Assembly (NCBI RefSeq): GCF_002097535.1
Contig: NZ_CP020772.1
Coordinates: 682,001 to 746,000, forward strand
DNA: 64,000 nt
Reading direction: 5' to 3'
From: Halobacillus mangrovi
GTDB taxonomy: Bacteria; Bacillota; Bacilli; Bacillales; Halobacillaceae
The notes under the pieces are model-generated. The model saw only the letters and a list, made by a program, of their open reading frames with translations, was not told the DNA's origin and searched no databases. Below, piece after piece: positions 1 to 64,000 of this stretch. The first letter of the stretch is position 1. Each line of letters starts with the position of its first letter. Position numbers and translations under genes: made by a program.

Positions 1-160
1 ACACAACAATACCCATGAAAACAAAAGACCAGACAATCCGGTGGGCTAGTATTTCAAAGGCTGGAATTTGTTGAACCAGTTTCCAGTATATTGGTAAAAA
101 CCCCCATAAAATATAGGCGCCTGCTGTATAAACAACGCCTAGTTTCGATTCATTAACCAT
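1..160 (-). CDS. rarD: RarD-like EamA-family permease (N-terminal part only, cut by window edge)
   Basis: Reading leftward from an ATG at 160, about 53 codons are open to the window edge. The peptide begins MVNESKLGVVYTAGAY and contains the stretch ILWGFLPIYWKLV followed by EILAHRIVWSFVF, which I recognise as the first membrane helices of RarD/EamA drug-metabolite transporters. A GAGAGG Shine-Dalgarno lies about 8 bases upstream of the start. RarD proteins are ten-helix inner-membrane permeases of uncertain substrate. Only the first sixth of the protein is visible, so the family is fairly clear but completeness cannot be judged. Confidence 0.75.
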   Translation of the reverse strand, partial: MVNESKLGVVYTAGAYILWGFLPIYWKLVQQIPAFEILAHRIVWSFVFMGIVV

Positions 161-482
161 GATGATAATCCTCTCGACTATGTGTATTTAGTTCATATTC
201 TAGTCTGATTTTTCTTTTATGGAAACAAAAATGCTTGGAAGAAGGATGGCGCAAGGGCCCTGGGAGCCGCGACACAGCTTAGAAAAAACCCGGAGGAAGG
301 TGATTTTTCAATCCGTAGAGGATGAGTCGCTTATATTGTGAGGGGGTAGGCGCTTGAGCCAGATGTGGCTGACCAGGAAGAATATATACACAGAAAGGAT
401 CTTTATAGATTTCTAGTCAACAAAATAGCTGGCGAGGTTTACTCACCAGCTAGGGTCTGCCTTTGAATAGGCTGCTTAACTT
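161..482. other. Intergenic stretch with no recognised gene
   Basis: About 320 bases between the rarD-like start and the end of the Rieske fusion gene. The part from 235 to 375 is more GC-rich than its surroundings and contains no convincing open frame. A stem-loop sits at its right end (listed separately). I see nothing else that I can name. Confidence 0.4.
427..451 (-). terminator. Probable terminator of the FAD-Rieske gene
   Basis: A 10-bp imperfect stem (AGCTGGTGAG with CTCGCCAGCT on the minus strand) with a 5-base loop, followed by a short weak T-tract (ATTTTGTT). It lies 30 bases past the stop codon of the minus-strand gene. Confidence 0.5.
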
Positions 483-2072
483 TTAAGGTTGATCCTGTTG
501 TTCTTCATTGCTTTTCTTTATGTCCAAGTAGGAACGTGGAGTAGGCTCATCCAGTGATATTCTCATAAGTGGTTGATCAGCCGGACCTTCCACGACTTTC
601 CCATCATAGGAGAAACGTGATCCGTGACATGGGCAATCCCACGTGCGCTCTGCACTATTCCAATCGACTTCACAGCCCATATGCGTACAAGTTGTATCAA
701 GCAGGTGCAGCTCTCCATGATCGTCTTTGAACGCACCTGCCCGTTCGCCTCTCCATTGGACGACTTTCCCTTCACCTTTCTTCAGACGCTCAGGTCGGTC
801 AGCAACTAATTCTAGCTTTCCTTCAACCAAGTGAACGGCTACGTCAAAGTTTTGGGACAGGAATTGTTTCATGCTCGGGTCGGCTTTGAATCTGGAAGGC
901 TTGAATAGTTCATGAAACAGGGACTCTTCTTTGAGTACGTAATCGCTCAATAATTGAGCGGCCAGTGTACCGTTTGTCATCCCCCATTTTCTAAACCCGG
1001 TTGCAATCAAAACACGGTCATTTTTTCTTGTGATCGGTCCGATATAAGGAACCTTATCTAAAGTGGTTAAATCTTGAGCAGACCATTGGAACAATTTCTC
1101 CTTAATGCCGAAGGTCTGAGCTGCAAATTCTTCGATCGCTCGATAGTGAAAAGATGTATCGATTCCATCCCCTGTTTTGTGGTTTTCCCCTCCAACTAAG
1201 AGTATAGGCTTGCCATTGTATTCAGCAGTGCGAATCGTACGTTTCGGTTCATCTATGGATACATACATGCCTTGAGGGATCTCACGTTCTGGTTCAATGG
1301 CCATTAAGTAAGAACGTTCGGCATACATTCGGCTGAAATAGAATCCTTTGCCATCATAGAAGGGGAAATGGCTGCATGAAATCGCATATTGGCAGGTCAC
1401 TTTCGAGCCATTACCAGTCTCAATCTCAAGCTGATCTCCTTCTTTTAAATCCGTTGCTTTTGTTTCCTCGAAAATCTGACCGCCTAGTTCAGTGAATCTG
1501 TCAACTAAAGCAGATAAATATTTGAGCGGGTGGAACCTGGCCTGATCCTTCATCACAAGCGAGCTCGTCGTTTCCATATCAAAAGGCAGCGAATCTGTTA
1601 AATCTCCAGGGATCTCAAGCTTTTGATAGGCCTCATATTCGTTTGTGACTTTTTGTGCCCCTTTCTCTGTTGTCGAGAAAATACAGGCATCTTCTTTTGT
1701 CCAATCACACTGAATGTTGTATTTATTCACCGTTTCTTCCATAAATCCAAAAGCGTTCATTTGGGCCTGGTAATAAAGAGAGGCTGTTTCTACACCAAAG
1801 TGTTTAATTAGCTCATGATAAATCAGTCCATGCTGAGCGGTGACTTTAGCCGTCGTATGACCGGTCGTTCCGTTAAGAATACGATCAGCTTCCAGTAGGA
1901 TCACCTGCTTGCCGGCTTTCGCTAACAAATAGGCTGTCGTAATACCAGTAATTCCGCCCCCAACGATGGCGACATCTGCGGACGTATTTTCTTCAAGTGA
2001 ATCGAATGTTGGTAAGTCTGTATCTTCACGCCACATAGGTTCAGGGCGGGTCCATTCTTGTTTATGGTCCAT
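483..2072 (-). CDS. FAD-dependent oxidoreductase fused to a C-terminal Rieske [2Fe-2S] domain
   Basis: A 529-residue protein. The N-terminal part is a DAO/DadA-type flavoprotein with the dinucleotide-binding motif VAIVGGGITGITTAYLLAKAG near residue 36 followed by an acidic strand end (LLEAD). The C-terminal ~100 residues form a Rieske domain with CTHMGC at about 462 and CPCHG at about 480, giving the two Cys-His cluster ligand pairs. Such fusions are common in Bacillus (YhfW type); the substrate is not established, and an amino-acid or amine oxidase role is only suggested by the fold. I chose the ATG at 2072 because a further upstream TTG overlaps the AGGAGG ribosome-binding site. No signal peptide is seen, so it is probably cytoplasmic. 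It is transcribed divergently from the EAL-HDOD gene. Confidence 0.85.
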   Translation of the reverse strand: MDHKQEWTRPEPMWREDTDLPTFDSLEENTSADVAIVGGGITGITTAYLLAKAGKQVILLEADRILNGTTGHTTAKVTAQHGLIYHELIKHFGVETASLYYQAQMNAFGFMEETVNKYNIQCDWTKEDACIFSTTEKGAQKVTNEYEAYQKLEIPGDLTDSLPFDMETTSSLVMKDQARFHPLKYLSALVDRFTELGGQIFEETKATDLKEGDQLEIETGNGSKVTCQYAISCSHFPFYDGKGFYFSRMYAERSYLMAIEPEREIPQGMYVSIDEPKRTIRTAEYNGKPILLVGGENHKTGDGIDTSFHYRAIEEFAAQTFGIKEKLFQWSAQDLTTLDKVPYIGPITRKNDRVLIATGFRKWGMTNGTLAAQLLSDYVLKEESLFHELFKPSRFKADPSMKQFLSQNFDVAVHLVEGKLELVADRPERLKKGEGKVVQWRGERAGAFKDDHGELHLLDTTCTHMGCEVDWNSAERTWDCPCHGSRFSYDGKVVEGPADQPLMRISLDEPTPRSYLDIKKSNEEQQDQP

Positions 2073-2146
2073 AATTTCCCTCCTCAATGACTCTTTTACT
2101 CAGTCTTTCCCCAATGACTATTTTCATGTATATAAAAGTGTAAAAA

Positions 2147-2177
2147 TTTACAATTTAAAATGGTTTTATTGTATAAT
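2147..2177 (+). promoter_or_regulatory. Putative sigma-A promoter for the EAL-HDOD gene
   Basis: TTTACA at 2147-2152 and a consensus TATAAT at 2172-2177, spaced 19 bases, about 40 bases before the start codon. The long spacing makes the -35 assignment uncertain. Confidence 0.45.
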
Positions 2178-2214
2178 GATGACCATCAATAGGCCAGACG
2201 AAGGAGGGCGGAGG

Positions 2215-3471
2215 ATGGAAGTTTTCGTTGCCAGGCAGCCTATTCTGAAAGCCGATGAAGAGGTTTATGCCTATGAGTTATTGTATCGAAGCAGCATGGA
2301 TAACTGGTTTACCCCGATGGATCCAAACCAGGCCACCTCTGAGGTGCTGATGAATAGTTTTCTTACGATTGGTTTAAGACGCCTTTCTCAAAACAAGCCT
2401 TGCTTTATTAACTTTACAGAGGATTTGCTGCTAGAGAAGGTTCCAGAGTACTTCGATCCTAAGCAGCTGGTGGTTGAAATTCTGGAGCATGTATCCTACA
2501 GCATGGATTTGGTCCAGGTGTGTCAGGAATTAAAAAGCCAGGGATTTCTCATTGCTTTAGATGATGTAGTCCGAATCGACGAGCCCTCAATTCTTGAGCT
2601 GATTCAGTATATCGATATATTGAAAGTAGACATTAAAGCGGTACAGGAGCTTGACCGGATAAGGATCATAGAGATGGCCAAGCGTTTTGATGTTACGTTG
2701 TTAGCTGAAAAAGTAGAAACGAGAGAAGAGCATCAAGTTTGTTTAGAGGAAGGGTTCGAGCTTTTTCAAGGGTATTATTATAGTAAACCAGTTGTCATTT
2801 CGGGGGTGGATATTCCTTTTCTGGCTACTACTTATATTCAAATTATTCAAGAACTCTCTGTTGGACCTGATCATATTAATATCGATAAAGTAGCTGACAT
2901 ATTAGAACAGGATGTTGCACTAACATACAAATTATTACGCTTGATCAATTCATCGATGTATGAAAGGACTGTCCCGATAAAATCGATTAAGCAAGCCGTA
3001 ATGCTCTTAGGGACAGATACATTGAAAAAATGGCTGTACGTCCTCTCTGTTAAACAGTCGAGCTCATTCACCTCTAGATCTACTCAGCTTGTGCTGAAGA
3101 CGAGCTTGCTTCGTGCTAAAATGTGCGAACAGCTTGCGATAAGATTAAGTGTGAAACGTAAAGCAGAAGGCTTCTTCCTGACTGGGTTCATGTCCTTAAT
3201 CGATGTCATAACACAGCGTCCTATAAAAGAAGTCATTGAAAATTTGCCATTAGATCCTAATATAAGGCTTGCTTTAGAGGGAAAACAGAACCTTTATAAT
3301 AAAATCTTGAATACCGTAATAGCTATGGAAAAAGCCGATTTTGAATTATTAGAAGACCACTTAGACGGGCTTGAACTTCGTTTTGAAGAGATTTTTGAGA
3401 TTTACGGGCAGGCGATAGCGTGGACGGATCAATTATATGAAGAGAATTTTTCTGACCTTGTCCGCGAATAG
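2215..3471 (+). CDS. EAL-HDOD domain protein (YuxH/PdeH-like)
   Basis: A 418-residue cytoplasmic protein starting MEVFVARQPIL behind AAGGAGG; an upstream open extension lacks a binding site. Residues ~1-200 form an EAL-type domain. The Gln and Glu of the opening motif (RQPI, YELL), the Asn of INFT, the EILE glutamates, the DD pair, KVD, AEKVET and FQGYYYSKP are present. Loop 6, normally DDFGTG, reads DDVVRI. Residues ~205-400 resemble an HDOD domain. Length and order match B. subtilis YuxH (PdeH), described as a c-di-GMP phosphodiesterase. Ligands for catalysis look mostly present, but the altered loop 6 leaves activity open; it could be a c-di-GMP sensor instead. It is monocistronic, with its own terminator. 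Confidence 0.8.
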   Translation: MEVFVARQPILKADEEVYAYELLYRSSMDNWFTPMDPNQATSEVLMNSFLTIGLRRLSQNKPCFINFTEDLLLEKVPEYFDPKQLVVEILEHVSYSMDLVQVCQELKSQGFLIALDDVVRIDEPSILELIQYIDILKVDIKAVQELDRIRIIEMAKRFDVTLLAEKVETREEHQVCLEEGFELFQGYYYSKPVVISGVDIPFLATTYIQIIQELSVGPDHINIDKVADILEQDVALTYKLLRLINSSMYERTVPIKSIKQAVMLLGTDTLKKWLYVLSVKQSSSFTSRSTQLVLKTSLLRAKMCEQLAIRLSVKRKAEGFFLTGFMSLIDVITQRPIKEVIENLPLDPNIRLALEGKQNLYNKILNTVIAMEKADFELLEDHLDGLELRFEEIFEIYGQAIAWTDQLYEENFSDLVRE

Positions 3472-3510
3472 ACATCCAGCAGATTTTTATGATATGCTCT
3501 TTCATGTTTG

Positions 3511-3537
3511 CTTCCTGAATAAGGAAGTCTTTTTTTT
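3511..3537 (+). terminator. Rho-independent terminator after the EAL-HDOD gene
   Basis: CTTCCT and AGGAAG pair around a short loop and are followed by a run of eight T residues. Confidence 0.8.
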
Positions 3538-3545
3538 ATATAACT

Positions 3546-3559
3546 GTTACCTAGGTAAC
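3546..3559. promoter_or_regulatory. Candidate MarR operator
   Basis: The perfect 14-bp palindrome GTTACCTAGGTAAC lies 20 bases before the marR-type start codon. MarR regulators usually bind such palindromes in their own promoter, so autoregulation of the marR-MFS operon is the simple reading. Confidence 0.65.
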
Positions 3560-3578
3560 GATTAAAGGAGATACACTG

Positions 3579-4004
3579 ATGTCATTAACTTTTTATCATA
3601 TCCAGCAGCTATCCAGAGAGTTAGGTCAGTATTTGAATCAGGCTTTCGCAGGGGAAGATATTTCTTTATCACACTGGTCTGTGATCTTTCAATTGCATTA
3701 TCACGGGGCAATGACTCAAACAGAACTGAAAAATCGCTTGAATATAGAGGCGCCACCGTTATCACGAACGTTGAGAAAGTTAGAAGACCTTGGTTATATC
3801 GAAAAACATTCCAGTACAGATAAACGTACAAACGATATTCATCTTTCTGAGAAGGGGCAGATCCGTTACCCAGTCTGGGAAAAAGCGATTAAGGAGGCAG
3901 AAGATCGCTTGCGCTCCGGTTTAGGAAAAGAAAGAGAGCGCAGCCTGGATCTTCATGTAAAAGAATTGACTGGGCTTATTCGAAAAGAAAAGGAGGGAAA
4001 ATAA
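3579..4004 (+). CDS. MarR-family transcriptional regulator
   Basis: A 141-residue winged-helix regulator. The segment from about 30 to 100 has the MarR layout: SHWSVIFQLHYHGAMTQTEL, then a recognition helix region (RLNIEAPPLSRTLRKLEDLG) and a beta wing with TDKRTNDIHLSEKG, where the DxR motif of the family is visible. It starts at an ATG behind AAGGAG. Its stop codon overlaps the start of the MFS gene (TAATG), so the two are translationally coupled. The perfect palindrome just upstream suggests that it represses its own operon until a toxic ligand releases it. The ligand is unknown. Confidence 0.88.
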   Translation: MSLTFYHIQQLSRELGQYLNQAFAGEDISLSHWSVIFQLHYHGAMTQTELKNRLNIEAPPLSRTLRKLEDLGYIEKHSSTDKRTNDIHLSEKGQIRYPVWEKAIKEAEDRLRSGLGKERERSLDLHVKELTGLIRKEKEGK

Positions 4005-5203
4005 TGAAGAAAAAACAGCCGTTGTGGACGAAAAGCTTTTTGAACGTATGTTTTAGTAATTTTTTCGTATTCCTTGTATTTTATTTAATGTTTGTCACTC
4101 TTCCTATTTACGCGATTGATCAACTTAAAGTAAACGAAAGCCAATCAGGGCTTGTCATCACTATCTTCCTAGTAGCGGCTATTTTAATTCGTCCGCTTGC
4201 CGGCCAGTGGATTGATACGGTGGGGAGAAAGCCTATAGTTGTGCTCTCACTATCTCTTTTCTTGATCAGTTCGTTTCTATATATGTTTGTTCACTCTTTC
4301 ATACTTATTCTGCTCGTACGTTTTATTCAGGGGCTTGGTTTTGGAATGGGGACGACGGTACTAGGTGCATTGGCAGCAGACGTGGTACCCGATCAGCGGA
4401 AAGGGGAAGGCATGGGGTATTTTGCGATGTCAATGAACTTTGCGATGGTTCTTGGACCTTTTCTTGGATTGACCATCATTCAATCGTTTAATTTTGTAAG
4501 TATGTTCCTGATTTGTGCTGTCTTCGGTGTGGTCGCATTTATCTCAGGACTGATGATTAAAAATCCTGTTCCTGAAAGTACAGTGGAAAAGTCACAAAGC
4601 ATCCTGCCTCAAGTGAACGGTCTCCTAGAGAAACCTGTGATTCCGATAGCTTTGACCGGGGCGGTTATGGCTCTCGCCTATTCAGGCGTATTGTCCTTTG
4701 TTTCAGTCTATGCGAATGAGCTGGGACTTGCTGAAGCGGCCAGTTATTTCTTTGTCGTTTATGCTGTAGTCCTTCTTATTTCGCGTCCTTTTACTGGAAA
4801 ATGGTTCGATCAGTACGGAGAAAACATCATTGTTATCCCTTCCATTATCGTGTTTGGCATAGGAATGCTCGTGCTAAGTTTTGCAAATACGGCTCTATTA
4901 CTGTTACTTGCAGGGGGATTGATCGGGCTCGGATGGGGAACGATCGTGCCGAGCTTTCAAACGATTGCACTGAGGAAGGTACCGGCGCGGGCAGGAGCAG
5001 CGACCGCTACATTTTTTACCATTTTTGATATTGGTATAGGGGTCGGTTCCTACCTAGTCGGAACCATCGCTACAGGGATAGGATTCTCATCCCTTTATTT
5101 TAACAGTTCCTTTATTATCTTCGGGGCCGTATTTATCTATATATTCCTTCATGGAAGAAAAAGAAGTGTGAGCCCTCAACTAGAATCAAAATATAGTAGT
5201 TAA
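4004..5203 (+). CDS. MFS efflux transporter (DHA1-type)
   Basis: A 399-residue integral membrane protein with about 12 hydrophobic helices. The loop between helices 2 and 3 reads RPLAGQWIDTVGRKPIV, the classical MFS motif A, and a second partial copy (RPFTGKWFDQYGENI) sits in the second half. The sequence resembles YwoG/YfkF-type putative multidrug exporters of Bacillus. It follows the marR gene with a one-base overlap, which supports a role in drug or solvent efflux under control of that regulator. The substrate cannot be read from the sequence. Confidence 0.85.
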   Translation: MKKKQPLWTKSFLNVCFSNFFVFLVFYLMFVTLPIYAIDQLKVNESQSGLVITIFLVAAILIRPLAGQWIDTVGRKPIVVLSLSLFLISSFLYMFVHSFILILLVRFIQGLGFGMGTTVLGALAADVVPDQRKGEGMGYFAMSMNFAMVLGPFLGLTIIQSFNFVSMFLICAVFGVVAFISGLMIKNPVPESTVEKSQSILPQVNGLLEKPVIPIALTGAVMALAYSGVLSFVSVYANELGLAEAASYFFVVYAVVLLISRPFTGKWFDQYGENIIVIPSIIVFGIGMLVLSFANTALLLLLAGGLIGLGWGTIVPSFQTIALRKVPARAGAATATFFTIFDIGIGVGSYLVGTIATGIGFSSLYFNSSFIIFGAVFIYIFLHGRKRSVSPQLESKYSS

Positions 5204-5230
5204 GAAGGAGGTCAGTCCCCCTCCTTTTTT
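5204..5230 (+). terminator. Terminator of the marR-MFS operon
   Basis: AAGGAGG and CCTCCTT form a 7-bp stem with a nine-base loop, followed by T residues, directly after the stop codon. Confidence 0.8.
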
Positions 5231-5242
5231 GTTAAAATGAAC

Positions 5243-5256
5243 TGAAAACGCTTACA
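5243..5256. promoter_or_regulatory. Catabolite-responsive element (cre)
   Basis: TGAAAACGCTTACA matches the published CcpA consensus TGWAANCGNTNWCA at every position. It lies 47 bases before the methionine gamma-lyase start and probably ties that gene to carbon catabolite control. Confidence 0.75.
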
Positions 5257-5302
5257 AACATAAAATGTAGGAAAAGAGAAGGGATAAGAAGGGGGAAGAA
5301 AG

Positions 5303-6487
5303 ATGGATGAAAAAAAGATGCGCTTGGAGACTTCGATGATCCATAATGAGAGCGATGCTCATGAACAGGGAAGTTTGACAACGCCTATTTATCAAACATC
5401 AACGTTTTCATTTCCATCTGCCGCTGTAGGGGAGAAACGCTTTGCGGGAGAAGATGATGGTTATGTGTACACACGATTAGGAAATCCTACGGTCAAAGCT
5501 TTAGAGGAAAGAATAGCAACACTTGAAGGAGGAGAGAGGGGGCTCGCCTTCGCATCCGGAATGGCTGCCGTGTCTGCTGTATTGATTTCCCTGACGAAAG
5601 CTCATGATCATATTTTATGCTCGAATGGTTTGTATGGCTGTACATTTGGTCTGTTAAAAATGCTAGAAGAAAAATATAGCATTACTCATGACTTCAGTTT
5701 TATGGAGGATGAGGAGGAACTTCGAAGTCGGCTGACGAAAAACACAGCTTGTATTTTTATTGAAACTCCTATTAACCCTACAATGAAAATGGTAGATTTA
5801 TCGATGGTCGCACGGGTCGCAAAAGAATATGAGATTCCGGTTGTGGTTGATAATACTTTTTGTACTCCATACTTACAACGACCGCTTGAATTAGGGTGTG
5901 ATGTGGTCATTCACAGTGCAACCAAATATATCGGGGGCCATGGAGATGTGATCGCAGGACTCGCTGTCGGAAAACAGGAGTTCATGAATTCCGTAGCTAT
6001 GAATGCTCAGAAAGATATTGGAGGAGTCTTGTCCCCATTTGATGCCTGGCTTTTAATACGCGGGTTGAAGACTTTGCACGTCCGTTTAGATCGTCACAGC
6101 ACTAATGCTGAAGTAATCGCAACCCGACTAAAACAGCATGCTTTCATTCAGAATGTATATTACCCAGGGATGGAAGATCATCCACAAAAACCAATTCAAG
6201 AAAAGCAAATGAAAACGGGAGGCGGCGTCCTCGCTTTCGAAATAAATGGATCAAAATCAGATGCTCAATTCTTCATGGACCAGTTGAAATTAATTAAAAT
6301 AGCTGTGAGTCTTGGTGATGCGGAAACACTGATTCAGCATCCTGCCTCCATGACCCACGCTGTAGTACCTGAAGAAGAGAGAAAGAAGATGGGTATCAGA
6401 GATACGTTGATTCGTCTTTCTGTCGGTCTCGAATCTGTTGAAGATATATGGGACGATCTTACTCAAGCCTTAGAAAAATGTAAGTAA
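5303..6487 (+). CDS. megL: Methionine gamma-lyase (PLP-dependent)
   Basis: A 394-residue member of the Cys/Met-metabolism PLP family. The PLP lysine is K208 in SATKYIGGHGDV; YTRLGNPT near 56 is the phosphate-contact motif, and SGMAAVSA near 85 is typical. NGLYGCTFGL places a tyrosine at 111 and a cysteine at 113. That cysteine corresponds to the active-site Cys of methionine gamma-lyases (YGCTF), which favours this activity over cystathionine gamma-synthase or beta-lyase. The expected reaction splits methionine to methanethiol, ammonia and 2-oxobutyrate in the cytoplasm. The gene stands alone between two terminators, behind a perfect cre site, so it is likely repressed when a preferred sugar is present. 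A cystathionine gamma-lyase assignment remains possible. Confidence 0.8.
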   Translation: MDEKKMRLETSMIHNESDAHEQGSLTTPIYQTSTFSFPSAAVGEKRFAGEDDGYVYTRLGNPTVKALEERIATLEGGERGLAFASGMAAVSAVLISLTKAHDHILCSNGLYGCTFGLLKMLEEKYSITHDFSFMEDEEELRSRLTKNTACIFIETPINPTMKMVDLSMVARVAKEYEIPVVVDNTFCTPYLQRPLELGCDVVIHSATKYIGGHGDVIAGLAVGKQEFMNSVAMNAQKDIGGVLSPFDAWLLIRGLKTLHVRLDRHSTNAEVIATRLKQHAFIQNVYYPGMEDHPQKPIQEKQMKTGGGVLAFEINGSKSDAQFFMDQLKLIKIAVSLGDAETLIQHPASMTHAVVPEEERKKMGIRDTLIRLSVGLESVEDIWDDLTQALEKCK

Positions 6488-6495
6488 ATCGGAAA

Positions 6496-6524
6496 AGTCA
6501 GGATACCCTCCTGGCTTTTTATTT
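6496..6524 (+). terminator. Terminator after the methionine gamma-lyase gene
   Basis: AGTCAGGA and TCCTGGCT pair (one G-T) around a 5-base loop, followed by TTTTTATTTA. Confidence 0.75.
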
Positions 6525-6637
6525 AGGACAATAATCCATTCTGCGTTTATTCATTCCTCTCAAGGGAAAAGTACTACAAGTTTGTTTTATAATGATGAAC
6601 GTAAGAAGCACACTAACATGTTTGAAAGGGTGTTTGT

Positions 6638-7132
6638 ATGTTTAAAAAAATGTTTGGTAAAAAGAGTGTCGAAGAGCAGCTTGTAGCACCATTGAATGGA
6701 AAAGTTGTACCGTTAGACGAGGTGGACGACCCTGTATTCAGTCAACGCATGATGGGAGATGGAGTTGCCATCGAACCCACTGATGGAAAAGTAGTAAGCC
6801 CGATTTCAGGCGAAATCGTACAGATTTTCCCGACGAACCATGCTGTAGGAGTTAAAACAAAATCTGGAGTCGAGGTTCTTGTTCACATTGGTTTAGAAAC
6901 CGTAGCGATGGAAGGAGAGGGCTTTGAAGGTCACGTCAAACAAGGGGACAAAGTAGAAGCAGGAGATCATTTGATTACCTTTGATCCTGATCTTGTAAAA
7001 GAAAAAGCGAAAAGCACGATTACACCTGTTATCATCACGAACTTTGATGACATCGTTGAAAACTTCGAACCTTCCTATAGCGACGCTGCCAGTGCAGGGC
7101 AAACGAATATCGCAACTTTACAAACGAAATAA
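6638..7132 (+). CDS. ypqE: Stand-alone PTS glucose-type EIIA protein
   Basis: A 164-residue single-domain EIIA of the glucose family. Two conserved histidines are visible: H68 in FPTNHAVGV and H83 in VLVHIGLETV, the latter being the phosphorylated residue in this family. In B. subtilis the comparable free-standing protein is YpqE. It would accept phosphate from HPr and pass it to an EIIBC lacking its own EIIA, possibly including sucrose or trehalose permeases. No EIIBC is found here, though the sucrose genes follow directly. A TATAAT box lies at 6588-6593. The gene is closed by its own strong terminator, so it is not in one operon with scrK. Confidence 0.85.
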   Translation: MFKKMFGKKSVEEQLVAPLNGKVVPLDEVDDPVFSQRMMGDGVAIEPTDGKVVSPISGEIVQIFPTNHAVGVKTKSGVEVLVHIGLETVAMEGEGFEGHVKQGDKVEAGDHLITFDPDLVKEKAKSTITPVIITNFDDIVENFEPSYSDAASAGQTNIATLQTK

Positions 7133-7142
7133 TTTAAACGAG

Positions 7143-7181
7143 AGCCTAAAACGGTTAACAGCTGTTTTAGGCTTTTTTCTT
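7143..7181 (+). terminator. Terminator after the EIIA gene
   Basis: AGCCTAAAAC and GTTTTAGGCT form a 10-bp stem followed by a T-rich tract. Confidence 0.85.
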
Positions 7182-7188
7182 TTCTTTA

Positions 7189-7219
7189 TTGGAAACGAAC
7201 AAGGATATGCGGGTATAAT
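7189..7219 (+). promoter_or_regulatory. Putative sigma-A promoter of scrK-scrB
   Basis: TTGGAA at 7189-7194 and TATAAT at 7214-7219 with a 19-base spacer, about 55 bases before the scrK start. No clear operator for a sucrose antiterminator or repressor was seen nearby. Confidence 0.45.
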
Positions 7220-7275
7220 GGGTGTAGAAATTTAATAGGTCTTTTAAAAATGTACATATGGAAAGGATGAATAGC

Positions 7276-8220
7276 ATGTCAAAAGGAATCATCTGTTTAG
7301 GGGAAGCATTGATCGACTTTATTCCTCTGGATGACGAAAACATAAAGTTTCAAAAGAGTCCTGGCGGTGCGCCTGCCAATGTAGCAGTTGGAGCAGCGAG
7401 ACTTGGAGCCAATTCTACGTTCCTTGGGAAAGTAGGGGAGGATGTCCTGGGTCGTTTTCTCAAGAAAACCCTCACTGACTATGGGGTTAATACAGAAGCC
7501 ATGTATATGACCAAAGATACGAGAACCGGTGTTGTATTCGTCACTCTCGATGAACATGGAGAACGGAGCTTTGATTTTTATATTGATCCGAGTGCTGATC
7601 GTTATTTAGAAGAGTCAGAAGTGAAAGCTGACTTGCTTACTTCTCACAACCTGCTGCATTTCGGTTCGATCTCTATGATTGATGAACCTGCAAAATCAGC
7701 TACAACAACTGCTGTACGCGAGGCGAGAGAGAATGGATTGATCGTTTCCTACGACCCTAACCTGCGTCTGGGTTTGTGGAAGAGTGCTGACGAAGCAAAG
7801 GAAACAATCCTTTCGATGCTTGCTGAAGCAGATGTAGTTAAAATATCGGAAGAAGAATTAGAATTTCTCACAGGAGAGACGGATATTGAGGAAGGTGTGA
7901 AACTACTGTCCTCTTATGAAATCCCGTTGCTTTACGTAACAATGGGAGCCGAAGGCAGTCATGTTTACAATCAAGAAGGTCACACCTTTGTTCCTGCTAT
8001 GAAAGTAGATGCCGTCGACACAACAGGAGCAGGTGATGCTTTTGTATCCGGAATCTTATATCAGCTGAGTGAACGAGCGAAACCTGTTGATCAGTTAACT
8101 ATACAGGAACTGGAAGAGATTACGCGGTTTGCCAGCGTCTCAGGAGCTCTTGCCGCATCAACTAAAGGAGCGATGACGGCTTTACCAACAAAAACTGAAG
8201 TTGAGGATTATTTGAAATAG
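7276..8220 (+). CDS. scrK: Fructokinase (PfkB/ribokinase family)
   Basis: A 314-residue sugar kinase. The N-terminal PfkB signature SPGGAPANVAVGAARLG is at about 30-46, and the C-terminal signature DTTGAGDAF carries the catalytic aspartate and anion hole. It would phosphorylate fructose released by the next gene's product. The start at 7276 is chosen because AAAGGA lies at proper distance; two in-frame ATGs further upstream sit within or before that site. It is followed after ten bases by the GH32 gene, an arrangement known as scrK-scrB or sacK-sacA in Firmicutes. Confidence 0.87.
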   Translation: MSKGIICLGEALIDFIPLDDENIKFQKSPGGAPANVAVGAARLGANSTFLGKVGEDVLGRFLKKTLTDYGVNTEAMYMTKDTRTGVVFVTLDEHGERSFDFYIDPSADRYLEESEVKADLLTSHNLLHFGSISMIDEPAKSATTTAVREARENGLIVSYDPNLRLGLWKSADEAKETILSMLAEADVVKISEEELEFLTGETDIEEGVKLLSSYEIPLLYVTMGAEGSHVYNQEGHTFVPAMKVDAVDTTGAGDAFVSGILYQLSERAKPVDQLTIQELEEITRFASVSGALAASTKGAMTALPTKTEVEDYLK

Positions 8221-8230
8221 GTGGTGCCAC

Positions 8231-9688
8231 ATGTCTGAAAAAGATCAACAATTGCGAGCGCAAGCAATAGAAGAAATTGAGAAATACAAACAGAAGGTAG
8301 AAGCGGATCCCTATCGGCAGAGTTTTCATCATATGCCGCCTGTAGGGTTGTTAAATGACCCTAACGGATTTATTCAATGGAAGGGAATCTATCATCTTTT
8401 TTACCAATGGATGCCGTTTGATACAGGCCATGGAGCTAAGTTCTGGGGACATTATACATCGGATGATTTCGTCAACTGGACTCATGAAAAGGCTGCATTA
8501 ACGCCGTCAGAGTGGTTCGACAAAAACGGAGTCTACTCGGGAAGTGCTGTCTCTCACGAAGGGCTTCTTTATCTCTTTTACACCGGAAATGTGAAAGATG
8601 AACAGGGAAATAGGGAAACCTATCAATGTCTAGCAGTATCTGAGGACGGCATTCATTTTGAGAAAAAAGGGGTCGTTGTTCATTTGCCTGCAGGCTACAC
8701 GGCTCATTTTAGAGATCCTAAGGTTTGGAAAAAGTCTGATCATTGGTATATGGTAATTGGAGCACAAAGCGAAAACATGGAAGGGAAAGCGGTCCTCTTC
8801 CGTTCTTCCAACCTTTATGAATGGGAGTTCCTCGGCAGTATTACCGGAAGCAATGAAGAACAGCTTGGAGATTTTGGCTACATGTGGGAATGTCCCGATG
8901 TTTTTGAACTGAATGGTAAGGATATTCTTGTCGTCTCTCCTCAAGGTTTGGAAGAAGAGGGGATGAATTACGCGAATACCTATCAGAGTGGCTACTTTGC
9001 AGGCACACTTGATTATGATCATCCTAAATTCGTTCATGGTCCGTTTCGTGAATTGGACCGTGGTTTCGAATTTTACGCTCCTCAAACTACGCTGGATGAG
9101 AAAGGCCGAAGAATCCTAGTTGGATGGATGGGAGTGCCTGATCAATATGAACAAGCGCATCCAACAATCGAAAATCAGTGGGTGCACTGTCTTACATTAC
9201 CAAGAGAGTTGACGTGGAATGGGGAACAGATGCTTCAGAAACCTGTGGAAGAACTGAAGGAAATGAGAGGGCCTGTTCTTTTGCATTCCTCGATTACGAT
9301 TGAAAATGATCAAAAAGCAATCAGGGGAGTGGAAGGGAAGCCTGTAGAATTGAACCTTGAGTTTGATAAGGTAGAGGATCAATTTGCAATTGAACTTTTC
9401 CAACATGCTTCACTGAGTTATAAAGAGGGTATACTAACTCTATCAAGACCTCATTTAGAGGATAAAAAGAAGACGGAATTTAGAAGAGTTAAGCTCGAAG
9501 ATGGTTTGAAGAACCTCCATTTATTCATTGACCATTCATCAATTGAGGTCTTCGTCAATGATGGAAAGGAAGTCTTTACTTCAAGGATCTTTCCGCAGCC
9601 AGAAGAAGAACGGATCTTATTCACCTCCCTTGGGACGACCACCTTTAGTATTGAGCAATGGAAACTGAACGGGTTTCAGTTTGACTGA
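8231..9688 (+). CDS. scrB: Sucrose-6-phosphate hydrolase / beta-fructofuranosidase (GH32)
   Basis: A 485-residue glycoside hydrolase family 32 enzyme. Its three catalytic signatures are all visible: LLNDPNGF near residue 40 (nucleophile Asp), FRDPKVW near 161 (transition-state stabiliser) and WECPDVF near 218 (acid/base Glu). A C-terminal beta-sandwich follows, with SSIEVFVNDG typical of the family. No signal peptide is present, so it acts inside the cell on sucrose-6-phosphate or on sucrose. It shares an operon with fructokinase. The sucrose transporter is not in the window, so the phosphorylated state of the substrate cannot be inferred. Confidence 0.88.
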   Translation: MSEKDQQLRAQAIEEIEKYKQKVEADPYRQSFHHMPPVGLLNDPNGFIQWKGIYHLFYQWMPFDTGHGAKFWGHYTSDDFVNWTHEKAALTPSEWFDKNGVYSGSAVSHEGLLYLFYTGNVKDEQGNRETYQCLAVSEDGIHFEKKGVVVHLPAGYTAHFRDPKVWKKSDHWYMVIGAQSENMEGKAVLFRSSNLYEWEFLGSITGSNEEQLGDFGYMWECPDVFELNGKDILVVSPQGLEEEGMNYANTYQSGYFAGTLDYDHPKFVHGPFRELDRGFEFYAPQTTLDEKGRRILVGWMGVPDQYEQAHPTIENQWVHCLTLPRELTWNGEQMLQKPVEELKEMRGPVLLHSSITIENDQKAIRGVEGKPVELNLEFDKVEDQFAIELFQHASLSYKEGILTLSRPHLEDKKKTEFRRVKLEDGLKNLHLFIDHSSIEVFVNDGKEVFTSRIFPQPEEERILFTSLGTTTFSIEQWKLNGFQFD

Positions 9689-9749
9689 GTTTTACTTGGG
9701 AAAGTGATTTAAATCATTAGTTTGTAAATCGTTTGAAGGAGTCATGTAT

Positions 9750-10292
9750 ATGAGTCAATCTTCTAAGAAAATGAAAGCACATGAGCGGAGAGAGCATATC
9801 TTATCTTTGCTTAAACAAAGAGGCTCTCCAGTAACGGGGAGCTCATTAGCTGAAGAAATGAATGTAACGCGGCAAGTCATCGTAGGAGATGTTTCGTTGT
9901 TGAAAGCGAGGAATGAACCGATTGTAGCAACGAGTCAGGGCTATATGTATATGACAGATGTCAAAGAGGAACTCGCTTACCAAAAGACGATCGTATGTCA
10001 ACATGGAGCAGAAGAGACAGAGGAAGAGCTTAATATCCTCGTCGATCATGGTGTTCATGTTCAAGATGTCGTAGTAGAGCACCCGATCTATGGCGATTTG
10101 ACTGCCCAACTTCGTATTTCAAACCGCCGCGATGTAAAGAAGTTTATAGAACAGGTGAATTCTACCAATGCTTCATTCCTTTTGGAGCTGACGGGTGGCA
10201 TTCATACTCACACGATTGCAGCAGATAGTCGTGATGCAATAGAAGAAGCCGTGGATGCTCTGTCTGAGGCGGGAATTTTAATGAAAAATTAA
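9750..10292 (+). CDS. niaR: NiaR/YrxA-type nicotinate-responsive repressor (HTH-11 + 3H domain)
   Basis: A 180-residue regulator. Residues ~5-60 form an HTH-11 winged helix (RREHILSLLKQRGSPVTGSS, then VTRQVIVGDVSLL). Residues ~80-175 are the 3H domain with the spaced histidines that give its name, ending in LTGGIHTHTIAA. NiaR binds nicotinic acid with metal and represses NAD biosynthesis and niacin uptake genes in Bacillus. I chose the second ATG because the first lies only two bases from AAGGAG. No nad or niaP gene is nearby, so it acts on targets elsewhere; the kynBU genes at 30 kb lead to anthranilate rather than directly to NAD. Confidence 0.85.
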   Translation: MSQSSKKMKAHERREHILSLLKQRGSPVTGSSLAEEMNVTRQVIVGDVSLLKARNEPIVATSQGYMYMTDVKEELAYQKTIVCQHGAEETEEELNILVDHGVHVQDVVVEHPIYGDLTAQLRISNRRDVKKFIEQVNSTNASFLLELTGGIHTHTIAADSRDAIEEAVDALSEAGILMKN

Positions 10293-10304
10293 TGTCAACG
10301 TTTG

Positions 10305-10348
10305 AAAAAAGAGGTATGCTTTCTATTATTAGAGCATATCTCTTTTTT
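10305..10348. terminator. Terminator after niaR
   Basis: A long stem built from AAAAAAGAGGTATGCT and its near-complement AGCATATCTCTTTTTT; it has A and T tracts on both sides. Confidence 0.8.
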
Positions 10349-10462
10349 GAACTGTTATGTTATCTCCATTTTGTAAGGGGTAGAGGTTTTTCTTAGTCCC
10401 AGAAAAATGAAATGTGATATAGTGAATGAGCAACCCACGACAGTAAAGGTAGGTGTTTCCCG

Positions 10463-11905
10463 GTGAATATTATTCCATATATCTTAACGACAATCTTAAT
10501 CTTGAACGTTTTACTAGCATTGGCAATTATCTTTTTAGAACGCCGGGATGCAAGTGCCACATGGGCATGGCTCATGGTCTTGCTTTTCTTGCCGATTGTA
10601 GGGTTCTTGTTATACTTAATTTTTGGAAGACGATTAAGCCATAAAGAAATATTTACTTGGGATAAGAAAAGCCGGTTAGGCTTACTGACGGCTGTTCAGG
10701 AACAATTAAAGGCCATTAAAGATAACACGCTGGAAGTGCAGCGAAAAGAAATTGTATCTTATGAAGATTTAATCTATATGCATTTAAAAAACAATGACGC
10801 CCTTTTTTCTCAAAATAATGATGTAGAAGTTTTTACAGATGGACAGAAAAAGTTTCACGCCCTTCTTGAAGATATTGAGAAAGCAGAAGACCATATTCAT
10901 TTGCTTTATTACATCATAAGGGATGACAACCTTGGACAAAGGTTAGCAGAAGCCTTGATCAAGAAAGCGAAAGAGAAGGTAGATGTCAAAATTCTCTATG
11001 ACGACATGGGATCGCGTCTACTTAGCAGAAAATACGTGAAGAGGATAAGAGCAGCTGGAGGGCAAGTGGAGTCATTCTTTCCTTCCTTAGTTCCTAAAGT
11101 GAACTTGAAAATCAATTATCGTAATCATAGAAAGCTGGTTATCATAGATGGAGAAATCGGGTATATCGGCGGTTTCAATATTGGGGATGAGTATTTAGGA
11201 TTCAGTAAAAGGTTTGGTTACTGGAGAGATACCCACCTCAAGGTAGAAGGCGATGCTGTTCACAACATGCAAACACGCTTCATCCTCGATTGGAATCAGG
11301 CTTCCAGAAGAGACATCGTCTATGAAGATCGGTTTTACCAGGCGAAGCCCAAAGGCGACGTAGGAATGCAGATCGTCTCAAGTGGTCCTGACTCGGAATG
11401 GGAACAAATTAAACATGGCTATATTAAGATGATCATGTCCGCGAAAAAATATGTGTATATCCAAACCCCTTACTTTATACCTGATGACAGTTTGTTAGAT
11501 GCGTTAAGAATAGCTGTGTTATCAGGGGTTGATGTAAGGTTGATGATCCCCAATAAACCGGATCACCCATTCGTCTACTGGGCGACTTATTCGAATATAG
11601 GTGACTTGTTAATGGCAGGTGCCAGAATCTATGTTTATCAAAGAGGCTTTTTACATGCAAAAACCATCGTCGTAGATGGAAACATCGCCTCAGTTGGAAC
11701 TGCGAACATCGATGTTAGAAGCTTTCGTCTCAATTTTGAAGTGAATGCTTTTTTGTATCATTCAGATGTAGCGAGGTTATTGGCTGACCGTTTCAATGAA
11801 GACTTAAAAGAATCTACTGAACTGACCTACAAGCTTTACCAGTCAAGGTCCAAGTGGATTCGCTTTAAAGAAGCAATAGCCCGGTTGTTGTCTCCTATTT
11901 TATAA
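10463..11905 (+). CDS. cls: Cardiolipin synthase (PLD family)
   Basis: A 480-residue membrane enzyme. Two N-terminal hydrophobic helices (about 4-23 and 33-53) precede two phospholipase D domains with HKD motifs: HRKLVIIDGEIGYIGGFN near 225 and HAKTIVVDGNIASVGTANID near 400. It condenses two phosphatidylglycerol molecules to cardiolipin and glycerol at the cytoplasmic membrane. The start is a GTG behind AAAGGTAGGTG. Length and domain order match B. subtilis ClsA. Cardiolipin content commonly rises in halophilic Bacillaceae at high salt, which fits the presumed lifestyle but is not shown here. Confidence 0.92.
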   Translation: MNIIPYILTTILILNVLLALAIIFLERRDASATWAWLMVLLFLPIVGFLLYLIFGRRLSHKEIFTWDKKSRLGLLTAVQEQLKAIKDNTLEVQRKEIVSYEDLIYMHLKNNDALFSQNNDVEVFTDGQKKFHALLEDIEKAEDHIHLLYYIIRDDNLGQRLAEALIKKAKEKVDVKILYDDMGSRLLSRKYVKRIRAAGGQVESFFPSLVPKVNLKINYRNHRKLVIIDGEIGYIGGFNIGDEYLGFSKRFGYWRDTHLKVEGDAVHNMQTRFILDWNQASRRDIVYEDRFYQAKPKGDVGMQIVSSGPDSEWEQIKHGYIKMIMSAKKYVYIQTPYFIPDDSLLDALRIAVLSGVDVRLMIPNKPDHPFVYWATYSNIGDLLMAGARIYVYQRGFLHAKTIVVDGNIASVGTANIDVRSFRLNFEVNAFLYHSDVARLLADRFNEDLKESTELTYKLYQSRSKWIRFKEAIARLLSPIL

Positions 11906-12028
11906 GCTTGTAAATCTTCATGCTGATTATTTGATAATATACTGGGAACATTCCTATATTATTTAAGCCTCCTTCTCCTGAAAACTTGAATTCGAGATAT
12001 TCTCTGCGCCGTTGCGTCATAAGCGTAA

Positions 12029-12152
12029 GGTTGGCAGGAAAACAACTCGCTTTCCTGCGGGGGAACTGGCAAGCCTCCTCAGTCGCTTCACTCCTTGTGG
12101 GGTCTCGCCTACCTCCTTCTCCCGCGGGAGTCTCGCCGTTTTCCATCCAACC
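12029..12152. repeat. Palindromic core 1 of E1 (subtype B)
   Basis: Outer arms GGTTGGCAGGAAAAC and GTTTTCCATCCAACC pair at 13 of 15 positions. On the minus strand the inner helix is GGCGAG with CTTGCC, which includes a G-T pair, and the apical hairpin is AGT-GAAGCG-ACT. Confidence 0.7.
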
Positions 12153-12265
12153 CATCTATAGTGTAGGAACGGCCCCATTTAACAGGTGTAAGGTGGCTCT
12201 GATTTCCTAGATTACAGATAGATTTTCGGTACCAATAACGTTTCCGTTACTCCCACCAGTCGTAA

Positions 12266-12385
12266 GGAGGTCGGAGAAATCGCGAGACTCCTGTGGGATG
12301 AACATGATAGGTGAGACCCCGGAGAGCTTTAGCTCGAGGAGGCTCAGCACATGCCCACGGAAAGCGAGTGATTTCTCCGACCTCC
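12266..12385. repeat. Palindromic core 2 of E1 (subtype A)
   Basis: Perfect 15-bp outer arms GGAGGTCGGAGAAAT and ATTTCTCCGACCTCC enclose inner arms GGTGAG / CTCAGC and the apical hairpin GAGC-TTTA-GCTC. Only two of 120 bases differ from the inverted copy at 18458-18577. Confidence 0.8.
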
Positions 12386-12494
12386 AAATTCTACTTAGGG
12401 CAACGGAAAAAGCTCACAGTACCTCGAAATCAAGTCTTCCACTATCCTGCTAATTATTTGAAAAAATCATTATATTCAATTATTAGTTATAAGT

Positions 12495-12541
12495 AAACAA
12501 AAAGAAAAGGTGTCTCGGGATTTTCCCGGGACGCCTTTTCT
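12495..12541 (-). terminator. Terminator downstream of htrB
   Basis: On the minus strand, AGAAAAGGCGTCCCGGGA pairs with TCCCGAGACACCTTTTCT and is followed by TTTTGTTT. It lies 125 bases past the htrB stop. Confidence 0.75.
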
Positions 12542-12573
12542 GATGAGAGAGGTTGTTTGGTTTTTGGTAAGGG

Positions 12574-12603
12574 TTCGCACAGAAGGGCTGCTTTCTGTGC
12601 GAA
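12574..12603. other. Perfect hairpin in the htrB 3' region
   Basis: TTCGCACAGAA and TTCTGTGCGAA form a perfect 11-bp stem with an 8-base loop. A weaker stem (TCAAGC/GCTTGA) follows at about 12613-12636. Neither has a T-tract, so they are not obvious terminators; together with the distal terminator they form a structured 3' region of unknown role. Confidence 0.5.
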
Positions 12604-12664
12604 GGGAGAGCATCAAGCACTTTACCAGGGCGCTTGAGCTTTTCTAAGTTCTCTGCTTTCTATA

Positions 12665-13813
12665 TTATTGGGAGGAAAGCTTGAGTTTTGTTTTCATCTG
12701 TTCGCCGTCGCGGTAAACCGTTAGCTCGACGGTATCTCCAACTTTTGCTTCATTATAGAGATACTCACGCAAGCTCATGAGTGATTCGACTTTGTTCCCG
12801 TCAATTTCAGTGATGACATCATACTGACTGAGATCTGCTTTTTGGGCTGCTGATCCTTGCTCTACCCCTTGTATGAGAACCCCTTGGGTTACTTCAGCGG
12901 GCAGATTCAATTCTCTTTGTAAAACAGATCCTGGAATTTGACTGACATCCTGAAGGGACACACCCATATAAGGGCGTTCCACTTGGCCATTGGTTTCAAG
13001 ATCTTCGATGACTGGTTTTGCTACATTCATAGGGATCGAGAAACCGATTCCTTCGACTTCTTCCTTGGCAATTTTCATAGAATTGATTCCTATGACTTCA
13101 CCTTTAAGGTTGATCAGTGCACCACCGCTATTCCCCGGATTGATGGCGGCATCCGTTTGAATAACCTGGGTTTGCCAGTCTGGTTGTTGGTCGCCGTTCA
13201 TATCTCTTGGGATACTACGGTCAAGACCACTGACAATGCCTTTGGTGGCTGATCCTGCGAATTCCATGCCGAGTGGGTTACCGATCGCTATGGCTGTTTG
13301 ACCGACCTCTACGTCATCGGCGTTTGCAAATTCAGCAACCTTTTCTACATGTTCGCTATCTATTTGTAAAACGGCAAGGTCTGTTAAAGGGTCACTGCCT
13401 TTCAATTCGGCTTTTACTTTAGTACCATCACTCAAGATCACTTCTACTTCAGAAGAGTTTGCAACAACATGATGGTTCGTTACAACAAAAGCTTGATCGC
13501 CGTCTTTTTTATAAATGACCCCAGATCCTGTACCGGCTTTTTGGGTACCCTGGCGAGTCTCCTGAATGTTACTTACACCTACTACGGCCTTAGAAGTCTC
13601 ATCTATGGCCTGTGTAACAGCATTCGGATTATCGTTTAGGTTCAATTCGTCAGCTTGGGCTGTTGGTTCGTTCGTATTAATGCTGACGGATATTCCCTTC
13701 CATTGGAAAACAGTCGTTACAAGAAATACAGCAATAATTGCGCCTAAGACTCCAAAAGCTAACCCGGAACGTTTATAGCTACGCTTAGTTTGGCGGTTAT
13801 CTTCGTTAAACAT
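12665..13813 (-). CDS. htrB: HtrA/DegP-type membrane-anchored serine protease
   Basis: A 382-residue protein with an N-terminal membrane anchor (about 17-37), a trypsin-like domain and one C-terminal PDZ domain. The triad is visible: His in VVTNHHVVA (~115), Asp in DLAVLQID (~150) and Ser in NPGNSGGALIN (~228). It degrades or refolds misfolded proteins outside the membrane. It is divergent from a two-component system, the same arrangement as htrB (yvtA) with cssRS in B. subtilis, where CssRS induces htrA and htrB under secretion or heat stress. The start codon is uncertain: ATG at 13813 lies 11 bases from GGGGG, while an in-frame TTG at 13822 lies closer. Confidence 0.85.
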   Translation of the reverse strand: MFNEDNRQTKRSYKRSGLAFGVLGAIIAVFLVTTVFQWKGISVSINTNEPTAQADELNLNDNPNAVTQAIDETSKAVVGVSNIQETRQGTQKAGTGSGVIYKKDGDQAFVVTNHHVVANSSEVEVILSDGTKVKAELKGSDPLTDLAVLQIDSEHVEKVAEFANADDVEVGQTAIAIGNPLGMEFAGSATKGIVSGLDRSIPRDMNGDQQPDWQTQVIQTDAAINPGNSGGALINLKGEVIGINSMKIAKEEVEGIGFSIPMNVAKPVIEDLETNGQVERPYMGVSLQDVSQIPGSVLQRELNLPAEVTQGVLIQGVEQGSAAQKADLSQYDVITEIDGNKVESLMSLREYLYNEAKVGDTVELTVYRDGEQMKTKLKLSSQ

Positions 13814-14001
13814 CTTAAGCAATAGCCCCCTTAATTTAGTTGGTGATGTATGTGATCTCTGTTGTCTGTCTGTACATTTATCATTCTACGGTTCACATAT
13901 GGAATGACTTTGGAGAAAATGTGGAAAAAGTGTGTAAAACAAGAGCGAATGCTGAAAATATGAGAAAATGGGTGAAAGTTCATTGTAAGGAGGTAGTTTA
14001 G

Positions 14002-14700
14002 ATGAACCATACCATAGGGCTTGTGGAAGATGATCCAAATATAAGTGATATTGTTGAAGCGTACTTAAAGAAGGAAGGATACGTTATACAAGCGGTTGAC
14101 ACGGCTGAAAAGGCTTGGAAAATTTTTGAACAGCATTCTCCAGATTTATGGGTGCTTGATATTATGCTGCCAGGGATGGACGGATATGAATTTTGTAAAA
14201 AAGTGCGGCAGACGTCTGAGGTGCCGATCATAATCATTTCTGCAAAGGATGATGAAGTGGACAAGATCCTAGGCTTGGAACTGGGTGGGGATGATTATCT
14301 GACAAAACCCTTCAGCCCAAGGGAACTGGTCGCGCGGGTGAAGCGCCACTTAAAACGTTGGCAGGTGATGCAGCCAGATGTCGCTTCCTCTAATCAAGAA
14401 GAAACGATTGAATCAGGTGACCTTTTACTCAATGATGCGGAAAGGAAAGTGTACTTCAAAGGTCAGGACATAGAAGTGACAACGAAGGAATTTGAAATGC
14501 TGAAAATTTTGGCTTCCCAGGAGAACCGGGCATTTTCTCGCGAAGAACTGCTCATAAAAGTATGGGGAGAGGATTACTTCGGGAGTGACCGGGCCGTTGA
14601 TGATCTAGTCAAGCGTTTGCGTAAAAAGATGAAAGATCTGCCGATAGAGACCGTATGGGGGCACGGATATCGTCTAAGGAATGAGCGGAAGTCGTCATGA
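14002..14700 (+). CDS. cssR: OmpR-family response regulator, CssR-like
   Basis: A 232-residue regulator. The receiver domain (1-~118) has acidic residues EDD at 9-11, phospho-acceptor D53 in WVLDIMLPGMDG, and K in LTKPFSP. The C-terminal winged helix (~135-228) ends with the typical VWGHGYRL. It starts at an ATG behind AAGGAGG and overlaps the kinase gene by four bases. Position next to a divergent htrA-type protease identifies it with CssR, which activates htrA and htrB after secretion stress. The binding boxes were not located with confidence in the 188-bp divergent region. Confidence 0.82.
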   Translation: MNHTIGLVEDDPNISDIVEAYLKKEGYVIQAVDTAEKAWKIFEQHSPDLWVLDIMLPGMDGYEFCKKVRQTSEVPIIIISAKDDEVDKILGLELGGDDYLTKPFSPRELVARVKRHLKRWQVMQPDVASSNQEETIESGDLLLNDAERKVYFKGQDIEVTTKEFEMLKILASQENRAFSREELLIKVWGEDYFGSDRAVDDLVKRLRKKMKDLPIETVWGHGYRLRNERKSS

Positions 14701-16028
14701 AGTTATTGTATCAATTGAATGCGGCATTCACTGTTTTGATTTTGATCATCATGTCCATTACCGCGTTCTTTATCCATTCGTTGCTGATGGACATGTTAAT
14801 TCAGGATGAGCAAAGACAATTGAAGGCGAGGGCTGAGTTGTTAATTGATGTGATTAACGAACAGGATACGGATCGTAATCCACAGTTATCTCAGTTGGTA
14901 CAGGATCGAAATTATCCCATATTATTATTCGACCGCAGACAGGATCAAATATTGTTCAGAACGATGCCTGCCGAAATAGCAAGAACTTGGATGGACCATT
15001 ATGAGGACGAACTAATTGATGAGGAAGTATGGGAAAGTAATGGGGAAAAGTATGTTGTTTATGACTTTGCGCTGTCTTCAAGAAGTAATCAGATTCTTGT
15101 CATGGCTACCCCGCTTAATGACTTACAGGCTGTGCAATCTGTATTTGCTTTCCGAATGATCATTGTGTTCGTGCTTGGATTGCTGTTGGCAATTATCATT
15201 AGTTACTTCCTCACACGCCGTCTTGTAACGCCTTTAAGCAGGCTGAAAAAGGAAGTAGAAAAAATTCAGAAAAGGCAGTTTGATGATGTGAAAGCGGTGG
15301 AAGCCTCAGGTGAAATTAAAGAAGTGGAGCAGGCAGTAAGGCTTATGGCGGAAGAACTTGCAAGATATATCCACTCTCAAAAGCAATTCTTCCAAAATGC
15401 TTCTCACGAGTTAAAAACACCACTCATGTCTATTCAAGGCTATGCGGAAGGCATTCGTGATGGAGTTTTTGAAGGGGAGGCTGCAGAGAAGGGCTTTAAT
15501 GTGATGGTTAGTGAGACAGAGAGGTTGAAGAAAATCGTCAATGAAATGATTTTGCTTGCGAAACTCGATAGCAGTAAAGACGTCTATCATCCTGAACGAA
15601 CAGACGTCATAGACATCGTAGATCAGTCTAGTGTCCGACTGCTTCCTCTCGCTAAAGATAAGGATATTGAGCTTTATGTTGATTTAAGTGAACCATTTTA
15701 TACGAATGTAGACAGTGAGCGTGTCCTGCAAGCTTTCATTAATATTGTCAGCAATGCGATTAGGCATGCTGAGAGTGAAGTACGCATTCATACGCAGACA
15801 GAGAACGATTGGTTAACGATCCAAGTGGAAGACGATGGAGAGGGGATTTCGGAAGAACTTCTCCCACAGCTATTCGAACGTTTTATTAAAGGGAAAGAAG
15901 GGGAGACTGGCTTAGGGCTGGCTATATCTCGTGCAATTATAGAGCGCAGTGGAGGGACCATTCGAGCAAAAAATCGAAAGGACCGTTCCGGCGCCGTTTT
16001 TGAAATCCTCTTGCCATATAACGAGTGA
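14697..16028 (+). CDS. cssS: Sensor histidine kinase, CssS-like
   Basis: A 443-residue kinase: membrane helix (~8-30), extracytoplasmic sensing loop (~31-152), second helix (~153-173), HAMP region, dimerisation domain with phospho-histidine H237 in NASHELKTPLMS, N-box NIVSNAIRHA, G1 EDDGEGI and G2 GETGLGLAIS. It would phosphorylate the response regulator encoded immediately upstream. The short outer loop and the neighbouring htrB support detection of misfolded exported proteins, as described for CssS of B. subtilis (451 residues). A start overlap of ATGA type with cssR shows translational coupling. Confidence 0.83.
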   Translation: MKLLYQLNAAFTVLILIIMSITAFFIHSLLMDMLIQDEQRQLKARAELLIDVINEQDTDRNPQLSQLVQDRNYPILLFDRRQDQILFRTMPAEIARTWMDHYEDELIDEEVWESNGEKYVVYDFALSSRSNQILVMATPLNDLQAVQSVFAFRMIIVFVLGLLLAIIISYFLTRRLVTPLSRLKKEVEKIQKRQFDDVKAVEASGEIKEVEQAVRLMAEELARYIHSQKQFFQNASHELKTPLMSIQGYAEGIRDGVFEGEAAEKGFNVMVSETERLKKIVNEMILLAKLDSSKDVYHPERTDVIDIVDQSSVRLLPLAKDKDIELYVDLSEPFYTNVDSERVLQAFINIVSNAIRHAESEVRIHTQTENDWLTIQVEDDGEGISEELLPQLFERFIKGKEGETGLGLAISRAIIERSGGTIRAKNRKDRSGAVFEILLPYNE

Positions 16029-16093
16029 TTTCGCTGCTTCATGGTATAATAAAAGCAGAGAACGATTCCATACAGAAAGAAAGGACGTAGCTA

Positions 16094-16618
16094 ATGGAAC
16101 CAAAACGATGTATTGATTCATTAACCGTAAAAAACTCTCACGTACTTCCTCCTGATACGAACAGTCACGGAACGTTGTTTGGTGGGAAATTGATGGCTTA
16201 TATTGATGATGTGGCAGCTATTGCCGCTGTTAGACACTGCAGAAAACCTGTGGTCACTGCATCCACGGACTCTGTCGACTTCCTGCAACCGGTGTTCGAA
16301 GGTGACACCATTTGCCTCGAGGCCTTCGTTACTTATACCCACAACACTTCAATGGAAGTATTCGTAAAAGCCATTACAGAAAACCTTTTAACAGGAGATC
16401 GGAAGGTATGTACAACGGCATTCCTTTCGATGGTTGCCGTTGATGAAAATAACGAACCGACACCTGTCCCACCGGTGTACCCGGAATCTGAGGAGGAAAA
16501 GTGGCTTCATGATGGTGCAAAAAGACGTCATGAACATCGTAAAGCAAGAAGGAAAGAGTCTAAAGAACTCGCTGAGAAATTTGGGACGGGCCTACCTTGG
16601 TTACCGGATGAAAAATAA
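16094..16618 (+). CDS. Acyl-CoA thioesterase, hotdog fold (YkhA-like)
   Basis: A 174-residue cytoplasmic enzyme. The hotdog core contains NSHGTLFGGKLMAYIDDVAAIAA near residue 23, the pattern of the acyl-CoA hydrolase YciA/YkhA group in which the Asp and Gly-rich helix form the active site. It splits acyl-CoA to free acid and CoA; chain-length preference is unknown. A basic C-terminal tail (KRRHEHRKARRKESKE) is typical of Bacillus members. A TATAAT box at 16045-16050 precedes it and a strong terminator follows, so it is expressed separately from cssRS. Confidence 0.82.
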   Translation: MEPKRCIDSLTVKNSHVLPPDTNSHGTLFGGKLMAYIDDVAAIAAVRHCRKPVVTASTDSVDFLQPVFEGDTICLEAFVTYTHNTSMEVFVKAITENLLTGDRKVCTTAFLSMVAVDENNEPTPVPPVYPESEEEKWLHDGAKRRHEHRKARRKESKELAEKFGTGLPWLPDEK

Positions 16619-16621
16619 CGC

Positions 16622-16658
16622 AAAAAACTCTATTGCCTTAGCAGTAGAGTTTTTTTTA
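16622..16658 (+). terminator. Terminator after the thioesterase gene
   Basis: AAAACTCTA and TAGAGTTTT pair, with an inner partial stem, followed by eight T residues. Confidence 0.85.
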
Positions 16659-16886
16659 TTCTTAGAGAGGTGGAGATAACAGTTTAGCTTAAAAACCTGG
16701 GGGGATAACTATAACTCTAGGGAGCATATAGCTACTGGCCCAAAATACCATTTGTTTGAAAGGAGATTCACTGGTAAAGTATTTTTGTATGACTTTGTCT
16801 TTATTCAGTTTTAGATAAAGACAGGTAGGGTAAAAGACCCTTAATTGGTAATTATTACAATCTTATTAATAATGGAGGTGGGATCG

Positions 16887-18326
16887 TTGCAAGAAGTGCT
16901 AACTTTCTTGAACGATGCAATGTGGGGATACATCCTTGTAGCTGCCCTTTTAGGACTAGGTTTATGGTTTTCCATTAAGCTTAACTTTGTGCAGTTCCGT
17001 TATATCCCTGAAATGATCCGTGTATTATTTGATAAGCGGTCGATGACGGCAGAAGGGAAGAAAGGAACATCGGCATTCCAAGCCTTTACCATCAGCACGG
17101 CCTCAAGAGTAGGAACAGGAAACCTTGCTGGTGTGGCAGCAGCCATTACCGTAGGTGGTCCTGGCGCTATTTTCTGGATGTGGCTTGTAGCCATTCTTGG
17201 CGGTGCTTCAGCCTTTATCGAAAGTACCCTGGCTCAAATCTATAAGATACCCGACAAGAATCAATATCGGGGCGGCCCTGCCTATTATATGGAAAAGGGT
17301 TTGAATAACAGAAAGCTTGGAATCGTCTTTGCGGTTACTATTACGTTTACTTATGGACTTGTATTTAGTTCTGTACAATCGAATACGATTCGTCTAGCTT
17401 TTGAAAGATCTTTTGATATCCAAAAATGGGTGATGGGAGCTATCCTTACGTTTATTGTAGCTGCGATCATTTTCGGTGGGCTAAAACGTATTGCGCAAGT
17501 CACGCAATATATTATCCCAGTCATGGCTATTTTCTATATTATTTTAGCGGCCTATGTGTTGTTTGCGAATATCGGACAAGTCCCTACTATGATCGGACAG
17601 ATCTTTCAAGGAGCCTTCGGATTCAGGGAGATTGCTGGAGGGACATTTGGCGGAATGATTCTGATTGGGATTAAACGCGGTCTTTTCTCCAACGAAGCAG
17701 GTATGGGTAGTGCTCCGAATGCTGCTGCAACCTCTGAAGTTACTCACCCTGTTAAACAAGGACTGATCCAAACGTTGGGGGTATTTACGGATACATTGCT
17801 AATCTGTAGTGCCACTGCTGTTATCATTCTGTTTGCAGGCGAGTATGCGGGTACTGATCTTGATGGGATCCAGCTTACTCAATCAGCCTTTGAATCCCAA
17901 TTAGGGACATGGGCATCCATCTTTATTGCCGTAGCAATTTTCTTATTCGCCTTTAGTTCCATCATTGGAAACTATTATTACGGTGAAACGAATATTGAAT
18001 TTATCAAGAGAAGCTCTGGTAACATTTTTGTTTATCGTATTGCTGTATTGGCGATGGTTATGTTTGGTGCTGTTGCAGAATTTGGTCTCGTTTGGTCTCT
18101 TGCTGATTTAACGATGGGGATTATGGCACTCATTAACTTGTATGCAATCTTCAGGCTTTCCTCTGTCGCTTACGCCGCCTTGAAAGATTACAGGGCACAG
18201 CGTAAAGAAGGGAAAGACCCTGTCTTCTACCAAGATCATCTTCCAGGTGTAAAAGGGATAGAGTACTGGAGACGAGATCAGGACATCTCCTATGAAAAAG
18301 AAGATAGGAAGCAAGCGAATAGGTAA
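16887..18326 (+). CDS. alsT: Sodium:alanine/glycine symporter (AGCS family)
   Basis: A 479-residue carrier with about 10-11 membrane helices. Diagnostic stretches include GTGNLAGVAAAITVGGPGAIFWMW near 86, FIESTLAQIYK and GLFSNEAGMGSAPNAAA, typical of AGCS carriers such as AlsT and DagA, which import alanine or glycine with Na+. I chose the TTG at 16887 because GGAGGTGG lies eight bases before it; the alternative in-frame ATG at 16872 falls inside that site. The gene is the last one before an inverted intergenic repeat and has its own terminator. Confidence 0.88.
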   Translation: MQEVLTFLNDAMWGYILVAALLGLGLWFSIKLNFVQFRYIPEMIRVLFDKRSMTAEGKKGTSAFQAFTISTASRVGTGNLAGVAAAITVGGPGAIFWMWLVAILGGASAFIESTLAQIYKIPDKNQYRGGPAYYMEKGLNNRKLGIVFAVTITFTYGLVFSSVQSNTIRLAFERSFDIQKWVMGAILTFIVAAIIFGGLKRIAQVTQYIIPVMAIFYIILAAYVLFANIGQVPTMIGQIFQGAFGFREIAGGTFGGMILIGIKRGLFSNEAGMGSAPNAAATSEVTHPVKQGLIQTLGVFTDTLLICSATAVIILFAGEYAGTDLDGIQLTQSAFESQLGTWASIFIAVAIFLFAFSSIIGNYYYGETNIEFIKRSSGNIFVYRIAVLAMVMFGAVAEFGLVWSLADLTMGIMALINLYAIFRLSSVAYAALKDYRAQRKEGKDPVFYQDHLPGVKGIEYWRRDQDISYEKEDRKQANR

Positions 18327-18331
18327 AAAGC

Positions 18332-18369
18332 AAAAAATCCTAGAGCCCAATAAGAGCTCTAGGATTTTT
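18332..18369 (+). terminator. Terminator after alsT
   Basis: AAAATCCTAGAGC and GCTCTAGGATTTT form a 13-bp stem followed by T residues. Confidence 0.88.
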
Positions 18370-18400
18370 CATGTGCATGGATTATTCAGCTATATATGGA

Positions 18401-18745
18401 TAGTGGAAGACTTGATTTAGTGGTACTGGCAGCTTTCCGTTGCCCTAAGTAGAATTTGGAGGTCGGAGAAATCACTCGCTTTCCGTGGGCATGTGCTGAG
18501 CCTCCTCGAGCTAAAGCTCTCCGGGGTCTCACCTATCATGTTCATCCCACAGGAGTCTCGCAATTTCTCCGACCCCCTTACGGTTATTGGGAGTAACGGA
18601 CACGTTATTGGTGCCAGAAATCTATCTGTAATTTAGGAAATTAGAGTCTCCTTACTCCTATTAAACGGGGCCGTTCATTACAATCCTATTCCTTATCACG
18701 TAACTGCCCTAGAATATCGAAACTGAGCCTTCAGGATAAGGGGGT
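18401..18745. repeat. Intergenic repeat element E2
   Basis: A non-coding block between alsT and the ABC-F gene, starting TAGTGGAAGACTTGATTT and ending TTCAGGATAAGGGGG. Its first ~290 bases are the reverse complement of 12170-12446 with few differences. Its core is listed separately. Confidence 0.78.
18458..18577. repeat. Palindromic core of E2 (subtype A, inverted relative to core 2)
   Basis: Arms GGAGGTCGGAGAAAT and ATTTCTCCGACCCCC pair at 14 of 15 positions. Compared with the reverse complement of 12266-12385 I count two differences in 120 bases. Confidence 0.8.
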
Positions 18746-18849
18746 TTTTATGGAAAAGGGGATTTCGGATTTTTATAAGTTTCTACATATCAATTAATAA
18801 AGGCTTTTGTGATATCATGAGGAAAGATTCTTGTTAAAGGATGAGCGAA

Positions 18850-20748
18850 ATGAGTTTATTATCAGTTAATCATATAAGCAAAAGTTATGGAGATAAAGAT
18901 CTTTTCAATGATTTATCCTTTACGATTGCCAATAACCAGCGAATTGGATTAATCGGAGTAAATGGTACAGGTAAATCAACTTTATTAAAGGTACTCGCTG
19001 GAATAGAAAAAGGGGATACAGGCGAGCTTGAGCACGCAAAAGATTTTACCGTGGAGTACTTACCTCAGGAGCCAGATCTAGATGAGAACAAAACGGTGCT
19101 TGAGCAAATCTACTATGGAGAAACTGAAATCATGAAAGTCATGAGACAGTATGAACAAGTCCTTGTAGAGCTCGCTGAGAAACCTGAAGACCCCGATGTG
19201 CAAAACCGCATGCTGGCTTTACAGCAGAAGATGGATGAAACAGATGCGTGGGAAGCTAATACAGTAGCAAAGACTGTTTTATCAAAACTAGGAATTGAAG
19301 ATTACCAGAAAAAAGTAAGCTCATTATCAGGCGGGCAAAAGAAAAGGGTAGCGATCGCTCAAGCCCTTATTCAGCCAGCTGATTTGCTTCTATTAGATGA
19401 GCCTACCAACCATTTGGATAATGAAACAATTGAATGGTTAGAGGAATACCTTGCTTCCTACAAAGGGGCACTTATGGTAGTTACGCATGACCGCTATTTC
19501 TTGAATCGGGTCACCAACCTGATCTATGAACTCGATAGAGGGAACTTATATATCTATGAAGGAAACTATGAGACCTTCTTAGAAAAGAAAGCAGAGCGTG
19601 AAGAGCAGGAGCGACAAGCTGAAATGAAACACCGCAATACATTAAAGCGGGAGTTGGCCTGGTTGAAAGCGGGCGTGAAAGCAAGAACGACGAAGCAAAA
19701 AGCAAGGATCCAGCGGGTTGAAGCAATGAAGGACAAAAGCTTTGAAACCAATAAGGAAAATGTCGACATGGCGATAGGGTCGACAAGGCTTGGAAATCAA
19801 GTCATTGAACTCGAAGGAGTTTCCAAATCCTTTGGCGGCCAGGCATTAATCAAAGACTTCAATTATTTAGTCGTTCCGGGAGAACGGTTAGGTATTATCG
19901 GTCCTAATGGATCCGGAAAAACGACATTATTAAATATAATGGCCGAACGCGTGAATCCAGATGAGGGGCAAATGAACATTGGCTCTACAGTTAAGATTGG
20001 CTATTACACGCAAGATCATGAAGAAATAGATGGTTCGTTAAAAGTAATTGAATACATCAAAGAAGTAGCTGAAGTTATTTCAACAGCTGATGGGGAAGAA
20101 ATTACAGCAGAGCAAATGCTGGAACGCTTTTTATTCCCACGACCGCAGCAATGGACGTATATTAAACGGTTATCTGGAGGAGAACGCCGCCGTTTATATT
20201 TGCTGCGTGTGTTGATGAGTGAGCCGAATGTGTTGTTTTTAGATGAGCCGACCAACGATTTAGATACAGAAACACTTAGTGTGTTAGAAGATTATCTAGA
20301 CCAATTTCCGGGGGTTGTTATAACAGTCTCTCACGATCGCTACTTTCTCGATCGCGTAGTGGATCGCCTGCTAGCGTTTGAAAAAGAAGAAATCAGACGG
20401 TTCTATGGGAATTACTCTGAGTATTTGGAAAAACGTAAGGAAGAAGAGAAGGCGATTCAAGTAGAAAAGAAGTCAGTTTCTGCTCAAGAAGCGACAAGAA
20501 GATCAAATCGTAAACGGAAACTTTCCTATCGTGAAAAACAGGAATGGGATACGATCGAGGATGAGATTGCTTCATTAGAAGAGAAGCTGGAAGCAGTAAG
20601 TGAAGAGATTTCTGAAGCTGCCAGCGATTTTGATAAAGTTCAAGAGCTGTATAAAAAGCAAGAAGAACTTGAAAAGCAGCTTGAGGCTAAGATGGAACGC
20701 TGGGAAGAATTATCGTTAATTGTCGAAGAAATGGAGAATAATGAGTAG
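18850..20748 (+). CDS. yfmR: ABC-F family ribosome-associated ATPase (YfmR/Uup-like)
   Basis: A 632-residue soluble protein with two ABC ATPase domains and no membrane helices. Walker A motifs are GVNGTGKSTLLK (~37) and GPNGSGKTTLLN (~355); signature motifs are LSGGQKKR and LSGGERRR; Walker B/DEPTNHLD and DEPTNDLD follow. A charged interdomain linker and a C-terminal coiled coil (YREKQEWDTIEDEIASLEEK) match the Uup/YfmR subgroup. ABC-F factors bind the ribosomal E site and help stalled translation; YfmR of B. subtilis is linked to EF-P function. The start at 18850 has AAAGGA at proper spacing, unlike the ATG at 18841. Confidence 0.85.
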   Translation: MSLLSVNHISKSYGDKDLFNDLSFTIANNQRIGLIGVNGTGKSTLLKVLAGIEKGDTGELEHAKDFTVEYLPQEPDLDENKTVLEQIYYGETEIMKVMRQYEQVLVELAEKPEDPDVQNRMLALQQKMDETDAWEANTVAKTVLSKLGIEDYQKKVSSLSGGQKKRVAIAQALIQPADLLLLDEPTNHLDNETIEWLEEYLASYKGALMVVTHDRYFLNRVTNLIYELDRGNLYIYEGNYETFLEKKAEREEQERQAEMKHRNTLKRELAWLKAGVKARTTKQKARIQRVEAMKDKSFETNKENVDMAIGSTRLGNQVIELEGVSKSFGGQALIKDFNYLVVPGERLGIIGPNGSGKTTLLNIMAERVNPDEGQMNIGSTVKIGYYTQDHEEIDGSLKVIEYIKEVAEVISTADGEEITAEQMLERFLFPRPQQWTYIKRLSGGERRRLYLLRVLMSEPNVLFLDEPTNDLDTETLSVLEDYLDQFPGVVITVSHDRYFLDRVVDRLLAFEKEEIRRFYGNYSEYLEKRKEEEKAIQVEKKSVSAQEATRRSNRKRKLSYREKQEWDTIEDEIASLEEKLEAVSEEISEAASDFDKVQELYKKQEELEKQLEAKMERWEELSLIVEEMENNE

Positions 20749-20751
20749 TGG

Positions 20752-20780
20752 GAGCTTGGGTTTACCCGGGCTCTTTTTTT
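20752..20780 (+). terminator. Terminator after the ABC-F gene
   Basis: GAGCTTGGG and CCCGGGCTC pair around TTTA, followed by seven T residues. Confidence 0.85.
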
Positions 20781-20844
20781 GTTAAAGTAAGTCAATTATG
20801 GAATAATGAATACGGATACACAACAAAAAACGGGAGGAACAATC

Positions 20845-22095
20845 ATGAAATTTCCAAGTCAAGAGAAGCTTGATAAATACGCTGATTTAGCATTGAAGAC
20901 GGGAGTGAACTTACAAAAAGGTCAGAAGTTGATGATCAACTCCACAATCGAAGGTGCTGAATTCACACGTGTGATTGCTAAGAGAGCTTATGAGATGGGA
21001 GCGAAGGATGTACATATTAACTGGGGAGATGACGCTTTAACCCGGATGAAATATGAATACGTCGATCAGGATACCCTTTCAGAAGTACCTGAGTGGCAGC
21101 GCCAGCAGTACACGTATTTTGCCGAGGAAGGGGCAGCAATTCTATCCGTTAGATCAACGGATCCGGATCTTCTAAAAGGGATTGATGCTGGTAAAGTTGC
21201 AGCAGCGACCAAAGCGAGATCAGAAGCGATGTCTAAGTTCCGTCAGTACACGATGAACGACCGAATTCAATGGTCGATTGTCAGTATTCCAATCCCTGCT
21301 TGGGCACAGAAGATTTTCCCGAATGAAAACGGGGAAGATGCTGTAGAAAAACTATGGGATCAAATTTTCAGTATCGTCCGTGTTGATCGTGAGGATCCTA
21401 TTGCTGCCTGGGAAGAGCACAATAAAACATTGATCAAAGCTCGTGAGTATTTGAATAAAAAGCAGTACAGCAAGCTGATTTATAAAGCTCCAGGAACAGA
21501 TTTAGAAGTGGATCTTCCGAAAGGCCACATTTGGAAAGGCGGACCTGCCAAAACGGAAAAAGAAGGTATTCAGTTCAACCCGAACATGCCAACAGAAGAG
21601 GTCTTTACAGCTCCTCATAAGTACGGAGTGAACGGAAAAGTGTCCAGCACCAAACCGTTAAATTATGGCGGTAATGTGATTGATAACTTTACTCTGACAT
21701 TTGAAGAAGGGAAAGTCGTTGACTTCACTGCTGAGGAAGGGGAGGAGACGATGAAACACTTGCTTGAAACCGATGAAGGCTCTCGTCGTCTTGGAGAACT
21801 TGCCCTTGTACCACATGAGTCTCCAATTTCTCAGTCGGGATTAATTTTTTATAACACGCTTTATGACGAGAATGCTTCTTGTCACTTGGCACTAGGAAAA
21901 GCTTATCCGAATAACATGACAGGCGGTTCGGATATGAATGAAGAAGAACTTGATAAAAACGGAATCAACGACAGCTTATCACACGTTGATTTTATGATGG
22001 GCTCTGCTGAGCTTGATATTGATGGAGTGTTGGAGGATGGAACAGAAGAACCAGTGATGCGTAAGGGAAGCTGGGCCATCTCTTTTGACGAATAA
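20845..22095 (+). CDS. ampS: M29-family metallo-aminopeptidase
   Basis: A 416-residue cytoplasmic peptidase of the AmpS/aminopeptidase T family. The C-terminal half carries the metal-binding segments typical of M29: an EEGEETMKHLLETDEG region, LGELALVPHESPIS, ENASCHLALGKAYP and HVDFMMGS. These enzymes remove N-terminal residues from peptides using Co2+ or Zn2+. The start at 20845 is preceded by GGGAGG; an upstream in-frame ATG at 20806 has no binding site. It is monocistronic and closed by a bidirectional terminator shared with asnB. Confidence 0.87.
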   Translation: MKFPSQEKLDKYADLALKTGVNLQKGQKLMINSTIEGAEFTRVIAKRAYEMGAKDVHINWGDDALTRMKYEYVDQDTLSEVPEWQRQQYTYFAEEGAAILSVRSTDPDLLKGIDAGKVAAATKARSEAMSKFRQYTMNDRIQWSIVSIPIPAWAQKIFPNENGEDAVEKLWDQIFSIVRVDREDPIAAWEEHNKTLIKAREYLNKKQYSKLIYKAPGTDLEVDLPKGHIWKGGPAKTEKEGIQFNPNMPTEEVFTAPHKYGVNGKVSSTKPLNYGGNVIDNFTLTFEEGKVVDFTAEEGEETMKHLLETDEGSRRLGELALVPHESPISQSGLIFYNTLYDENASCHLALGKAYPNNMTGGSDMNEEELDKNGINDSLSHVDFMMGSAELDIDGVLEDGTEEPVMRKGSWAISFDE

Positions 22096-22097
22096 AT

Positions 22098-22135
22098 AGA
22101 AAAAGGCTGCTAAGCATTGACTTAGCAGCCTTTTT
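22098..22135. terminator. Bidirectional terminator between ampS and asnB
   Basis: AAAAAGGCTGCTAAG and CTTAGCAGCCTTTTT form a perfect 15-bp stem between convergent genes. Confidence 0.9.
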
Positions 22136-22145
22136 AAATGGTTAT

Positions 22146-24047
22146 CTAGGCATAAACAAGCGTTTGATCAATTTCTTTTGGTTCAGTTTTTTCAGGTGAT
22201 TGACCGTCTTTAATGAAGTACACCTCATACCATGTTAAAAATACGTACACCGTCCATATATATCGATGATGGTTCTTTCGGCCCTCGTAATGCTCATTTA
22301 AATAACGCAGCAGCTCTTCGGTGTGGAAAAATTGGGAGGCTGTCTCTGATAAAAAGAGTTCTTTGACGTGCCGGAAATATTTTTCCTGACGCATCCAGTG
22401 CCTGATCGGAACAGGGAAACCAACTTTCGGGCGGTTAGCCCATTCATCGGGCAGGATCGATTTGGCTGCTTGTCTCAAAGCATACTTTGTATCCTTTTGA
22501 TTTGCTCTGAGAGAAGGATGAAGGTCACCGGCTACTTCCATCACTTTTTTATCAAGAAAAGGTACGCGCAGCTCAAGGGAATGGGCATTACTCATTTTGT
22601 CGGCCTTTTGTAAAATATCGCCCGGCAGCCAGTGATTAATATCAGCGTACTGCATTTTTGTGCTTTCATTGGCTTTTGCTACTCTTTTATAAGTAGATGA
22701 GAGAATTCCTGCAGGTGTCTGATCGTTATAAAACGGTTGTTTCAATACTTTTTTAGCATCCTCATCAGTAAATACTTTAGCCTGACCTATGAATTTTTCT
22801 TCCACTTTTTGTCCGCCCTTGGTCAGGAAGTTCGTCATTTTGTTAGATGGAAGGTGCGAGCATACTTTAGAAACCACTCTTCTGACAGGGAAAGGTATTT
22901 TCTCATAGGCTTTTTGCTTGGAGCTGATTTGATACCAGTCATATCCGCCGAATAGTTCATCGGCACCTTCACCGGAAAGAACGACTGTTACATGCTGACT
23001 TGCCAATTCAGCTAAAAAATAGAGCGGAACAGATGACAGGTTAGCATGGGGTTCGTCCATATGGTATTGGATTTTAGGAATTTTCTCAAAAAATTCTTCA
23101 CCTGAAATCAACCGTTTATGATTTTGAATAGTTAACTGCTCCGACAAATCCTCTGCCAAATTGGTCTCATTAAAAATTCCTTCATGCTGTTTAAAGCCAA
23201 CAGAAAATGTGTTTTCTGGTTTAAGCAGAGTCGTCACGTAGCTGGAGTCAATCCCCCCTGACAGGAAGGAACCTACTTTTACATCACTTATTCTGTGATA
23301 GCGAACGGAGTCTTCCATAATCTCATTGATGGAGGCGACTGCGTCTTTCAATGCCTTCGTATTCTCAGAGTAATCAGCATCCCAATAGCGATAGAAATCG
23401 AACTGGCCATTTTTATAGACCATATAATGGCCGGGCGGCAATTTGTACACTCCTTTAAAGAATGTCTCATCCAGGGCAGAGTATTGGAAAGTAAGAAAAG
23501 GTTTAAGGGCCTTCTCGTTAAACTCTTTCATAAAAGTAGGGCAGGACAAGAAAGACTTTATCTCAGAACCGAATAAGAAAGTCCCATCATCCGTATGATT
23601 CGTATAATATAGCGGCTTAATTCCGAAAGGGTCTCTTGCTAAGAACAATTCCTCTGTATCTCTGTCCCATATAGCGAACGCGTACATCCCACGAAGTTTC
23701 TGAAGAATATCAGCGCCATACTCCTCATAGCCATGCAGGACGACTTCGCTGTCCGTGTGACTTTGGAATTCATGACCGCGGGCAACTAAAGTGTCTTTGA
23801 GACTATGAAAGTTGTAAATTTCTCCATTAAAAATTAAAATAAAACGCCCGTTTTCGCAAAACATAGGCTGATTGGCATTCTTGCTCATATCGATTATGCT
23901 CAACCGGCGGAAGCCTAAACCAACTTTTTCATCGTTATAATATTCACCATCATCCGGTCCCCGGTGGTGGATTCTTTCCATCATATCTTTAATGACCTTC
24001 GTTTCATACGGATGATTTTTATGTACATATCCAACAATTCCACACAT
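22146..24047 (-). CDS. asnB: Asparagine synthetase (glutamine-hydrolysing)
   Basis: A 633-residue enzyme. Residues 1-~200 form the glutamine amidotransferase domain with nucleophile Cys2 (MCGIVGYV) and IHHRGPDD; the synthetase domain starts with the PP-loop SGGIDSSYV near 262 and continues with SGEGADELFGGYDWY. It transfers amide nitrogen to aspartate with ATP. Length and sequence favour the AsnB type (632 residues in B. subtilis) over AsnO; AsnB-like enzymes in Bacillus can also amidate peptidoglycan meso-diaminopimelate, so a wall-modifying role is possible. AGGAGG precedes the start. The gene lies alone, downstream of the ECF sigma/anti-sigma pair. Confidence 0.85.
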   Translation of the reverse strand: MCGIVGYVHKNHPYETKVIKDMMERIHHRGPDDGEYYNDEKVGLGFRRLSIIDMSKNANQPMFCENGRFILIFNGEIYNFHSLKDTLVARGHEFQSHTDSEVVLHGYEEYGADILQKLRGMYAFAIWDRDTEELFLARDPFGIKPLYYTNHTDDGTFLFGSEIKSFLSCPTFMKEFNEKALKPFLTFQYSALDETFFKGVYKLPPGHYMVYKNGQFDFYRYWDADYSENTKALKDAVASINEIMEDSVRYHRISDVKVGSFLSGGIDSSYVTTLLKPENTFSVGFKQHEGIFNETNLAEDLSEQLTIQNHKRLISGEEFFEKIPKIQYHMDEPHANLSSVPLYFLAELASQHVTVVLSGEGADELFGGYDWYQISSKQKAYEKIPFPVRRVVSKVCSHLPSNKMTNFLTKGGQKVEEKFIGQAKVFTDEDAKKVLKQPFYNDQTPAGILSSTYKRVAKANESTKMQYADINHWLPGDILQKADKMSNAHSLELRVPFLDKKVMEVAGDLHPSLRANQKDTKYALRQAAKSILPDEWANRPKVGFPVPIRHWMRQEKYFRHVKELFLSETASQFFHTEELLRYLNEHYEGRKNHHRYIWTVYVFLTWYEVYFIKDGQSPEKTEPKEIDQTLVYA

Positions 24048-24130
24048 AGTTAACCTCCTATATTATTATTCTAGAAAAATTAAGGGGAGTCCTCTCAGTC
24101 TTTGCAGTGGACTCCTGTCTTAATCAATGA

Positions 24131-25276
24131 TTACCAGCGAACATCAATGCCTTCAAACTGCAATTTTTCATAATCGGTAACAATGGATTTATCCAATCTA
24201 ACAATATTTAAAGATTTTAACTTAAGAATGTCGTCCGCATTTCCACGGAAGGAAGAGTCTTGAATGTTTAAATAGCGGACTTGCTGCAATCCTTCAGCTA
24301 CATTACTTAAGTCATCTAATGTCGGACCGATAAACGTCACTTGTTCTAGATGAGGAATCCCTTTTAATAATTCACCAGAAACCTTAACCTGATTTAACGT
24401 CAATTTCCTTAAGTTTTTCATAGAACGGAACACTTCTGGGTCACTTGCCCAGTCATAGATACCGTTTAAATTAGATGCGTCTATTTTTAGTTCTTCTAAT
24501 TCTAATAAGTCGCTTTTTGTTAAAGATTCAGGGTTTTTATCTAATGATTGGGCAATAGATTCCTGGACTAACGGTTGCATTTCAACAGGTTGGTTGGAAC
24601 CGATGACTTTCTCAAAGTCTTGATGTAGTCCATTAGTAGTGTATCTCTCTTGGATTAACTGTTCTTTGTCTTGTGAGAGGTACGTAATAGTAGCGGATGA
24701 ATGTACTTCTCCACGTTTGATCCTTAGAAAAACCCCTAATTCTTCTCTTTGAAAATGCTCAATAGAAGGTATATTTCCTCTTGAAAGTGTATTTGAGTAA
24801 TTAAAATTATCTCCTTTTAAGAAAATATAATCTCCTGTAGACATATATCCATCAATTTCATCAACTCCAGGTCCATCCGGTCCTCTAGTTTGTGTCACTT
24901 CTTCTCCTAATTCCCTTAAAGTTTGAGCTGTTTCTGGACTAAAGTGATATGTTTTAATTAAATTTTTAATCTCTTCAACGATCTCTTTAACTTCATCAGT
25001 AGGTGACTCCTCTGGAGCGGGAGGCGGAACATCTTCAAGCTTTTGCTCAGGTGTATCTGCAGGGTTCTCAAAAGGATTTCCCGAGTTTATAAAATAAACG
25101 GACCCGCTGATTAACAGGAATACAAGCAGAACTGACATAACTTGAGGGACGGCCGGCATCCAGCGACGCTTTGGTTTACGACGATTTTCATAAAAGCGGC
25201 GCCGATCAGCTTCTGTAAATAATGGGGTTTTACTGATTTTACGGTCGATCGCCTCTTTTATTTTTTTATTATCCAA
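24131..25276 (-). CDS. Membrane anti-sigma-like protein with C-terminal leucine-rich repeats
   Basis: About 381 residues. The N-terminal ~45 residues are charged and cytoplasmic, followed by one membrane helix (VMSVLLVFLLISGSVYFI), a proline-rich linker (DVPPPAPEESP), an extracytoplasmic domain and a final ~120 residues with leucine-rich-repeat spacing (LRKLTLNQVKVSG, LEQVTFIGPTLDDL, VRYLNIQDSSFRG). It overlaps the end of the ECF sigma gene, so it is most likely its membrane anti-sigma factor. No cysteine is present, so the zinc-binding HxxxCxxC anti-sigma motif is absent. I favour a TTG at 25276 with GAGGGGG upstream; an ATG at 25294 is open but lacks a binding site. Confidence 0.7.
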   Translation of the reverse strand: MDNKKIKEAIDRKISKTPLFTEADRRRFYENRRKPKRRWMPAVPQVMSVLLVFLLISGSVYFINSGNPFENPADTPEQKLEDVPPPAPEESPTDEVKEIVEEIKNLIKTYHFSPETAQTLRELGEEVTQTRGPDGPGVDEIDGYMSTGDYIFLKGDNFNYSNTLSRGNIPSIEHFQREELGVFLRIKRGEVHSSATITYLSQDKEQLIQERYTTNGLHQDFEKVIGSNQPVEMQPLVQESIAQSLDKNPESLTKSDLLELEELKIDASNLNGIYDWASDPEVFRSMKNLRKLTLNQVKVSGELLKGIPHLEQVTFIGPTLDDLSNVAEGLQQVRYLNIQDSSFRGNADDILKLKSLNIVRLDKSIVTDYEKLQFEGIDVRW

Positions 25277-25805
25277 GGGTCCATTCCCCCTCATGCACGT
25301 GTTTTTTCAACATTTTTCTGGCCCGCTGCATACGACTTTTGATAGTTGAAATCGGTGTGTTTGTTACATCAGCGATTTCTTGATGAGTCATATTTTGTTG
25401 AAAGGTTAGTATCATTACTTCTCTGTACTTAATTGGCAGATTTAAAATCGCATCGGCAATTTCATCCCATTGTTCCTTCTGTATCACAGTAGCCTCAAGC
25501 TGGTACGTGTCTTTCTGATCAAACCATTGATCTTTGACCAGTTTGATTCGGTGAAGAGGAGAGCGTAAATAATCTTTGCAGCGGTTGATTGCTATTCTTA
25601 TAGCCCAGGTTTTCAGCTGTGATTGTCCATTGAATTGATCCCATTTCCGGTAGATCAATATCAGTACTTCTTGAAAAAGATCATCGGTGGTGTGATGGTT
25701 TTTTACATACGTATATATAGTTCGTTTTAATGCTTCACCATAGTGGTGCATAATGTATTCAACTGCTTCATCATTCGTTAAGTCGACTTGTGTATTTCCG
25801 GTCAC
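25269..25805 (-). CDS. ECF-type RNA polymerase sigma factor
   Basis: A 178-residue sigma-70 family protein. Region 2 is seen at about 15-80 (DDLFQEVLILIYRKWDQF, LKTWAIRIAINRCKDYLR) and region 4 at about 115-170 (LPIKYREVMILTFQQNMTHQEIA, then STIKSRMQRARKML). Regions 1 and 3 are missing, as usual for ECF sigmas. The start is GTG behind AAGGAG. The next gene overlaps its end and encodes a one-helix membrane protein, the classical sigma/anti-sigma arrangement. The signal and regulon are unknown; I could not find a convincing ECF-type promoter in front of it, so autoregulation is not demonstrated. Confidence 0.87.
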   Translation of the reverse strand: MTGNTQVDLTNDEAVEYIMHHYGEALKRTIYTYVKNHHTTDDLFQEVLILIYRKWDQFNGQSQLKTWAIRIAINRCKDYLRSPLHRIKLVKDQWFDQKDTYQLEATVIQKEQWDEIADAILNLPIKYREVMILTFQQNMTHQEIADVTNTPISTIKSRMQRARKMLKKHVHEGEWTLG

Positions 25806-25932
25806 CGGGCTTTCTCTCCTTTCTTCACTAATTTGACGGTTTAGAGAAGGGAATGGTCCCCAATCGGCTCATAATATTTTAAAAACTTTTGGTTAAGGGG
25901 AATGTAGAGGGTAAGAGAGAGGTGGTGGAGTC

Positions 25933-27411
25933 ATGGTTTATGATGTGGGAATCGTTGGAGCAGGCTTCGGTGGATTAGCTGCAGCTGCCGAGCTCTCAAG
26001 AAAAGGGTTAAATGTACTAGTTTTAGAAGCTTCCAACGAGCTTGGAGGCAGTGCAGGTAAGTATGAACGCGAGAGGTATCGGTTCCAATCCGGTGCTACA
26101 GTTGGGATGGGGTTTGAACCAGGTGGTGTATTTGACCAACTGTATAAGAACCTCGATCTAAAAACCCCAGCGATGAAACTGTTGAATCCAATTATGGAGA
26201 TTCATATGCCTGATCGAACGATTCACTATTATCGCGATCGGAATCAATGGTATAACGAAATCCAAAGGAATTTTCCAGAGGTTTCAAATGAGATAAAGAC
26301 TTTCTATGAAGAAATATTTAAAGTTGGAGAAATGGTTGATCGCTTAGTGGAAAAGTTACCGATATTTCCACCGAAAACAATGAGAGACTGGCTTACTCTT
26401 CCTTCCTTAATGAATCAAGAATCCATCAGGCTTATCCCATTTCTCATGCAGACCGTAGAAGACCGTTTAAAGAAATACCAGCTTCATCATTATCATTTGT
26501 TTAAGACATTTCTTAATGGAGAGTTAATGGACAGTGTCCAAACAAGTGTGGATCGGTGTCCAGCCTTTCTTGGGTATGCGGCTTTACAAACTTTTCATAA
26601 AGGTGCTTATGCCGTCCACGGGGGCCTGGCAACGGTTGCAGAACAATTGGCAGATTATATTAAAGGGTGTGGGAACGAAGTAAAGCTTCGACACCCTGTC
26701 CACCTTGTTGATAAAGAGGGTGGAACTTTTCGATTGCATACAAAACGAAAGAAAATTTATGAAGTCAAAAGAGTGATACTAAATAATTCGGTCCATAATT
26801 TCCATGATACGTTATCTCCAAAATTAGGTAAACATTCCTATATTAAAGAACAAAAGGAAATGAAGCGAGAGTCATGGGGAGCGTTTATCATTCATGCGGG
26901 TGTAGACCAAAGCGTGTTTGAATCCACTGATGTTTTGTACCATCAGTTCATTGATCCGCACCACCCTGAAGAATTGCATGACGGTGGTCAATTTTTAATG
27001 TCGCTTTCTGATCCTGTTGATCAGAAAATGGCTCCGGAGGGAAAGAGGTCACTCACAATATCTACCCATACTTCTATTCGTCAGTGGTGGGAAGCGGAGG
27101 ATTACAATATTAAAAAAGAAAGGATGAAAGAACGTCTTATTCAGACTGTCGACCATTACTTTCCTGGATTCTCCAACCATTTGGATATTGTTCTCCCTGG
27201 TACTCCAGTTACTTTCGAAAAATGGTTACGAAGAAAGCAAGGAAAAGTAGGTGGCTATGCGCCGAAGGGAAGCTACAGCTGGCTGAATAGCTACTCCATA
27301 CGAACAGGGATCGATGGTGTTCTGCAATGTGGGGATACTGTATTCCCAGGGGCAGGGACACTTGGTGTCACACTTTCAGGCTTAATGGTAGCTAAAGAGC
27401 TTACGAAATGA
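25933..27411 (+). CDS. Phytoene desaturase/CrtI-family FAD-dependent oxidoreductase
   Basis: A 492-residue flavoprotein. The N-terminus has VGIVGAGFGGLAAAAELSRKG with an acidic residue after LVLEA, the FAD-binding fold. The C-terminus LQCGDTVFPGAGTLGVTLSGL is typical of carotenoid desaturases and isomerases (CrtI/CrtISO/CrtO). Halobacillus-type bacteria make C30 carotenoids, and such genes exist in several paralogues, but no crtM or other carotenoid gene is nearby. So a desaturase, ketolase or unrelated oxidoreductase role remains open. AGAGAGGTGGTGG precedes the ATG. It is divergent from the ECF sigma gene and probably co-transcribed with the small zinc-ribbon gene. Confidence 0.78.
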   Translation: MVYDVGIVGAGFGGLAAAAELSRKGLNVLVLEASNELGGSAGKYERERYRFQSGATVGMGFEPGGVFDQLYKNLDLKTPAMKLLNPIMEIHMPDRTIHYYRDRNQWYNEIQRNFPEVSNEIKTFYEEIFKVGEMVDRLVEKLPIFPPKTMRDWLTLPSLMNQESIRLIPFLMQTVEDRLKKYQLHHYHLFKTFLNGELMDSVQTSVDRCPAFLGYAALQTFHKGAYAVHGGLATVAEQLADYIKGCGNEVKLRHPVHLVDKEGGTFRLHTKRKKIYEVKRVILNNSVHNFHDTLSPKLGKHSYIKEQKEMKRESWGAFIIHAGVDQSVFESTDVLYHQFIDPHHPEELHDGGQFLMSLSDPVDQKMAPEGKRSLTISTHTSIRQWWEAEDYNIKKERMKERLIQTVDHYFPGFSNHLDIVLPGTPVTFEKWLRRKQGKVGGYAPKGSYSWLNSYSIRTGIDGVLQCGDTVFPGAGTLGVTLSGLMVAKELTK

Positions 27412-27471
27412 TTGAATTCGCAGGAGTTCGGGAAGAAGATATATAAGAATAACATTAAAGGAGAGATCGAT

Positions 27472-27645
27472 GTGCCAGGTCCAGAAAATGAACTCGTCGG
27501 TTTCCAAGCCAATCCAAACGAATTTGGTAAATGTGGAAACTGCGGGAAATTATTAACGACGAAAAAAGAAGAAGGACTGAAGTTATGTAAAGAATGTCAG
27601 AAGAGACATAAAGACAAAGAGGTAGAGTATGATGAAGGAGAATAA
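27472..27645 (+). CDS. Small zinc-ribbon protein (57 aa), unknown function
   Basis: A 57-residue acidic protein with two CxxC pairs, KCGNCG and LCKEC, separated by 13 residues, which would bind one zinc ion. The start is a GTG at 27472 with AAAGGAG eight bases before it; the frame is open further upstream without a binding site. It follows the CrtI-type gene by 60 bases and shares its terminator. I do not recognise a named family. The ribbon suggests nucleic-acid or protein binding, but nothing more can be read. Confidence 0.7.
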   Translation: MPGPENELVGFQANPNEFGKCGNCGKLLTTKKEEGLKLCKECQKRHKDKEVEYDEGE

Positions 27646-27660
27646 ATTGAAAATGTAGGG

Positions 27661-27690
27661 TCACGCTCTCAAAACGGGCGTGATTTTTTT
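27661..27690 (+). terminator. Terminator after the zinc-ribbon gene
   Basis: TCACGC and GCGTGA form a stem with a loop, followed by seven T residues. Confidence 0.85.
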
Positions 27691-27740
27691 ATGTAGTAAA
27701 GATTGCCACGGTTAATAACTACATAGAATTTTCTGCAATT

Positions 27741-28051
27741 TAGTAATGGAAGACTCGATTTAAGCTGCTTTTATTAAGAGGAACTAATAAAGCCGCTCTC
27801 TAAATACTGAAACTCGATTGAGTAGGTTCGTTAAGCTATTGAAAGCTGGGGTGGATGGAAAATGACGAGACCTCCCGTGGGAGAAGGACTTAGGCAAGAC
27901 CCCCCAGTGAGCGAAGCGAACGAGGACTTGCCAGTTCCTCCACAGGAAAGCGAGTTATTTTCCATCCACCCCTCACACTATTAAAGGTAAGAACCCAAGA
28001 TATATCCAACTAGATAATGATCTCGAATTCAAGTCCTCAGGATAAGGAGGC
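27741..28051. repeat. Intergenic repeat element E3
   Basis: A non-coding block between the zinc-ribbon and BCCT genes, from TAGTAATGGAAGACTCGATTT to CCTCAGGATAAGGAGGC. These ends match those of E1, E2 and E4. The space between the left end and the core differs from E2. No open frame of note is present. Confidence 0.72.
27848..27972. repeat. Palindromic core of E3 (subtype B)
   Basis: Perfect 16-bp arms GGGGTGGATGGAAAAT and ATTTTCCATCCACCCC. The inner helix GGCAAG (27893-27898) pairs perfectly with CTTGCC (27927-27932). The arms differ in sequence from those at 12266 but remain complementary. Confidence 0.78.
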
Positions 28052-28223
28052 ATATTTCGTAAGCAGGTAGTTGCTATATCGGTTATTTATTAACACAAAA
28101 AATACAAAATTAAAGTAAAAAATATGAATGGTGGGTAAACTTTACACTTTACAGCATAATAAGAGCAGTGTTATGGTCTCTAAATGTGCCAAAAACACAT
28201 GATTACATTTAAAGGAGTTATTT

Positions 28224-29753
28224 ATGAATAACAAGCATACAGGGCGAATTGATTGGCCCGTCTTCGCTATCAGCGGAGGATTATTAGTACTTTTTGTATT
28301 TTTTGCCCTTATTGATATTAGTTTAATTGAAACAATCGTCAACAAGAGCTTTGGCTGGTCTGCTAAATACTTCGGAGCATTCTGGCAAATACTCATGCTA
28401 GCCACATTTTTTGTAGGCATTGGCCTGGCCTTCTCTAAATATGGAAGAGTCAAAATGGGAAATATGGAGAAACCTGAAATCAGCCTTTACAAATGGCTGT
28501 CCATCATCATGGCTACCTTGCTTGCCGGTGGAGGAGTATTCTGGGCGGCAGCTGAGCCGATGTACCACTTTTTAACGGTGCCTCCACATCAATCAGGCAT
28601 TGAAGCGGGTACAAAAGCAGCGATTAACCCTGCACTCGCTCAAAGCTTTATGCACTGGGGATTCTTAGCATGGGCGATCCTTGGTACGATCAGTGCTGTT
28701 GTGATGATGTATGGACATTATCATAAAGGCATGCCAATGAAACCACGGACTTTGCTGTATCCTATTTTCGGTGAGAAGCTGAGAAGCAGCTGGCTAGGGA
28801 CATTAATTGATGCTTTCTCTGTCATTGCCGTTGCAGCCGGAACCATAGGACCGATCGGATTCCTTGGCCTCCAGGCTAGTTATGGTCTTCAAGAAATCTT
28901 TGGCATTCCGAATCAGTTCAGCACACAATTTACGATCATCTTTGCGGTGGTGCTGATCTCAACGATTTCGGCTGTAACAGGTTTGTACAAAGGGATTCAA
29001 TATCTAAGTAGTTTTAATGTACGTTTAGCCATTGCGCTGATGGCCTTTATTGTTATTTTTGGACCGGGTGGATTTATTATTGATCATTTTCTATCTGGAT
29101 TTGGTTACTATGTAGATCAGTTCATCCCTATGAGTACTTTCCGTGGAGACGCTGGCTGGTTGTCCGGTTGGACCGTATTCTTCTGGGGATGGTTTATTGG
29201 TTATGGTCCAATGATGGCTATCCTTGTCAGTCGTATTTCCAGAGGGCGTACCATTCGTGAAATCATTGTCGCCGTTTCTATATTTGCACCAGTGATTTCT
29301 ACGTTCTGGTTTACCGTTTTAGGCGGTTCAGGGATTTTCTTTGAGCTAAATAATCCAGGTTCTGTTTCTGAGGCCTTGAATGCAGCAGGTAACCCTGCAG
29401 CGATGTTTGCGATAACAGAGCAATTCCCGTTGGCTTCTGTCATTTCACCGCTGTTCTTGATTTTGACAATCTTGTTTGTGGTGACAACAAGTGATTCGAT
29501 GTCCTATACAATCGCCATGGCTGTGACAGGGGAAGGAAACCCGAAGAAATGGCTTCGTATTTTCTGGGCAGTCTTAATGGGATCTGTAGCCGTGATCCTT
29601 CTTATCACAGGGGACAGTGGAATTACACAGCTGCAAAACTTTATTGTTGTAACTGCTGTACCTGTATCCATTCTCCTTCTTCCAATGATCTGGTTAGCTC
29701 CACGAGTAGCGAAGGAAATGGCAATAAAACAAGAAATGACTGATAAAAAATAA
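28224..29753 (+). CDS. BCCT-family transporter, substrate pocket unlike classic betaine carriers
   Basis: A 509-residue carrier with about 12 membrane helices. Family features are WAAAEPMYHF near 108, FMHWGFLAWAIL near 138, and SRISRGRTIREII near 335. BCCT proteins import betaine, choline, carnitine or similar solutes, usually with Na+. The helix-8 motif, normally FYWAWWISWSP, reads FFWGWFIGYGP here, and the tyrosine after the helix-4 tryptophans is a leucine. These changes affect residues that line the betaine box in BetP, so another quaternary-amine-like substrate is plausible. The long C-terminal osmosensing tail of BetP is missing. AAAGGAG precedes the start. Confidence 0.83.
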   Translation: MNNKHTGRIDWPVFAISGGLLVLFVFFALIDISLIETIVNKSFGWSAKYFGAFWQILMLATFFVGIGLAFSKYGRVKMGNMEKPEISLYKWLSIIMATLLAGGGVFWAAAEPMYHFLTVPPHQSGIEAGTKAAINPALAQSFMHWGFLAWAILGTISAVVMMYGHYHKGMPMKPRTLLYPIFGEKLRSSWLGTLIDAFSVIAVAAGTIGPIGFLGLQASYGLQEIFGIPNQFSTQFTIIFAVVLISTISAVTGLYKGIQYLSSFNVRLAIALMAFIVIFGPGGFIIDHFLSGFGYYVDQFIPMSTFRGDAGWLSGWTVFFWGWFIGYGPMMAILVSRISRGRTIREIIVAVSIFAPVISTFWFTVLGGSGIFFELNNPGSVSEALNAAGNPAAMFAITEQFPLASVISPLFLILTILFVVTTSDSMSYTIAMAVTGEGNPKKWLRIFWAVLMGSVAVILLITGDSGITQLQNFIVVTAVPVSILLLPMIWLAPRVAKEMAIKQEMTDKK

Positions 29754-29790
29754 GACGATTGGCGCTTGAGGCGCCAATCGTTTTATTTTT
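29752..29790. terminator. Bidirectional terminator between BCCT and kynB
   Basis: ACGATTGGCGC and GCGCCAATCGT form an 11-bp stem around TTGAG, followed by a T-rich tract; it serves convergent genes. Confidence 0.88.
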
Positions 29791-30403
29791 GCTTTAATAT
29801 CGCTCGAACAGGGCTGCCGTCCGCTTCATCCATCTTCAATGGAAATGCCATCAGCTCATAAGCACCTGGTGCGACATGGTCCATCTGCAATCCTTCCAAT
29901 ATTAATAAATCATGCTTATATAAGGAATGATGGGCAGGGAGGTCTTTACTTGTTTCCGGGTCTACAGAGGGAGTATCAACTCCAATCAGATCAATGCCCT
30001 TGTCGTATAGAAATTCGGCTACATCTTCACCAATCACCGTGTAAGATTGAGGGAATTGTTTTCGGTCTTCCCAACTCTTTGTCCGAAAAAGGACTTTGGT
30101 AACTCCATTAAACTGAAAAGATTGGAGGTCTTTTTTTCTGATCACTTTCTTGTTCTCCATGTTAATAACTAAGGCTTCACCGATAAAACGTTCAGGTGGA
30201 AGGTCGGCCACTTTCAATCCCTCGTTATCATAATGAAACGGGGCGTCTATATGTGTGCCGGTATGGTTGCTGGCCGTAAATTGGCCGATATTCACAGACT
30301 CAGTCTCTTCAATAGACATTGTCAATTTATAATGAAACGGTTCGTCTCCTGGCCACTCTGGTGTTTGATTATTCAGATGCATAGAGATATCGATTAGTTT
30401 CAT
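29783..30403 (-). CDS. kynB: Kynurenine formamidase (arylformamidase)
   Basis: A 206-residue member of the cyclase/KynB family. The metal-binding motif is HTGTHIDAPFHY at about 47-58, and an initial DISMHLNNQTPEWPGD matches KynB. It hydrolyses N-formylkynurenine to kynurenine and formate with bound metal. AAGGAGG precedes the ATG. It follows kynU after 13 bases in one operon, the same pair seen in the Bacillus tryptophan degradation pathway. The first enzyme, tryptophan 2,3-dioxygenase (kynA), is not adjacent. Confidence 0.88.
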   Translation of the reverse strand: MKLIDISMHLNNQTPEWPGDEPFHYKLTMSIEETESVNIGQFTASNHTGTHIDAPFHYDNEGLKVADLPPERFIGEALVINMENKKVIRKKDLQSFQFNGVTKVLFRTKSWEDRKQFPQSYTVIGEDVAEFLYDKGIDLIGVDTPSVDPETSKDLPAHHSLYKHDLLILEGLQMDHVAPGAYELMAFPLKMDEADGSPVRAILKQK

Positions 30404-30416
30404 TCTAGAAACCTCC

Positions 30417-31697
30417 TTAAGCTATGATCCCACGTTCATTTTTAAATCGTTTATGCTTTTCGTTTTCCATAATACCTTTAAGAATTAAGGTTACATCATA
30501 AACATCTTCAAATGAGATGTAGAGCGCGATTGGGGCAAGGCGGATGACATTTGGAGAGCGAAAATCAGGAATAACATTTTCTTCTTTCAAGGCTTTACAT
30601 ATACTTGCTGCTTCTGGATGAAGTAAACAAATATGCCCGCCTCGCCGTTCATCTTCCAGCGGATTCGCTAACTGAAACCCATAATCCGGAAGCTCCTGAT
30701 GAATCAAGTTCATCATCATGCGGGTGAGTGCTAAGGACTTCTCGCGGATTGATTTTATGCCTGCTTCATGGAAAATTTCCAGAGAACCAAGAAGCGGAGC
30801 AGAACTTAGAATATGTGGCGTCCCCATCTGATAAGCACCGGCTGTTTCTGCTGGTGTTAATTCATGCTCCATATCAAATTGCTTTTCTTTTTTTGAGCTG
30901 AACCAACCTGCTAAACCTGGTTTCTTTCCTAAGTGCTTCTCATGGACATACAATCCACCGACTCCGCCAGGGCCGCTGTTCAAATATTTATAAGTGCACC
31001 AAACAGCAAAGTCGACGTCCCAATCATTCAAGTGGTGGGGAAGAGCGCCTATGGAGTGGGCCAAGTCGAATCCAACAATAATTCCCTGGTCATGCGCCGC
31101 CTTTGTTATTTTTTCTATATCAAGAAGCTGCCCACTCCTGTAAAGCACGGAAGGGAGCAGGAGGAGAGCGACTTCTTCATCCATCTGAGCGATAATATTA
31201 TCTTCTGATAAGGTATATCCATCCTGACTCTCGACTTGAATTAAATGCGCGGATGGCTGCAACCCATGGAGGTCAATCTGGCTTTTCAGAGCATATATAT
31301 CTGAAGGGAAATTGAGTTCATCAGCTATAATTTTCGTTCGCTTTCCATCTGGTTTATAAAAGGAAGCCAACAGTTGATGAAGATTCGCGGTAATCGAGCC
31401 GGTATTAATGACTTCATGTGCTTTTGCCCCGATTAAGGGCGCCGTCATTTCTCCGATTTGCTCTGACATATAAAACCACGGCTGTTTTCCCTCCGTCCAT
31501 CCATCAATGCCGTAAGTCTTCCAATCTTCCAAAGATGTCATCAGTGTTCTCTCCGCTCTTTTTGAAAGCAGACCTAGAGAATTTCCATCCATATAATAGG
31601 TAGAATCCTTCGTATAAAATTCACTTTTGTAAATGGATAGTTCATCAGTTCGATCGAGCTTTTTAGCAGTTTCTCTAGTGATTTTAGATTTCGTCAT
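30417..31697 (-). CDS. kynU: Kynureninase
   Basis: A 426-residue PLP enzyme of fold type I. The PLP lysine lies in [19 protein letters not shown] near 240, and DLAHSIGA near 218 contacts the cofactor, both typical of kynureninase. It cleaves kynurenine to anthranilate and alanine. AGGAGG precedes the ATG. It forms an operon with kynB. Without kynurenine monooxygenase or 3-hydroxyanthranilate dioxygenase nearby, the expected local end product is anthranilate rather than NAD. Confidence 0.9.
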
Positions 31698-31832
31698 CCA
31701 ATCCCTCCTGGTTTTATTATAAGGAAGCTATAGAGCTGCTAGCAAAGTTTTTATATGTTATATAAGATGGTGGGCAATAGTGAACATAAAGGAGCTATTT
31801 ATCCGTAGGTTGAAATCTGTTGTGTTTTCTAT

Positions 31833-31865
31833 TGAAAAAGCGCTGCTAGTAATGGCAGCGCTTTT
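31833..31865 (-). terminator. Terminator of recQ
   Basis: AAAAGCGCTGC and GCAGCGCTTTT form an 11-bp stem just past the recQ stop. Confidence 0.85.
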
Positions 31866-31869
31866 GTTA

Positions 31870-34014
31870 TCAAATCAATTCATGTTTAGAAAGCACAGCT
31901 TTAATAGTTGAGTACGTGTATTCCTCGGGCAGTCGTTCCTTCAAAGGTTTTAATTTCTTTTCCTCTAAGTCTTCGTAATGCTGCAGCACCGTATGCTCTT
32001 GATCTTCGCTGAACCATCTATTCCAGTTGAAGTCATCAATTTCGCGAGCTCGCCGTAATAAATGGCTTTCTACTGTTTGGGGGCTTAGTCCGCGATCTTT
32101 CGCGATTTCTTCGATGGATTTGTTCTCTTCATCCCAGAGTTGAAACGATATCACATGACTAGGTCTCTCATCAGACGGATCTTTTTTAGGTAAGGTGGAG
32201 GCAGGTGCTGGCCTCGAGGAGGGACTTGGCTTCCTTTCTGCCTGCTCGCTCCAAGGACGAATGATGGCCAGAAATTCTTCTCCATACTTTTCGAATTTCT
32301 GCTCTCCAACTCCTTTTATAGCCAGCATCTCTTGCTTATTTTCAGGAAGATAAGTAGAGAATTCTTTCAAGGTCGCATCAGAGAAGATTACATAAGGTGG
32401 AAGCCCCTTTTCGTCAGCTATCGCTTTCCTTAATGTCCGAAGCTCTTGGAAGTATTCTTCATTGTACGCTGCTTCCTGATGGGTAGTGGTCGCCTCTACT
32501 AACATAACTACCGGCTGTTCGCCTCTTAGGACAGCAACGGCCTCGTTGGAAAGCTTTAGTGTAGGATACCGTCCTTGACCAGGCGTCAGGTATCCTTCAG
32601 CCGTTAAGAAGTGAATGAACCTTTTCAGTTCTTTTTCGGTATAGTTAGACATAATCCCGTAAGTAGAGAGGGATTGGAATTGGAATTGCTTCACTTTCTG
32701 ATCAGCAGATCCCTTTAACACTTTTGCCGTTAATCCCGCACCAAATCGTTCGCCCATTCGTTTCACACAAGATAAGACCATCTGGGCTTCTTTTGTCATA
32801 TTCTGCTTTTCGCCTTCATACGTGCAATTTGAACATTTTCCACATGGCTCGGTTGGAGTAGGATCGTTAAAATATTCCAAAATGTACTGCTGCAAGCAAG
32901 TATGAGTATGACAGTAATTAATCATCGATTGTAACTTGGCGTATTCCTCTATCTTTTTATCCTCAGATGGAGATTGATCGATAAGAAAACGCTGTAGGTT
33001 GATGTCCTGGCTGGAAAATAACAGCACACAATCGCCTGGCTCTCCATCCCTTCCAGCACGTCCGGCTTCTTGATAATACGACTCGATATTCATCGGCATC
33101 GAGTAATGAATGACATACCGCACATTCGACTTGTCTATCCCCATTCCAAAAGCATTAGTAGCGACAATCGTTGTGATTTCATCTTGAACAAAATCCATTT
33201 GCACTTGCTTCCGCTGGTTTTCTGTCATTCCCGCATGATACCTTCCGATAGAAAAGCTTTTATTAGATAAGAATTGCTCTAGCTGGTCAGCATCTTTTCT
33301 TGTCGCCGTATAGATGATGCCAGACTCATTTGGTCTGCTTTCCAAGTACTCTTCAACGAAATCACGTTTATCTCTTCCTTTTATAATACGAAAAGATAAG
33401 TTATGGCGGGCAAATCCTGTGTTGACGACAGAGGTTTCGGGTACATCGATTAAATGTCTGATATCATTGATCACTTCCGGTGTCGCTGTTGCTGTCAAAG
33501 CCATAAAGACAGGAAGGTTCGGGATTTGTTTGAGTGTTGGAACTATAGACCTGTAGCTTGGCCTAAAATCGTGTCCCCATTGAGAGATACAGTGTGCTTC
33601 ATCAAAGGCGATCAAAGAGAGCTGAATGCTTTGGATAGCTGAGAGAAAATGCCCGGAATCAAACCGTTCAGGCGCCACATAAACAAAATGGTAAGAGCCG
33701 TTGGCCATATCAAAAATTCGCTGTCGTTGTTCTTCCGTCGACAATGAGCTGTTGATATAGGTGGCTGGAATACCATAAGAATTCAAAGCATCTACCTGAT
33801 CCTTCATAAGGGAAATCAGCGGGGAAATAATGATTGCTGTGCCAGGAAGCGCTAAACCTGGTATCTGATAGCAAAGAGATTTCCCTCCACCTGTAGGCAT
33901 CACGGCCAATGTATTCTGAGCGTTTAATACTTGGCTTATCGCTTGTTCCTGACCCGGGCGGAAGGTAGAGAAGCCATAATATTGCTGCAAGAGTTGTTCA
34001 GCTTTTTCCATCAT
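31870..34014 (-). CDS. recQ: ATP-dependent DNA helicase RecQ
   Basis: A 714-residue helicase. In order: helicase core with Walker A MPTGGGKSLCYQ (~40) and FDEAHCISQWGHDFRPSY (~137), second RecA domain with QEAGRAGRDGEPGD (~316), zinc cysteines in the RQC region (CLQQY, EPCGKCSNCTY, ~369-395), an HRDC domain (~510-590), and a C-terminal HTH-like segment (EENKSIEEIAKDRGLSPQTV). It unwinds DNA 3' to 5' in recombination and fork repair. The length with the extra C-terminal HTH domain is as in Bacillus RecQ. Two successive ATGs follow AAAGGATGA; the first is taken. Monocistronic. Confidence 0.92.
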   Translation of the reverse strand: MMEKAEQLLQQYYGFSTFRPGQEQAISQVLNAQNTLAVMPTGGGKSLCYQIPGLALPGTAIIISPLISLMKDQVDALNSYGIPATYINSSLSTEEQRQRIFDMANGSYHFVYVAPERFDSGHFLSAIQSIQLSLIAFDEAHCISQWGHDFRPSYRSIVPTLKQIPNLPVFMALTATATPEVINDIRHLIDVPETSVVNTGFARHNLSFRIIKGRDKRDFVEEYLESRPNESGIIYTATRKDADQLEQFLSNKSFSIGRYHAGMTENQRKQVQMDFVQDEITTIVATNAFGMGIDKSNVRYVIHYSMPMNIESYYQEAGRAGRDGEPGDCVLLFSSQDINLQRFLIDQSPSEDKKIEEYAKLQSMINYCHTHTCLQQYILEYFNDPTPTEPCGKCSNCTYEGEKQNMTKEAQMVLSCVKRMGERFGAGLTAKVLKGSADQKVKQFQFQSLSTYGIMSNYTEKELKRFIHFLTAEGYLTPGQGRYPTLKLSNEAVAVLRGEQPVVMLVEATTTHQEAAYNEEYFQELRTLRKAIADEKGLPPYVIFSDATLKEFSTYLPENKQEMLAIKGVGEQKFEKYGEEFLAIIRPWSEQAERKPSPSSRPAPASTLPKKDPSDERPSHVISFQLWDEENKSIEEIAKDRGLSPQTVESHLLRRAREIDDFNWNRWFSEDQEHTVLQHYEDLEEKKLKPLKERLPEEYTYSTIKAVLSKHELI

Positions 34015-34137
34015 CTTGAGATCATCCTTTTATCTATGCTTGCTAAAGCTTACGTCTTTTCTAATCTTATCACGTTTGTTTTGGAATGTTAGGGGAAAAT
34101 AATTGTTGTGTGAATGAATTAAAGGAGTGATAACACC

Positions 34138-35073
34138 ATGAAAGCCATTGTCATAGAACAGTACGGAGGAAATGAGCAATTAGTTGAAAAAGAACTGAAT
34201 CAACCCAATCTCGAAAACAATCAAGTACTCGTTGAACTTCATGCTACATCCATCAACCCGATTGACTGGAAATTAAGAGAAGGATACTTGAAAGAGATGC
34301 TCGATTTTGAATTCCCAATTATTTTGGGCTGGGATGCAGCTGGAATCGTGAAAGAAGTTGGAAGTGAAGTGAAACAATATAAAAAAGGTGATCGGGTATT
34401 TTCAAGACCCGCGACGACAAGGTTTGGAACCTATGCAGAATATACAGCCATAGATGAAGCTCTGCTCGCTCCATTACCTGACAATATTCCATTTGAAGAA
34501 GCAGCGGCTGTTCCGCTTGCTGGACTCACTGCATGGCAATGTCTCGTCGATTTTGCTGAGATTAAAGAAGGAGACCGCGTCTTAATTCATGCCGGATCTG
34601 GAGGCGTTGGGCAGTATGCCATTCAATTAGCCAAGCATTTTGGTGCTTATGTTGCGACAACTGCGAGTGGCAAAAACCAGGACTGGGTTGAGGAATTAGG
34701 AGTAGACCAATTTATCAATTATCGTGAAGTAAACTTTGAGGAAGTTCTGAGTAATTTTGACATCGTCTTAGATACCCTGGGCGGGGAAATTCAAGAAAAA
34801 AGTTACAAAGTATTAAAAGAAGGCGGACGCATGCCATCAATTGTCCAGCCTCCTGAGGAAGCTCTTGCAGAAAAATATAACGTGAAAGCAGGCTTTGTGT
34901 GGCTTGAACCGAGTGGGGAAAAGCTTTCGAAACTTGCTGATTTGATGGAAAATGGCAAGCTTACCTCTGTGATTGGTCATCGCTTTCCGCTAACGGAAGA
35001 TGGATTAAAAGAAGCACACGAAATTAGTGAAAGCCATCATGCAAAAGGTAAAATCGTCATCTCGATAAAATAA
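34138..35073 (+). CDS. NADP-dependent quinone oxidoreductase-like protein (MDR superfamily)
   Basis: A 311-residue zinc-independent medium-chain dehydrogenase/reductase. The catalytic-domain start (IVIEQYGGNEQL, SINPIDWKLREG) and the nucleotide-binding motif HAGSGGVGQYAIQLAKHFGA near 148 are clear. Zinc ligands of alcohol dehydrogenases are missing. Related proteins reduce quinones or enones with NADPH; the actual substrate is unknown. AAAGGAG precedes the start, and it stands alone. Confidence 0.85.
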   Translation: MKAIVIEQYGGNEQLVEKELNQPNLENNQVLVELHATSINPIDWKLREGYLKEMLDFEFPIILGWDAAGIVKEVGSEVKQYKKGDRVFSRPATTRFGTYAEYTAIDEALLAPLPDNIPFEEAAAVPLAGLTAWQCLVDFAEIKEGDRVLIHAGSGGVGQYAIQLAKHFGAYVATTASGKNQDWVEELGVDQFINYREVNFEEVLSNFDIVLDTLGGEIQEKSYKVLKEGGRMPSIVQPPEEALAEKYNVKAGFVWLEPSGEKLSKLADLMENGKLTSVIGHRFPLTEDGLKEAHEISESHHAKGKIVISIK

Positions 35074-35178
35074 GCACGGGGAATGAAGCATTGTGTTATA
35101 CAACATAGTAAGACACGAAATTTAGAAAACCCTATTTACTTTCATTTCTATAATTAAAGGTAAACCATAATTTATTGT

Positions 35179-35221
35179 GATAAACTAAGCCCCATTCATC
35201 ATGAACGGGGCTTGGTTTATC
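35179..35221. terminator. Stem-loop, probable terminator
   Basis: GATAAACTAAGCCCC and GGGGCTTGGTTTATC pair with a 13-base loop. It lies between convergent genes, 100 bases past the MDR stop; no long T-tract follows. Confidence 0.6.
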
Positions 35222-35335
35222 AGTCATATTTAGAGTATTGAGTGACGAAAGTTAGAGAAGTTATAGGTTTTGTTAACCTAAAATACATTCTTATAAATTA
35301 AAAAAATGAACACGCTATGTAAAGCTAAACACTCT

Positions 35336-35686
35336 TTATGCTAATTGGCGTTCATATACAATTTCTTTGGTTTCAAAGTCGAGGGCGTCAACTTTCATTT
35401 TTATTACTTGACCATCATCATTCTTTTTAGCACCCCAGAGACGGATGTAATTATTAGTATTATGATCCAAGAAATTGACTTGGACCGTTCTAACTTCAAC
35501 ATTCTCCATCTGCTTATCCTCTATCCAACACTCTTGAAATTCCATCGTCTCTCTAGGTTGGCTTAATATGTAGTCATTCATGATCTTTTCAAATTCAGGG
35601 AATTCCAGTTCTTTGTGCTTGATATACACGTGATTAAAGTCATTAAAATCAGTAGTGTGATAACTTGCCTTAGGTTCGTTGTTCAC
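35336..35686 (-). CDS. Hypothetical protein, 116 aa
   Basis: A 116-residue acidic protein (starting MNNEPKASYHTTDFNDF) without signal peptide, membrane helix or recognised motif. It starts with GTG behind a strong AGGAGGAG, and its codon use resembles its neighbours, so it is probably a real gene. A short open frame in another register ends in a GTGA overlap with its start. I do not recognise the family. Predicted alternation of strands and helices suggests a small soluble domain. Confidence 0.65.
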   Translation of the reverse strand: MNNEPKASYHTTDFNDFNHVYIKHKELEFPEFEKIMNDYILSQPRETMEFQECWIEDKQMENVEVRTVQVNFLDHNTNNYIRLWGAKKNDDGQVIKMKVDALDFETKEIVYERQLA

Positions 35687-35766
35687 TGTGTCTCCTCCTC
35701 ATGCGCTGGTTTGATAAATAACTCTTTCCCTCGAAGGGCCTGCTTAAAACAAGCCTGTTCATTCAT
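35683..35766 (-). pseudogene. Possible small ORF or 5'-truncated remnant coupled to the 116-aa gene
   Basis: A 27-codon frame (ATG at 35766, peptide MNEQACFKQALRGKELF...) ends in TGA that overlaps the next gene's GTG start (GTGA). The same frame is open for about 20 further codons upstream (to about 35826) with protein-like composition but no start codon. There is no Shine-Dalgarno before the ATG. It may be the tail of a decayed gene that was translationally coupled to the 116-aa gene. Confidence 0.35.
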
Positions 35767-35872
35767 TAAAAAACATAGTCCAATCCCAGATAAACTCCAG
35801 CCTTCAAGAATAGGAAGCTCTTTAATGATTTCAGATTATGATCTCTAAAAGTAATTAAGAAACTAACGATAT

Positions 35873-35894
35873 CCATAATATGGATGACCTGAGG
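35873..35894. repeat. Short sequence shared with the hairpin at 60917
   Basis: CCATAATATGGATGACCTGAGG matches the loop and right arm of the 27-bp hairpin at 60917-60976 with one difference. Here the left arm is reduced to ATCCA, so only a short stem can form. Confidence 0.5.
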
Positions 35895-35927
35895 GCCGAG
35901 TTTTGTGCAAATTTTCTTACAATTTTT

Positions 35928-35944
35928 GTGTAGTTACGCTACAC
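35928..35944. promoter_or_regulatory. Candidate operator palindrome before the ATP-grasp operon
   Basis: GTGTAG and CTACAC are separated by TTACG, a 17-bp inverted repeat 42 bases before the start. It may be a regulator site or part of the promoter; no regulator gene is adjacent. Confidence 0.35.
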
Positions 35945-35985
35945 TAAGGGTATGGTTCTATATCATGTTGAATGGGGGAGATGGA

Positions 35986-37446
35986 GTGCTTAAAAATTAC
36001 GAAGTAGGATCTTTTTTTGACGAAATGATGGAAGAGACAGGAGCGCCGAAGACACATTACCAGTGGTTTCATCAGCTGATTGGTCAATTCTCTGACCAAG
36101 AGTTAAAAGAAAAGCATGAAACAGCACAACTGAACTTTCTTCGCCAGGGAATTACTTTTACCGTGTATAACCATACAGGTGGAACGGAACGTACCATGCC
36201 TTTCGACTTCGTTCCAATTATCATACCGAAACAACAATGGAAAAAGGTCGAAAAGGGAATCAAGCAGAGAATCAGTGCCCTCAATCATTTCCTCGAAGAT
36301 GTGTACCATGAGCAAAGAATTGTTGAGGCAGGCATCATTCCTAGAGAACTGATTGAGAACAATCCTTATTATTACAATAAACAAATTGGCGGGGTAAACA
36401 TTCCGTTAAATAATCATGTCTTTTTAGCGGGGGTAGATTTAATCAGGGATGAAAATGGGGAGTACCGCGTTCTTGAAGATAATTTGAGAAACCCTTCAGG
36501 CATGTCTTATGTTTTTCAAAACCGTTATGTGATGAGGCAAGTTTATCCAGAATTATTTTTCCAGCATTCAATAGAGACACTGGAACACCAGTTGTCGGAA
36601 CTGCATAATGCAGTGATTAGTCATGTGCCAAAAAATGCGGATCCTCACAAGACGCCAACCGCCGTACTGTTGACTCCAGGTATGTATAATTCAGCTTATT
36701 ATGATCATGTCTTTTTAGCTCAACAGATGGGGATCGAACTCGTTGAAGGAAGAGACTTGATTGTTAAAGATGATGTCGTCTATATGAAAACCATTCGCGG
36801 TTTAAAACGAGTCGATATCATTTATAGGAGAATCGATGATGACTTTCTCGATCCGGAAGCTTTCCGTCCTGATTCCGTGCTTGGAGTTTCCGGTTTATTA
36901 CGAGCTTATAAAAAAGGGAATGTTTCGATCCTGAATGGGATTGGTAATGGTGTAGCTGATGATAAAGCCATGTACGTTTACGTTCCAGACATGATTCGTT
37001 TTTATTTAGATGAAGAGCCGATTATCCCAAATGTTGAAACTTACTTCTTAAGTGATCCTGAAAAGCTTGAATATGTGCTTGAGAACCTGGAAGAACTCGT
37101 CGTAAAAAACGTAGGGGCTTCCGGTGGTTATGACATGTTGATCGGACCACAATCTGATGAAGACTTGAGGAATGAATTCAGAAGAAAAATCATAGAAAAA
37201 CCACATCAATATATTGCCCAGCCGACTATTAAGCTATCAAGAGCACCTGCTTATCAAGATGGGCGATTCTATCCTTGCCATGTTGACCTGCGTGTTTTTG
37301 CCATGAGCGGGGACTACACGAATGTTCTGCCCGGGGGTTTATCCAGGGTGGCATTGAAGGAAGGCTCCTTAGTCGTAAACTCTTCTCAAGGCGGGGGCGG
37401 TAAGGATACGTGGATTTTGAGTGAAGGGGGACAATCGAATGCTTAG
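35986..37446 (+). CDS. Circularly permuted ATP-grasp protein
   Basis: A 486-residue protein of the circularly permuted ATP-grasp family (COG2308). Family segments visible include VLEDNLRNPSGMSYVFQNR (~162), DIIYRRIDDDFLDP (~281), GVADDKAMYVYVPDMIRFYL (~322) and VKNVGASGGYDMLIGP (~370). ATP-grasp enzymes make amide bonds through acyl phosphates; comparative studies predicted that this family, together with alpha-E and transglutaminase-like proteins, makes or attaches a peptide, but the product is unknown. The GTG at 35986 is preceded by GGGGGAG. It overlaps the next gene by 8 bases. Confidence 0.85.
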   Translation: MLKNYEVGSFFDEMMEETGAPKTHYQWFHQLIGQFSDQELKEKHETAQLNFLRQGITFTVYNHTGGTERTMPFDFVPIIIPKQQWKKVEKGIKQRISALNHFLEDVYHEQRIVEAGIIPRELIENNPYYYNKQIGGVNIPLNNHVFLAGVDLIRDENGEYRVLEDNLRNPSGMSYVFQNRYVMRQVYPELFFQHSIETLEHQLSELHNAVISHVPKNADPHKTPTAVLLTPGMYNSAYYDHVFLAQQMGIELVEGRDLIVKDDVVYMKTIRGLKRVDIIYRRIDDDFLDPEAFRPDSVLGVSGLLRAYKKGNVSILNGIGNGVADDKAMYVYVPDMIRFYLDEEPIIPNVETYFLSDPEKLEYVLENLEELVVKNVGASGGYDMLIGPQSDEDLRNEFRRKIIEKPHQYIAQPTIKLSRAPAYQDGRFYPCHVDLRVFAMSGDYTNVLPGGLSRVALKEGSLVVNSSQGGGGKDTWILSEGGQSNA

Positions 37447-38401
37447 TAGAGTAGCCGATTCGCTATATTGGATGGCACGTAATATTGAGCGTGCAGAGAA
37501 CAATTCAAGAGTACTTAGTGTTCAACTGATTCATATGCTGGAAGCCTCTGACCAGGAGGTCGCCGACCGCGACTGGGCTGAGGTATTGGAAATATGTGCC
37601 TCAGAGGCCGAGTACCTCGAACGTTATGAGCGCCTGGACAGAGATGCAATCATCCAGTACTTAACGATCAGTCCTTTAAATATGAATTCTCTTATGAACA
37701 GTATGCTTTATGCAAGAGAGAATGCAAGGTCGACACGTGACATCATTCCACATGAGCTTTGGGAAGTACTGAATGAGTTCCATTTAGCTCAAAAGGACTG
37801 GCAGGAGATGGCGAATACAAGGCAGCATACCCAGGACTATTTGAAAAAAGTAATTAGAACCTCTATGTCAGCCCAAGGGGTCATCGAATCAACGATGAGC
37901 CGAGGCATTCCTTATTCTTTCATTAAGGTAGGAAAATGGGTAGAACGTGCAGAGAAAACCGCTCGAGTCTTAAATGTCATATGTGAAAAGAACAGGAAAG
38001 AAGCCGTACACCATACAGACAATTACTATTATTGGCTCACTGCTTTGCAGTATCTAAATGGGTACGATGCTTATATTAAAGAAAATCCTCCAACGATGGA
38101 GTCGAGGAATGTGTTGAACTTTTTAATCAAAGAAGCCACGTTCCCGAGATCGATCCGGTATTGTATGAACCATGTTCTTGAAGCGATCCAAAACCTCGAG
38201 TCTGGAAAGGTATCGCATTACTCTGAGGATTTGTTCCAAATGCTTAAAATGGTTCAGGATGAGATTAGTGAAACAAATATTGATGAAATGAATATGGAAG
38301 AGTTGATGAGGTTCTTGGATCATTTCCAAGATCGCTGCCATACCGTAAGCCGAATGTTCTCAGAAACCTACTACTTAATTGAACCAGTCCATGCCAAGTG
38401 A
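37439..38401 (+). CDS. Alpha-E domain protein (COG2307)
   Basis: A 320-residue, mostly alpha-helical protein without membrane segments. It begins MLSRVADSLYWMARNIERAEN, the signature of the alpha-E family, and an internal similar segment (YSFIKVGKWVERAEKTARVL, ~165) suggests an internal duplication. It overlaps the ATP-grasp gene and is followed by the transglutaminase gene, the conserved three-gene order. Its role is unknown; a scaffold or partner of the ATP-grasp enzyme is commonly proposed. Confidence 0.85.
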   Translation: MLSRVADSLYWMARNIERAENNSRVLSVQLIHMLEASDQEVADRDWAEVLEICASEAEYLERYERLDRDAIIQYLTISPLNMNSLMNSMLYARENARSTRDIIPHELWEVLNEFHLAQKDWQEMANTRQHTQDYLKKVIRTSMSAQGVIESTMSRGIPYSFIKVGKWVERAEKTARVLNVICEKNRKEAVHHTDNYYYWLTALQYLNGYDAYIKENPPTMESRNVLNFLIKEATFPRSIRYCMNHVLEAIQNLESGKVSHYSEDLFQMLKMVQDEISETNIDEMNMEELMRFLDHFQDRCHTVSRMFSETYYLIEPVHAK

Positions 38402-38425
38402 ACACAGACATCAGGGGGAAATGGA

Positions 38426-39277
38426 ATGAAATTTCAAATAGAACATACCAATACTTTTTATTATGAAAACTTTGTTGATCAAAGCATGAATCACATTCGT
38501 TTAAAGCCGCGTACAGATGAGTGTCAACGGTTATTGGCCTACCGGACTGAGATTACTCCAAATTCACTAATTAAAGAGCATATTGATCTATGGGGAAACC
38601 ATGTTGAAACGTTCTTCATTCCTGAAAAACATGAACATTTAACGGTTAGGACCATTTCAACAGTAAGTATTCAAAAAAGCCCATTCATTAGGATGATTCA
38701 TACTTCTCAAGAGATGATTAATATCTTTTATTCGGAGTTGTTTAAGCGTCATTATTTAGCTTATTTAAATGAAACTCCGTACACCTTCTTGTACAAAGAA
38801 CAAATTGAAGAAATTGTGAATGCGGTGGGAGACCCTTCAGACCCCATTCGATTTTCCCTTGACTTGATGGCCTATATTAATCAATCAATTTACTATGATA
38901 CGGGTGTAACCCACGTCAATACAAAAGCATACGAATCATGGCCGTTAAAGGGAGGCGTTTGTCAAGATTACGCTCACATTATGATTGGTGTGTTGAGGGC
39001 AAAAGGTATCCCTGCCAGGTATGTCAGTGGTTATTTATATGTTGGGGAAGATTCCGCATTGATTGGGGATGCCGCGACTCATGCCTGGGTGGAAGTGATG
39101 GTTCCCGGCATAGGCTGGGTAGGCTTGGATCCGACGAACAACGTCGAAGCGCTTGAACAGCATATTCGTATCGGAACGGGCAGAGATTATGCTGATGTGA
39201 GTCCGCTGCAAGGTGTTTACCGTGGTGGTGGGCAAAACCTGGATGTGAAAGTAAGTGTAACTTTGCTTGATAACTAA
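38426..39277 (+). CDS. Transglutaminase-like cysteine peptidase/ligase
   Basis: A 283-residue protein. Residues 1-~80 match the N-terminal beta domain that accompanies bacterial transglutaminase-like proteins (IEHTNTFYYENFVDQSMNHI). The catalytic core has C179 in KGGVCQDYAHIM, H219 in ATHAWVEV and D235 in GLDPTNN, a full triad. No signal peptide, so it acts in the cytoplasm. It lies 25 bases behind the alpha-E gene in one operon with the ATP-grasp gene. It may cleave or transfer a peptide made by that enzyme; this is inference from context. Confidence 0.85.
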   Translation: MKFQIEHTNTFYYENFVDQSMNHIRLKPRTDECQRLLAYRTEITPNSLIKEHIDLWGNHVETFFIPEKHEHLTVRTISTVSIQKSPFIRMIHTSQEMINIFYSELFKRHYLAYLNETPYTFLYKEQIEEIVNAVGDPSDPIRFSLDLMAYINQSIYYDTGVTHVNTKAYESWPLKGGVCQDYAHIMIGVLRAKGIPARYVSGYLYVGEDSALIGDAATHAWVEVMVPGIGWVGLDPTNNVEALEQHIRIGTGRDYADVSPLQGVYRGGGQNLDVKVSVTLLDN

Positions 39278-39280
39278 GTA

Positions 39281-39323
39281 AGATCCCCCGCAGATTGTAA
39301 TAATCCGTGGGGGATCTCTTTTT
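39281..39323. terminator. Bidirectional terminator between the ATP-grasp operon and brnQ
   Basis: AGATCCCCCGCAGATT and AATCCGTGGGGGATCT pair nearly fully, followed by TTTTT. Confidence 0.88.
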
Positions 39324-40638
39324 AATTCTGATAGCTTTCTGAAGCAGATGTCTGCCCTTTTATAAATTGAAGAAGAGCACCGAGTAAGCCTCCAATTATT
39401 GCAGGAGCGATCCAGCTTAAGTTTAATTCAAAGAACGGTAGTTGACTAATCCAAGGAGTGATACCTGACATGTCCATACCAAAAGCGGCAAGTCCATCAT
39501 ATAGTGCCACGAATGATGTGAAAATTACAGCACCTCTATAAACGTAACGAGAATGGTTAAACAATCCTCCCATGAAGGTTAGAGCAACTAAAACGATTGT
39601 AATTGGATAAACAAAGACGAGAACGGGTACAGAATAAGCAATAATCTGGTTTAAGCCAATATTGGAAATTCCAAGACTAATAAGGGTAACAAGGGTGATT
39701 ACTACGTTATATGAAAGCCCTGAGATTCTCTTAGAAAAGAACTGTCCACAGGCAACAGTCAACCCTACACAGGTTGTAAAGCATGCGAGCGCTACAATAA
39801 CTCCTAATAGGAGCGTACCTGGCTGTCCGTACATAAGCTGTGCAGCTCCTGATAGGATGGCGCTTCCGTTAGCAAAGTTTCCTTCTGTAGCCATTTTTGC
39901 ACCAATCCAGCCTATGGCTACATAAACGCTTGCAAGCCCAATTGCTGTTACAAGTCCTGCCTTAAGAGTGCGAATCGTCAGTTCTTTCGGATTTGTAACG
40001 CCTCGGTCACGGAACGATGTGACAACAATGATTCCAAAAGCCAAGGAAGCAATAGCATCCATAGTCAAATAGCCTTCGATAAAGCCTGTGAAGAATGGCT
40101 GACTTTCATACTTCTCACCGGGGCTTTGGATGGGACCGTCCAATAGAAAGAAGCTGCCAATGACTAAACCTAGAATAGCCAGGAACAACGCAGGAGTTAA
40201 AAACTGGCCGATGCGATCCACAAGCTTGGAAGGGTTTAAACTTACCCAGAAAACCAAGGCGAAGAATATAATGGAATAAATGAATAAGGTCAAAGGTGAT
40301 CCATTTAAAAAGGGAACGACTCCAGTTTCGAACGCAACGTTCGCCGCTCTAGGAATCGCAAAGAATGGGCCAATAACTAAATAAACCATTGCCGTAAAAT
40401 ACAATCCAAATAATGGATGGACTCTTCCGGCTAATTGTATGGCTCCATTTTTAACTAAAGAAATTGCAGCAACAGTGATGATGGGGAGACCCACACCAGT
40501 GAGGACAAAGCCTGAAATTGCAGCAAGATATGACGTTCCGGATTCAATTCCTAAAGATACCGGATAGATCAAGTTTCCAGCTCCGAAAAATAAAGCAAAC
40601 AGCGTGAAACCGATAAATAAGGTGTCTCTTGACTTCAT
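39322..40638 (-). CDS. brnQ: Branched-chain amino acid:cation symporter
   Basis: A 438-residue carrier of the LIVCS family with about 12 helices. The start MKSRDTLFIGFTLFALFFGAGNLIYPVSLG is the highly typical BrnQ N-terminus, with GAGN forming the substrate site. It imports leucine, isoleucine and valine with Na+ or H+. AGGAGG precedes the ATG. It has a consensus promoter 147 bases upstream and an intervening terminator-like hairpin with a short Ile/Leu-rich leader frame, which suggests control by attenuation (see separate entries). Confidence 0.92.
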   Translation of the reverse strand: MKSRDTLFIGFTLFALFFGAGNLIYPVSLGIESGTSYLAAISGFVLTGVGLPIITVAAISLVKNGAIQLAGRVHPLFGLYFTAMVYLVIGPFFAIPRAANVAFETGVVPFLNGSPLTLFIYSIIFFALVFWVSLNPSKLVDRIGQFLTPALFLAILGLVIGSFFLLDGPIQSPGEKYESQPFFTGFIEGYLTMDAIASLAFGIIVVTSFRDRGVTNPKELTIRTLKAGLVTAIGLASVYVAIGWIGAKMATEGNFANGSAILSGAAQLMYGQPGTLLLGVIVALACFTTCVGLTVACGQFFSKRISGLSYNVVITLVTLISLGISNIGLNQIIAYSVPVLVFVYPITIVLVALTFMGGLFNHSRYVYRGAVIFTSFVALYDGLAAFGMDMSGITPWISQLPFFELNLSWIAPAIIGGLLGALLQFIKGQTSASESYQN

Positions 40639-40671
40639 AGTAAGCCTCCTCTTAGATGTCTATAATATGCG

Positions 40672-40695
40672 TAAAAAAAGCTCTCCTATCCAAGG
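40672..40695 (-). terminator. Terminator-like hairpin in the brnQ leader
   Basis: On the minus strand GCTCATCC pairs with GGAT and GAGC around TT with an AGGA bulge, followed by seven T residues. It lies between the promoter and the brnQ start, so it would stop transcription before the gene unless antagonised. Confidence 0.55.
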
Positions 40696-40751
40696 ATGAG
40701 CGGTATGGTCCAATCACTGAAATATCCAATAATTCGACATAATTCTTTCAT
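40686..40751 (-). CDS. Candidate leader peptide (21 aa) of brnQ
   Basis: A short frame from ATG at 40751 to TAG at 40686 encodes MKELCRIIGYFSDW followed by TIPLILG. Seven of 21 residues are Ile or Leu, and the final codons lie inside the terminator-like hairpin. The ATG is only about four bases after the expected transcription start, so initiation would be nearly leaderless; this is the main weakness. Confidence 0.35.
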   Translation of the reverse strand: MKELCRIIGYFSDWTIPLILG

Positions 40752-40761
40752 TACCGCAGTA

Positions 40762-40790
40762 ATGTTATCAATGTCGAAAAATTATGTCAA
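40762..40790 (-). promoter_or_regulatory. brnQ: Sigma-A promoter of brnQ
   Basis: On the minus strand TTGACA (40790-40785) and TAACAT (40767-40762) are spaced 17 bases. The -35 lies in AATTATGTCAA, which is the inverted partner of TCGACATAATT at 40734-40744, and a CATTAC/GTAATG hairpin lies between; these repeats may be operators. Confidence 0.7.
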
Positions 40791-40830
40791 TCCTTTTTTA
40801 GAATATTATAAAGGTTATGATTGCCATATT

Positions 40831-40844
40831 AGTAAACGCTTACA
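40831..40844. promoter_or_regulatory. cre-like site in the brnQ/antiporter divergent region
   Basis: AGTAAACGCTTACA matches the CcpA consensus except at the first base. It lies about 40 bases upstream of the brnQ -35 box and 134 bases before the antiporter gene. Confidence 0.5.
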
Positions 40845-40977
40845 ATGAATGTTATAAATTCTGGAAATGTCTTTGCTTAATACAATATAGTTTACAGATG
40901 ATAAGTCGGGTTATAGAATATGGCTATATCATTTAACATCGGAAGAACATAACCTTTTGAGATGAGGGATACAATAC

Positions 40978-42831
40978 ATGGTTGATTCGCTGTTACTCCA
41001 ATTCATGTTGATTGGGATATTAGGAGTCGGATCTCAATGGGTGGCCTGGCGTTTTCGTTTACCTGCCATCGTCGTCATGTCCATTGTAGGTTTGCTTGCT
41101 GGTCCCGTACTTGGAATAATGAATCCTGAAGAAGATTTTGGTGACTTATATAAACCCATCATTTCACTAGCCGTTGCTGTCATACTTTTTGAGGGCAGCT
41201 TGAATTTGGACTTTAAAGAAGTAAGAGGGCTTGGACGTCCTGTTTTTCGTATCGTAACAATTGGTGCTTTTTTAAGCTGGATTCTTGGTGCTCTGGCGGC
41301 CCACTATGTTGCAGGACTGTCATGGGCTGTAGCTTTTGTCATAGGTGGACTTTTTATTGTAACGGGTCCGACCGTCATATTGCCTCTTTTAAGGCAGGCA
41401 AAATTAAAGCCTCGGCCAGCAAAAATATTAAAATGGGAAGGGATCATTGTTGATCCGATCGGTGCGTTACTTGCTGTTTTTGCTTTTGAAATCATCGAAT
41501 TCATTCTCGGAACGGATGTAAATCCATCTGCCTTGTTCACATTCTTCCTAGCTTCGGTATTCGCTGTGTTGCTGGGTCTAGTGTGCGGTAAAGGTGTCGG
41601 CTGGATGTTCGAGACAGGGTACGTTCCGGAGTTTCTCAAATCGCCGGTAGTCTTCACTGTCGTAATTGCTTGTTTCACAATTGCAGATGAAGTCACCCAT
41701 GAAACAGGACTTTTATCTGTTACGGCTATGGGGATGACGCTTGCGAATATGCATATTTCTTCAATTGCCGATATGAGGCATTTTAAAGAAAACATATCCT
41801 TATTATTGATATCAACGATCTTCGTGATGTTAACAGCTTCTCTCACACAAGAAACCTTAGTGGAGATTTTCAATATACAAACCATTGGATTTGTCTTACT
41901 GATGCTTTTTATTGTTCGTCCGCTATCCATTTTCATATCGACGTGGGGAACGGATTTATCAAAATCAGAAAAGTTATTAGTCGGATGGATTGCCCCAAGA
42001 GGGATTGTAGCGCTTACGGTGGCTAGTTATTTTTCCAGTATACTCCTTGATTCAGGATTTGAAGATGCTTCGATTCTGATTTCAATCACTTTTGCGCTAG
42101 TATTCACCACGGTTGTGGCACACGGTTTTTCAATTGGCTGGCTTTCAAAGAAGCTTGGCCTATCTATGGAAGGCCCTCCAGGTGTCTTAATTTCTGGTGG
42201 CAGTCCTTTTTCTACAGGGATTGCAAAAGTATTAGAAGAGTTGAAAGTACCTGTGCTGATTGCAGATTCCTCATGGGAACGATTATCGAAGGCTCGTTCT
42301 ACAGGAATCAAATCCTATCATGGTGAAATATTGTCTGAGCAGACGGAATACTACCTTGATATGACACCGTACGAATATTTAATCGCAGCTACAGAATTGG
42401 ATTCTTATAATGCTCTAGTATGTACCACGTTTGTACCTGAATTCGGTCGTAACAACCTTTTCCAGCTAAGTTTAAGCAACAGGGAAGGGGACAATCTGGA
42501 AGGACTCGTTCATACTATTGGTGGCCGTGTTCTTTTCAAGGAAGGTGCTTCGTGGGAAGATTTAAATGACATGGTTGAGAATGGTTATGTTTTTAGAAAG
42601 ACCAACATTACAGAACAATATACGTATAAAAAATATCTCGAGAATATTGATGAGCATGCGCTTCTTCTTTTCATCAAGAAACCTACAGGAAAAATCGAAT
42701 TCTACAGTTCTGAGGTAGAGTCGAGAGCAGAGAATGGAGATGTAGTTGTCTCCCTCACCCCTCCAAGTAAGGAATTTGAGAGGATTCAAGAAAAGCTGGA
42801 GGAACAGAGAAAAGATCCAAAAAAAAAATAA
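40978..42831 (+). CDS. CPA1-family cation/H+ antiporter with C-terminal Rossmann-like domain
   Basis: A 617-residue protein. The first ~400 residues form a CPA1/NhaP-type antiporter with about 12 helices, including VTGPTVILPLLRQ near 129 and the exchanger aspartate motif GIIVDPIGALLAVFAFE near 159. Residues ~405-510 (GVLISGGSPFSTGIAKVLEE, VPVLIADSS) look like a TrkA-N nucleotide-binding domain, and a TrkA-C-like region may follow. Such proteins expel Na+ or K+ in exchange for protons; the regulatory domain suggests gating by nucleotides. A TAA stop and a long hairpin terminator follow. Confidence 0.85.
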   Translation: MVDSLLLQFMLIGILGVGSQWVAWRFRLPAIVVMSIVGLLAGPVLGIMNPEEDFGDLYKPIISLAVAVILFEGSLNLDFKEVRGLGRPVFRIVTIGAFLSWILGALAAHYVAGLSWAVAFVIGGLFIVTGPTVILPLLRQAKLKPRPAKILKWEGIIVDPIGALLAVFAFEIIEFILGTDVNPSALFTFFLASVFAVLLGLVCGKGVGWMFETGYVPEFLKSPVVFTVVIACFTIADEVTHETGLLSVTAMGMTLANMHISSIADMRHFKENISLLLISTIFVMLTASLTQETLVEIFNIQTIGFVLLMLFIVRPLSIFISTWGTDLSKSEKLLVGWIAPRGIVALTVASYFSSILLDSGFEDASILISITFALVFTTVVAHGFSIGWLSKKLGLSMEGPPGVLISGGSPFSTGIAKVLEELKVPVLIADSSWERLSKARSTGIKSYHGEILSEQTEYYLDMTPYEYLIAATELDSYNALVCTTFVPEFGRNNLFQLSLSNREGDNLEGLVHTIGGRVLFKEGASWEDLNDMVENGYVFRKTNITEQYTYKKYLENIDEHALLLFIKKPTGKIEFYSSEVESRAENGDVVVSLTPPSKEFERIQEKLEEQRKDPKKK

Positions 42832-42880
42832 ATGATTGAGAAAATGGGACTGGGACAAAAGTATTCTAACCATTCTAAAC

Positions 42881-42932
42881 ACCGAATGATGGTGAATTCT
42901 TATAATAAGATTTCACCATCATTCGGTTTTTT
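42881..42932 (+). terminator. Terminator of the CPA1 gene
   Basis: ACCGAATGATGGTGAA and TTCACCATCATTCGGT form a perfect 16-bp stem followed by T residues. Confidence 0.9.
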
Positions 42933-42954
42933 ATGGTAGATGAGCGCAACATGT

Positions 42955-43070
42955 CCCATTTTTATCATTACATCAGCGGCCTCAGCCTCCTTGCGGAAAA
43001 GGCACCGCTGCGGGGACTTCGAACTCGTGTTGTACCCGCAGGAGTGACGGCATTCTATCTTCGTTGATGA
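42955..43070. repeat. Possible diverged intergenic repeat
   Basis: A GC-rich stretch (CTCAGCCTCCTTGCGG, CCGCTGCGGGG, CCCGCAGGAGTGACGGC) resembles the conserved inner part of the E1-E4 cores in reverse orientation, but the paired outer arms are not evident. It may be a decayed copy or another repeat type. No gene is seen between 42933 and 43191. Confidence 0.35.
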
Positions 43071-43191
43071 AAACGAAGCGTGTAAAAGAAGGAATTAGAT
43101 CATTCCAGCGTAAGCGGTCATTCAGAAAAAGGTTATTTCTAAATTTTTCAGTTCGTCTTTAGATTGGATACTAATTCCCAGCCTCTTTTGA

Positions 43192-43371
43192 TTATTTTCT
43201 TTCAGCTAGTTGTTTGTTCAATTCTTTTAGCTCATTTTCAATTCGCTCAAGCTGGGCTTCTGCGTTGGACACGTTGGCTCCATTCGCTTCAAGCTTGTCT
43301 AAATCCCCCTGTATTCTTACATAATCAGATTTCAGGAAGGTAATTTGATCTTTGATTTCCTTTTTTGTCAT
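43192..43371 (-). CDS. Small coiled-coil protein (SE1832-like)
   Basis: A 59-residue, highly charged helical protein (MTKKEIKDQITFLKSDYVRI...), whose second half has heptad-like spacing (LERIENELKELNKQLAE). I recall a small Firmicute family annotated SE1832 with this pattern; function unknown. The ATG at 43371 has GGAGTG upstream, whereas an in-frame GTG lies inside the binding site. It stands alone. Confidence 0.65.
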   Translation of the reverse strand: MTKKEIKDQITFLKSDYVRIQGDLDKLEANGANVSNAEAQLERIENELKELNKQLAERK

Positions 43372-43491
43372 AGAGCTCACTCCTTTCTTTTATTGTAGAA
43401 GGTGTGTCAAGAACGTATAATAGTATTAATTTTCCTATTTGTCTATCAATTCATTTGGTCTGGGTTTAATTTCTTAGGGGGTGTAACGTCT

Positions 43492-44361
43492 ATGAGAGTT
43501 ATAAAGCAAAGTGATGGAAAGAAATTTCATGAAACAGTGGAAGGACTATTGATGGACAGAGAGGCAGAAAATAACTTGCCCATAGGTATTCTTCAACGGA
43601 TGTTTGAGAATCCTACTACTGAAGATGCCTATTTATTACATATGGATGAGGATGGTCTCCCTGTTTACCTTGCAATGCGGACACCGCCTCACTTATGGAT
43701 TCTTCCTTCTTTGGAAAGTGCAGAGGCTAAGCACATTCAATGTTTAGTCCGCTACCTTTTTGATCATAACTATGATGTACCTGGTGTGCTTGGAGAAGAA
43801 CAGGCGGTCCGCTGGTTTTTAGAAGCATGGAAGCGACTGAACCCAGCAAAAGAAGCGAGGCTTCATATGAGGCAGGGGATTTTTCGGCTTGATGAATTGC
43901 AGCCGATTCTCCCGCAAGAAGGGAAGTTAGTCACTGCAGTAAATGCTCATATCCCTTTAATTATAGATTGGCTGGAGAAGTTCGGTGTAGAAACGAATGA
44001 GCGTCTTATTAGTAGACAGGCAGAGGAGCTTGCTCAAGATATGGTAGGAACGCAAAGAGCCCACTTATGGGTGGTGGAGGACCAACCTGTTTCGATGGCA
44101 AATCGTGCGCGAAAAACCCCGAATGGTGCAACGATCAACGGTGTTTACACTCCGGATTTGCACAAAAGAAAAGGCTACGCTTCCCAAGTCGTGTGGGCAC
44201 TCACAAAGAAACTTCTGGATCAAGGATGTGAGTACTGTGCTCTCTACACTGATTTAAGTAATCCAACCTCCAACTCTATCTATAAAAAAATCGGTTACAA
44301 ATGGATCGGGAACTCTTTGGTTTATCATTTTGAGTCAAAAGATCCAAGTTCAAAAAGTTGA
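43492..44361 (+). CDS. GNAT-family N-acetyltransferase
   Basis: A 289-residue protein. The C-terminal half holds the acetyl-CoA fold, with INGVYTPDLHKRKGYASQVVWALTKKLLDQG carrying the Q/RxxGxG/A-type pyrophosphate loop (KRKGYA) and LYTDLSNPTSNSIYKKIGYKWIGNS as the last strand pair. The N-terminal half is less conserved. The substrate is unknown. The ATG at 43492 follows AGGGGGTG. Divergent from the small coiled-coil gene. Confidence 0.8.
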   Translation: MRVIKQSDGKKFHETVEGLLMDREAENNLPIGILQRMFENPTTEDAYLLHMDEDGLPVYLAMRTPPHLWILPSLESAEAKHIQCLVRYLFDHNYDVPGVLGEEQAVRWFLEAWKRLNPAKEARLHMRQGIFRLDELQPILPQEGKLVTAVNAHIPLIIDWLEKFGVETNERLISRQAEELAQDMVGTQRAHLWVVEDQPVSMANRARKTPNGATINGVYTPDLHKRKGYASQVVWALTKKLLDQGCEYCALYTDLSNPTSNSIYKKIGYKWIGNSLVYHFESKDPSSKS

Positions 44362-44568
44362 GTGAACAAATACAGAGGATATGGTGCTTGTATGTCGCTA
44401 TTGATACTAAATGGCTGATATTCTTACTCAATTCTTTGACAGAAGAAAATATAACATAAAGAGACTCAACTTTCTGTCTAATGTCATTTGAGGATAGGTC
44501 AAAGCTTCGATATGATTTTAAATAACTAGGCTTTTTCAGCTTTAGAATAGAACAGGAGGCGTAATTAT

Positions 44569-45126
44569 TTGAATCTACTAAAAGGCTTAGACAAATTAAT
44601 ATTAAAAATAGAAGAATTTATACTTAGTTACGCTGTTATTATAATTGCGTTGATGGTGGTAGGAAAAGCTCTCAGCCGTGCACTTTTTAACTATTCACCG
44701 CCATTTGCAGATGAGGTCAGTCAAATTGCCATTGTTGTGGCTACATTTATGGGAATTAGTTACGCAGCTAGGAAAGGGCGGCATATCAGTATGTCGGCTT
44801 TTTATGATTTGGCACCATTCAAGGTGCGTAAAATTCTCGCTATCTTCATCCCCTTAGTAACAGCTATTGTATTATTTGTACTTACTTACTTTTCAGCTTT
44901 ATACGTCTATGATGTGTATGATTCAGGACGTGTGACATCTGCGTTACAGATGCCGGCTTATTACTTGTACATTTTCATTCCTATTGGTTTTTTCTTGGGA
45001 GGCATTCAATTCCTAAGAAATATGTGGATCAATATTAAAGACCGGAATGAAGTCTATCTTGGAACCGATGCTAAGGATTATAACGACCAAACGAAGCATG
45101 AAGTTCATGAAGGAACACATTTATAA
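44569..45126 (+). CDS. dctQ: TRAP transporter small permease (DctQ type)
   Basis: A 185-residue protein with four membrane helices (~18-38, 50-70, 90-112, 130-150) and RKGRHISMSAFYD after helix 2, typical of DctQ. It is the small membrane subunit of a tripartite ATP-independent periplasmic-type importer. The start is TTG behind AGGAGG. It is the first gene of the dctQ-dctM-dctP operon; the substrate is not determined. Confidence 0.88.
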   Translation: MNLLKGLDKLILKIEEFILSYAVIIIALMVVGKALSRALFNYSPPFADEVSQIAIVVATFMGISYAARKGRHISMSAFYDLAPFKVRKILAIFIPLVTAIVLFVLTYFSALYVYDVYDSGRVTSALQMPAYYLYIFIPIGFFLGGIQFLRNMWINIKDRNEVYLGTDAKDYNDQTKHEVHEGTHL

Positions 45127-45161
45127 ACAAACAAAAATAAAGATGCAGAAAGGATAACAAT

Positions 45162-46427
45162 ATGGTTGCCACTTTACTGACGATCATGGTGGTCCTTCTA
45201 CTTTTGAATTTTCCAATGATGATACCGCTGATGGCGGCGCCGTTAATTGTATTATTCATGTATTTTCCGAATTTGGACCCCATGATCTTAATGCAGCAAT
45301 TTTCCACAGGAATAGAACCTTACGTACTATTAGCTGTACCCTTGTTTATTTTTGCAGCAGATATTATGACAACAGGGAAGACCTCAAATCGTCTATTGGA
45401 TTTCATTGGCTCGTTCATCGGGCATGTTCGGGGAGGATATGCGGTAACAACAGCTGCTGCCTGTACTCTTTTTGGAGCTATTTCCGGTTCTACTCAAGCT
45501 ACGGTCGTAGCGATTGGTAAACCAATGAGAGAAAGACTTTTGAAAATCGGGTATAAAGATCCCACGGCAATCGCTCTTATTATTAATTCCAGTGATGTAG
45601 CCTTGCTCGTCCCGCCGAGTATTGGAATGATCATCTACGGATTGGTTTCAGGAACGTCGGTAGGGGATCTCTTCATTGCCGGAATCATCCCTGGAATTAT
45701 CGTATTTTTAAGTTTTGCGATATATAGTGTGATTTATGCTAAAACTAAAGATATTCCACTGGCAAATAAAGCTTCATGGAGCGAGCGGCTGAAGATGACG
45801 AGAAAGGCTCTTCTTCCTCTGGGTTTCCCAATCATTATCATTGGGGGAATCTATACAGGTATCTTCAGTCCAACAGAGGCAGCAGGTATGTCTGTCCTCT
45901 ATGCGTTTATTTTAGAAGTAGTCATTTATCGTTCGATCCACCTTAAAGAGCTACCAAAGATTGCACGTTCTACAGGACTTGTTACCTCTGCCGTCTTCGT
46001 ATTAGTGGCCGGCGGTCAAGCTTTTACATGGGTGATATCTTTTGCCAGAATTCCACAGATGATTACAGAAACAGTACTGGGTACGAATCCAAGTGCTGTC
46101 TATGTATTGTTGATGGTAACGATATTCTTCTTTATTGGGTGTATGTTTGTCGATCCAATTGTAGTAATACTCGTTTTGACGCCGATTTTCTATCCGGCGG
46201 CCATGAATGCAGGCATCGATCCTGTACACTTAGGAGTGGTAATTACATTCCAAGCGGCTCTAGGTTCAGCGACGCCGCCATTTGGTGTCGATATCTTTAC
46301 AGCCAGTGCCGTGTTCAACAAACCTTACTTGGAAGTTATTAAAGGAACTCCGCCATACATCATTATGCTGGTGGCGATATCTATACTTCTTATATTCTTT
46401 GAAGAACTTTCGCTTATCCTATTGTAA
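45162..46427 (+). CDS. dctM: TRAP transporter large permease (DctM type)
   Basis: A 421-residue protein with about 11-12 helices. Typical parts are VPLFIFAADIMTTG near 57, FGAISGSTQATVVAIG near 104, and SSDVALLVPPSIGMIIYG near 140. It forms the Na+-coupled translocation channel with the small permease. Downstream lies the binding-protein gene. The gene order Q-M-P differs from the P-Q-M order of the classic Rhodobacter system but is common in Bacillaceae. Confidence 0.9.
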   Translation: MVATLLTIMVVLLLLNFPMMIPLMAAPLIVLFMYFPNLDPMILMQQFSTGIEPYVLLAVPLFIFAADIMTTGKTSNRLLDFIGSFIGHVRGGYAVTTAAACTLFGAISGSTQATVVAIGKPMRERLLKIGYKDPTAIALIINSSDVALLVPPSIGMIIYGLVSGTSVGDLFIAGIIPGIIVFLSFAIYSVIYAKTKDIPLANKASWSERLKMTRKALLPLGFPIIIIGGIYTGIFSPTEAAGMSVLYAFILEVVIYRSIHLKELPKIARSTGLVTSAVFVLVAGGQAFTWVISFARIPQMITETVLGTNPSAVYVLLMVTIFFFIGCMFVDPIVVILVLTPIFYPAAMNAGIDPVHLGVVITFQAALGSATPPFGVDIFTASAVFNKPYLEVIKGTPPYIIMLVAISILLIFFEELSLILL

Positions 46428-46463
46428 GCGGAAGTATATATAAATAATTGGGAGGTCATTAAA

Positions 46464-47528
46464 ATTTTAAAGAAAAAGAGTTTACTGACTGTAGCTATGT
46501 TGCTTGTAGTAAGTATTGTATTAGCTGCTTGTGGCGGCGGTAACGGCGATGAAAACGCCGGAGGCAGTGAAGGGCAGACATATAACTGGAAATTTGTAAC
46601 CGAAGAAGTGGATGGACAAGTTCAGTATGAATACGCTGAAGAATTTGCTAAACGGATGAAAGAAAAGTCAGATGGAGCTGTAAACATTGAAGTTTATGAA
46701 TTCGGCGGTCTTGGAAGTGAAACCGACCAAGTAGAGCAGCTTCAAAATGGAGCGGTAGAAATGGCAGTTATGTCACCAGGTTTTACAGGAAATATGGTGA
46801 AAGAGGGCCAAATTTTCGCTTTACACTTCCTTTTCCCAGATAGCGTAGAAAAAACACAACAAATTTTAAATGATAGTGAAGCACTGAATAAAGATTTGCG
46901 TGGCAAATATGAAGAGCATAGCATTTCGCCTCTATCTTATTGGACAGAGGGAGCTATGCAATGGACATCCAGCAAAGAAATCTCAGAACCAGCTGATTTC
47001 CAGAACTTCAAAATGCGTACACAAACTTCTCCATTGATTTTGGAGTCCTATAAAGCCTATGGAGCGGATCCTACACCAATGAGTTGGTCAGAGCTTTATA
47101 CGGCGCTTGATCGCGGAACAGTAGAAGGTCAAGAAAACCCGATTTTCTTTATTGGTGACGCTTCTTTCTACGAAGTTCAAGATTATATGACGATTTCTAA
47201 CCACAATAACTATGTGGCCATGACTACTGTAAATACAGACTGGTATGAAGGTTTGAATGATGAGATGAAAACCATGGTAGATGAAACAGTCAGTGAAATG
47301 CAGGAATGGGTTTTTGAAGAGCAGAAATCTCAAAATGAAAAATGGTTGGAAGAGATTAAAAATGATGATGAAAATCCAACTGAGATTGTAGAGCTGACAG
47401 AAGAACAGCGCGAAATGTTTAAAGAAAAAGCTATGCCTGTTCGTGACTTTTATCGCAGTGACGTATCTACAGTAGACGGTAAAATCTTAGATAAACTTCA
47501 AGAAGAAATAAAAGCTGCAGGTGAATAA
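46464..47528 (+). CDS. dctP: TRAP transporter solute-binding lipoprotein (DctP type), apparent ATT start
   Basis: About 354 residues. A lipoprotein signal (KKKSLLTV...VSIVLAACGG with lipobox LAAC) precedes a DctP-family binding domain; the segment FKMRTQTSPLILESYKAYGADPTPMSWSELYTALDRG carries the conserved Arg that binds a carboxylate. The charged start of the signal lies upstream of the first ATG (46497). In that frame the only fitting initiator is ATT at 46464, eight bases after GGGAGG; no ATG, GTG or TTG is available. Starting at 46497 would leave only eleven residues without positive charge before the lipobox cysteine. So a rare ATT start is likely unless there is a sequence error. Confidence 0.8.
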   Translation: MLKKKSLLTVAMLLVVSIVLAACGGGNGDENAGGSEGQTYNWKFVTEEVDGQVQYEYAEEFAKRMKEKSDGAVNIEVYEFGGLGSETDQVEQLQNGAVEMAVMSPGFTGNMVKEGQIFALHFLFPDSVEKTQQILNDSEALNKDLRGKYEEHSISPLSYWTEGAMQWTSSKEISEPADFQNFKMRTQTSPLILESYKAYGADPTPMSWSELYTALDRGTVEGQENPIFFIGDASFYEVQDYMTISNHNNYVAMTTVNTDWYEGLNDEMKTMVDETVSEMQEWVFEEQKSQNEKWLEEIKNDDENPTEIVELTEEQREMFKEKAMPVRDFYRSDVSTVDGKILDKLQEEIKAAGE

Positions 47529-47561
47529 AGCTTCATAGAAGAAGTAGCTATACTCTATAAG

Positions 47562-47597
47562 AACACCCGTATCAACAAGACTGATACGGGTGTTTTT
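47562..47597. terminator. Bidirectional terminator between dctP and the MFS gene
   Basis: AACACCCGTATCA and TGATACGGGTGTT form a perfect 13-bp stem followed by T residues. Confidence 0.9.
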
Positions 47598-48784
47598 CAT
47601 GTGCCTGTCCATGGTTCTGATTGTTTTCTATAATCGAAAAAAGTAAGGACTAGGACAGCCAAAAACATGATACTCGATAACTTGAAAAGAGTAGCTGTGT
47701 TGACAAAGTTATAAATGAATCCAAGGATGAAGGCACTCGAACCGATGCCTAAATCAATGGATGAGTAGTACATCCCGTTTGCAATCCCACTTCTTTCCGT
47801 TGTCGTTTTGGAGATTACCCAGGCTTGCAGGGCAGGCATCATAGATCCGAATCCAATGCCGAACAGTGCCCCAGCGATGATCAAGTGTAAATTTGAACTG
47901 GCAAGAGATAGAACCCACATTGCGATAAAAGATATCAGAGAACAGACCATAATCAGTTTCCACGGGCCTCTTTTGTCAAAATACTTACCCGTCAAAGGCC
48001 TGGAGATGGTTGCGAAAACCGCATTGAAAAAGTAGAAAAGGAAGGTTCCGGATAAACCTTGTTCGTTTCCAAAAATAACAATATACGTAACCACTGCTCC
48101 ATATCCGAAGGTGTTAAGGAACGTGACAAGAGCAGGGTAACGACTCTTTTGCTCAATTAAAGAACCGAAGAAAGAAAATTTCGGTGGATTTTTTTGATTT
48201 TGATAAACACTGTCAGGAGTGACAAAACTTGTGACGGAAAACAAGACAATTGCAACAACTCCCAATGCTGCAGCAATCCAAACGAGAAGGTTGAACGAAT
48301 AGTTCTGGTAAAGATAAATACCTAAACTAGGTGCCATGATCATCCCCACAGTGACGGATAATCCGAAATATCCCATCCCTTCACCGACCCGTCTCCTTGG
48401 AACTAGATCAACGGCCGCGGTTCCATTGACAGTTGTCGACCATCCCCATGCGATCCCGTGAATAAAGCGGATCATTAAGAGGATGACTACAATTTGGGTA
48501 ACCGGATATAGAGCAGTCATAATCAGCAAAGATATCGATCCAATCATAACCAACAACTTTCGCGGTTTTGTCATCAACAAATGGCCAATGAAAGGGCGAA
48601 TGATGATAGCAGCAAAGGCAAAGGTTGTCGTAATCAATCCGATTTGCAGACTGCTCCCCCCGATGGATTCTATGTAGGGAGGAAGGTTTGGAAGGAGCAT
48701 TTGGAAGCTCATAAATGTGAATAAGTTCGCTAATATCAAAAAGATAAAGGGCCAAGTCCAAAGTTTCGGCAAAGGCTGTGACAT
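47597..48784 (-). CDS. MFS transporter
   Basis: A 395-residue membrane protein with about 12 helices. Motif A-like RPFIGHLLMTKPRKLLV near 62 and RPLTGKYFDKRGPWKL near 263 are visible, as is the RFIHGIAWGWSTTVNGTAAVDLVP stretch. It resembles the MFS protein at 4004-5203 in layout and may belong to the same broad exporter group. AAGGAGG precedes its ATG. The substrate is unknown. Confidence 0.83.
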   Translation of the reverse strand: MSQPLPKLWTWPFIFLILANLFTFMSFQMLLPNLPPYIESIGGSSLQIGLITTTFAFAAIIIRPFIGHLLMTKPRKLLVMIGSISLLIMTALYPVTQIVVILLMIRFIHGIAWGWSTTVNGTAAVDLVPRRRVGEGMGYFGLSVTVGMIMAPSLGIYLYQNYSFNLLVWIAAALGVVAIVLFSVTSFVTPDSVYQNQKNPPKFSFFGSLIEQKSRYPALVTFLNTFGYGAVVTYIVIFGNEQGLSGTFLFYFFNAVFATISRPLTGKYFDKRGPWKLIMVCSLISFIAMWVLSLASSNLHLIIAGALFGIGFGSMMPALQAWVISKTTTERSGIANGMYYSSIDLGIGSSAFILGFIYNFVNTATLFKLSSIMFLAVLVLTFFDYRKQSEPWTGT

Positions 48785-48820
48785 TCTATGAACCTCCTTA
48801 TTGTATAAATAAAAGAAATG

Positions 48821-48846
48821 AACCCGCTATGAAAATCATAGCGGGT
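48821..48846 (-). terminator. Terminator of the AI-2E-type gene
   Basis: ACCCGCTATG and CATAGCGGGT form a perfect 10-bp stem around AAAAT; on the minus strand a T-rich tract follows. Confidence 0.75.
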
Positions 48847-48863
48847 CCTTCAAGATACTACAA

Positions 48864-49949
48864 TTATTTAATATCGGCTGAGTCTTTTCTGTCCAGCCAT
48901 TCATGGTAAAAGTGACTGACGATCGCTTTTATAACCGCATAGGCAGGTATAGCGAAGATCAATCCTAAAAATCCTGCTAAGCTTCCAGCTGCCAAAATGA
49001 GTGTAATAATCGTTAAAGGGTGAATGTTCAATGCTTTTCCCATAACGTTTGGGGAGACGAAATTTCCTTCGATTTGTTGAGCGACTACCATGATTACGGC
49101 TACCCAAACGACTAAGACAGGGTCCTGGAAGAACGCGACAAGGATAGCAGGGATGACCGCAAGAAATGGACCGACAAAAGGAATGACGTTCATAAACATG
49201 GCAAACAATGCGAGTGTTAACGAGTATTCCAAATGGATAATAAGATAGCCGATAAGAAGCAGCAGCCCCACGACTATACTGACTGTCATTTGGCCAAGAA
49301 TAAAGGAATTCAACGTATGATCAACGGAGTGAGCTAATTTTTTAAAACTCTTCGCTTTTCGTTTGCTCAAAAACTGTGTGATGAAAGGAACGAGTTTATC
49401 TCCATCTTTCAGCATGAAGAAAAGGAAAAACGGAATCAATACGAGCGCAAAGACAAAACCAATTAACTGGCTAATCACATTGATGATAATCATGGACGCA
49501 TCCTGAAGGTAGGATTGCAGGTTTTGAATAACGTTTTGTATTGTGCTATCGAACTGACTAGGAATGATATCTTGATTTTGCTGCCAGTAAGTGACGGTTT
49601 CGGTCAGCATATCAATCATCCGTGGCATATTATTGACTAATCTTGAAAACTGCTGCTGAGCGATTGGTGCAATGAATTGGGTAATTAAAAAACCTACAAA
49701 AATAAACAATAGGAATATAATTAAAATTGCTAACAGCCTTGGGATTTTATAGTTCTCTAGAAAGTGAAGAACAGGTCTTGAAATATAAAATAATATCCCG
49801 CCTCCAATTAATGGAAGGGCAATTGCTCCAAGGTAAGTGAAGAAAGGAGCAAAAAAGAATTGAATTTCGTGCAGTAAAAGAATGAGCAGGGAAGCTAAGA
49901 TTCCGGCTACTAGTGTTTGGAACCATTTTTTATGAATCAAACGTGTCAC
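48864..49949 (-). CDS. AI-2E family (PerM/TqsA-like) membrane protein
   Basis: A 361-residue protein with about eight helices and a central soluble part (~90-150). The C-terminal segment ISFMVVAQQIEGNFVSPNVMGKALNIHP-like region (QQIEGNFVSPNVMGKAL) is typical of the AI-2E exporter family. Some members export signals, others act as Na+/H+ antiporters in halophilic Bacillaceae, so the function here is open. The start may be GTG at 49949 or TTG at 49940; AAAGG lies nearer to the right distance for the latter. Confidence 0.82.
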   Translation of the reverse strand: MTRLIHKKWFQTLVAGILASLLILLLHEIQFFFAPFFTYLGAIALPLIGGGILFYISRPVLHFLENYKIPRLLAILIIFLLFIFVGFLITQFIAPIAQQQFSRLVNNMPRMIDMLTETVTYWQQNQDIIPSQFDSTIQNVIQNLQSYLQDASMIIINVISQLIGFVFALVLIPFFLFFMLKDGDKLVPFITQFLSKRKAKSFKKLAHSVDHTLNSFILGQMTVSIVVGLLLLIGYLIIHLEYSLTLALFAMFMNVIPFVGPFLAVIPAILVAFFQDPVLVVWVAVIMVVAQQIEGNFVSPNVMGKALNIHPLTIITLILAAGSLAGFLGLIFAIPAYAVIKAIVSHFYHEWLDRKDSADIK

Positions 49950-49996
49950 ACCTTTATGTAGTTAGAATGATTACCTAAATGTTATTCGATATTTTC

Positions 49997-50011
49997 AAAG
50001 GAAATTCCTTT
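49997..50011. promoter_or_regulatory. Short palindrome in the AI-2E/pepT divergent region
   Basis: AAAGGAA-A-TTCCTTT is a perfect 7-1-7 inverted repeat midway between the divergent genes. It might be an operator; nothing else supports this. Confidence 0.3.
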
Positions 50012-50130
50012 AGTAATAAACACTAATTCAAGGATAGCTAAACATCCAATTTCAAGCAATACATTTACTTTAAAATGGATACTTTATAAACTGAATATAG
50101 ATTTGTACATAATTCGAGGAGGAATACTAT

Positions 50131-51360
50131 ATGAAAAATGAGCTTTTGGAGAGGTTCAAATCCTATGTCACAATCGATACACAATCGGATGAGAATAGTG
50201 ATACAACACCATCCACAAAAGGACAGTGGGAATTAGCTGAAAAATTGGTAGAAGAGCTGAAGGAAATAGGAATGGAAGAAGTTACGATTGATGAGAATGC
50301 GTATGTGATGGCTACACTACCTGCCAATATAGATAAAGATGTACCTGTTATCGGATTCTTAGCGCATGTAGATACAGCGACTGACTTCACAGGGGAGAAT
50401 GTCCATCCACAAGTAGTTGAGAATTATGATGGGGGAGACATCAACCTGAATGAAGACGTGGTCCTATCACCTAACAATTTTCCTGAACTCGAAGGATATA
50501 AAGGTCATACTTTGATAACTACAGATGGTACGACACTGCTTGGAGCTGATAATAAAGCGGGGATAACCGAAATTATGACAGCTATGAATTACTTAATTCA
50601 ACACCCCGAAATCAAACACGGGAAAATAAGAGTAGCGTTTACCCCAGATGAAGAAATTGGACGCGGGCCACATAAGTTCAATGTCGATAAATTTGGAGCA
50701 TCCTATGCTTATACCGTTGATGGTGGACCATTAGGAGAACTGCAATTTGAAAGTTTTAACGCGGCAACGGCCAGAGTAGACTTCTATGGAAATAGTGTAC
50801 ATCCAGGCACGGCAAAAGGGAAAATGATTAACGCCATAAAAATGGCCATTGATTTTCAACAGCAGCTTCCTGTTGAGGAGGCACCCGAACATACGGAAAA
50901 ATATGAAGGGTTTTACCATCTCCATTCCTTTACAGGTGATGTAGAAAAAGCCTCACTGATCTATTTAATCCGAGACCATGATAAAGATAAATTCACTCGT
51001 AAGAAGGAAACGATGCAGTCTCTGACTGAACGGCTTCAAGAGAAGTATAGTAAAGAGCGGGTAAGTATGGAGATGAATGATCAATATTACAACATGGGAG
51101 ATAAAATTAAACCGGTAAGGCAAATCGTAGACATCGCTTATGAAGCGATGGAAAATTCGAATATTGCACCTCTTGTGAAACCGATTCGCGGCGGAACAGA
51201 TGGATCACAATTATCTTATATGGGACTGCCTACTCCTAATCTTTTTACAGGGGGAGAGAACTTCCATGGAAAATACGAATACATCTCCTTGGATAGTATG
51301 GAGAAAGCAACAAATGTTATTGTAGAAATTTCGCGTCTTTTTGCAGATAAAGCCAAATAA
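50131..51360 (+). CDS. pepT: Tripeptidase PepT (M20B)
   Basis: A 409-residue cytoplasmic metallopeptidase. Metal and catalytic motifs are visible in order: [11 protein letters not shown] (~77), [13 protein letters not shown] (~138), [12 protein letters not shown] (~170), and [29 protein letters not shown] near the C-terminus. It releases the N-terminal residue from tripeptides using two zinc ions. GGAGG precedes the start. It is followed after 12 bases by a yciI-like gene and is probably co-transcribed with it. Confidence 0.93.
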
Positions 51361-51372
51361 AAGGAGGGTTTG

Positions 51373-51669
51373 ATGGAATATCTATATAGACTCACCCTAA
51401 TCAAACGTTTGCTTAAGGAAGAAAATTGGACAAAGGCCGACGAAAAGATAGTGACTGACCATTTTCATCACTTAAAGAGCTGGACAGAAGAAGGTAAAGT
51501 GGTGATGGCTGGGAGAACAACCAATGAGGATGCAAGTCAATTTGGTATTGTGATATTTTACGCTACTAATGCTCAAGAGGCAGAGCATATGATGAACGAG
51601 GATCCAGCCATAAAAAAAGGAATTATGAAGGGAGAACTATTTCCGTTTAAGATTGCGCTTCAAGGGTAA
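51373..51669 (+). CDS. YciI-like protein
   Basis: A 98-residue protein of the YciI fold. The conserved His and Asp of the family are present in VTDHFHHLKSWTEEGKVVMAGRT and NEDPAIKKGIMKGELFPFKIA. These small dimeric proteins have a ferredoxin-like fold, and their function is largely unknown. The ATG at 51373 follows AAGGAGG. It overlaps no gene and lies directly behind pepT. Confidence 0.8.
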   Translation: MEYLYRLTLIKRLLKEENWTKADEKIVTDHFHHLKSWTEEGKVVMAGRTTNEDASQFGIVIFYATNAQEAEHMMNEDPAIKKGIMKGELFPFKIALQG

Positions 51670-51743
51670 ACATCCATTGATGAATAACGAAGAACGTAAG
51701 ACATCATACTAAAGTATATTCGATTGAAGTGGGCGTTGATCCG

Positions 51744-51771
51744 TTGACAAAACGAAGTTGCGTGCTAAGAT
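51744..51771 (+). promoter_or_regulatory. Promoter of the terC riboswitch transcript
   Basis: TTGACA at 51744-51749 and an extended -10 TGCTAAGAT (TAAGAT at 51766-51771), spacer 16 bases, just upstream of the aptamer. Confidence 0.65.
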
Positions 51772-51787
51772 TAGGATAGAATTTAGC

Positions 51788-51899
51788 ATTCCTAAAGGGG
51801 AGTAGCTGGACAATAAAGTCGTCATTTCGGGATCGATCCCCGGCTTTATTGGCAACGAACGTTGTTAGCGAGACCTTTACCCACAGTGGTAAAGGTCTA
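51788..51899 (+). ncRNA. yybP-ykoY manganese riboswitch aptamer
   Basis: The motif AAAGGGGAGTAGCT, the helix with GTCGTC..., CCCCGGC..., GGCAACGAACGTTGTTAGCGAGACCTTTACC and the closing GGTAAAGGTCT match the yybP-ykoY aptamer, which binds Mn2+. It precedes a TerC-family gene, a well-known target. A terminator that competes for the last helix follows. Confidence 0.88.
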
Positions 51900-51905
51900 A
51901 TTTAT

Positions 51906-51937
51906 TGGTCTTTACCACTATGGTAGGGACCATTTTT
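51906..51937 (+). terminator. Expression-platform terminator of the Mn2+ riboswitch
   Basis: TGGTCTTTACCA and TGGTAGGGACCA pair, followed by TTTTTT. Its left arm TTTACCA can alternatively pair with the aptamer-closing GGTAAA, so metal binding and termination are mutually exclusive folds. Confidence 0.75.
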
Positions 51938-51961
51938 TGTTGAAAAAAGGAGAGAAGAATC

Positions 51962-52750
51962 GTGGATGCACAATTACTGATTGAATACGGATGGGTTCTA
52001 CTAGTATTAGTCGGTCTGGAAGGCATATTAGCCGCTGACAATGCGCTTGTGCTTGCCATTATGGTCAAACACCTTCCAGAGAAGAAAAGGAAAAAAGCTC
52101 TGTTCTACGGCTTGTTTGGTGCATTTTTACTTCGTTTTGGGTCATTATTTATTATTTCCTTCCTCGTAGATGTATGGCAGGTGCAGGCACTAGGTGCCGC
52201 TTACCTGTTATTCATCTCAGGGAAACACTTATATGATAAATGGAAAGCGAAGGATAAGAAAGGAGAGGAGAGCGATGCGGACGAGTCAGATGAACCAGAG
52301 CGAGGAAAAGGATTCTGGGCGACAGTCCTTAAGGTTGAACTTGCTGACCTTGCATTTGCTGTAGACTCGATTCTTGCTGCTGTGGCCCTGGCTGTAGCTC
52401 TCCCAGATACAGGCCTTCCTGAAGTGGGAAGTCTTGATGGAGGTAAATTTGCTGTCATCCTGGCTGGTGGTATGATCGGTATTATCATCATGCGTTTTGC
52501 AGCGAACTTCTTTGTGAGAATCTTGCACTCTAGACCTGGGCTGGAGATCGCTGCTTTCGTAATTGTGGGCTGGGTTGGTGTGAAGTTAGTCGTGGCTACA
52601 CTTGCTCACCCGAATGTTCATATTCTAAGTGAGGATTTTGCTCATTCGGCGTTATGGAAAATCAGCTTCTATGCCATTCTAGTAGCTATTGCAGCTGTCG
52701 GCTGGTTTTTCTCCCCTAGAAAAGAGCCAAAAGAACAAGAACAGGTTTAA
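51962..52750 (+). CDS. ykoY: TerC-family membrane protein (YkoY-like)
   Basis: A 262-residue membrane protein with about seven helices. GLEGILAADNALVLAIMV (~20-37) and KVELADLAFAVDSILAAVAL (~123) carry the conserved acidic residues of TerC proteins. In B. subtilis the homologous YkoY (MeeY) exports Mn2+ to load secreted metalloproteins. Here the yybP-ykoY riboswitch directly in front strongly supports Mn2+ control: high Mn2+ should permit read-through. An acidic loop (GEESDADESDEPER) lies mid-protein. The start is GTG behind AAAAGGAGAG. Confidence 0.87.
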   Translation: MDAQLLIEYGWVLLVLVGLEGILAADNALVLAIMVKHLPEKKRKKALFYGLFGAFLLRFGSLFIISFLVDVWQVQALGAAYLLFISGKHLYDKWKAKDKKGEESDADESDEPERGKGFWATVLKVELADLAFAVDSILAAVALAVALPDTGLPEVGSLDGGKFAVILAGGMIGIIIMRFAANFFVRILHSRPGLEIAAFVIVGWVGVKLVVATLAHPNVHILSEDFAHSALWKISFYAILVAIAAVGWFFSPRKEPKEQEQV

Positions 52751-52755
52751 TGGTC

Positions 52756-52785
52756 AACCGCAAGAGTTTCTCTTGCGGTTTTTTA
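52756..52785 (+). terminator. Terminator after terC
   Basis: AACCGCAAGAG and CTCTTGCGGTT form an 11-bp perfect stem with loop TTT, followed by T residues. Confidence 0.9.
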
Positions 52786-52800
52786 ATTCAATAATTTAGC

Positions 52801-53172
52801 AGGGTAGTGGAAGGTTTGATTTTGAGATTTTGTGGGAGTCTAGGTCGTTGGCTTTCTCAACTCCCCTTGCCATAAGGTTCTCGAAATCCCCACTACTAGA
52901 AAAAGGTCTACCAACTGTAAGGAAACCGCAGGCAATTCTTTTTTCACAAAAATACTATACCCAACATGCTTCATTCCGAATAAGAGAGTATCTTTATATC
53001 GTATGGTGGATGGAAAAATGGCAAGACTCCTGTGGGATAAACATGATAGGTGAGACCCCGGAAGACGAAGTCTGAGGAGGCTCAGCACATGCCCGCGGAA
53101 AGTGAGTCATTTTTCCCATCCACCATCACTCATACAAAAATATCGAAGCCGACTCTTCAGGAATAGGAGGCG
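52801..53172. repeat. Intergenic repeat element E4
   Basis: A non-coding block starting AGGGTAGTGGAAGGTTTGATTTT and ending ACTCTTCAGGAATAGGAGGC, matching the ends of E1-E3. It holds about 170 bases without similarity to the others between the left end and the core. Confidence 0.68.
53003..53126. repeat. Palindromic core of E4 (subtype A interior)
   Basis: Arms ATGGTGGATGGAAAAATG and CATTTTTCCCATCCACCAT pair with one bulge. The apical hairpin is AGAC-GAA-GTCT, different from the GAGC-TTTA-GCTC of E1/E2 but again self-complementary. Confidence 0.75.
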
Positions 53173-53298
53173 TTAGTCAAAGGAACAGGGGTCTCTATTT
53201 TAAGTGTGTCGTCAGAAAAATATTTTAAGACTTTTAAAAGTTTCCTTGTCAGAATTAAAAGGGTAAAATGAAGAAAAAGGGAGAGGGAGGGGAAGACG

Positions 53299-53490
53299 AT
53301 GGGAAAAGCTGCAAAGCATCCATCTGATCAATTTCATTACATAAAAAACCGGATTAAAATGCTTAACCAGGTGGTATCAACCATGGACGCAGACGAGGTG
53401 GATATTGAGGATTTCAACAGAGTACTGGATATGATCCAACAGCTTCAAATAAAGATGGAACGCTTTAAAAAAGACTGGGATGCCGAATGA
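53299..53490 (+). CDS. Small conserved protein (SE1561-like), 63 aa
   Basis: A 63-residue helical, charged protein (MGKAAKHPSDQFHYIKNRIKML...). It resembles a small Firmicute family that I recall as SE1561; the function is unknown. GGGAGGGG precedes the ATG. Its end overlaps the next gene (ATGA), so it begins a three-gene operon with a membrane protein and a GNAT enzyme. Confidence 0.7.
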   Translation: MGKAAKHPSDQFHYIKNRIKMLNQVVSTMDADEVDIEDFNRVLDMIQQLQIKMERFKKDWDAE

Positions 53491-54104
53491 TCAGAAGAAT
53501 CATTCTGGCGTTCGTATGGGCGGTTTTTGTTCTTTATACATGGACAAGAGCTCCCTTAGGAGGTGAAGGGTATTTACAGCAGCTGATAGAAATGGATAAT
53601 CCCGACCGATTGTTGCTTGCTGTATTTAGTTTGCTCGGTATCTATCCTGTGGCCTTTGCCATTCTCATTTTAAAACATGATGAAAGCCTTCTTCCTGCCT
53701 GGCCATTTGTTTTAGGTTCTTTCATGCTTGGGGCGTTTTCTTTAATACCATATTTTTTCTTATCCTCAACTCAAAAAGAGCGGTCTAACCGAACACCTAA
53801 GTGGCTGCTTCGTTTCTTCCAATCCACAATTCTTCACCTTGTTCTTTTACTTGGCTCTTTCAGCCTCATCGTTCATGGGATTGTAAACGGCAATTATTCA
53901 ACATACACAGAAGCCTTCACAACTTCTCAATTTGTTCACGTAATGACTATTGATTTTATAGTTTTGACGGCATTAAGTTTGTTTGTGATCGGCTGGGATC
54001 AGTGGAAAAATTCCAATAAACGATCATGGTCGTGGATGGGGATAGTCCCGGTCATTGGCCTGATCGTTTATATTTTGCTTACAAGAAGGAAGGAGGCGGG
54101 ATAA
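53487..54104 (+). CDS. Six-helix membrane protein, unknown function
   Basis: A 205-residue protein with six predicted helices (about 4-20, 37-60, 70-90, 108-130, 145-170, 180-200) and few charged loops. I do not recognise the family with certainty. It overlaps the small protein gene upstream by four bases and the GNAT gene downstream by one base (TAATG), showing tight translational coupling. No catalytic motif is evident. Confidence 0.7.
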   Translation: MIRRIILAFVWAVFVLYTWTRAPLGGEGYLQQLIEMDNPDRLLLAVFSLLGIYPVAFAILILKHDESLLPAWPFVLGSFMLGAFSLIPYFFLSSTQKERSNRTPKWLLRFFQSTILHLVLLLGSFSLIVHGIVNGNYSTYTEAFTTSQFVHVMTIDFIVLTALSLFVIGWDQWKNSNKRSWSWMGIVPVIGLIVYILLTRRKEAG

Positions 54105-54556
54105 TGGAGTGGATTCCAATGCCTCAAAGGGACGCGGAAATCATTGCATCTTGGAAATACCCAGAGCCTTATAGTTTTTATGATATGACGGCGGACGAAG
54201 AAGATTATGAGGAATTCATACAACCTGAAAAAAGAAGTAACCATGTTTACAGCGTGTATGAAAATGGAAAATTGATCGGATTTTTTACCTTTACTCCTGT
54301 AGATCATCTCACGGTTGATATTGGACTTGGTCTCCGGCCAGACTTGACGGGAAAAGGGTTTGGAGGCACCTTTTTAAACGAAGGGATAAAATTTGCTGAA
54401 CGCCAATTCGGAGCTGAGCATTTTTCATTGTCGGTCGCTGTGTTCAACAAAAGAGCAGTAGAGGTCTATCGACGGGCTGGTTTTCGTGAGCTTCATACAT
54501 TTTTACAAAAAACAAATGGAAGTGAATATGAATTCGTGAAAATGAAGAAACCTTAA
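54104..54556 (+). CDS. GNAT-family N-acetyltransferase
   Basis: A 150-residue single-domain acetyltransferase. The acetyl-CoA loop is visible in GLGLRPDLTGKGFGGTFLNEGIKFAE (R/QxxGxG/A as LTGKGFG) and the last strands in LSVAVFNKRAVEVYRRAGFRELHTF. The layout is close to RimI/RimJ-like proteins of Bacillus; substrate unknown. The ATG at 54104 overlaps the stop of the membrane protein gene and follows GGAGGCGGG. It is the last gene of the small operon. Confidence 0.83.
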   Translation: MEWIPMPQRDAEIIASWKYPEPYSFYDMTADEEDYEEFIQPEKRSNHVYSVYENGKLIGFFTFTPVDHLTVDIGLGLRPDLTGKGFGGTFLNEGIKFAERQFGAEHFSLSVAVFNKRAVEVYRRAGFRELHTFLQKTNGSEYEFVKMKKP

Positions 54557-54637
54557 AGAAAAACTCTCACAAGCAGAGGACTTCAATTTTAAATAAGAAA
54601 TTCTTAAAATAGAGGATAGAAAAGGAGGTTGGTTAGA

Positions 54638-55090
54638 ATGGCTTTGCATCATTTCCATTTAAAAGCCGACTGGCCTGGTGGCCGCAATGAAGTCGGTTAT
54701 ATCGAGTCGGATAAATTAAAAACGAAGATTTCCATACCGAAAGAAATGGATGGACCCGATATCGGTACAAATCCTGACGAAATGCTGCTTGGAGCTGCCG
54801 CAACCTGCTATATCATCAGTTTAGCAGCAATGATTGAGCGAGCAGGTTTGCCACTTGAATCGATGGATATGGAGTCAGAAGGCATTGTCGACGTGACAGA
54901 CGGTGTTTTCACCTATAAAAAAATCATTCATAAACCACAGGTTTCTCTTAAGAGCGAGGCGAGTGAAAAAGACCTTAGGAAATTAAAACAACTTGTGGAA
55001 AAAGCAGAAAAAAGCTGCATGATTTCGAAAGCCATCCAAGGCAACGTAGATTTAGAATTAGAAGCAGATACGAAAATCGCTGAGAGATAA
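54638..55090 (+). CDS. OsmC/Ohr-family peroxiredoxin-like protein
   Basis: A 150-residue protein with the OsmC fold. Two conserved cysteines lie in GAAATCYIISLAAMIERAGLPL (~48) and AEKSCMISKAIQGNV (~122), the peroxidatic and resolving residues of the family. The opening LHHFHLKADWPGGRNEVG resembles the SACOL1771 subfamily. It would reduce organic hydroperoxides with dithiol donors. The ATG at 54638 follows AAAGGAGG; the in-frame TTG upstream abuts that site. Confidence 0.85.
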   Translation: MALHHFHLKADWPGGRNEVGYIESDKLKTKISIPKEMDGPDIGTNPDEMLLGAAATCYIISLAAMIERAGLPLESMDMESEGIVDVTDGVFTYKKIIHKPQVSLKSEASEKDLRKLKQLVEKAEKSCMISKAIQGNVDLELEADTKIAER

Positions 55091-55124
55091 AAAGGCGCGG
55101 CCCCATAGAGGCCGCGCTCTTTTA
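55090..55124. terminator. Bidirectional terminator between the OsmC-like gene and the alpha-glucosidase gene
   Basis: GGCGCGGCC and GGCCGCGC(T) form a very GC-rich stem flanked by A and T tracts. Confidence 0.85.
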
Positions 55125-56786
55125 TTTGTTTTTCAGTAAATATACTCTTGCTTCGAATGGCTTTAGCGTGAAGCGGGTAATTTCTTCATGGTTTTCAGTT
55201 TCATAGTTTTCTAAAATCAAATCATTACTGGAAAGCTTGTGAATTGACTCGAATTCAGCTTCTTTTTCAGTTAAGTTTGTAATGACTAGTGCCATCTGGC
55301 CAGCTAATGTACGAGTATAGGCATAGATTTGCGGATCATTTTTTAGAAGTAAATCGTAAATACCGTAAGTAAAAAGATCGTGTTCCTTTTTCAGCTCAAT
55401 CATTTTCTTATAGTGACTCAAAATAGAGTTGGATTGATGACGCTGGTTTTCTACATTGATTTCCTTGTAATTTGGATTGATTTTCATCCATGGCGTTCCG
55501 CTTGTGAAGCCGGCATTTGTTTCACTGCTCCATTGCATAGGTGTACGACTGTTGTCTCTCGATGTAGCCCACAGGATTTCCATGATTTCCTCGTTCTCAA
55601 GTCCTTGGGCCTTTTTCTTCTTATATAAGTTTTTCGCTGCTACATCATCATAGTCTTCTATTGATGGAAAAGCCACGTTCGTCATTCCAATTTCCTGACC
55701 CTGATAAATGTATGGAGTTCCTTGCATAAAGAAGTACATCGTTCCTAGAGAAGTTGCGCTCTCCCGCCAGTACTCCTCATCATTACCCCAAGTGGATACG
55801 ACACGCGCTTTATCATGATTCTCTACGAACAAAGCATTCCATCCATCTGTTTCCAGAGCTTTCTGCCATCGAGTCAGTGTTTCTTTTAATGCTACAATGT
55901 CGAGCTGTTGTTCAGCATCCTTATCCCAAAGATCTAAATGCTCGAATTGAAAAATCATATCCATCTTACCATTTTCTCCAACCCATAAGTCTGCTTCGTC
56001 TGCACTGACACCATTGGCCTCACCGACGGTCATAACTTTATAGTTGGCATACGTCTTTTCTTTGAATTCCTGTAAAAATGTATGAATACCTTCCTGATTC
56101 ATATGCATATCAAAGGAAGAAACGTAATCTTCCTTATCTGGGTTCGGCATATCAGGGAACCCTGGACGCTTTTTAATGTGACTGATTGCATCGATACGAA
56201 AACCATCAATCCCTTTTTCCAGCCACCAATTGACGGTATCGTAAAGTTCATTACGGACTTCTTCATTCTCCCAGTTCAAATCAGGCTGTTTCGTTGAGAA
56301 AACGTGGAGGTAATACTGATCTGTTTTTTCATCGTATTCCCACGCAGACCCCTCAAAAATACTCTCCCAGTTGTTTGGCTCTTTTCCATCTTTTGCGTCG
56401 CGCCATATATACCAATCCCGCTTTGGATTGTCTTTTGATTTTCTGGACTCGATGAACCATGGGTGTTCATCACTTGTATGGTTCAGAACTAGATCGATAA
56501 TTAATTTCATGTCACGCTTGTGAACTTCTTTTAATAGACGGTCGAAATCTTCCATCGTTCCAAATTCTTCGAGGATGTCTTTGTAATCTGAAATGTCATA
56601 GCCGTTGTCGTCTTTCGGTGACTTGTACATTGGACAAATCCAGATGAAGTCGATGCCTAATTCTTTAATATAATCCAGGCGGTCGATCATTCCTTGAAGA
56701 TCCCCGATGCCATCCCCGTTTGAATCTTGGAAACTGCGTGGATAGACTTGATATCCTATTGCTTCTTTCCACCATACTCGTTTCAC
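55122..56786 (-). CDS. malL: GH13 alpha-glucosidase (oligo-1,6-glucosidase/maltase type)
   Basis: A 554-residue cytoplasmic enzyme of the GH13 oligo-1,6-glucosidase group. Conserved regions are LVLNHTSDEHPWF (~99), GFRIDAISHI (~194, nucleophile Asp), MTVGEANGV (~251, acid/base Glu) and FVENHDKARV (~321). In this group Val after the nucleophile favours alpha-1,6 bonds, whereas Ala or Thr is found in maltases; here Ala is present, so alpha-1,4 activity is plausible. The FVENHDKARV motif differs from the usual NNHDQPR. GTG start behind GAGGGA. Two LacI/CcpA-like palindromes lie in its upstream region. Confidence 0.82.
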   Translation of the reverse strand: MKRVWWKEAIGYQVYPRSFQDSNGDGIGDLQGMIDRLDYIKELGIDFIWICPMYKSPKDDNGYDISDYKDILEEFGTMEDFDRLLKEVHKRDMKLIIDLVLNHTSDEHPWFIESRKSKDNPKRDWYIWRDAKDGKEPNNWESIFEGSAWEYDEKTDQYYLHVFSTKQPDLNWENEEVRNELYDTVNWWLEKGIDGFRIDAISHIKKRPGFPDMPNPDKEDYVSSFDMHMNQEGIHTFLQEFKEKTYANYKVMTVGEANGVSADEADLWVGENGKMDMIFQFEHLDLWDKDAEQQLDIVALKETLTRWQKALETDGWNALFVENHDKARVVSTWGNDEEYWRESATSLGTMYFFMQGTPYIYQGQEIGMTNVAFPSIEDYDDVAAKNLYKKKKAQGLENEEIMEILWATSRDNSRTPMQWSSETNAGFTSGTPWMKINPNYKEINVENQRHQSNSILSHYKKMIELKKEHDLFTYGIYDLLLKNDPQIYAYTRTLAGQMALVITNLTEKEAEFESIHKLSSNDLILENYETENHEEITRFTLKPFEARVYLLKNK

Positions 56787-56898
56787 ATGAATCCCTCATT
56801 TCCTAGTTATGATGTGAGCTTTTATCCCTGCCACGGTGTTGTCATTATCCCCATTGTACATGATAAGAATGAAATATCAGAATTAACAAACAAATAAT

Positions 56899-56910
56899 GC
56901 AATCGATTGC
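56899..56910. promoter_or_regulatory. LacI-family-type operator before malL
   Basis: GCAATCGATTGC is a perfect 12-bp palindrome with central CG, 113 bases upstream of the malL start, typical of LacI/GalR regulators. No such regulator gene is in the window. Confidence 0.5.
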
Positions 56911-56988
56911 GCGAATCAGAAATATTTATTCGATTAACTCTTTAATTAGGTTTGTCTACGATTTGAAGCTAATTAATATAAGTATTTG

Positions 56989-57002
56989 TGCAAACGGTTT
57001 CT
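56989..57002. promoter_or_regulatory. cre-like/LacI-type site upstream of malL
   Basis: TGCAAACGGTTTCT resembles TGNAANCGNTNNCA with a mismatch at the last base. It lies about 200 bases upstream of malL and 140 bases before the FMN riboswitch. Confidence 0.45.
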
Positions 57003-57139
57003 TTAATTAATTACATATTAGCTGATTTTCTTTGATTTGACAATACGTTTGATATGAGAGTGGGAGTTTACTGTTAAATCATGAAAATTGCGCTTTTAAC
57101 AGATTTCTTTTATTATTAGAGGTAGTAAAATTTTATATT

Positions 57140-57287
57140 TTCCTTCGGGGTCGGGTGAAAGTCCCAGCCGGCGGTAATGAACAGTTTGTTCCGAGCCCGC
57201 GACGGGGAGTGAGTGTGAAGCACCATTCCCCCTGATTTGGTGCATATTCCAAAGCCGACAGTGAAAGTCTGGATGGGAGAAGGATGT
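57140..57287 (+). ncRNA. FMN riboswitch (RFN element)
   Basis: The classic RFN blocks occur in order: TTCGGGGTCGGGTGAAAG, CCCAGCCGGCGGTAATG, AGCCCGCGAC, TGATTTGGTGC, AAAGCCGACAGTGAAAGTCTGGATGGGAGAAGGAT. FMN binding reduces expression of the ribDEAH operon. Two hairpins follow before ribD. Confidence 0.95.
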
Positions 57288-57296
57288 GGAGAACGT

Positions 57297-57331
57297 AAAA
57301 AAAGGTACATTCTGCTACACGTGTACCCTTT
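57297..57331 (+). terminator. First hairpin after the FMN riboswitch
   Basis: AAAAGGTACA and TGTACCCTTTT pair around a 12-base loop. The T-tract is short, so it may be an antiterminator part or a weak terminator. Confidence 0.5.
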
Positions 57332-57363
57332 TATTCGTTATACAAATTTTTACGTTTAAACAG

Positions 57364-57401
57364 GACCCTGGAGAAGTATGCCTTCTTCAGGGTTATTTTT
57401 T
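57364..57401 (+). terminator. Expression-platform terminator before ribD
   Basis: ACCCTGGAGAAG and CTTCTTCAGGGT pair nearly fully and are followed by TTATTTTTTAT, 20 bases before ribD. Confidence 0.75.
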
Positions 57402-57420
57402 ATATCAGGAGGTGAAGGGG

Positions 57421-58515
57421 ATGGACCGTGATAAGCGATACATTTCGATGGCAATTCAAATGGCGAAAGAAACTGTAGGACAAACGAGTCCGAATCCGTC
57501 CGTAGCTGCGGTTGTTGTTAAAGACAATCAAGTGGTTGGGCTGGGGGTTCATGTGAAAGCAGGAGAGCCTCACGCAGAAGTTCACGCACTGCAAATGGCT
57601 GGAGAAAAAGCGGAAGACGCAGAAATTTTTGTCACATTAGAACCGTGCAGTCATTACGGAAGTACACCTCCGTGTGCAAAAGCGGTCATTGAGGCAGGAA
57701 TTCGCCGAGTAGTTATTGCCTCGAATGACCCAAACCCAAAAGTTTCAGGGCGCGGCATTGAAATGATGGAGCAAGCGGGAATTGAAGTGCGAACAAACGT
57801 TATGAAAGAAGAAGCGGATGCCTTAAATCGATCTTTCTTTCATTTCATTCAGACAAAAGAGCCTTTTATCCGTTTGAAGTCTGCCATGAGTCTTGATGGG
57901 AAGATCGCTACTTCTACAGGAGAAAGCCAATGGATCACTGGTGAGGAAGCCAGGAGAGACGGGCATCGCTATCGTCATCAATCAGATGCGATTTTGGTCG
58001 GGATTAACACAGTTCTCGCTGATAATCCTAAGTTGACTACAAGGTTAGAGGGCCGTGGGTCTCACCCAATTAGAATTGTGCTTGATACAAAATTACGAAT
58101 CCCACCTTCTGCTCAGTTGATACAAAATCAAGAAGCCCCGACTTGGATTTTTACTGGGAAGAATGTCTCTCAAGCGGAGGTCGATACGTTCAAGCCTTAT
58201 CCGCATGTGAAAATTATTCCGTTAAATGAGGAGAAGGTTCGAATAGGAGAACTGGTTTCTTATCTTGGCGAACAAAAAGTGACTTCTGTCCTCGTAGAGG
58301 GCGGGGGTACCATTGCGGATGCTTTTGTACGTGCAGGTAAAGTCAATGAAACCGTGACATACATCGCGCCAAAGCTCATCGGAGGAAAAGACGCTTTAAC
58401 TCCTGTAGGAGGAGAGGGTGTCAAACAGCTTAAACAGGTAGAAGCCTTTGAAATTCTATCCACTGAACAAGTCGGGGATGATATTAAAATCATCTCTGTA
58501 AAAAGGGAGGAGTAA
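57421..58515 (+). CDS. ribD: Bifunctional riboflavin deaminase/reductase RibD
   Basis: A 364-residue enzyme. The N-terminal deaminase domain has PHAEVHAL (~49) and EPCSHYGSTPPCA (~75) binding zinc; the reductase domain starts near 146 (RLKSAMSLDGKIA) and includes LVEGGGTIADAFVRAGKVNE near 291. It performs the second and third steps of riboflavin synthesis from GTP. The ATG at 57421 follows AGGAGGTGAAGG; the open frame extends upstream through the riboswitch leader but is not expected to be translated. First gene of ribD-ribE-ribBA-ribH. Confidence 0.94.
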   Translation: MDRDKRYISMAIQMAKETVGQTSPNPSVAAVVVKDNQVVGLGVHVKAGEPHAEVHALQMAGEKAEDAEIFVTLEPCSHYGSTPPCAKAVIEAGIRRVVIASNDPNPKVSGRGIEMMEQAGIEVRTNVMKEEADALNRSFFHFIQTKEPFIRLKSAMSLDGKIATSTGESQWITGEEARRDGHRYRHQSDAILVGINTVLADNPKLTTRLEGRGSHPIRIVLDTKLRIPPSAQLIQNQEAPTWIFTGKNVSQAEVDTFKPYPHVKIIPLNEEKVRIGELVSYLGEQKVTSVLVEGGGTIADAFVRAGKVNETVTYIAPKLIGGKDALTPVGGEGVKQLKQVEAFEILSTEQVGDDIKIISVKREE

Positions 58516-58517
58516 CC

Positions 58518-59168
58518 TTGTTTACAGGTATTATTGAAGAGATAGGCAAGCTAAAATCCGTAAAAAGCAAAACGGAATCATTAGAAATACAAATTACTGC
58601 AAAAGATATTTTGACAGATGTGCGTCTTGGTGACAGTATTTCAATCAACGGTGTATGTCTGACTGTGACAGCTTTTACAGAAAGCACAGTTTCCTTTGAT
58701 GTCATGCCGGAAACATATCGTGCAACAAACCTCCATGGTTTAAAGCAAGGAAGCCCTGTGAATTTAGAAAGAGCAATGGCTGCGGGCGGTCGGTTTGGAG
58801 GTCATCTAGTTTCCGGTCACATTGATGGTATTGGAAAAATTGTGTCGAAAAAACCTGAATCGAATGCCGTTTATTATGAGATTGAACTGCCAGAAGAACT
58901 TATTCATTATTTTGTTTATAAAGGCTCCATTGCTGTTGACGGAACATCCTTAACCGTATTCGGAGTAGAGGACCATCGTGTGACCATATCCTTGATCCCC
59001 CACACAATGGAACATACGGTGCTTGGTGAAAAAGAACCAGGGGATTCAGTTAATATCGAGTGCGATATGATTGGAAAATATGTCGCCCATTTTTTAAACG
59101 GACAACAATCTGAAAAGCCTCAATCAGCGATCACAAAGCAAATGCTGGCTGATAACGGTTTTGCATAA
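58518..59168 (+). CDS. ribE: Riboflavin synthase, alpha subunit
   Basis: A 216-residue protein made of two similar lumazine-binding barrels. The start MFTGIIEEIGKLKS is the family hallmark; GVCLTVT (~50) and GTSLTVFGV (~148) are the paired binding segments. It dismutates two dimethyl-ribityllumazine molecules to riboflavin. The start is TTG, two bases after the ribD stop, behind GGGAGGAG. Confidence 0.94.
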   Translation: MFTGIIEEIGKLKSVKSKTESLEIQITAKDILTDVRLGDSISINGVCLTVTAFTESTVSFDVMPETYRATNLHGLKQGSPVNLERAMAAGGRFGGHLVSGHIDGIGKIVSKKPESNAVYYEIELPEELIHYFVYKGSIAVDGTSLTVFGVEDHRVTISLIPHTMEHTVLGEKEPGDSVNIECDMIGKYVAHFLNGQQSEKPQSAITKQMLADNGFA

Positions 59169-59184
59169 AAGAAGGTGAGAAGAG

Positions 59185-60378
59185 ATGTTTGATTCAATTG
59201 AAAAGGCGATTGAACGATTAAAACAAGGTAAATTAGTTATTGTTTGCGACGATGAAGATCGTGAAAACGAAGGTGATCTAGTAGGTATAGCAGAACATGC
59301 AAGTACTGAAATGATTAACTTTATGATTAAGTATGGAAGAGGACTTGTCTGTGCACCGATTACAGATAAACTCGCTCGTGATCTGGAACTGATGCCGATG
59401 GTGGATGATAACACAGATCCAAATAAGACTGCTTTTACTGTCAGTATTGATCATAAGGATACGACAACAGGAATATCAGCGGATGAACGTGCACTTACGA
59501 TTCGGGAAATGTTGAACCCTGAATCAACAGCTGCTGATTTTAATAAACCTGGTCATATTTTCCCGCTGGTTGCTAAAGAAGGTGGAGTGCTGCGCCGGGC
59601 CGGTCATACAGAAGCATCCGTAGATTTAGCCAGATTAGCAGGTGCACGATCAGCTGGAGTTATTTGTGAAATTATTAAGGACGATGGAACGATGGCAAGA
59701 GTACCGGATTTAAGGAAAATGGCCGATGAATTTGACATTCCGATGATTACCATTGCGGATCTTATTCAATATCGCCACAAAAATGAGAATCACGTAAAGC
59801 GGGATGTAGAAGTGAAAATGCCTACAGAGTACGGAGACTTTCGCGCCATCGCTTTTACTAATGATATCGACTTTAAAGATCATGTGGCTCTTGTTAAAGG
59901 AGAGATTAACCCTGATGAACCAACGCTTGTTCGTGTTCATTCAGAATGTCTGACAGGTGATGTATTCGGCTCCTACCGCTGTGATTGTGGTCCTCAGCTT
60001 CATAATGCCTTGAGACAAATTTCTGAAAACGGAAGCGGGGTACTGCTTTACATGCGCCAGGAAGGCCGCGGAATCGGCTTAGTGAATAAACTCCGTGCTT
60101 ATAAACTTCAAGAAGAAGGGCTGGACACAGTCGAAGCAAATGCAAAACTCGGCTTTGGACCGGATCTCCGTGATTATGGTGTCGGGGCTCAAATACTAAG
60201 AGATTTAGGAATCACTCAGCTGAAATTGCTGACAAATAATCCAAAGAAAATCTCCGGACTTGGCGGGTACGACTTAGAAGTCGTAGAGCGAGTACCTATC
60301 CAGATGAAATCACGCAAAGAAAATGAACAGTATCTAAGAACAAAACAATCGAAAATGGGGCATTTATTCCACTACTAG
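59185..60378 (+). CDS. ribBA: Bifunctional DHBP synthase / GTP cyclohydrolase II
   Basis: A 397-residue fusion. The N-terminal domain (~1-200) has [29 protein letters not shown]; it makes 3,4-dihydroxy-2-butanone-4-phosphate. The C-terminal GTP cyclohydrolase II domain (~205-397) has [24 protein letters not shown] with the zinc cysteines, and [10 protein letters not shown]. Both supply the two precursors of riboflavin. Third gene of the operon. Confidence 0.95.
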
Positions 60379-60393
60379 AAAGGGGACAGGAAA

Positions 60394-60861
60394 ATGGTAA
60401 AAACATATGAAGGAAATCTAGTCGGAACAGGATTAAAAGTAGGGGTTGTCGTCGGCAGGTTCAACGACTTCATTACAAGCAAGCTTCATGGAGGAGCTCT
60501 GGATGCGCTCAAACGTCACGGTGTCGACCAAAAAGATATTGAGGTCGCTTATGTACCAGGCGCTTTTGAAATTCCGCTTGTAGCAGCAAAAATGGCGAAC
60601 AGCGGAAAGTATGATGCGGTCATTACATTGGGGGCAGTGATCCGTGGTTCGACTCCACACTTCGATTATGTCTGTAATGAAGCAGCTAAAGGCGTATCAC
60701 AAGCTTCCATGCAAAGCGGCATCCCTGTGATCTTTGGAGTTATTACTACAGATACGATTGAACAAGCAATAGAACGCGCAGGAACGAAAGCAGGAAACAA
60801 AGGCTGGGAAGCTGCAACAGGCGCCATTGAAATGGCTACCTTAATGAAGAATTTCGAATAA
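60394..60861 (+). CDS. ribH: 6,7-Dimethyl-8-ribityllumazine synthase
   Basis: A 155-residue lumazine synthase. [21 protein letters not shown] (~19) and [11 protein letters not shown] (~54) are typical, and [14 protein letters not shown] (~82) holds the catalytic histidine. It forms icosahedral 60-mers in Bacillus. Last gene of the riboflavin operon, behind an AAGGGGAC site. Confidence 0.95.
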
Positions 60862-60869
60862 ACCAAAGG

Positions 60870-60905
60870 AACTGCCGAGGGAATTGTCCCTTCGGCAGTT
60901 TTTTT
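60870..60905 (+). terminator. Terminator of the riboflavin operon
   Basis: AACTGCCGA and TCGGCAGTT pair with an inner GGGA/TCCC extension, followed by seven T residues. Confidence 0.9.
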
Positions 60906-60916
60906 GGTTTCAATTT

Positions 60917-60976
60917 GAAAAACCTTGCACCTCAGGTCATCCATAATCTGGATGACCTGAGGTGCAAGGTTTTTCC
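60917..60976. terminator. Second, 27-bp perfect hairpin after ribH
   Basis: Left arm 60917-60943 and right arm 60949-60975 are perfectly complementary over 27 bp with a 5-base TAATC loop. The arms begin with A-tracts and end with T-tracts, so it can terminate in both directions. Its length far exceeds usual terminators. Confidence 0.75.
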
Positions 60977-61084
60977 ATTACCCGCCATTTACCTATTCAA
61001 AAGTGAGGGGAAGGGGGAGATTGGGCTACAATAGTTTATGTCCTTTGGTAAAAAGGAATGATGGAGATAGAGGAAGGTGATGAT

Positions 61085-62503
61085 ATGGCGACACGAGCCG
61101 TTTGGTTCCGCCGAGATTTACGACTGAACGATCACACAGCGCTTGCGAAAGCGCTAGAACATACAGGAGAAGACGATCAAATCTTTTTAATGTTCCACAT
61201 TCACCCTGTGCTAAATGAAGAATTCACCGTCCGTCATGATTACTTCTTTCAAACCTTGGAGTCCCTCGTAAATGACTCGAAGAAACTTGGAGCACCGATA
61301 CATTTTCTAGAAGGTGATTTGAAGGAAGCTTTTCAACACTTGATAGAAACAATTAATATCGATTCTATATACTTCAATATAGACGAGACAGGATTCGGCT
61401 GGAAACGAGACCAAGAAGTTCTTGAATTTTTCAAACAACAAAACATAAAGACCTGCACTTTTATGGATCACCATCTTCACGGGGCGAATGAAGTCACAAA
61501 AAAAGACGGGGGCTATTACAAGGTTTTTACTCCCTATTATAAGAGTTGGAAATCACTTCAGAAGCCGGCCGTTCAAAAAGTTGATTATGACTTACTTAAA
61601 AAGACCGCAGTCGATCAGACGTCTGTTTTTGGTACCGAAGCCTATGATTCTTTGATTTCAAAGACGAAGCATTCGTTCGAAGGTGTAGGGGAGCAAGACG
61701 CCGAAGAACGACTGGCTCAGTTTTTAGATGCTGCAATTTACGATTATGATAAAGAAAGAGACTTCCCTGCAATCGATGGAACGAGTCAAATGTCGAGATT
61801 TCTGCGTACGGGTGCCATTTCCATTAGAACGGTTTATCATCAAATTCACGAGGAAGTCGACTTCAGAAAAAATACAGAAGGCGCAGAAACTTATATTTCT
61901 GAACTTGCTTGGCGTGATTTTTATAATATGATCTATCATTTTTACCCGAACGCTTCAGACGAAGAAATGGTCGAGAAATATAAAGGCTTGCCGTGGAACA
62001 ACGACGAAGATGTATTTGAACAGTGGAAAGAAGGGCAGACAGGATTTCCGCTTATCGATGCAGCGATGAGGCAGTTGAATGAAAGCGGCTGGATGCATAA
62101 TCGTCTTAGAATGGCGGTGGCCTCTTTTCTAACGAAAGATTTGCTAATGGATTGGAGAAAAGGAGAACGCTACTTCGCTGAGAGGTTAATGGATTATGAT
62201 CCGGCTTCTAATATTGGCGGTTGGCAATGGGCAGCTTCAACAGGCACAGATCCGGTTCCTTACTTTCGCGTGTTTAACCCGACTAGACAGTCAGAACGAT
62301 TCGACCCTCATGGACGTTTTATAAAAGAGTGGATTCCAGAGCTTGAGAATGTACAGAAAAAATACATTCACGATCCAAGTAAAATGCCTGAGGAAGAACA
62401 GGAGAAAGTTGGCTGTATCATCGGCAAAGATTATCCTGGCCCTATAGTGAATCATAAAACGATGCGCGAACGTGCCATCGAAATGTTTAAAGAAGAAAAG
62501 TAA
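61085..62503 (+). CDS. phr: Deoxyribodipyrimidine photolyase
   Basis: A 472-residue class I cryptochrome/photolyase protein. The N-terminal antenna domain begins RAVWFRRDLRLNDHTAL; the FAD domain has SELAWRDFYNMIYHFYP (~280), FPLIDAAMRQLNESGWMHNRLRM (~323) and GGWQWAASTGTDPVPYFRVFNP (~378), matching CPD photolyases. It repairs UV-induced pyrimidine dimers with light. The ATG at 61085 has AGGAAGGTG upstream; earlier in-frame ATGs lack one. Confidence 0.92.
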   Translation: MATRAVWFRRDLRLNDHTALAKALEHTGEDDQIFLMFHIHPVLNEEFTVRHDYFFQTLESLVNDSKKLGAPIHFLEGDLKEAFQHLIETINIDSIYFNIDETGFGWKRDQEVLEFFKQQNIKTCTFMDHHLHGANEVTKKDGGYYKVFTPYYKSWKSLQKPAVQKVDYDLLKKTAVDQTSVFGTEAYDSLISKTKHSFEGVGEQDAEERLAQFLDAAIYDYDKERDFPAIDGTSQMSRFLRTGAISIRTVYHQIHEEVDFRKNTEGAETYISELAWRDFYNMIYHFYPNASDEEMVEKYKGLPWNNDEDVFEQWKEGQTGFPLIDAAMRQLNESGWMHNRLRMAVASFLTKDLLMDWRKGERYFAERLMDYDPASNIGGWQWAASTGTDPVPYFRVFNPTRQSERFDPHGRFIKEWIPELENVQKKYIHDPSKMPEEEQEKVGCIIGKDYPGPIVNHKTMRERAIEMFKEEK

Positions 62504-62540
62504 GCAACAGCGGTAGTTAGCCCCTGCTGCTTACTTTTTT
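62500..62540. terminator. Terminator between phr and the DUF2254 gene
   Basis: GTAAGCA and TGCTTAC pair with an inner CAG/CTG stem, followed by TTTTTT; it lies between convergent genes. Confidence 0.78.
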
Positions 62541-62550
62541 AGTATGAAGG

Positions 62551-63933
62551 TTATGGAATATCTGAGCATATTCTACCTTCTAAATAATCTTGCAAGGACC
62601 TATAATTCTCTTCATGATGGGTGTCCACTGCGATCTTCTTCAGCTGCTCAAGCAAATAATAACAATCATTTTCATAAAGGTGACAGTTCTTAAAACCAAA
62701 AATAGTCTGGCTGGAAAATTCCCATAGTTCTTCATGAAAACGCGCGTCGATCGTTTTACTTAGTAGATGGACCATGCTCAATATCTCTGTAATAATGGCG
62801 GCATTTTGATTAGAGAATTCACGGATGTAGGCAAATCCCTTATGGAGAAAGTATCTGAAATCTTTCTGCATCAGAATCAGTCTCAATTCACAATTTTGGT
62901 CAAACAAGTAAGGGGAAAAATCTGATTTCATCACAATATTTTTAATCAAATCTGTAATTTGATGAAGTGTATTCGTAACTGTCAGTGGGTCATTATGCCC
63001 TAGAGCTTTGATCGCTACTTCAGAGAGTTTACTCAATCCGTATTCCAAATCCTGAATTTCTGTCTGCTTTAAGCCGATCTCCAGTGTTTTTAGATAGCGA
63101 TCGGGATGAATGGTTTCCTCTGTGCCCCAATAGGTCAATAAGGGAGAACCGTCCAGGACAAATTCTCCTATCCGGACGTCAAAACGTAACAGAATGTCGT
63201 CCTCATTGGCTTTTTTTATTAATTTTGCAAAGTCAGCTACTTGCAAATAGCCGGATTGCTGGGCATAAATCGTTTTTCCTTCTCCTTTGGGCAGTTTGTT
63301 TTCGCTCACCTCGGATTGGCTGTGAAAGGGCTGCAATTCCTTTTCTAAGGATGAATGAATAGACTTCGATTTTACATTCAAATTGTGACTGATATTATGA
63401 ACTTGCATCCAAGTGGTCGTATGGTTAATGAAATAGATGAACGTAATGGCCGCAAGAATAGCTGTCAAAATGGATAAAATTGGTGTTGCGACAATAAATT
63501 CTTCTTCTCCGTGCGTCACATAAAGGAAATTCAGCAATACATAGATGAAACAGCCATTAAAAATTCCCACCACGTGCTGGGTGGCCCGGTCACTGACGAA
63601 ATTAACAAGCATCTTTGAAGAAAACTGGCCGCTGAACGTCGTCAATGCAACGAGCAAAGAGTTGATCGTAAACGCACTGAGTGTAAGGACACCGCCGACT
63701 AGTGCACTTAATAGCACTTGAAGTGTCGTTCCGCTGAACCCAATTCCGACAGGCAGGTAAAGGCTTATATCAATCTCGTAATCTAAGTAATAGGTGAAAA
63801 TCGAAAGACAAACAGAACCGACAATATACCAGAATGGCATGAACCATAGCGTCGATTTCAATTCATTTTTTCGTTGTCGTCTGGACATCATCATATATTT
63901 TTTCAAATAATAAAGGATACTCATCTCGTTCAC
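62551..63933 (-). CDS. DUF2254 membrane protein
   Basis: A 460-residue protein with four N-terminal helices (about 32-52, 72-98, 120-142, 150-170) and a soluble C-terminal half. The sequence GGVLTLSAFTINSLLVALTTFSGQFSSKMLVNFVSDRATQ near 80-118 is the hallmark of DUF2254, and QSGYLQVADFAKL follows at ~232. The function is unknown. The start may be GTG at 63933 or the ATG three codons later. It lies at the window end and is convergent with phr. Confidence 0.8.
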   Translation of the reverse strand: MNEMSILYYLKKYMMMSRRQRKNELKSTLWFMPFWYIVGSVCLSIFTYYLDYEIDISLYLPVGIGFSGTTLQVLLSALVGGVLTLSAFTINSLLVALTTFSGQFSSKMLVNFVSDRATQHVVGIFNGCFIYVLLNFLYVTHGEEEFIVATPILSILTAILAAITFIYFINHTTTWMQVHNISHNLNVKSKSIHSSLEKELQPFHSQSEVSENKLPKGEGKTIYAQQSGYLQVADFAKLIKKANEDDILLRFDVRIGEFVLDGSPLLTYWGTEETIHPDRYLKTLEIGLKQTEIQDLEYGLSKLSEVAIKALGHNDPLTVTNTLHQITDLIKNIVMKSDFSPYLFDQNCELRLILMQKDFRYFLHKGFAYIREFSNQNAAIITEILSMVHLLSKTIDARFHEELWEFSSQTIFGFKNCHLYENDCYYLLEQLKKIAVDTHHEENYRSLQDYLEGRICSDIP

Positions 63934-64000
63934 CAGTCTCTCTTGTAAATTTCTTCTTCCCTCCTTCCCCGAACATTTTCATCTCTAACCTTAAAATGAA

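Follow-up and report, generated by a model that had tools for sequence, protein, structure and literature searches.

A MITE-like repeat family of Bacillales with a palindromic body that is apparently selected to fold

Five palindromic cores of about 120 bp lie in a 64-kb window of the Halobacillus mangrovi genome (the whole stretch of 64,000 nucleotides analyzed here), and we find that such cores are the bodies of elements of a MITE family. The fold of the core is apparently under selection within the body of this mobile family. Judging from sequence comparisons, it is likely that we are dealing with a MITE-like family of the Bacillales whose active copies are selected for a folded + strand, probably as RNA.

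Palindromic cores and their fold

The initial annotation, which was made from the letters of the window, described five cores whose arms change together between copies. We confirmed all five at their positions by direct reading and with a covariance model that represents 80 cores, those of the window among them, and was run on the 64-kb window. The model returned exactly five strong matches, which are the five cores (Table 1). Core 12029 ranked next, on its opposite strand (E 0.0025), followed by a doubtful match at 42953-43071(-) (E 0.0033) and a further weak one at 21767-21846(-) (E 0.09). At 42953-43071(-), ACTCCTGCGGG, CCCCGCAG and AAGGAGGCTGAGG are present in the order in which they stand in a core, and this stretch may be a decayed core or a member of a related palindrome family. 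An inverted-repeat search of the window recovered three of the five cores as intra-core repeats.

The outer arms vary between cores and each is complementary to its own partner, as had been annotated, except that the right arm of core 53003 has one extra C and the arms of core 12029 contain two mismatches. Complementarity is perfect between arms GGAGGTCGGAGAAAT and ATTTCTCCGACCTCC of core 12266 and along GGGGTGGATGGAAAAT in core 27848. All three versions of the inner helix are found as described: GGCAAG/CTTGCC at 27893, GGCGAG/CTTGCC in core 12029 when read on the - strand, and GGTGAG/CTCAGC, which forms five of six pairs, in cores 12266, 18458 and 53003. The same holds for the three apical hairpins (GAGC-TTTA-GCTC, AGAC-GAA-GTCT and AGT-GAAGCG-ACT), which we read directly.

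Table 1. Elements, cores and their parts in the window
Feature	Position	Strand	Detail
Complete two-core element, about 500 bp	11950..12470	-	Paralogue alignments; sits between convergent genes
Outer end, B half	11950..12000	-	Outward reading TCGAATTCAAGTTTTCAGGAGAAGGAGGCTT; aligned with other copies' ends
Extra outer stem, half B	12006..12176	-	GCGCCGTT at 12006 opposite AACGGCCCC at 12168, imperfect
Core, subtype B (GGCGAG/CTTGCC; AGT-GAAGCG-ACT apex)	12029..12151	-	Model match 12031-12157, 99.2 bits; subtype rule
Spacer between two divergent cores	12152..12265	unstranded	Between core B and core A
Outer stem, half A	12240..12409	+	GTTTCCGTT at 12240 with AACGGAAA at 12402
Core, subtype A (core of the finding)	12266..12385	+	Model match 12261-12383, 114.2 bits
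Intra-core inverted repeat	12266-12297/12354-12385		78% identity
Outer end, A half	12418..12468	+	TCGAAATCAAGTCTTCCACTATCCTGCTAATTATTTGAAAAA; aligned with other copies' ends
Element without B core	18398..18745	-	A half, then terminal sequence of the other type (about 18708-18745)
Core, subtype A	18458..18577	-	Model match 18460-18582, 114.8 bits
Intra-core inverted repeat	18458-18489/18546-18577		72% identity
Element, one recognized core and both terminal sequences	27740..28052	+	Direct reading
Core, subtype B	27848..27972	+	Model match 27844-27969, 76.1 bits
Intra-core inverted repeat	27848-27885/27935-27972		76% identity
Half element: A-like core (53003-53126) and outer end	52986..53178	+	Stretch covered by paralogues
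Core of the half element	53000-53121	+	Model match, 106 bits

Cores 12029(-) and 12266(+) are back-to-back halves of one element of ~500 bp and have opposite orientations; along the + strand the order at 11950..12470 is core B (-), spacer, core A (+). With window positions 11500-13100 as query, six near-full-length paralogues from the host genome align from query positions 465-468 to 953-969, and a seventh aligns in two pieces. These alignments, in which the ends of the paralogues align with each other, give the element an extent of 501 bases (11965-12465), to which a few conserved bases at the termini are added. Read by eye, the outer stems that many halves carry appear to be additional arms that change together: several other B copies pair GGGGCCGTT with AACGGCCCC, and the pair GTTTCCGTT/AACGGAAAC recurs in subtype A and C copies. 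The window also holds a different repeat pair, at 35871-35909 and 60917-60977, which is 82% alike over 39 bases; at 60917-60975 two 27-bp arms repeat each other perfectly in inverted orientation across a 5-base gap.

The fold of each core is an extended, imperfect hairpin whose internal loops are conserved in sequence. GAGACTCC and GGAAAGCGAG, which face each other, are conserved and non-complementary, as is GGAGCGGAA, which stands on both arms in many genera. In the 80-core alignment, 92.9% of the pairs in a 24-pair structure are standard, and 302 cells are two-sided, compared with 100 after shuffling and 47-73 with the partners slid. A joint-change-per-branch test, for which we used a tree of 213 cores with many genera represented, identified 8 Bonferroni-significant pairs among 7503 column pairs; all eight are nested in the hairpin, in its outer, middle, inner and apical helices, and they are 69-99% canonical. 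Along this tree, 29 pairs account for 215 compensatory events, against 6-13 with slid partners and, with permuted partners, a mean of 15 and a maximum of 74; since the structure was derived from the alignment on which the events were counted, it is favored over its slid versions in this comparison. The joint-change test replaced our first covariation statistic, a G-test with APC whose null redistributed the changes on the tree, after that statistic was known to give no significant pair (null maximum 199). We think, without having proved it, that the first null overloaded long deep branches with changes. The proposal that the compensatory changes reflect selection on a fold thus gains support from the larger alignments, with significant covarying pairs under the second statistic and none under the first.

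A mobile family in many Bacilli

The host genome, a single contig of 4,142,697 bases, holds at least 150 cores. Taken as the best 150 of 652 covariance-model candidates, they group into 94 loci, of which 53 have the orientation '-+', one '-++' and one '--', 39 are single and none is '+-'. The first 60 loci contain 89 cores, 82 of them typed as A, B or C, with 3 untypable and 4 fragments. Where both halves of a two-core element could be typed (34 cases), we found 20 A/B, 12 B/C and 2 A/C pairs; that none is of a single type is no test, because the copies derive from few masters. Across 54 two-core loci in this genome, spacer length ranges from 30 to 508 bp. If the contig start is taken as the origin, the 39 single cores, counted by hand, divide 15 to 24 between the two replication sides. 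At 116 loci of other genomes, neighboring cores within 800 bp are arranged '-+' in 30 cases and '--' in 3, indicating that the divergent arrangement is general.

Cores occur in all 22 genomes of the genus that were searched, the host among them, at 25 to at least 150 per genome. In a sample drawn evenly across the class Bacilli, to which stricter filters and at most 14 scored places per genome applied, they are present at E <= 1e-6 in 60 of the 249 genomes, counting the host, and in 22 of 104 genera. A pattern scan of named genomes yielded at least 116 matching stretches; all 116 that were listed belong to genera that we take to be Bacillales, including Priestia, Peribacillus, Rossellomorea, Oceanobacillus, Sporosarcina and Planococcus. 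Core matches are found in 15 of 72,556 plasmid records, and phages gave no match to the P. simplex core. Plasmids of Bacillus subtilis (L254) and Priestia megaterium (L255) carry the core on the downstream side of gnd, within a zwf-gnd-hypothetical-glucose-6-phosphate isomerase (zwf-gnd-pgi) block; two Paenibacillus plasmids and another Priestia plasmid have equal match scores. On a third plasmid examined the core overlaps a short annotated 'hypothetical protein', and the three core-bearing plasmids offered no functional hint.

Signs of mobility come from Peribacillus, in which the core is flanked by inverted ends that start with GGCT. With at most one mismatch, the end pattern has 198 matches in P. 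simplex and 220 in a second genome, and the pattern read backwards has none in either genome scanned. From the listed matches we took 40 P. simplex regions, which gave 39 full-length copies of 173-231 bp; the element is typically ~219 bp and the core is its body. A perfect 8-bp target duplication borders 31 of the 39 copies, and 3 more match at seven of eight positions. Mean identity between the flanking octamers, whose bases are 93% A+T, is 7.38, compared with 3.90 (maximum 4.79) for shuffled flanks. The GGCT-form end reads GGCTSTTTTCGYAWASWTTGTTG and is accompanied by 8-bp duplications; terminal inverted repeats of the form GGCTSTTTTC..TTGTTG or GGCTSTGTT are shared by P. simplex and several other genera. 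Because these elements combine GGCT inverted ends with perfect duplications at 31 of 39 copies, they constitute a mobile MITE family. They are without a transposase gene, short (~219 bp in P. simplex, ~500 bp in the host) and present in many copies, as MITEs are. In three P. simplex copies (L271, L285 and L295), 38-46 bases around the hairpin tip are deleted and the 8-bp duplications are intact; two of the three seem to share breakpoints.

At the other loci, an automatic end scan recognized GGCT ends for 14 of 164 cores and none for the remaining 150. Six of these 14 have perfect 8-bp direct repeats outside the ends, and the mean identity for the 14 is 6.07 of 8, compared with 3.35 in shuffled flanks (maximum 4.79 in 2000 shuffles). 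We also scanned 1.30 Mb of loci for pairs of GGCT ends with at least seven of eight duplicated bases, and found 36 elements shorter than 400 bp and four larger ones of 425-588 bp, whose longest open frames run to 61-94 codons. Two elements, L089 (458 bp, duplication 8/8) and L174 (526 bp, duplication 7/8), have GGCT-type ends around a + core together with a - core that scores lower (3.7 bits in L089, 13.3 in L174), an arrangement that would place the two-core form in the GGCT-ended family. One of the four larger elements, L114 (425 bp, 8/8), contains another repeat beside two pieces of the core that point the same way.

The ends of the Halobacillus elements are inverted as well, imperfect and different from the GGCT ends, and among 20 elements scanned no target-duplication offset stands out. 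Insertion sites are mostly not common to different species. The half element at 53003 has no core at 19 of 20 orthologous loci and a weak match at one; among the 17 relatives for which pieces of both flanking genes are listed, the distance between these pieces is 98-256 bases in 16 and 494 in the remaining one (G010). At the 12-kb site, where 2-3.4 kb was searched in 21 relatives, five have the core pair, four a single or partial core and 12 none.

Other repeats were met beside the cores. Three B cores of the host genome (L008, L011 and L021; G000:C1 near 2515200, 2738090 and 1018480) are interrupted at GGAAAG^CGAG by a hairpin-rich repeat, TGTTCAAATGCGGAA...CTAGA, which looks like a second family that inserts site-specifically into the core. 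A third repeat, ..ACGTCCTGTGGCCAAC..GTCG or a near version of it, takes the place of the left core arm in L076 (about 6120-6190), L101 (about 6500-6575) and L106 (about 540-600), and the junction is at nearly the same point in all three.

Inverted repeats that start with GGC and AT-rich 8-bp target duplications are traits of the ISL3 family. The ISL3 transposase model PF01610 matched one of eight genomes, that of P. deserti, in three copies; it has no match in the host genome. The ends of the P. deserti ISL3 element, GGCTCTATAATATTTGTTG, are similar and not identical to the MITE ends. We regard ISL3 as a candidate mobilizer only, since the ends differ and PF01610 is found in one of eight genomes; neither the PF01610 search of the eight genomes nor the 1.30-Mb end-pair scan found a transposase with matching ends. 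A partner gene beside the cores was also sought, by comparing 977 ORFs near 145 loci all against all. No cluster spans more than 20 loci; the largest, with 20, reads as ABC ATPases, and the others listed read as household genes by their first residues.

Strand asymmetry and the nature of the folded molecule

In a double-stranded palindrome, G-U and A-C mismatches are not expected to differ in frequency. Along the lineages, however, Watson-Crick pairs on the + strand changed to G-U 126 times and to A-C 61 times (p about 2e-6 if events are independent), compared with 140:117 in the slid control. The G-U excess suggests that one strand folds. Rare variants within the Halobacillus subtypes, which are mostly of post-insertion origin, divide 77:77 between the two kinds of change, which argues against a mutational origin of the bias in Halobacillus. 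The rare variants of P. simplex are skewed like the lineage events (24:11, p 0.04); this weakens the rare-variant control and makes a mutational share possible. Taken together, the counts suggest selection on master copies to fold one strand, with drift in the inserted copies.

The initial annotation had proposed that the fold is possibly one of RNA. The asymmetry on the + strand bears out a single folded strand, as RNA requires, and single-stranded DNA fits it too. The folded strand is probably RNA, in our judgment, because the inverted ends with their 8-bp duplications speak for transposition by double-strand cut-and-paste, for which no hairpin is needed, and because the + strand tends to run co-directionally with the flanking genes. 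This tendency is weak: between tandem genes the + strand runs along both neighbors at 38 loci and against them at 22, and in P. simplex at 17 and 7, with two loci in both sets. A fold of single-stranded DNA, recognized in transposition or replication as are IS200/IS605 ends, REPs and integron attC sites, would also produce an excess of G-T over A-C on one strand, and the paired divergent hairpins resemble REP pairs. Cut-and-paste hallmarks are not those of Y1 enzymes, however, and the co-direction with genes and the lack, among the 977 neighboring ORFs of 145 loci, of a cluster that recurs in more than 20 loci also speak against this explanation, which we consider unlikely. As to attC itself, the core ends GTTGATT/AATCAAC stand in the order opposite to that of attC sites, and we rejected this assignment.

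Compensatory changes can also arise at the DNA level in any long inverted repeat, when replication switches templates and copies changes from arm to arm. Such correction of quasipalindromes could by itself yield the compensatory changes in the core arms with no selection for a fold, but the internal loops have stayed conserved and non-complementary in many genera. Moreover, template switching should be strand-symmetric, in contrast to the 126:61 ratio of lineage events beside 77:77 for Halobacillus rare variants; of all the readings we find this one the least probable.

Alternatively, the hairpin might protect or terminate messages at their 3' ends and, having spread by transposition, be kept for its use to the host. 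Divergent gaps, which hold promoters, are indeed avoided: they contain 1 of 42 intergenic elements of the host and 5 of 85 cores elsewhere, compared with 96 of 550 gaps in a background drawn from the window and from those 116 loci in other genomes (6 of 48 host elements, which overlap a short predicted ORF, and 14 other cores that overlap ORFs stand outside these counts). In P. simplex, gene 3' ends are a median of 78 bases away (n 34) and 5' ends 207 (n 30). Both features are expected of any harmless insertion and do not prove a host role. Against such a role, sites mostly differ between species and the Halobacillus rare variants are without strand bias. No T run follows the arms of the window cores on direct reading, and at 11900-12600 terminator-like sites occur at the shuffled rate (one, weak and inside a core, versus 0.8); we rejected an intrinsic terminator, which takes a GC stem and a T run. 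Promoter-like sites in the same interval are also near the shuffled rate (2 versus 0.9). We think it improbable that usefulness to the host maintains the fold.

The reading we favor is that of a non-autonomous transposable element whose body would be one core or two back-to-back cores. Its active, or master, copies would be selected for folding of the + strand, and the putative RNA may help the element persist, whether it binds some factor in trans or renders read-through transcripts harmless. A transposase, perhaps of the ISL3 type, would act in trans, and inserted copies would then decay, as with SINE RNAs. A bolder version, which we hold to be possible at a rather low probability, makes the core an independent selfish RNA module, equivalent in bacteria to a SINE RNA. 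Its + transcript would fold and act in trans, perhaps as a binding partner of a transposase, ribonuclease or ribosome-associated factor; the module would have ridden transposons with unrelated ends, and back-to-back pairs would express two divergent copies from the spacer.

Relation to known repeats and RNAs

Such repeats are abundant in the intergenic DNA of many Bacillales, and a search of the open-access literature returned no name for this family. Rfam 15 gave no match at the gathering threshold over the cores, in the window or at 17 loci of other genera. Its only matches lie off the cores: one FMN, one SAM and one purine riboswitch, with the FMN element (RF00050, 98 bits) at window positions 57137-57288. 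Sub-threshold matches to MIR1428, tsr24, greA and CsrC lie far under the threshold and were taken as chance. The initial annotation held that a match to an already described terminator or MITE family would count against its reading; the cores do turn out to be the body of a MITE-like element, and the Rfam and literature searches matched them to no described family. Bacillaceae-1 (RF01690), listed in PMC2864571, had no match to the cores in the Rfam searches.

Recent P. simplex copies and older Halobacillus copies together make a clean system for asking why a gene-less transposon keeps a folded strand across bacterial families, and the ends and structure supply annotators with a masking model. 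One close likeness is to ISL3-derived MITEs, which share inverted repeats starting with GGC, 8-bp AT-rich duplications, the lack of a long ORF and many copies. The present family differs in that we found no ISL3 element with the same ends in the eight genomes searched and in that its body is a fold conserved across genera. REP pairs (BIME/REPIN, with RAYT transposases) are likewise two inverted hairpins, intergenic and present in many copies. REPs are short hairpins of about 25 nt, however, whereas these cores are ~120 nt, contain several helices and come with inverted ends and 8-bp duplications, which speaks against a REPIN with a RAYT. In the Bacillus cereus group, bcr1 reportedly has mobile-element traits and is group-specific, going by the title of Okstad 2004. 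As tabulated in PMC2267715, bcr1 is intergenic and 147-167 bp long; compared by description only, it resembles our family in location and mobile-element traits and differs in being group-specific. That source also describes Bhal-1 of Bacillus halodurans as an intergenic stem-loop repeat of 74 bp with 36 copies, 32 of them full, and its passages on this repeat, unlike what we find here, give no ends, mobility or cross-genus structure (PMC2267715); going by this description, Bhal-1 may be a piece of the present family.

Eukaryotic SINE RNAs would offer a parallel of another sort, in that their fold is kept in active copies and inserted copies decay; here, in contrast, the target duplications are of the DNA type and retrotransposition is not suggested. 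Set beside these systems, the family is ordinary in kind, a MITE, and what appears unusual is its strand-selected structure, held in common across genera, and its divergent two-core form.
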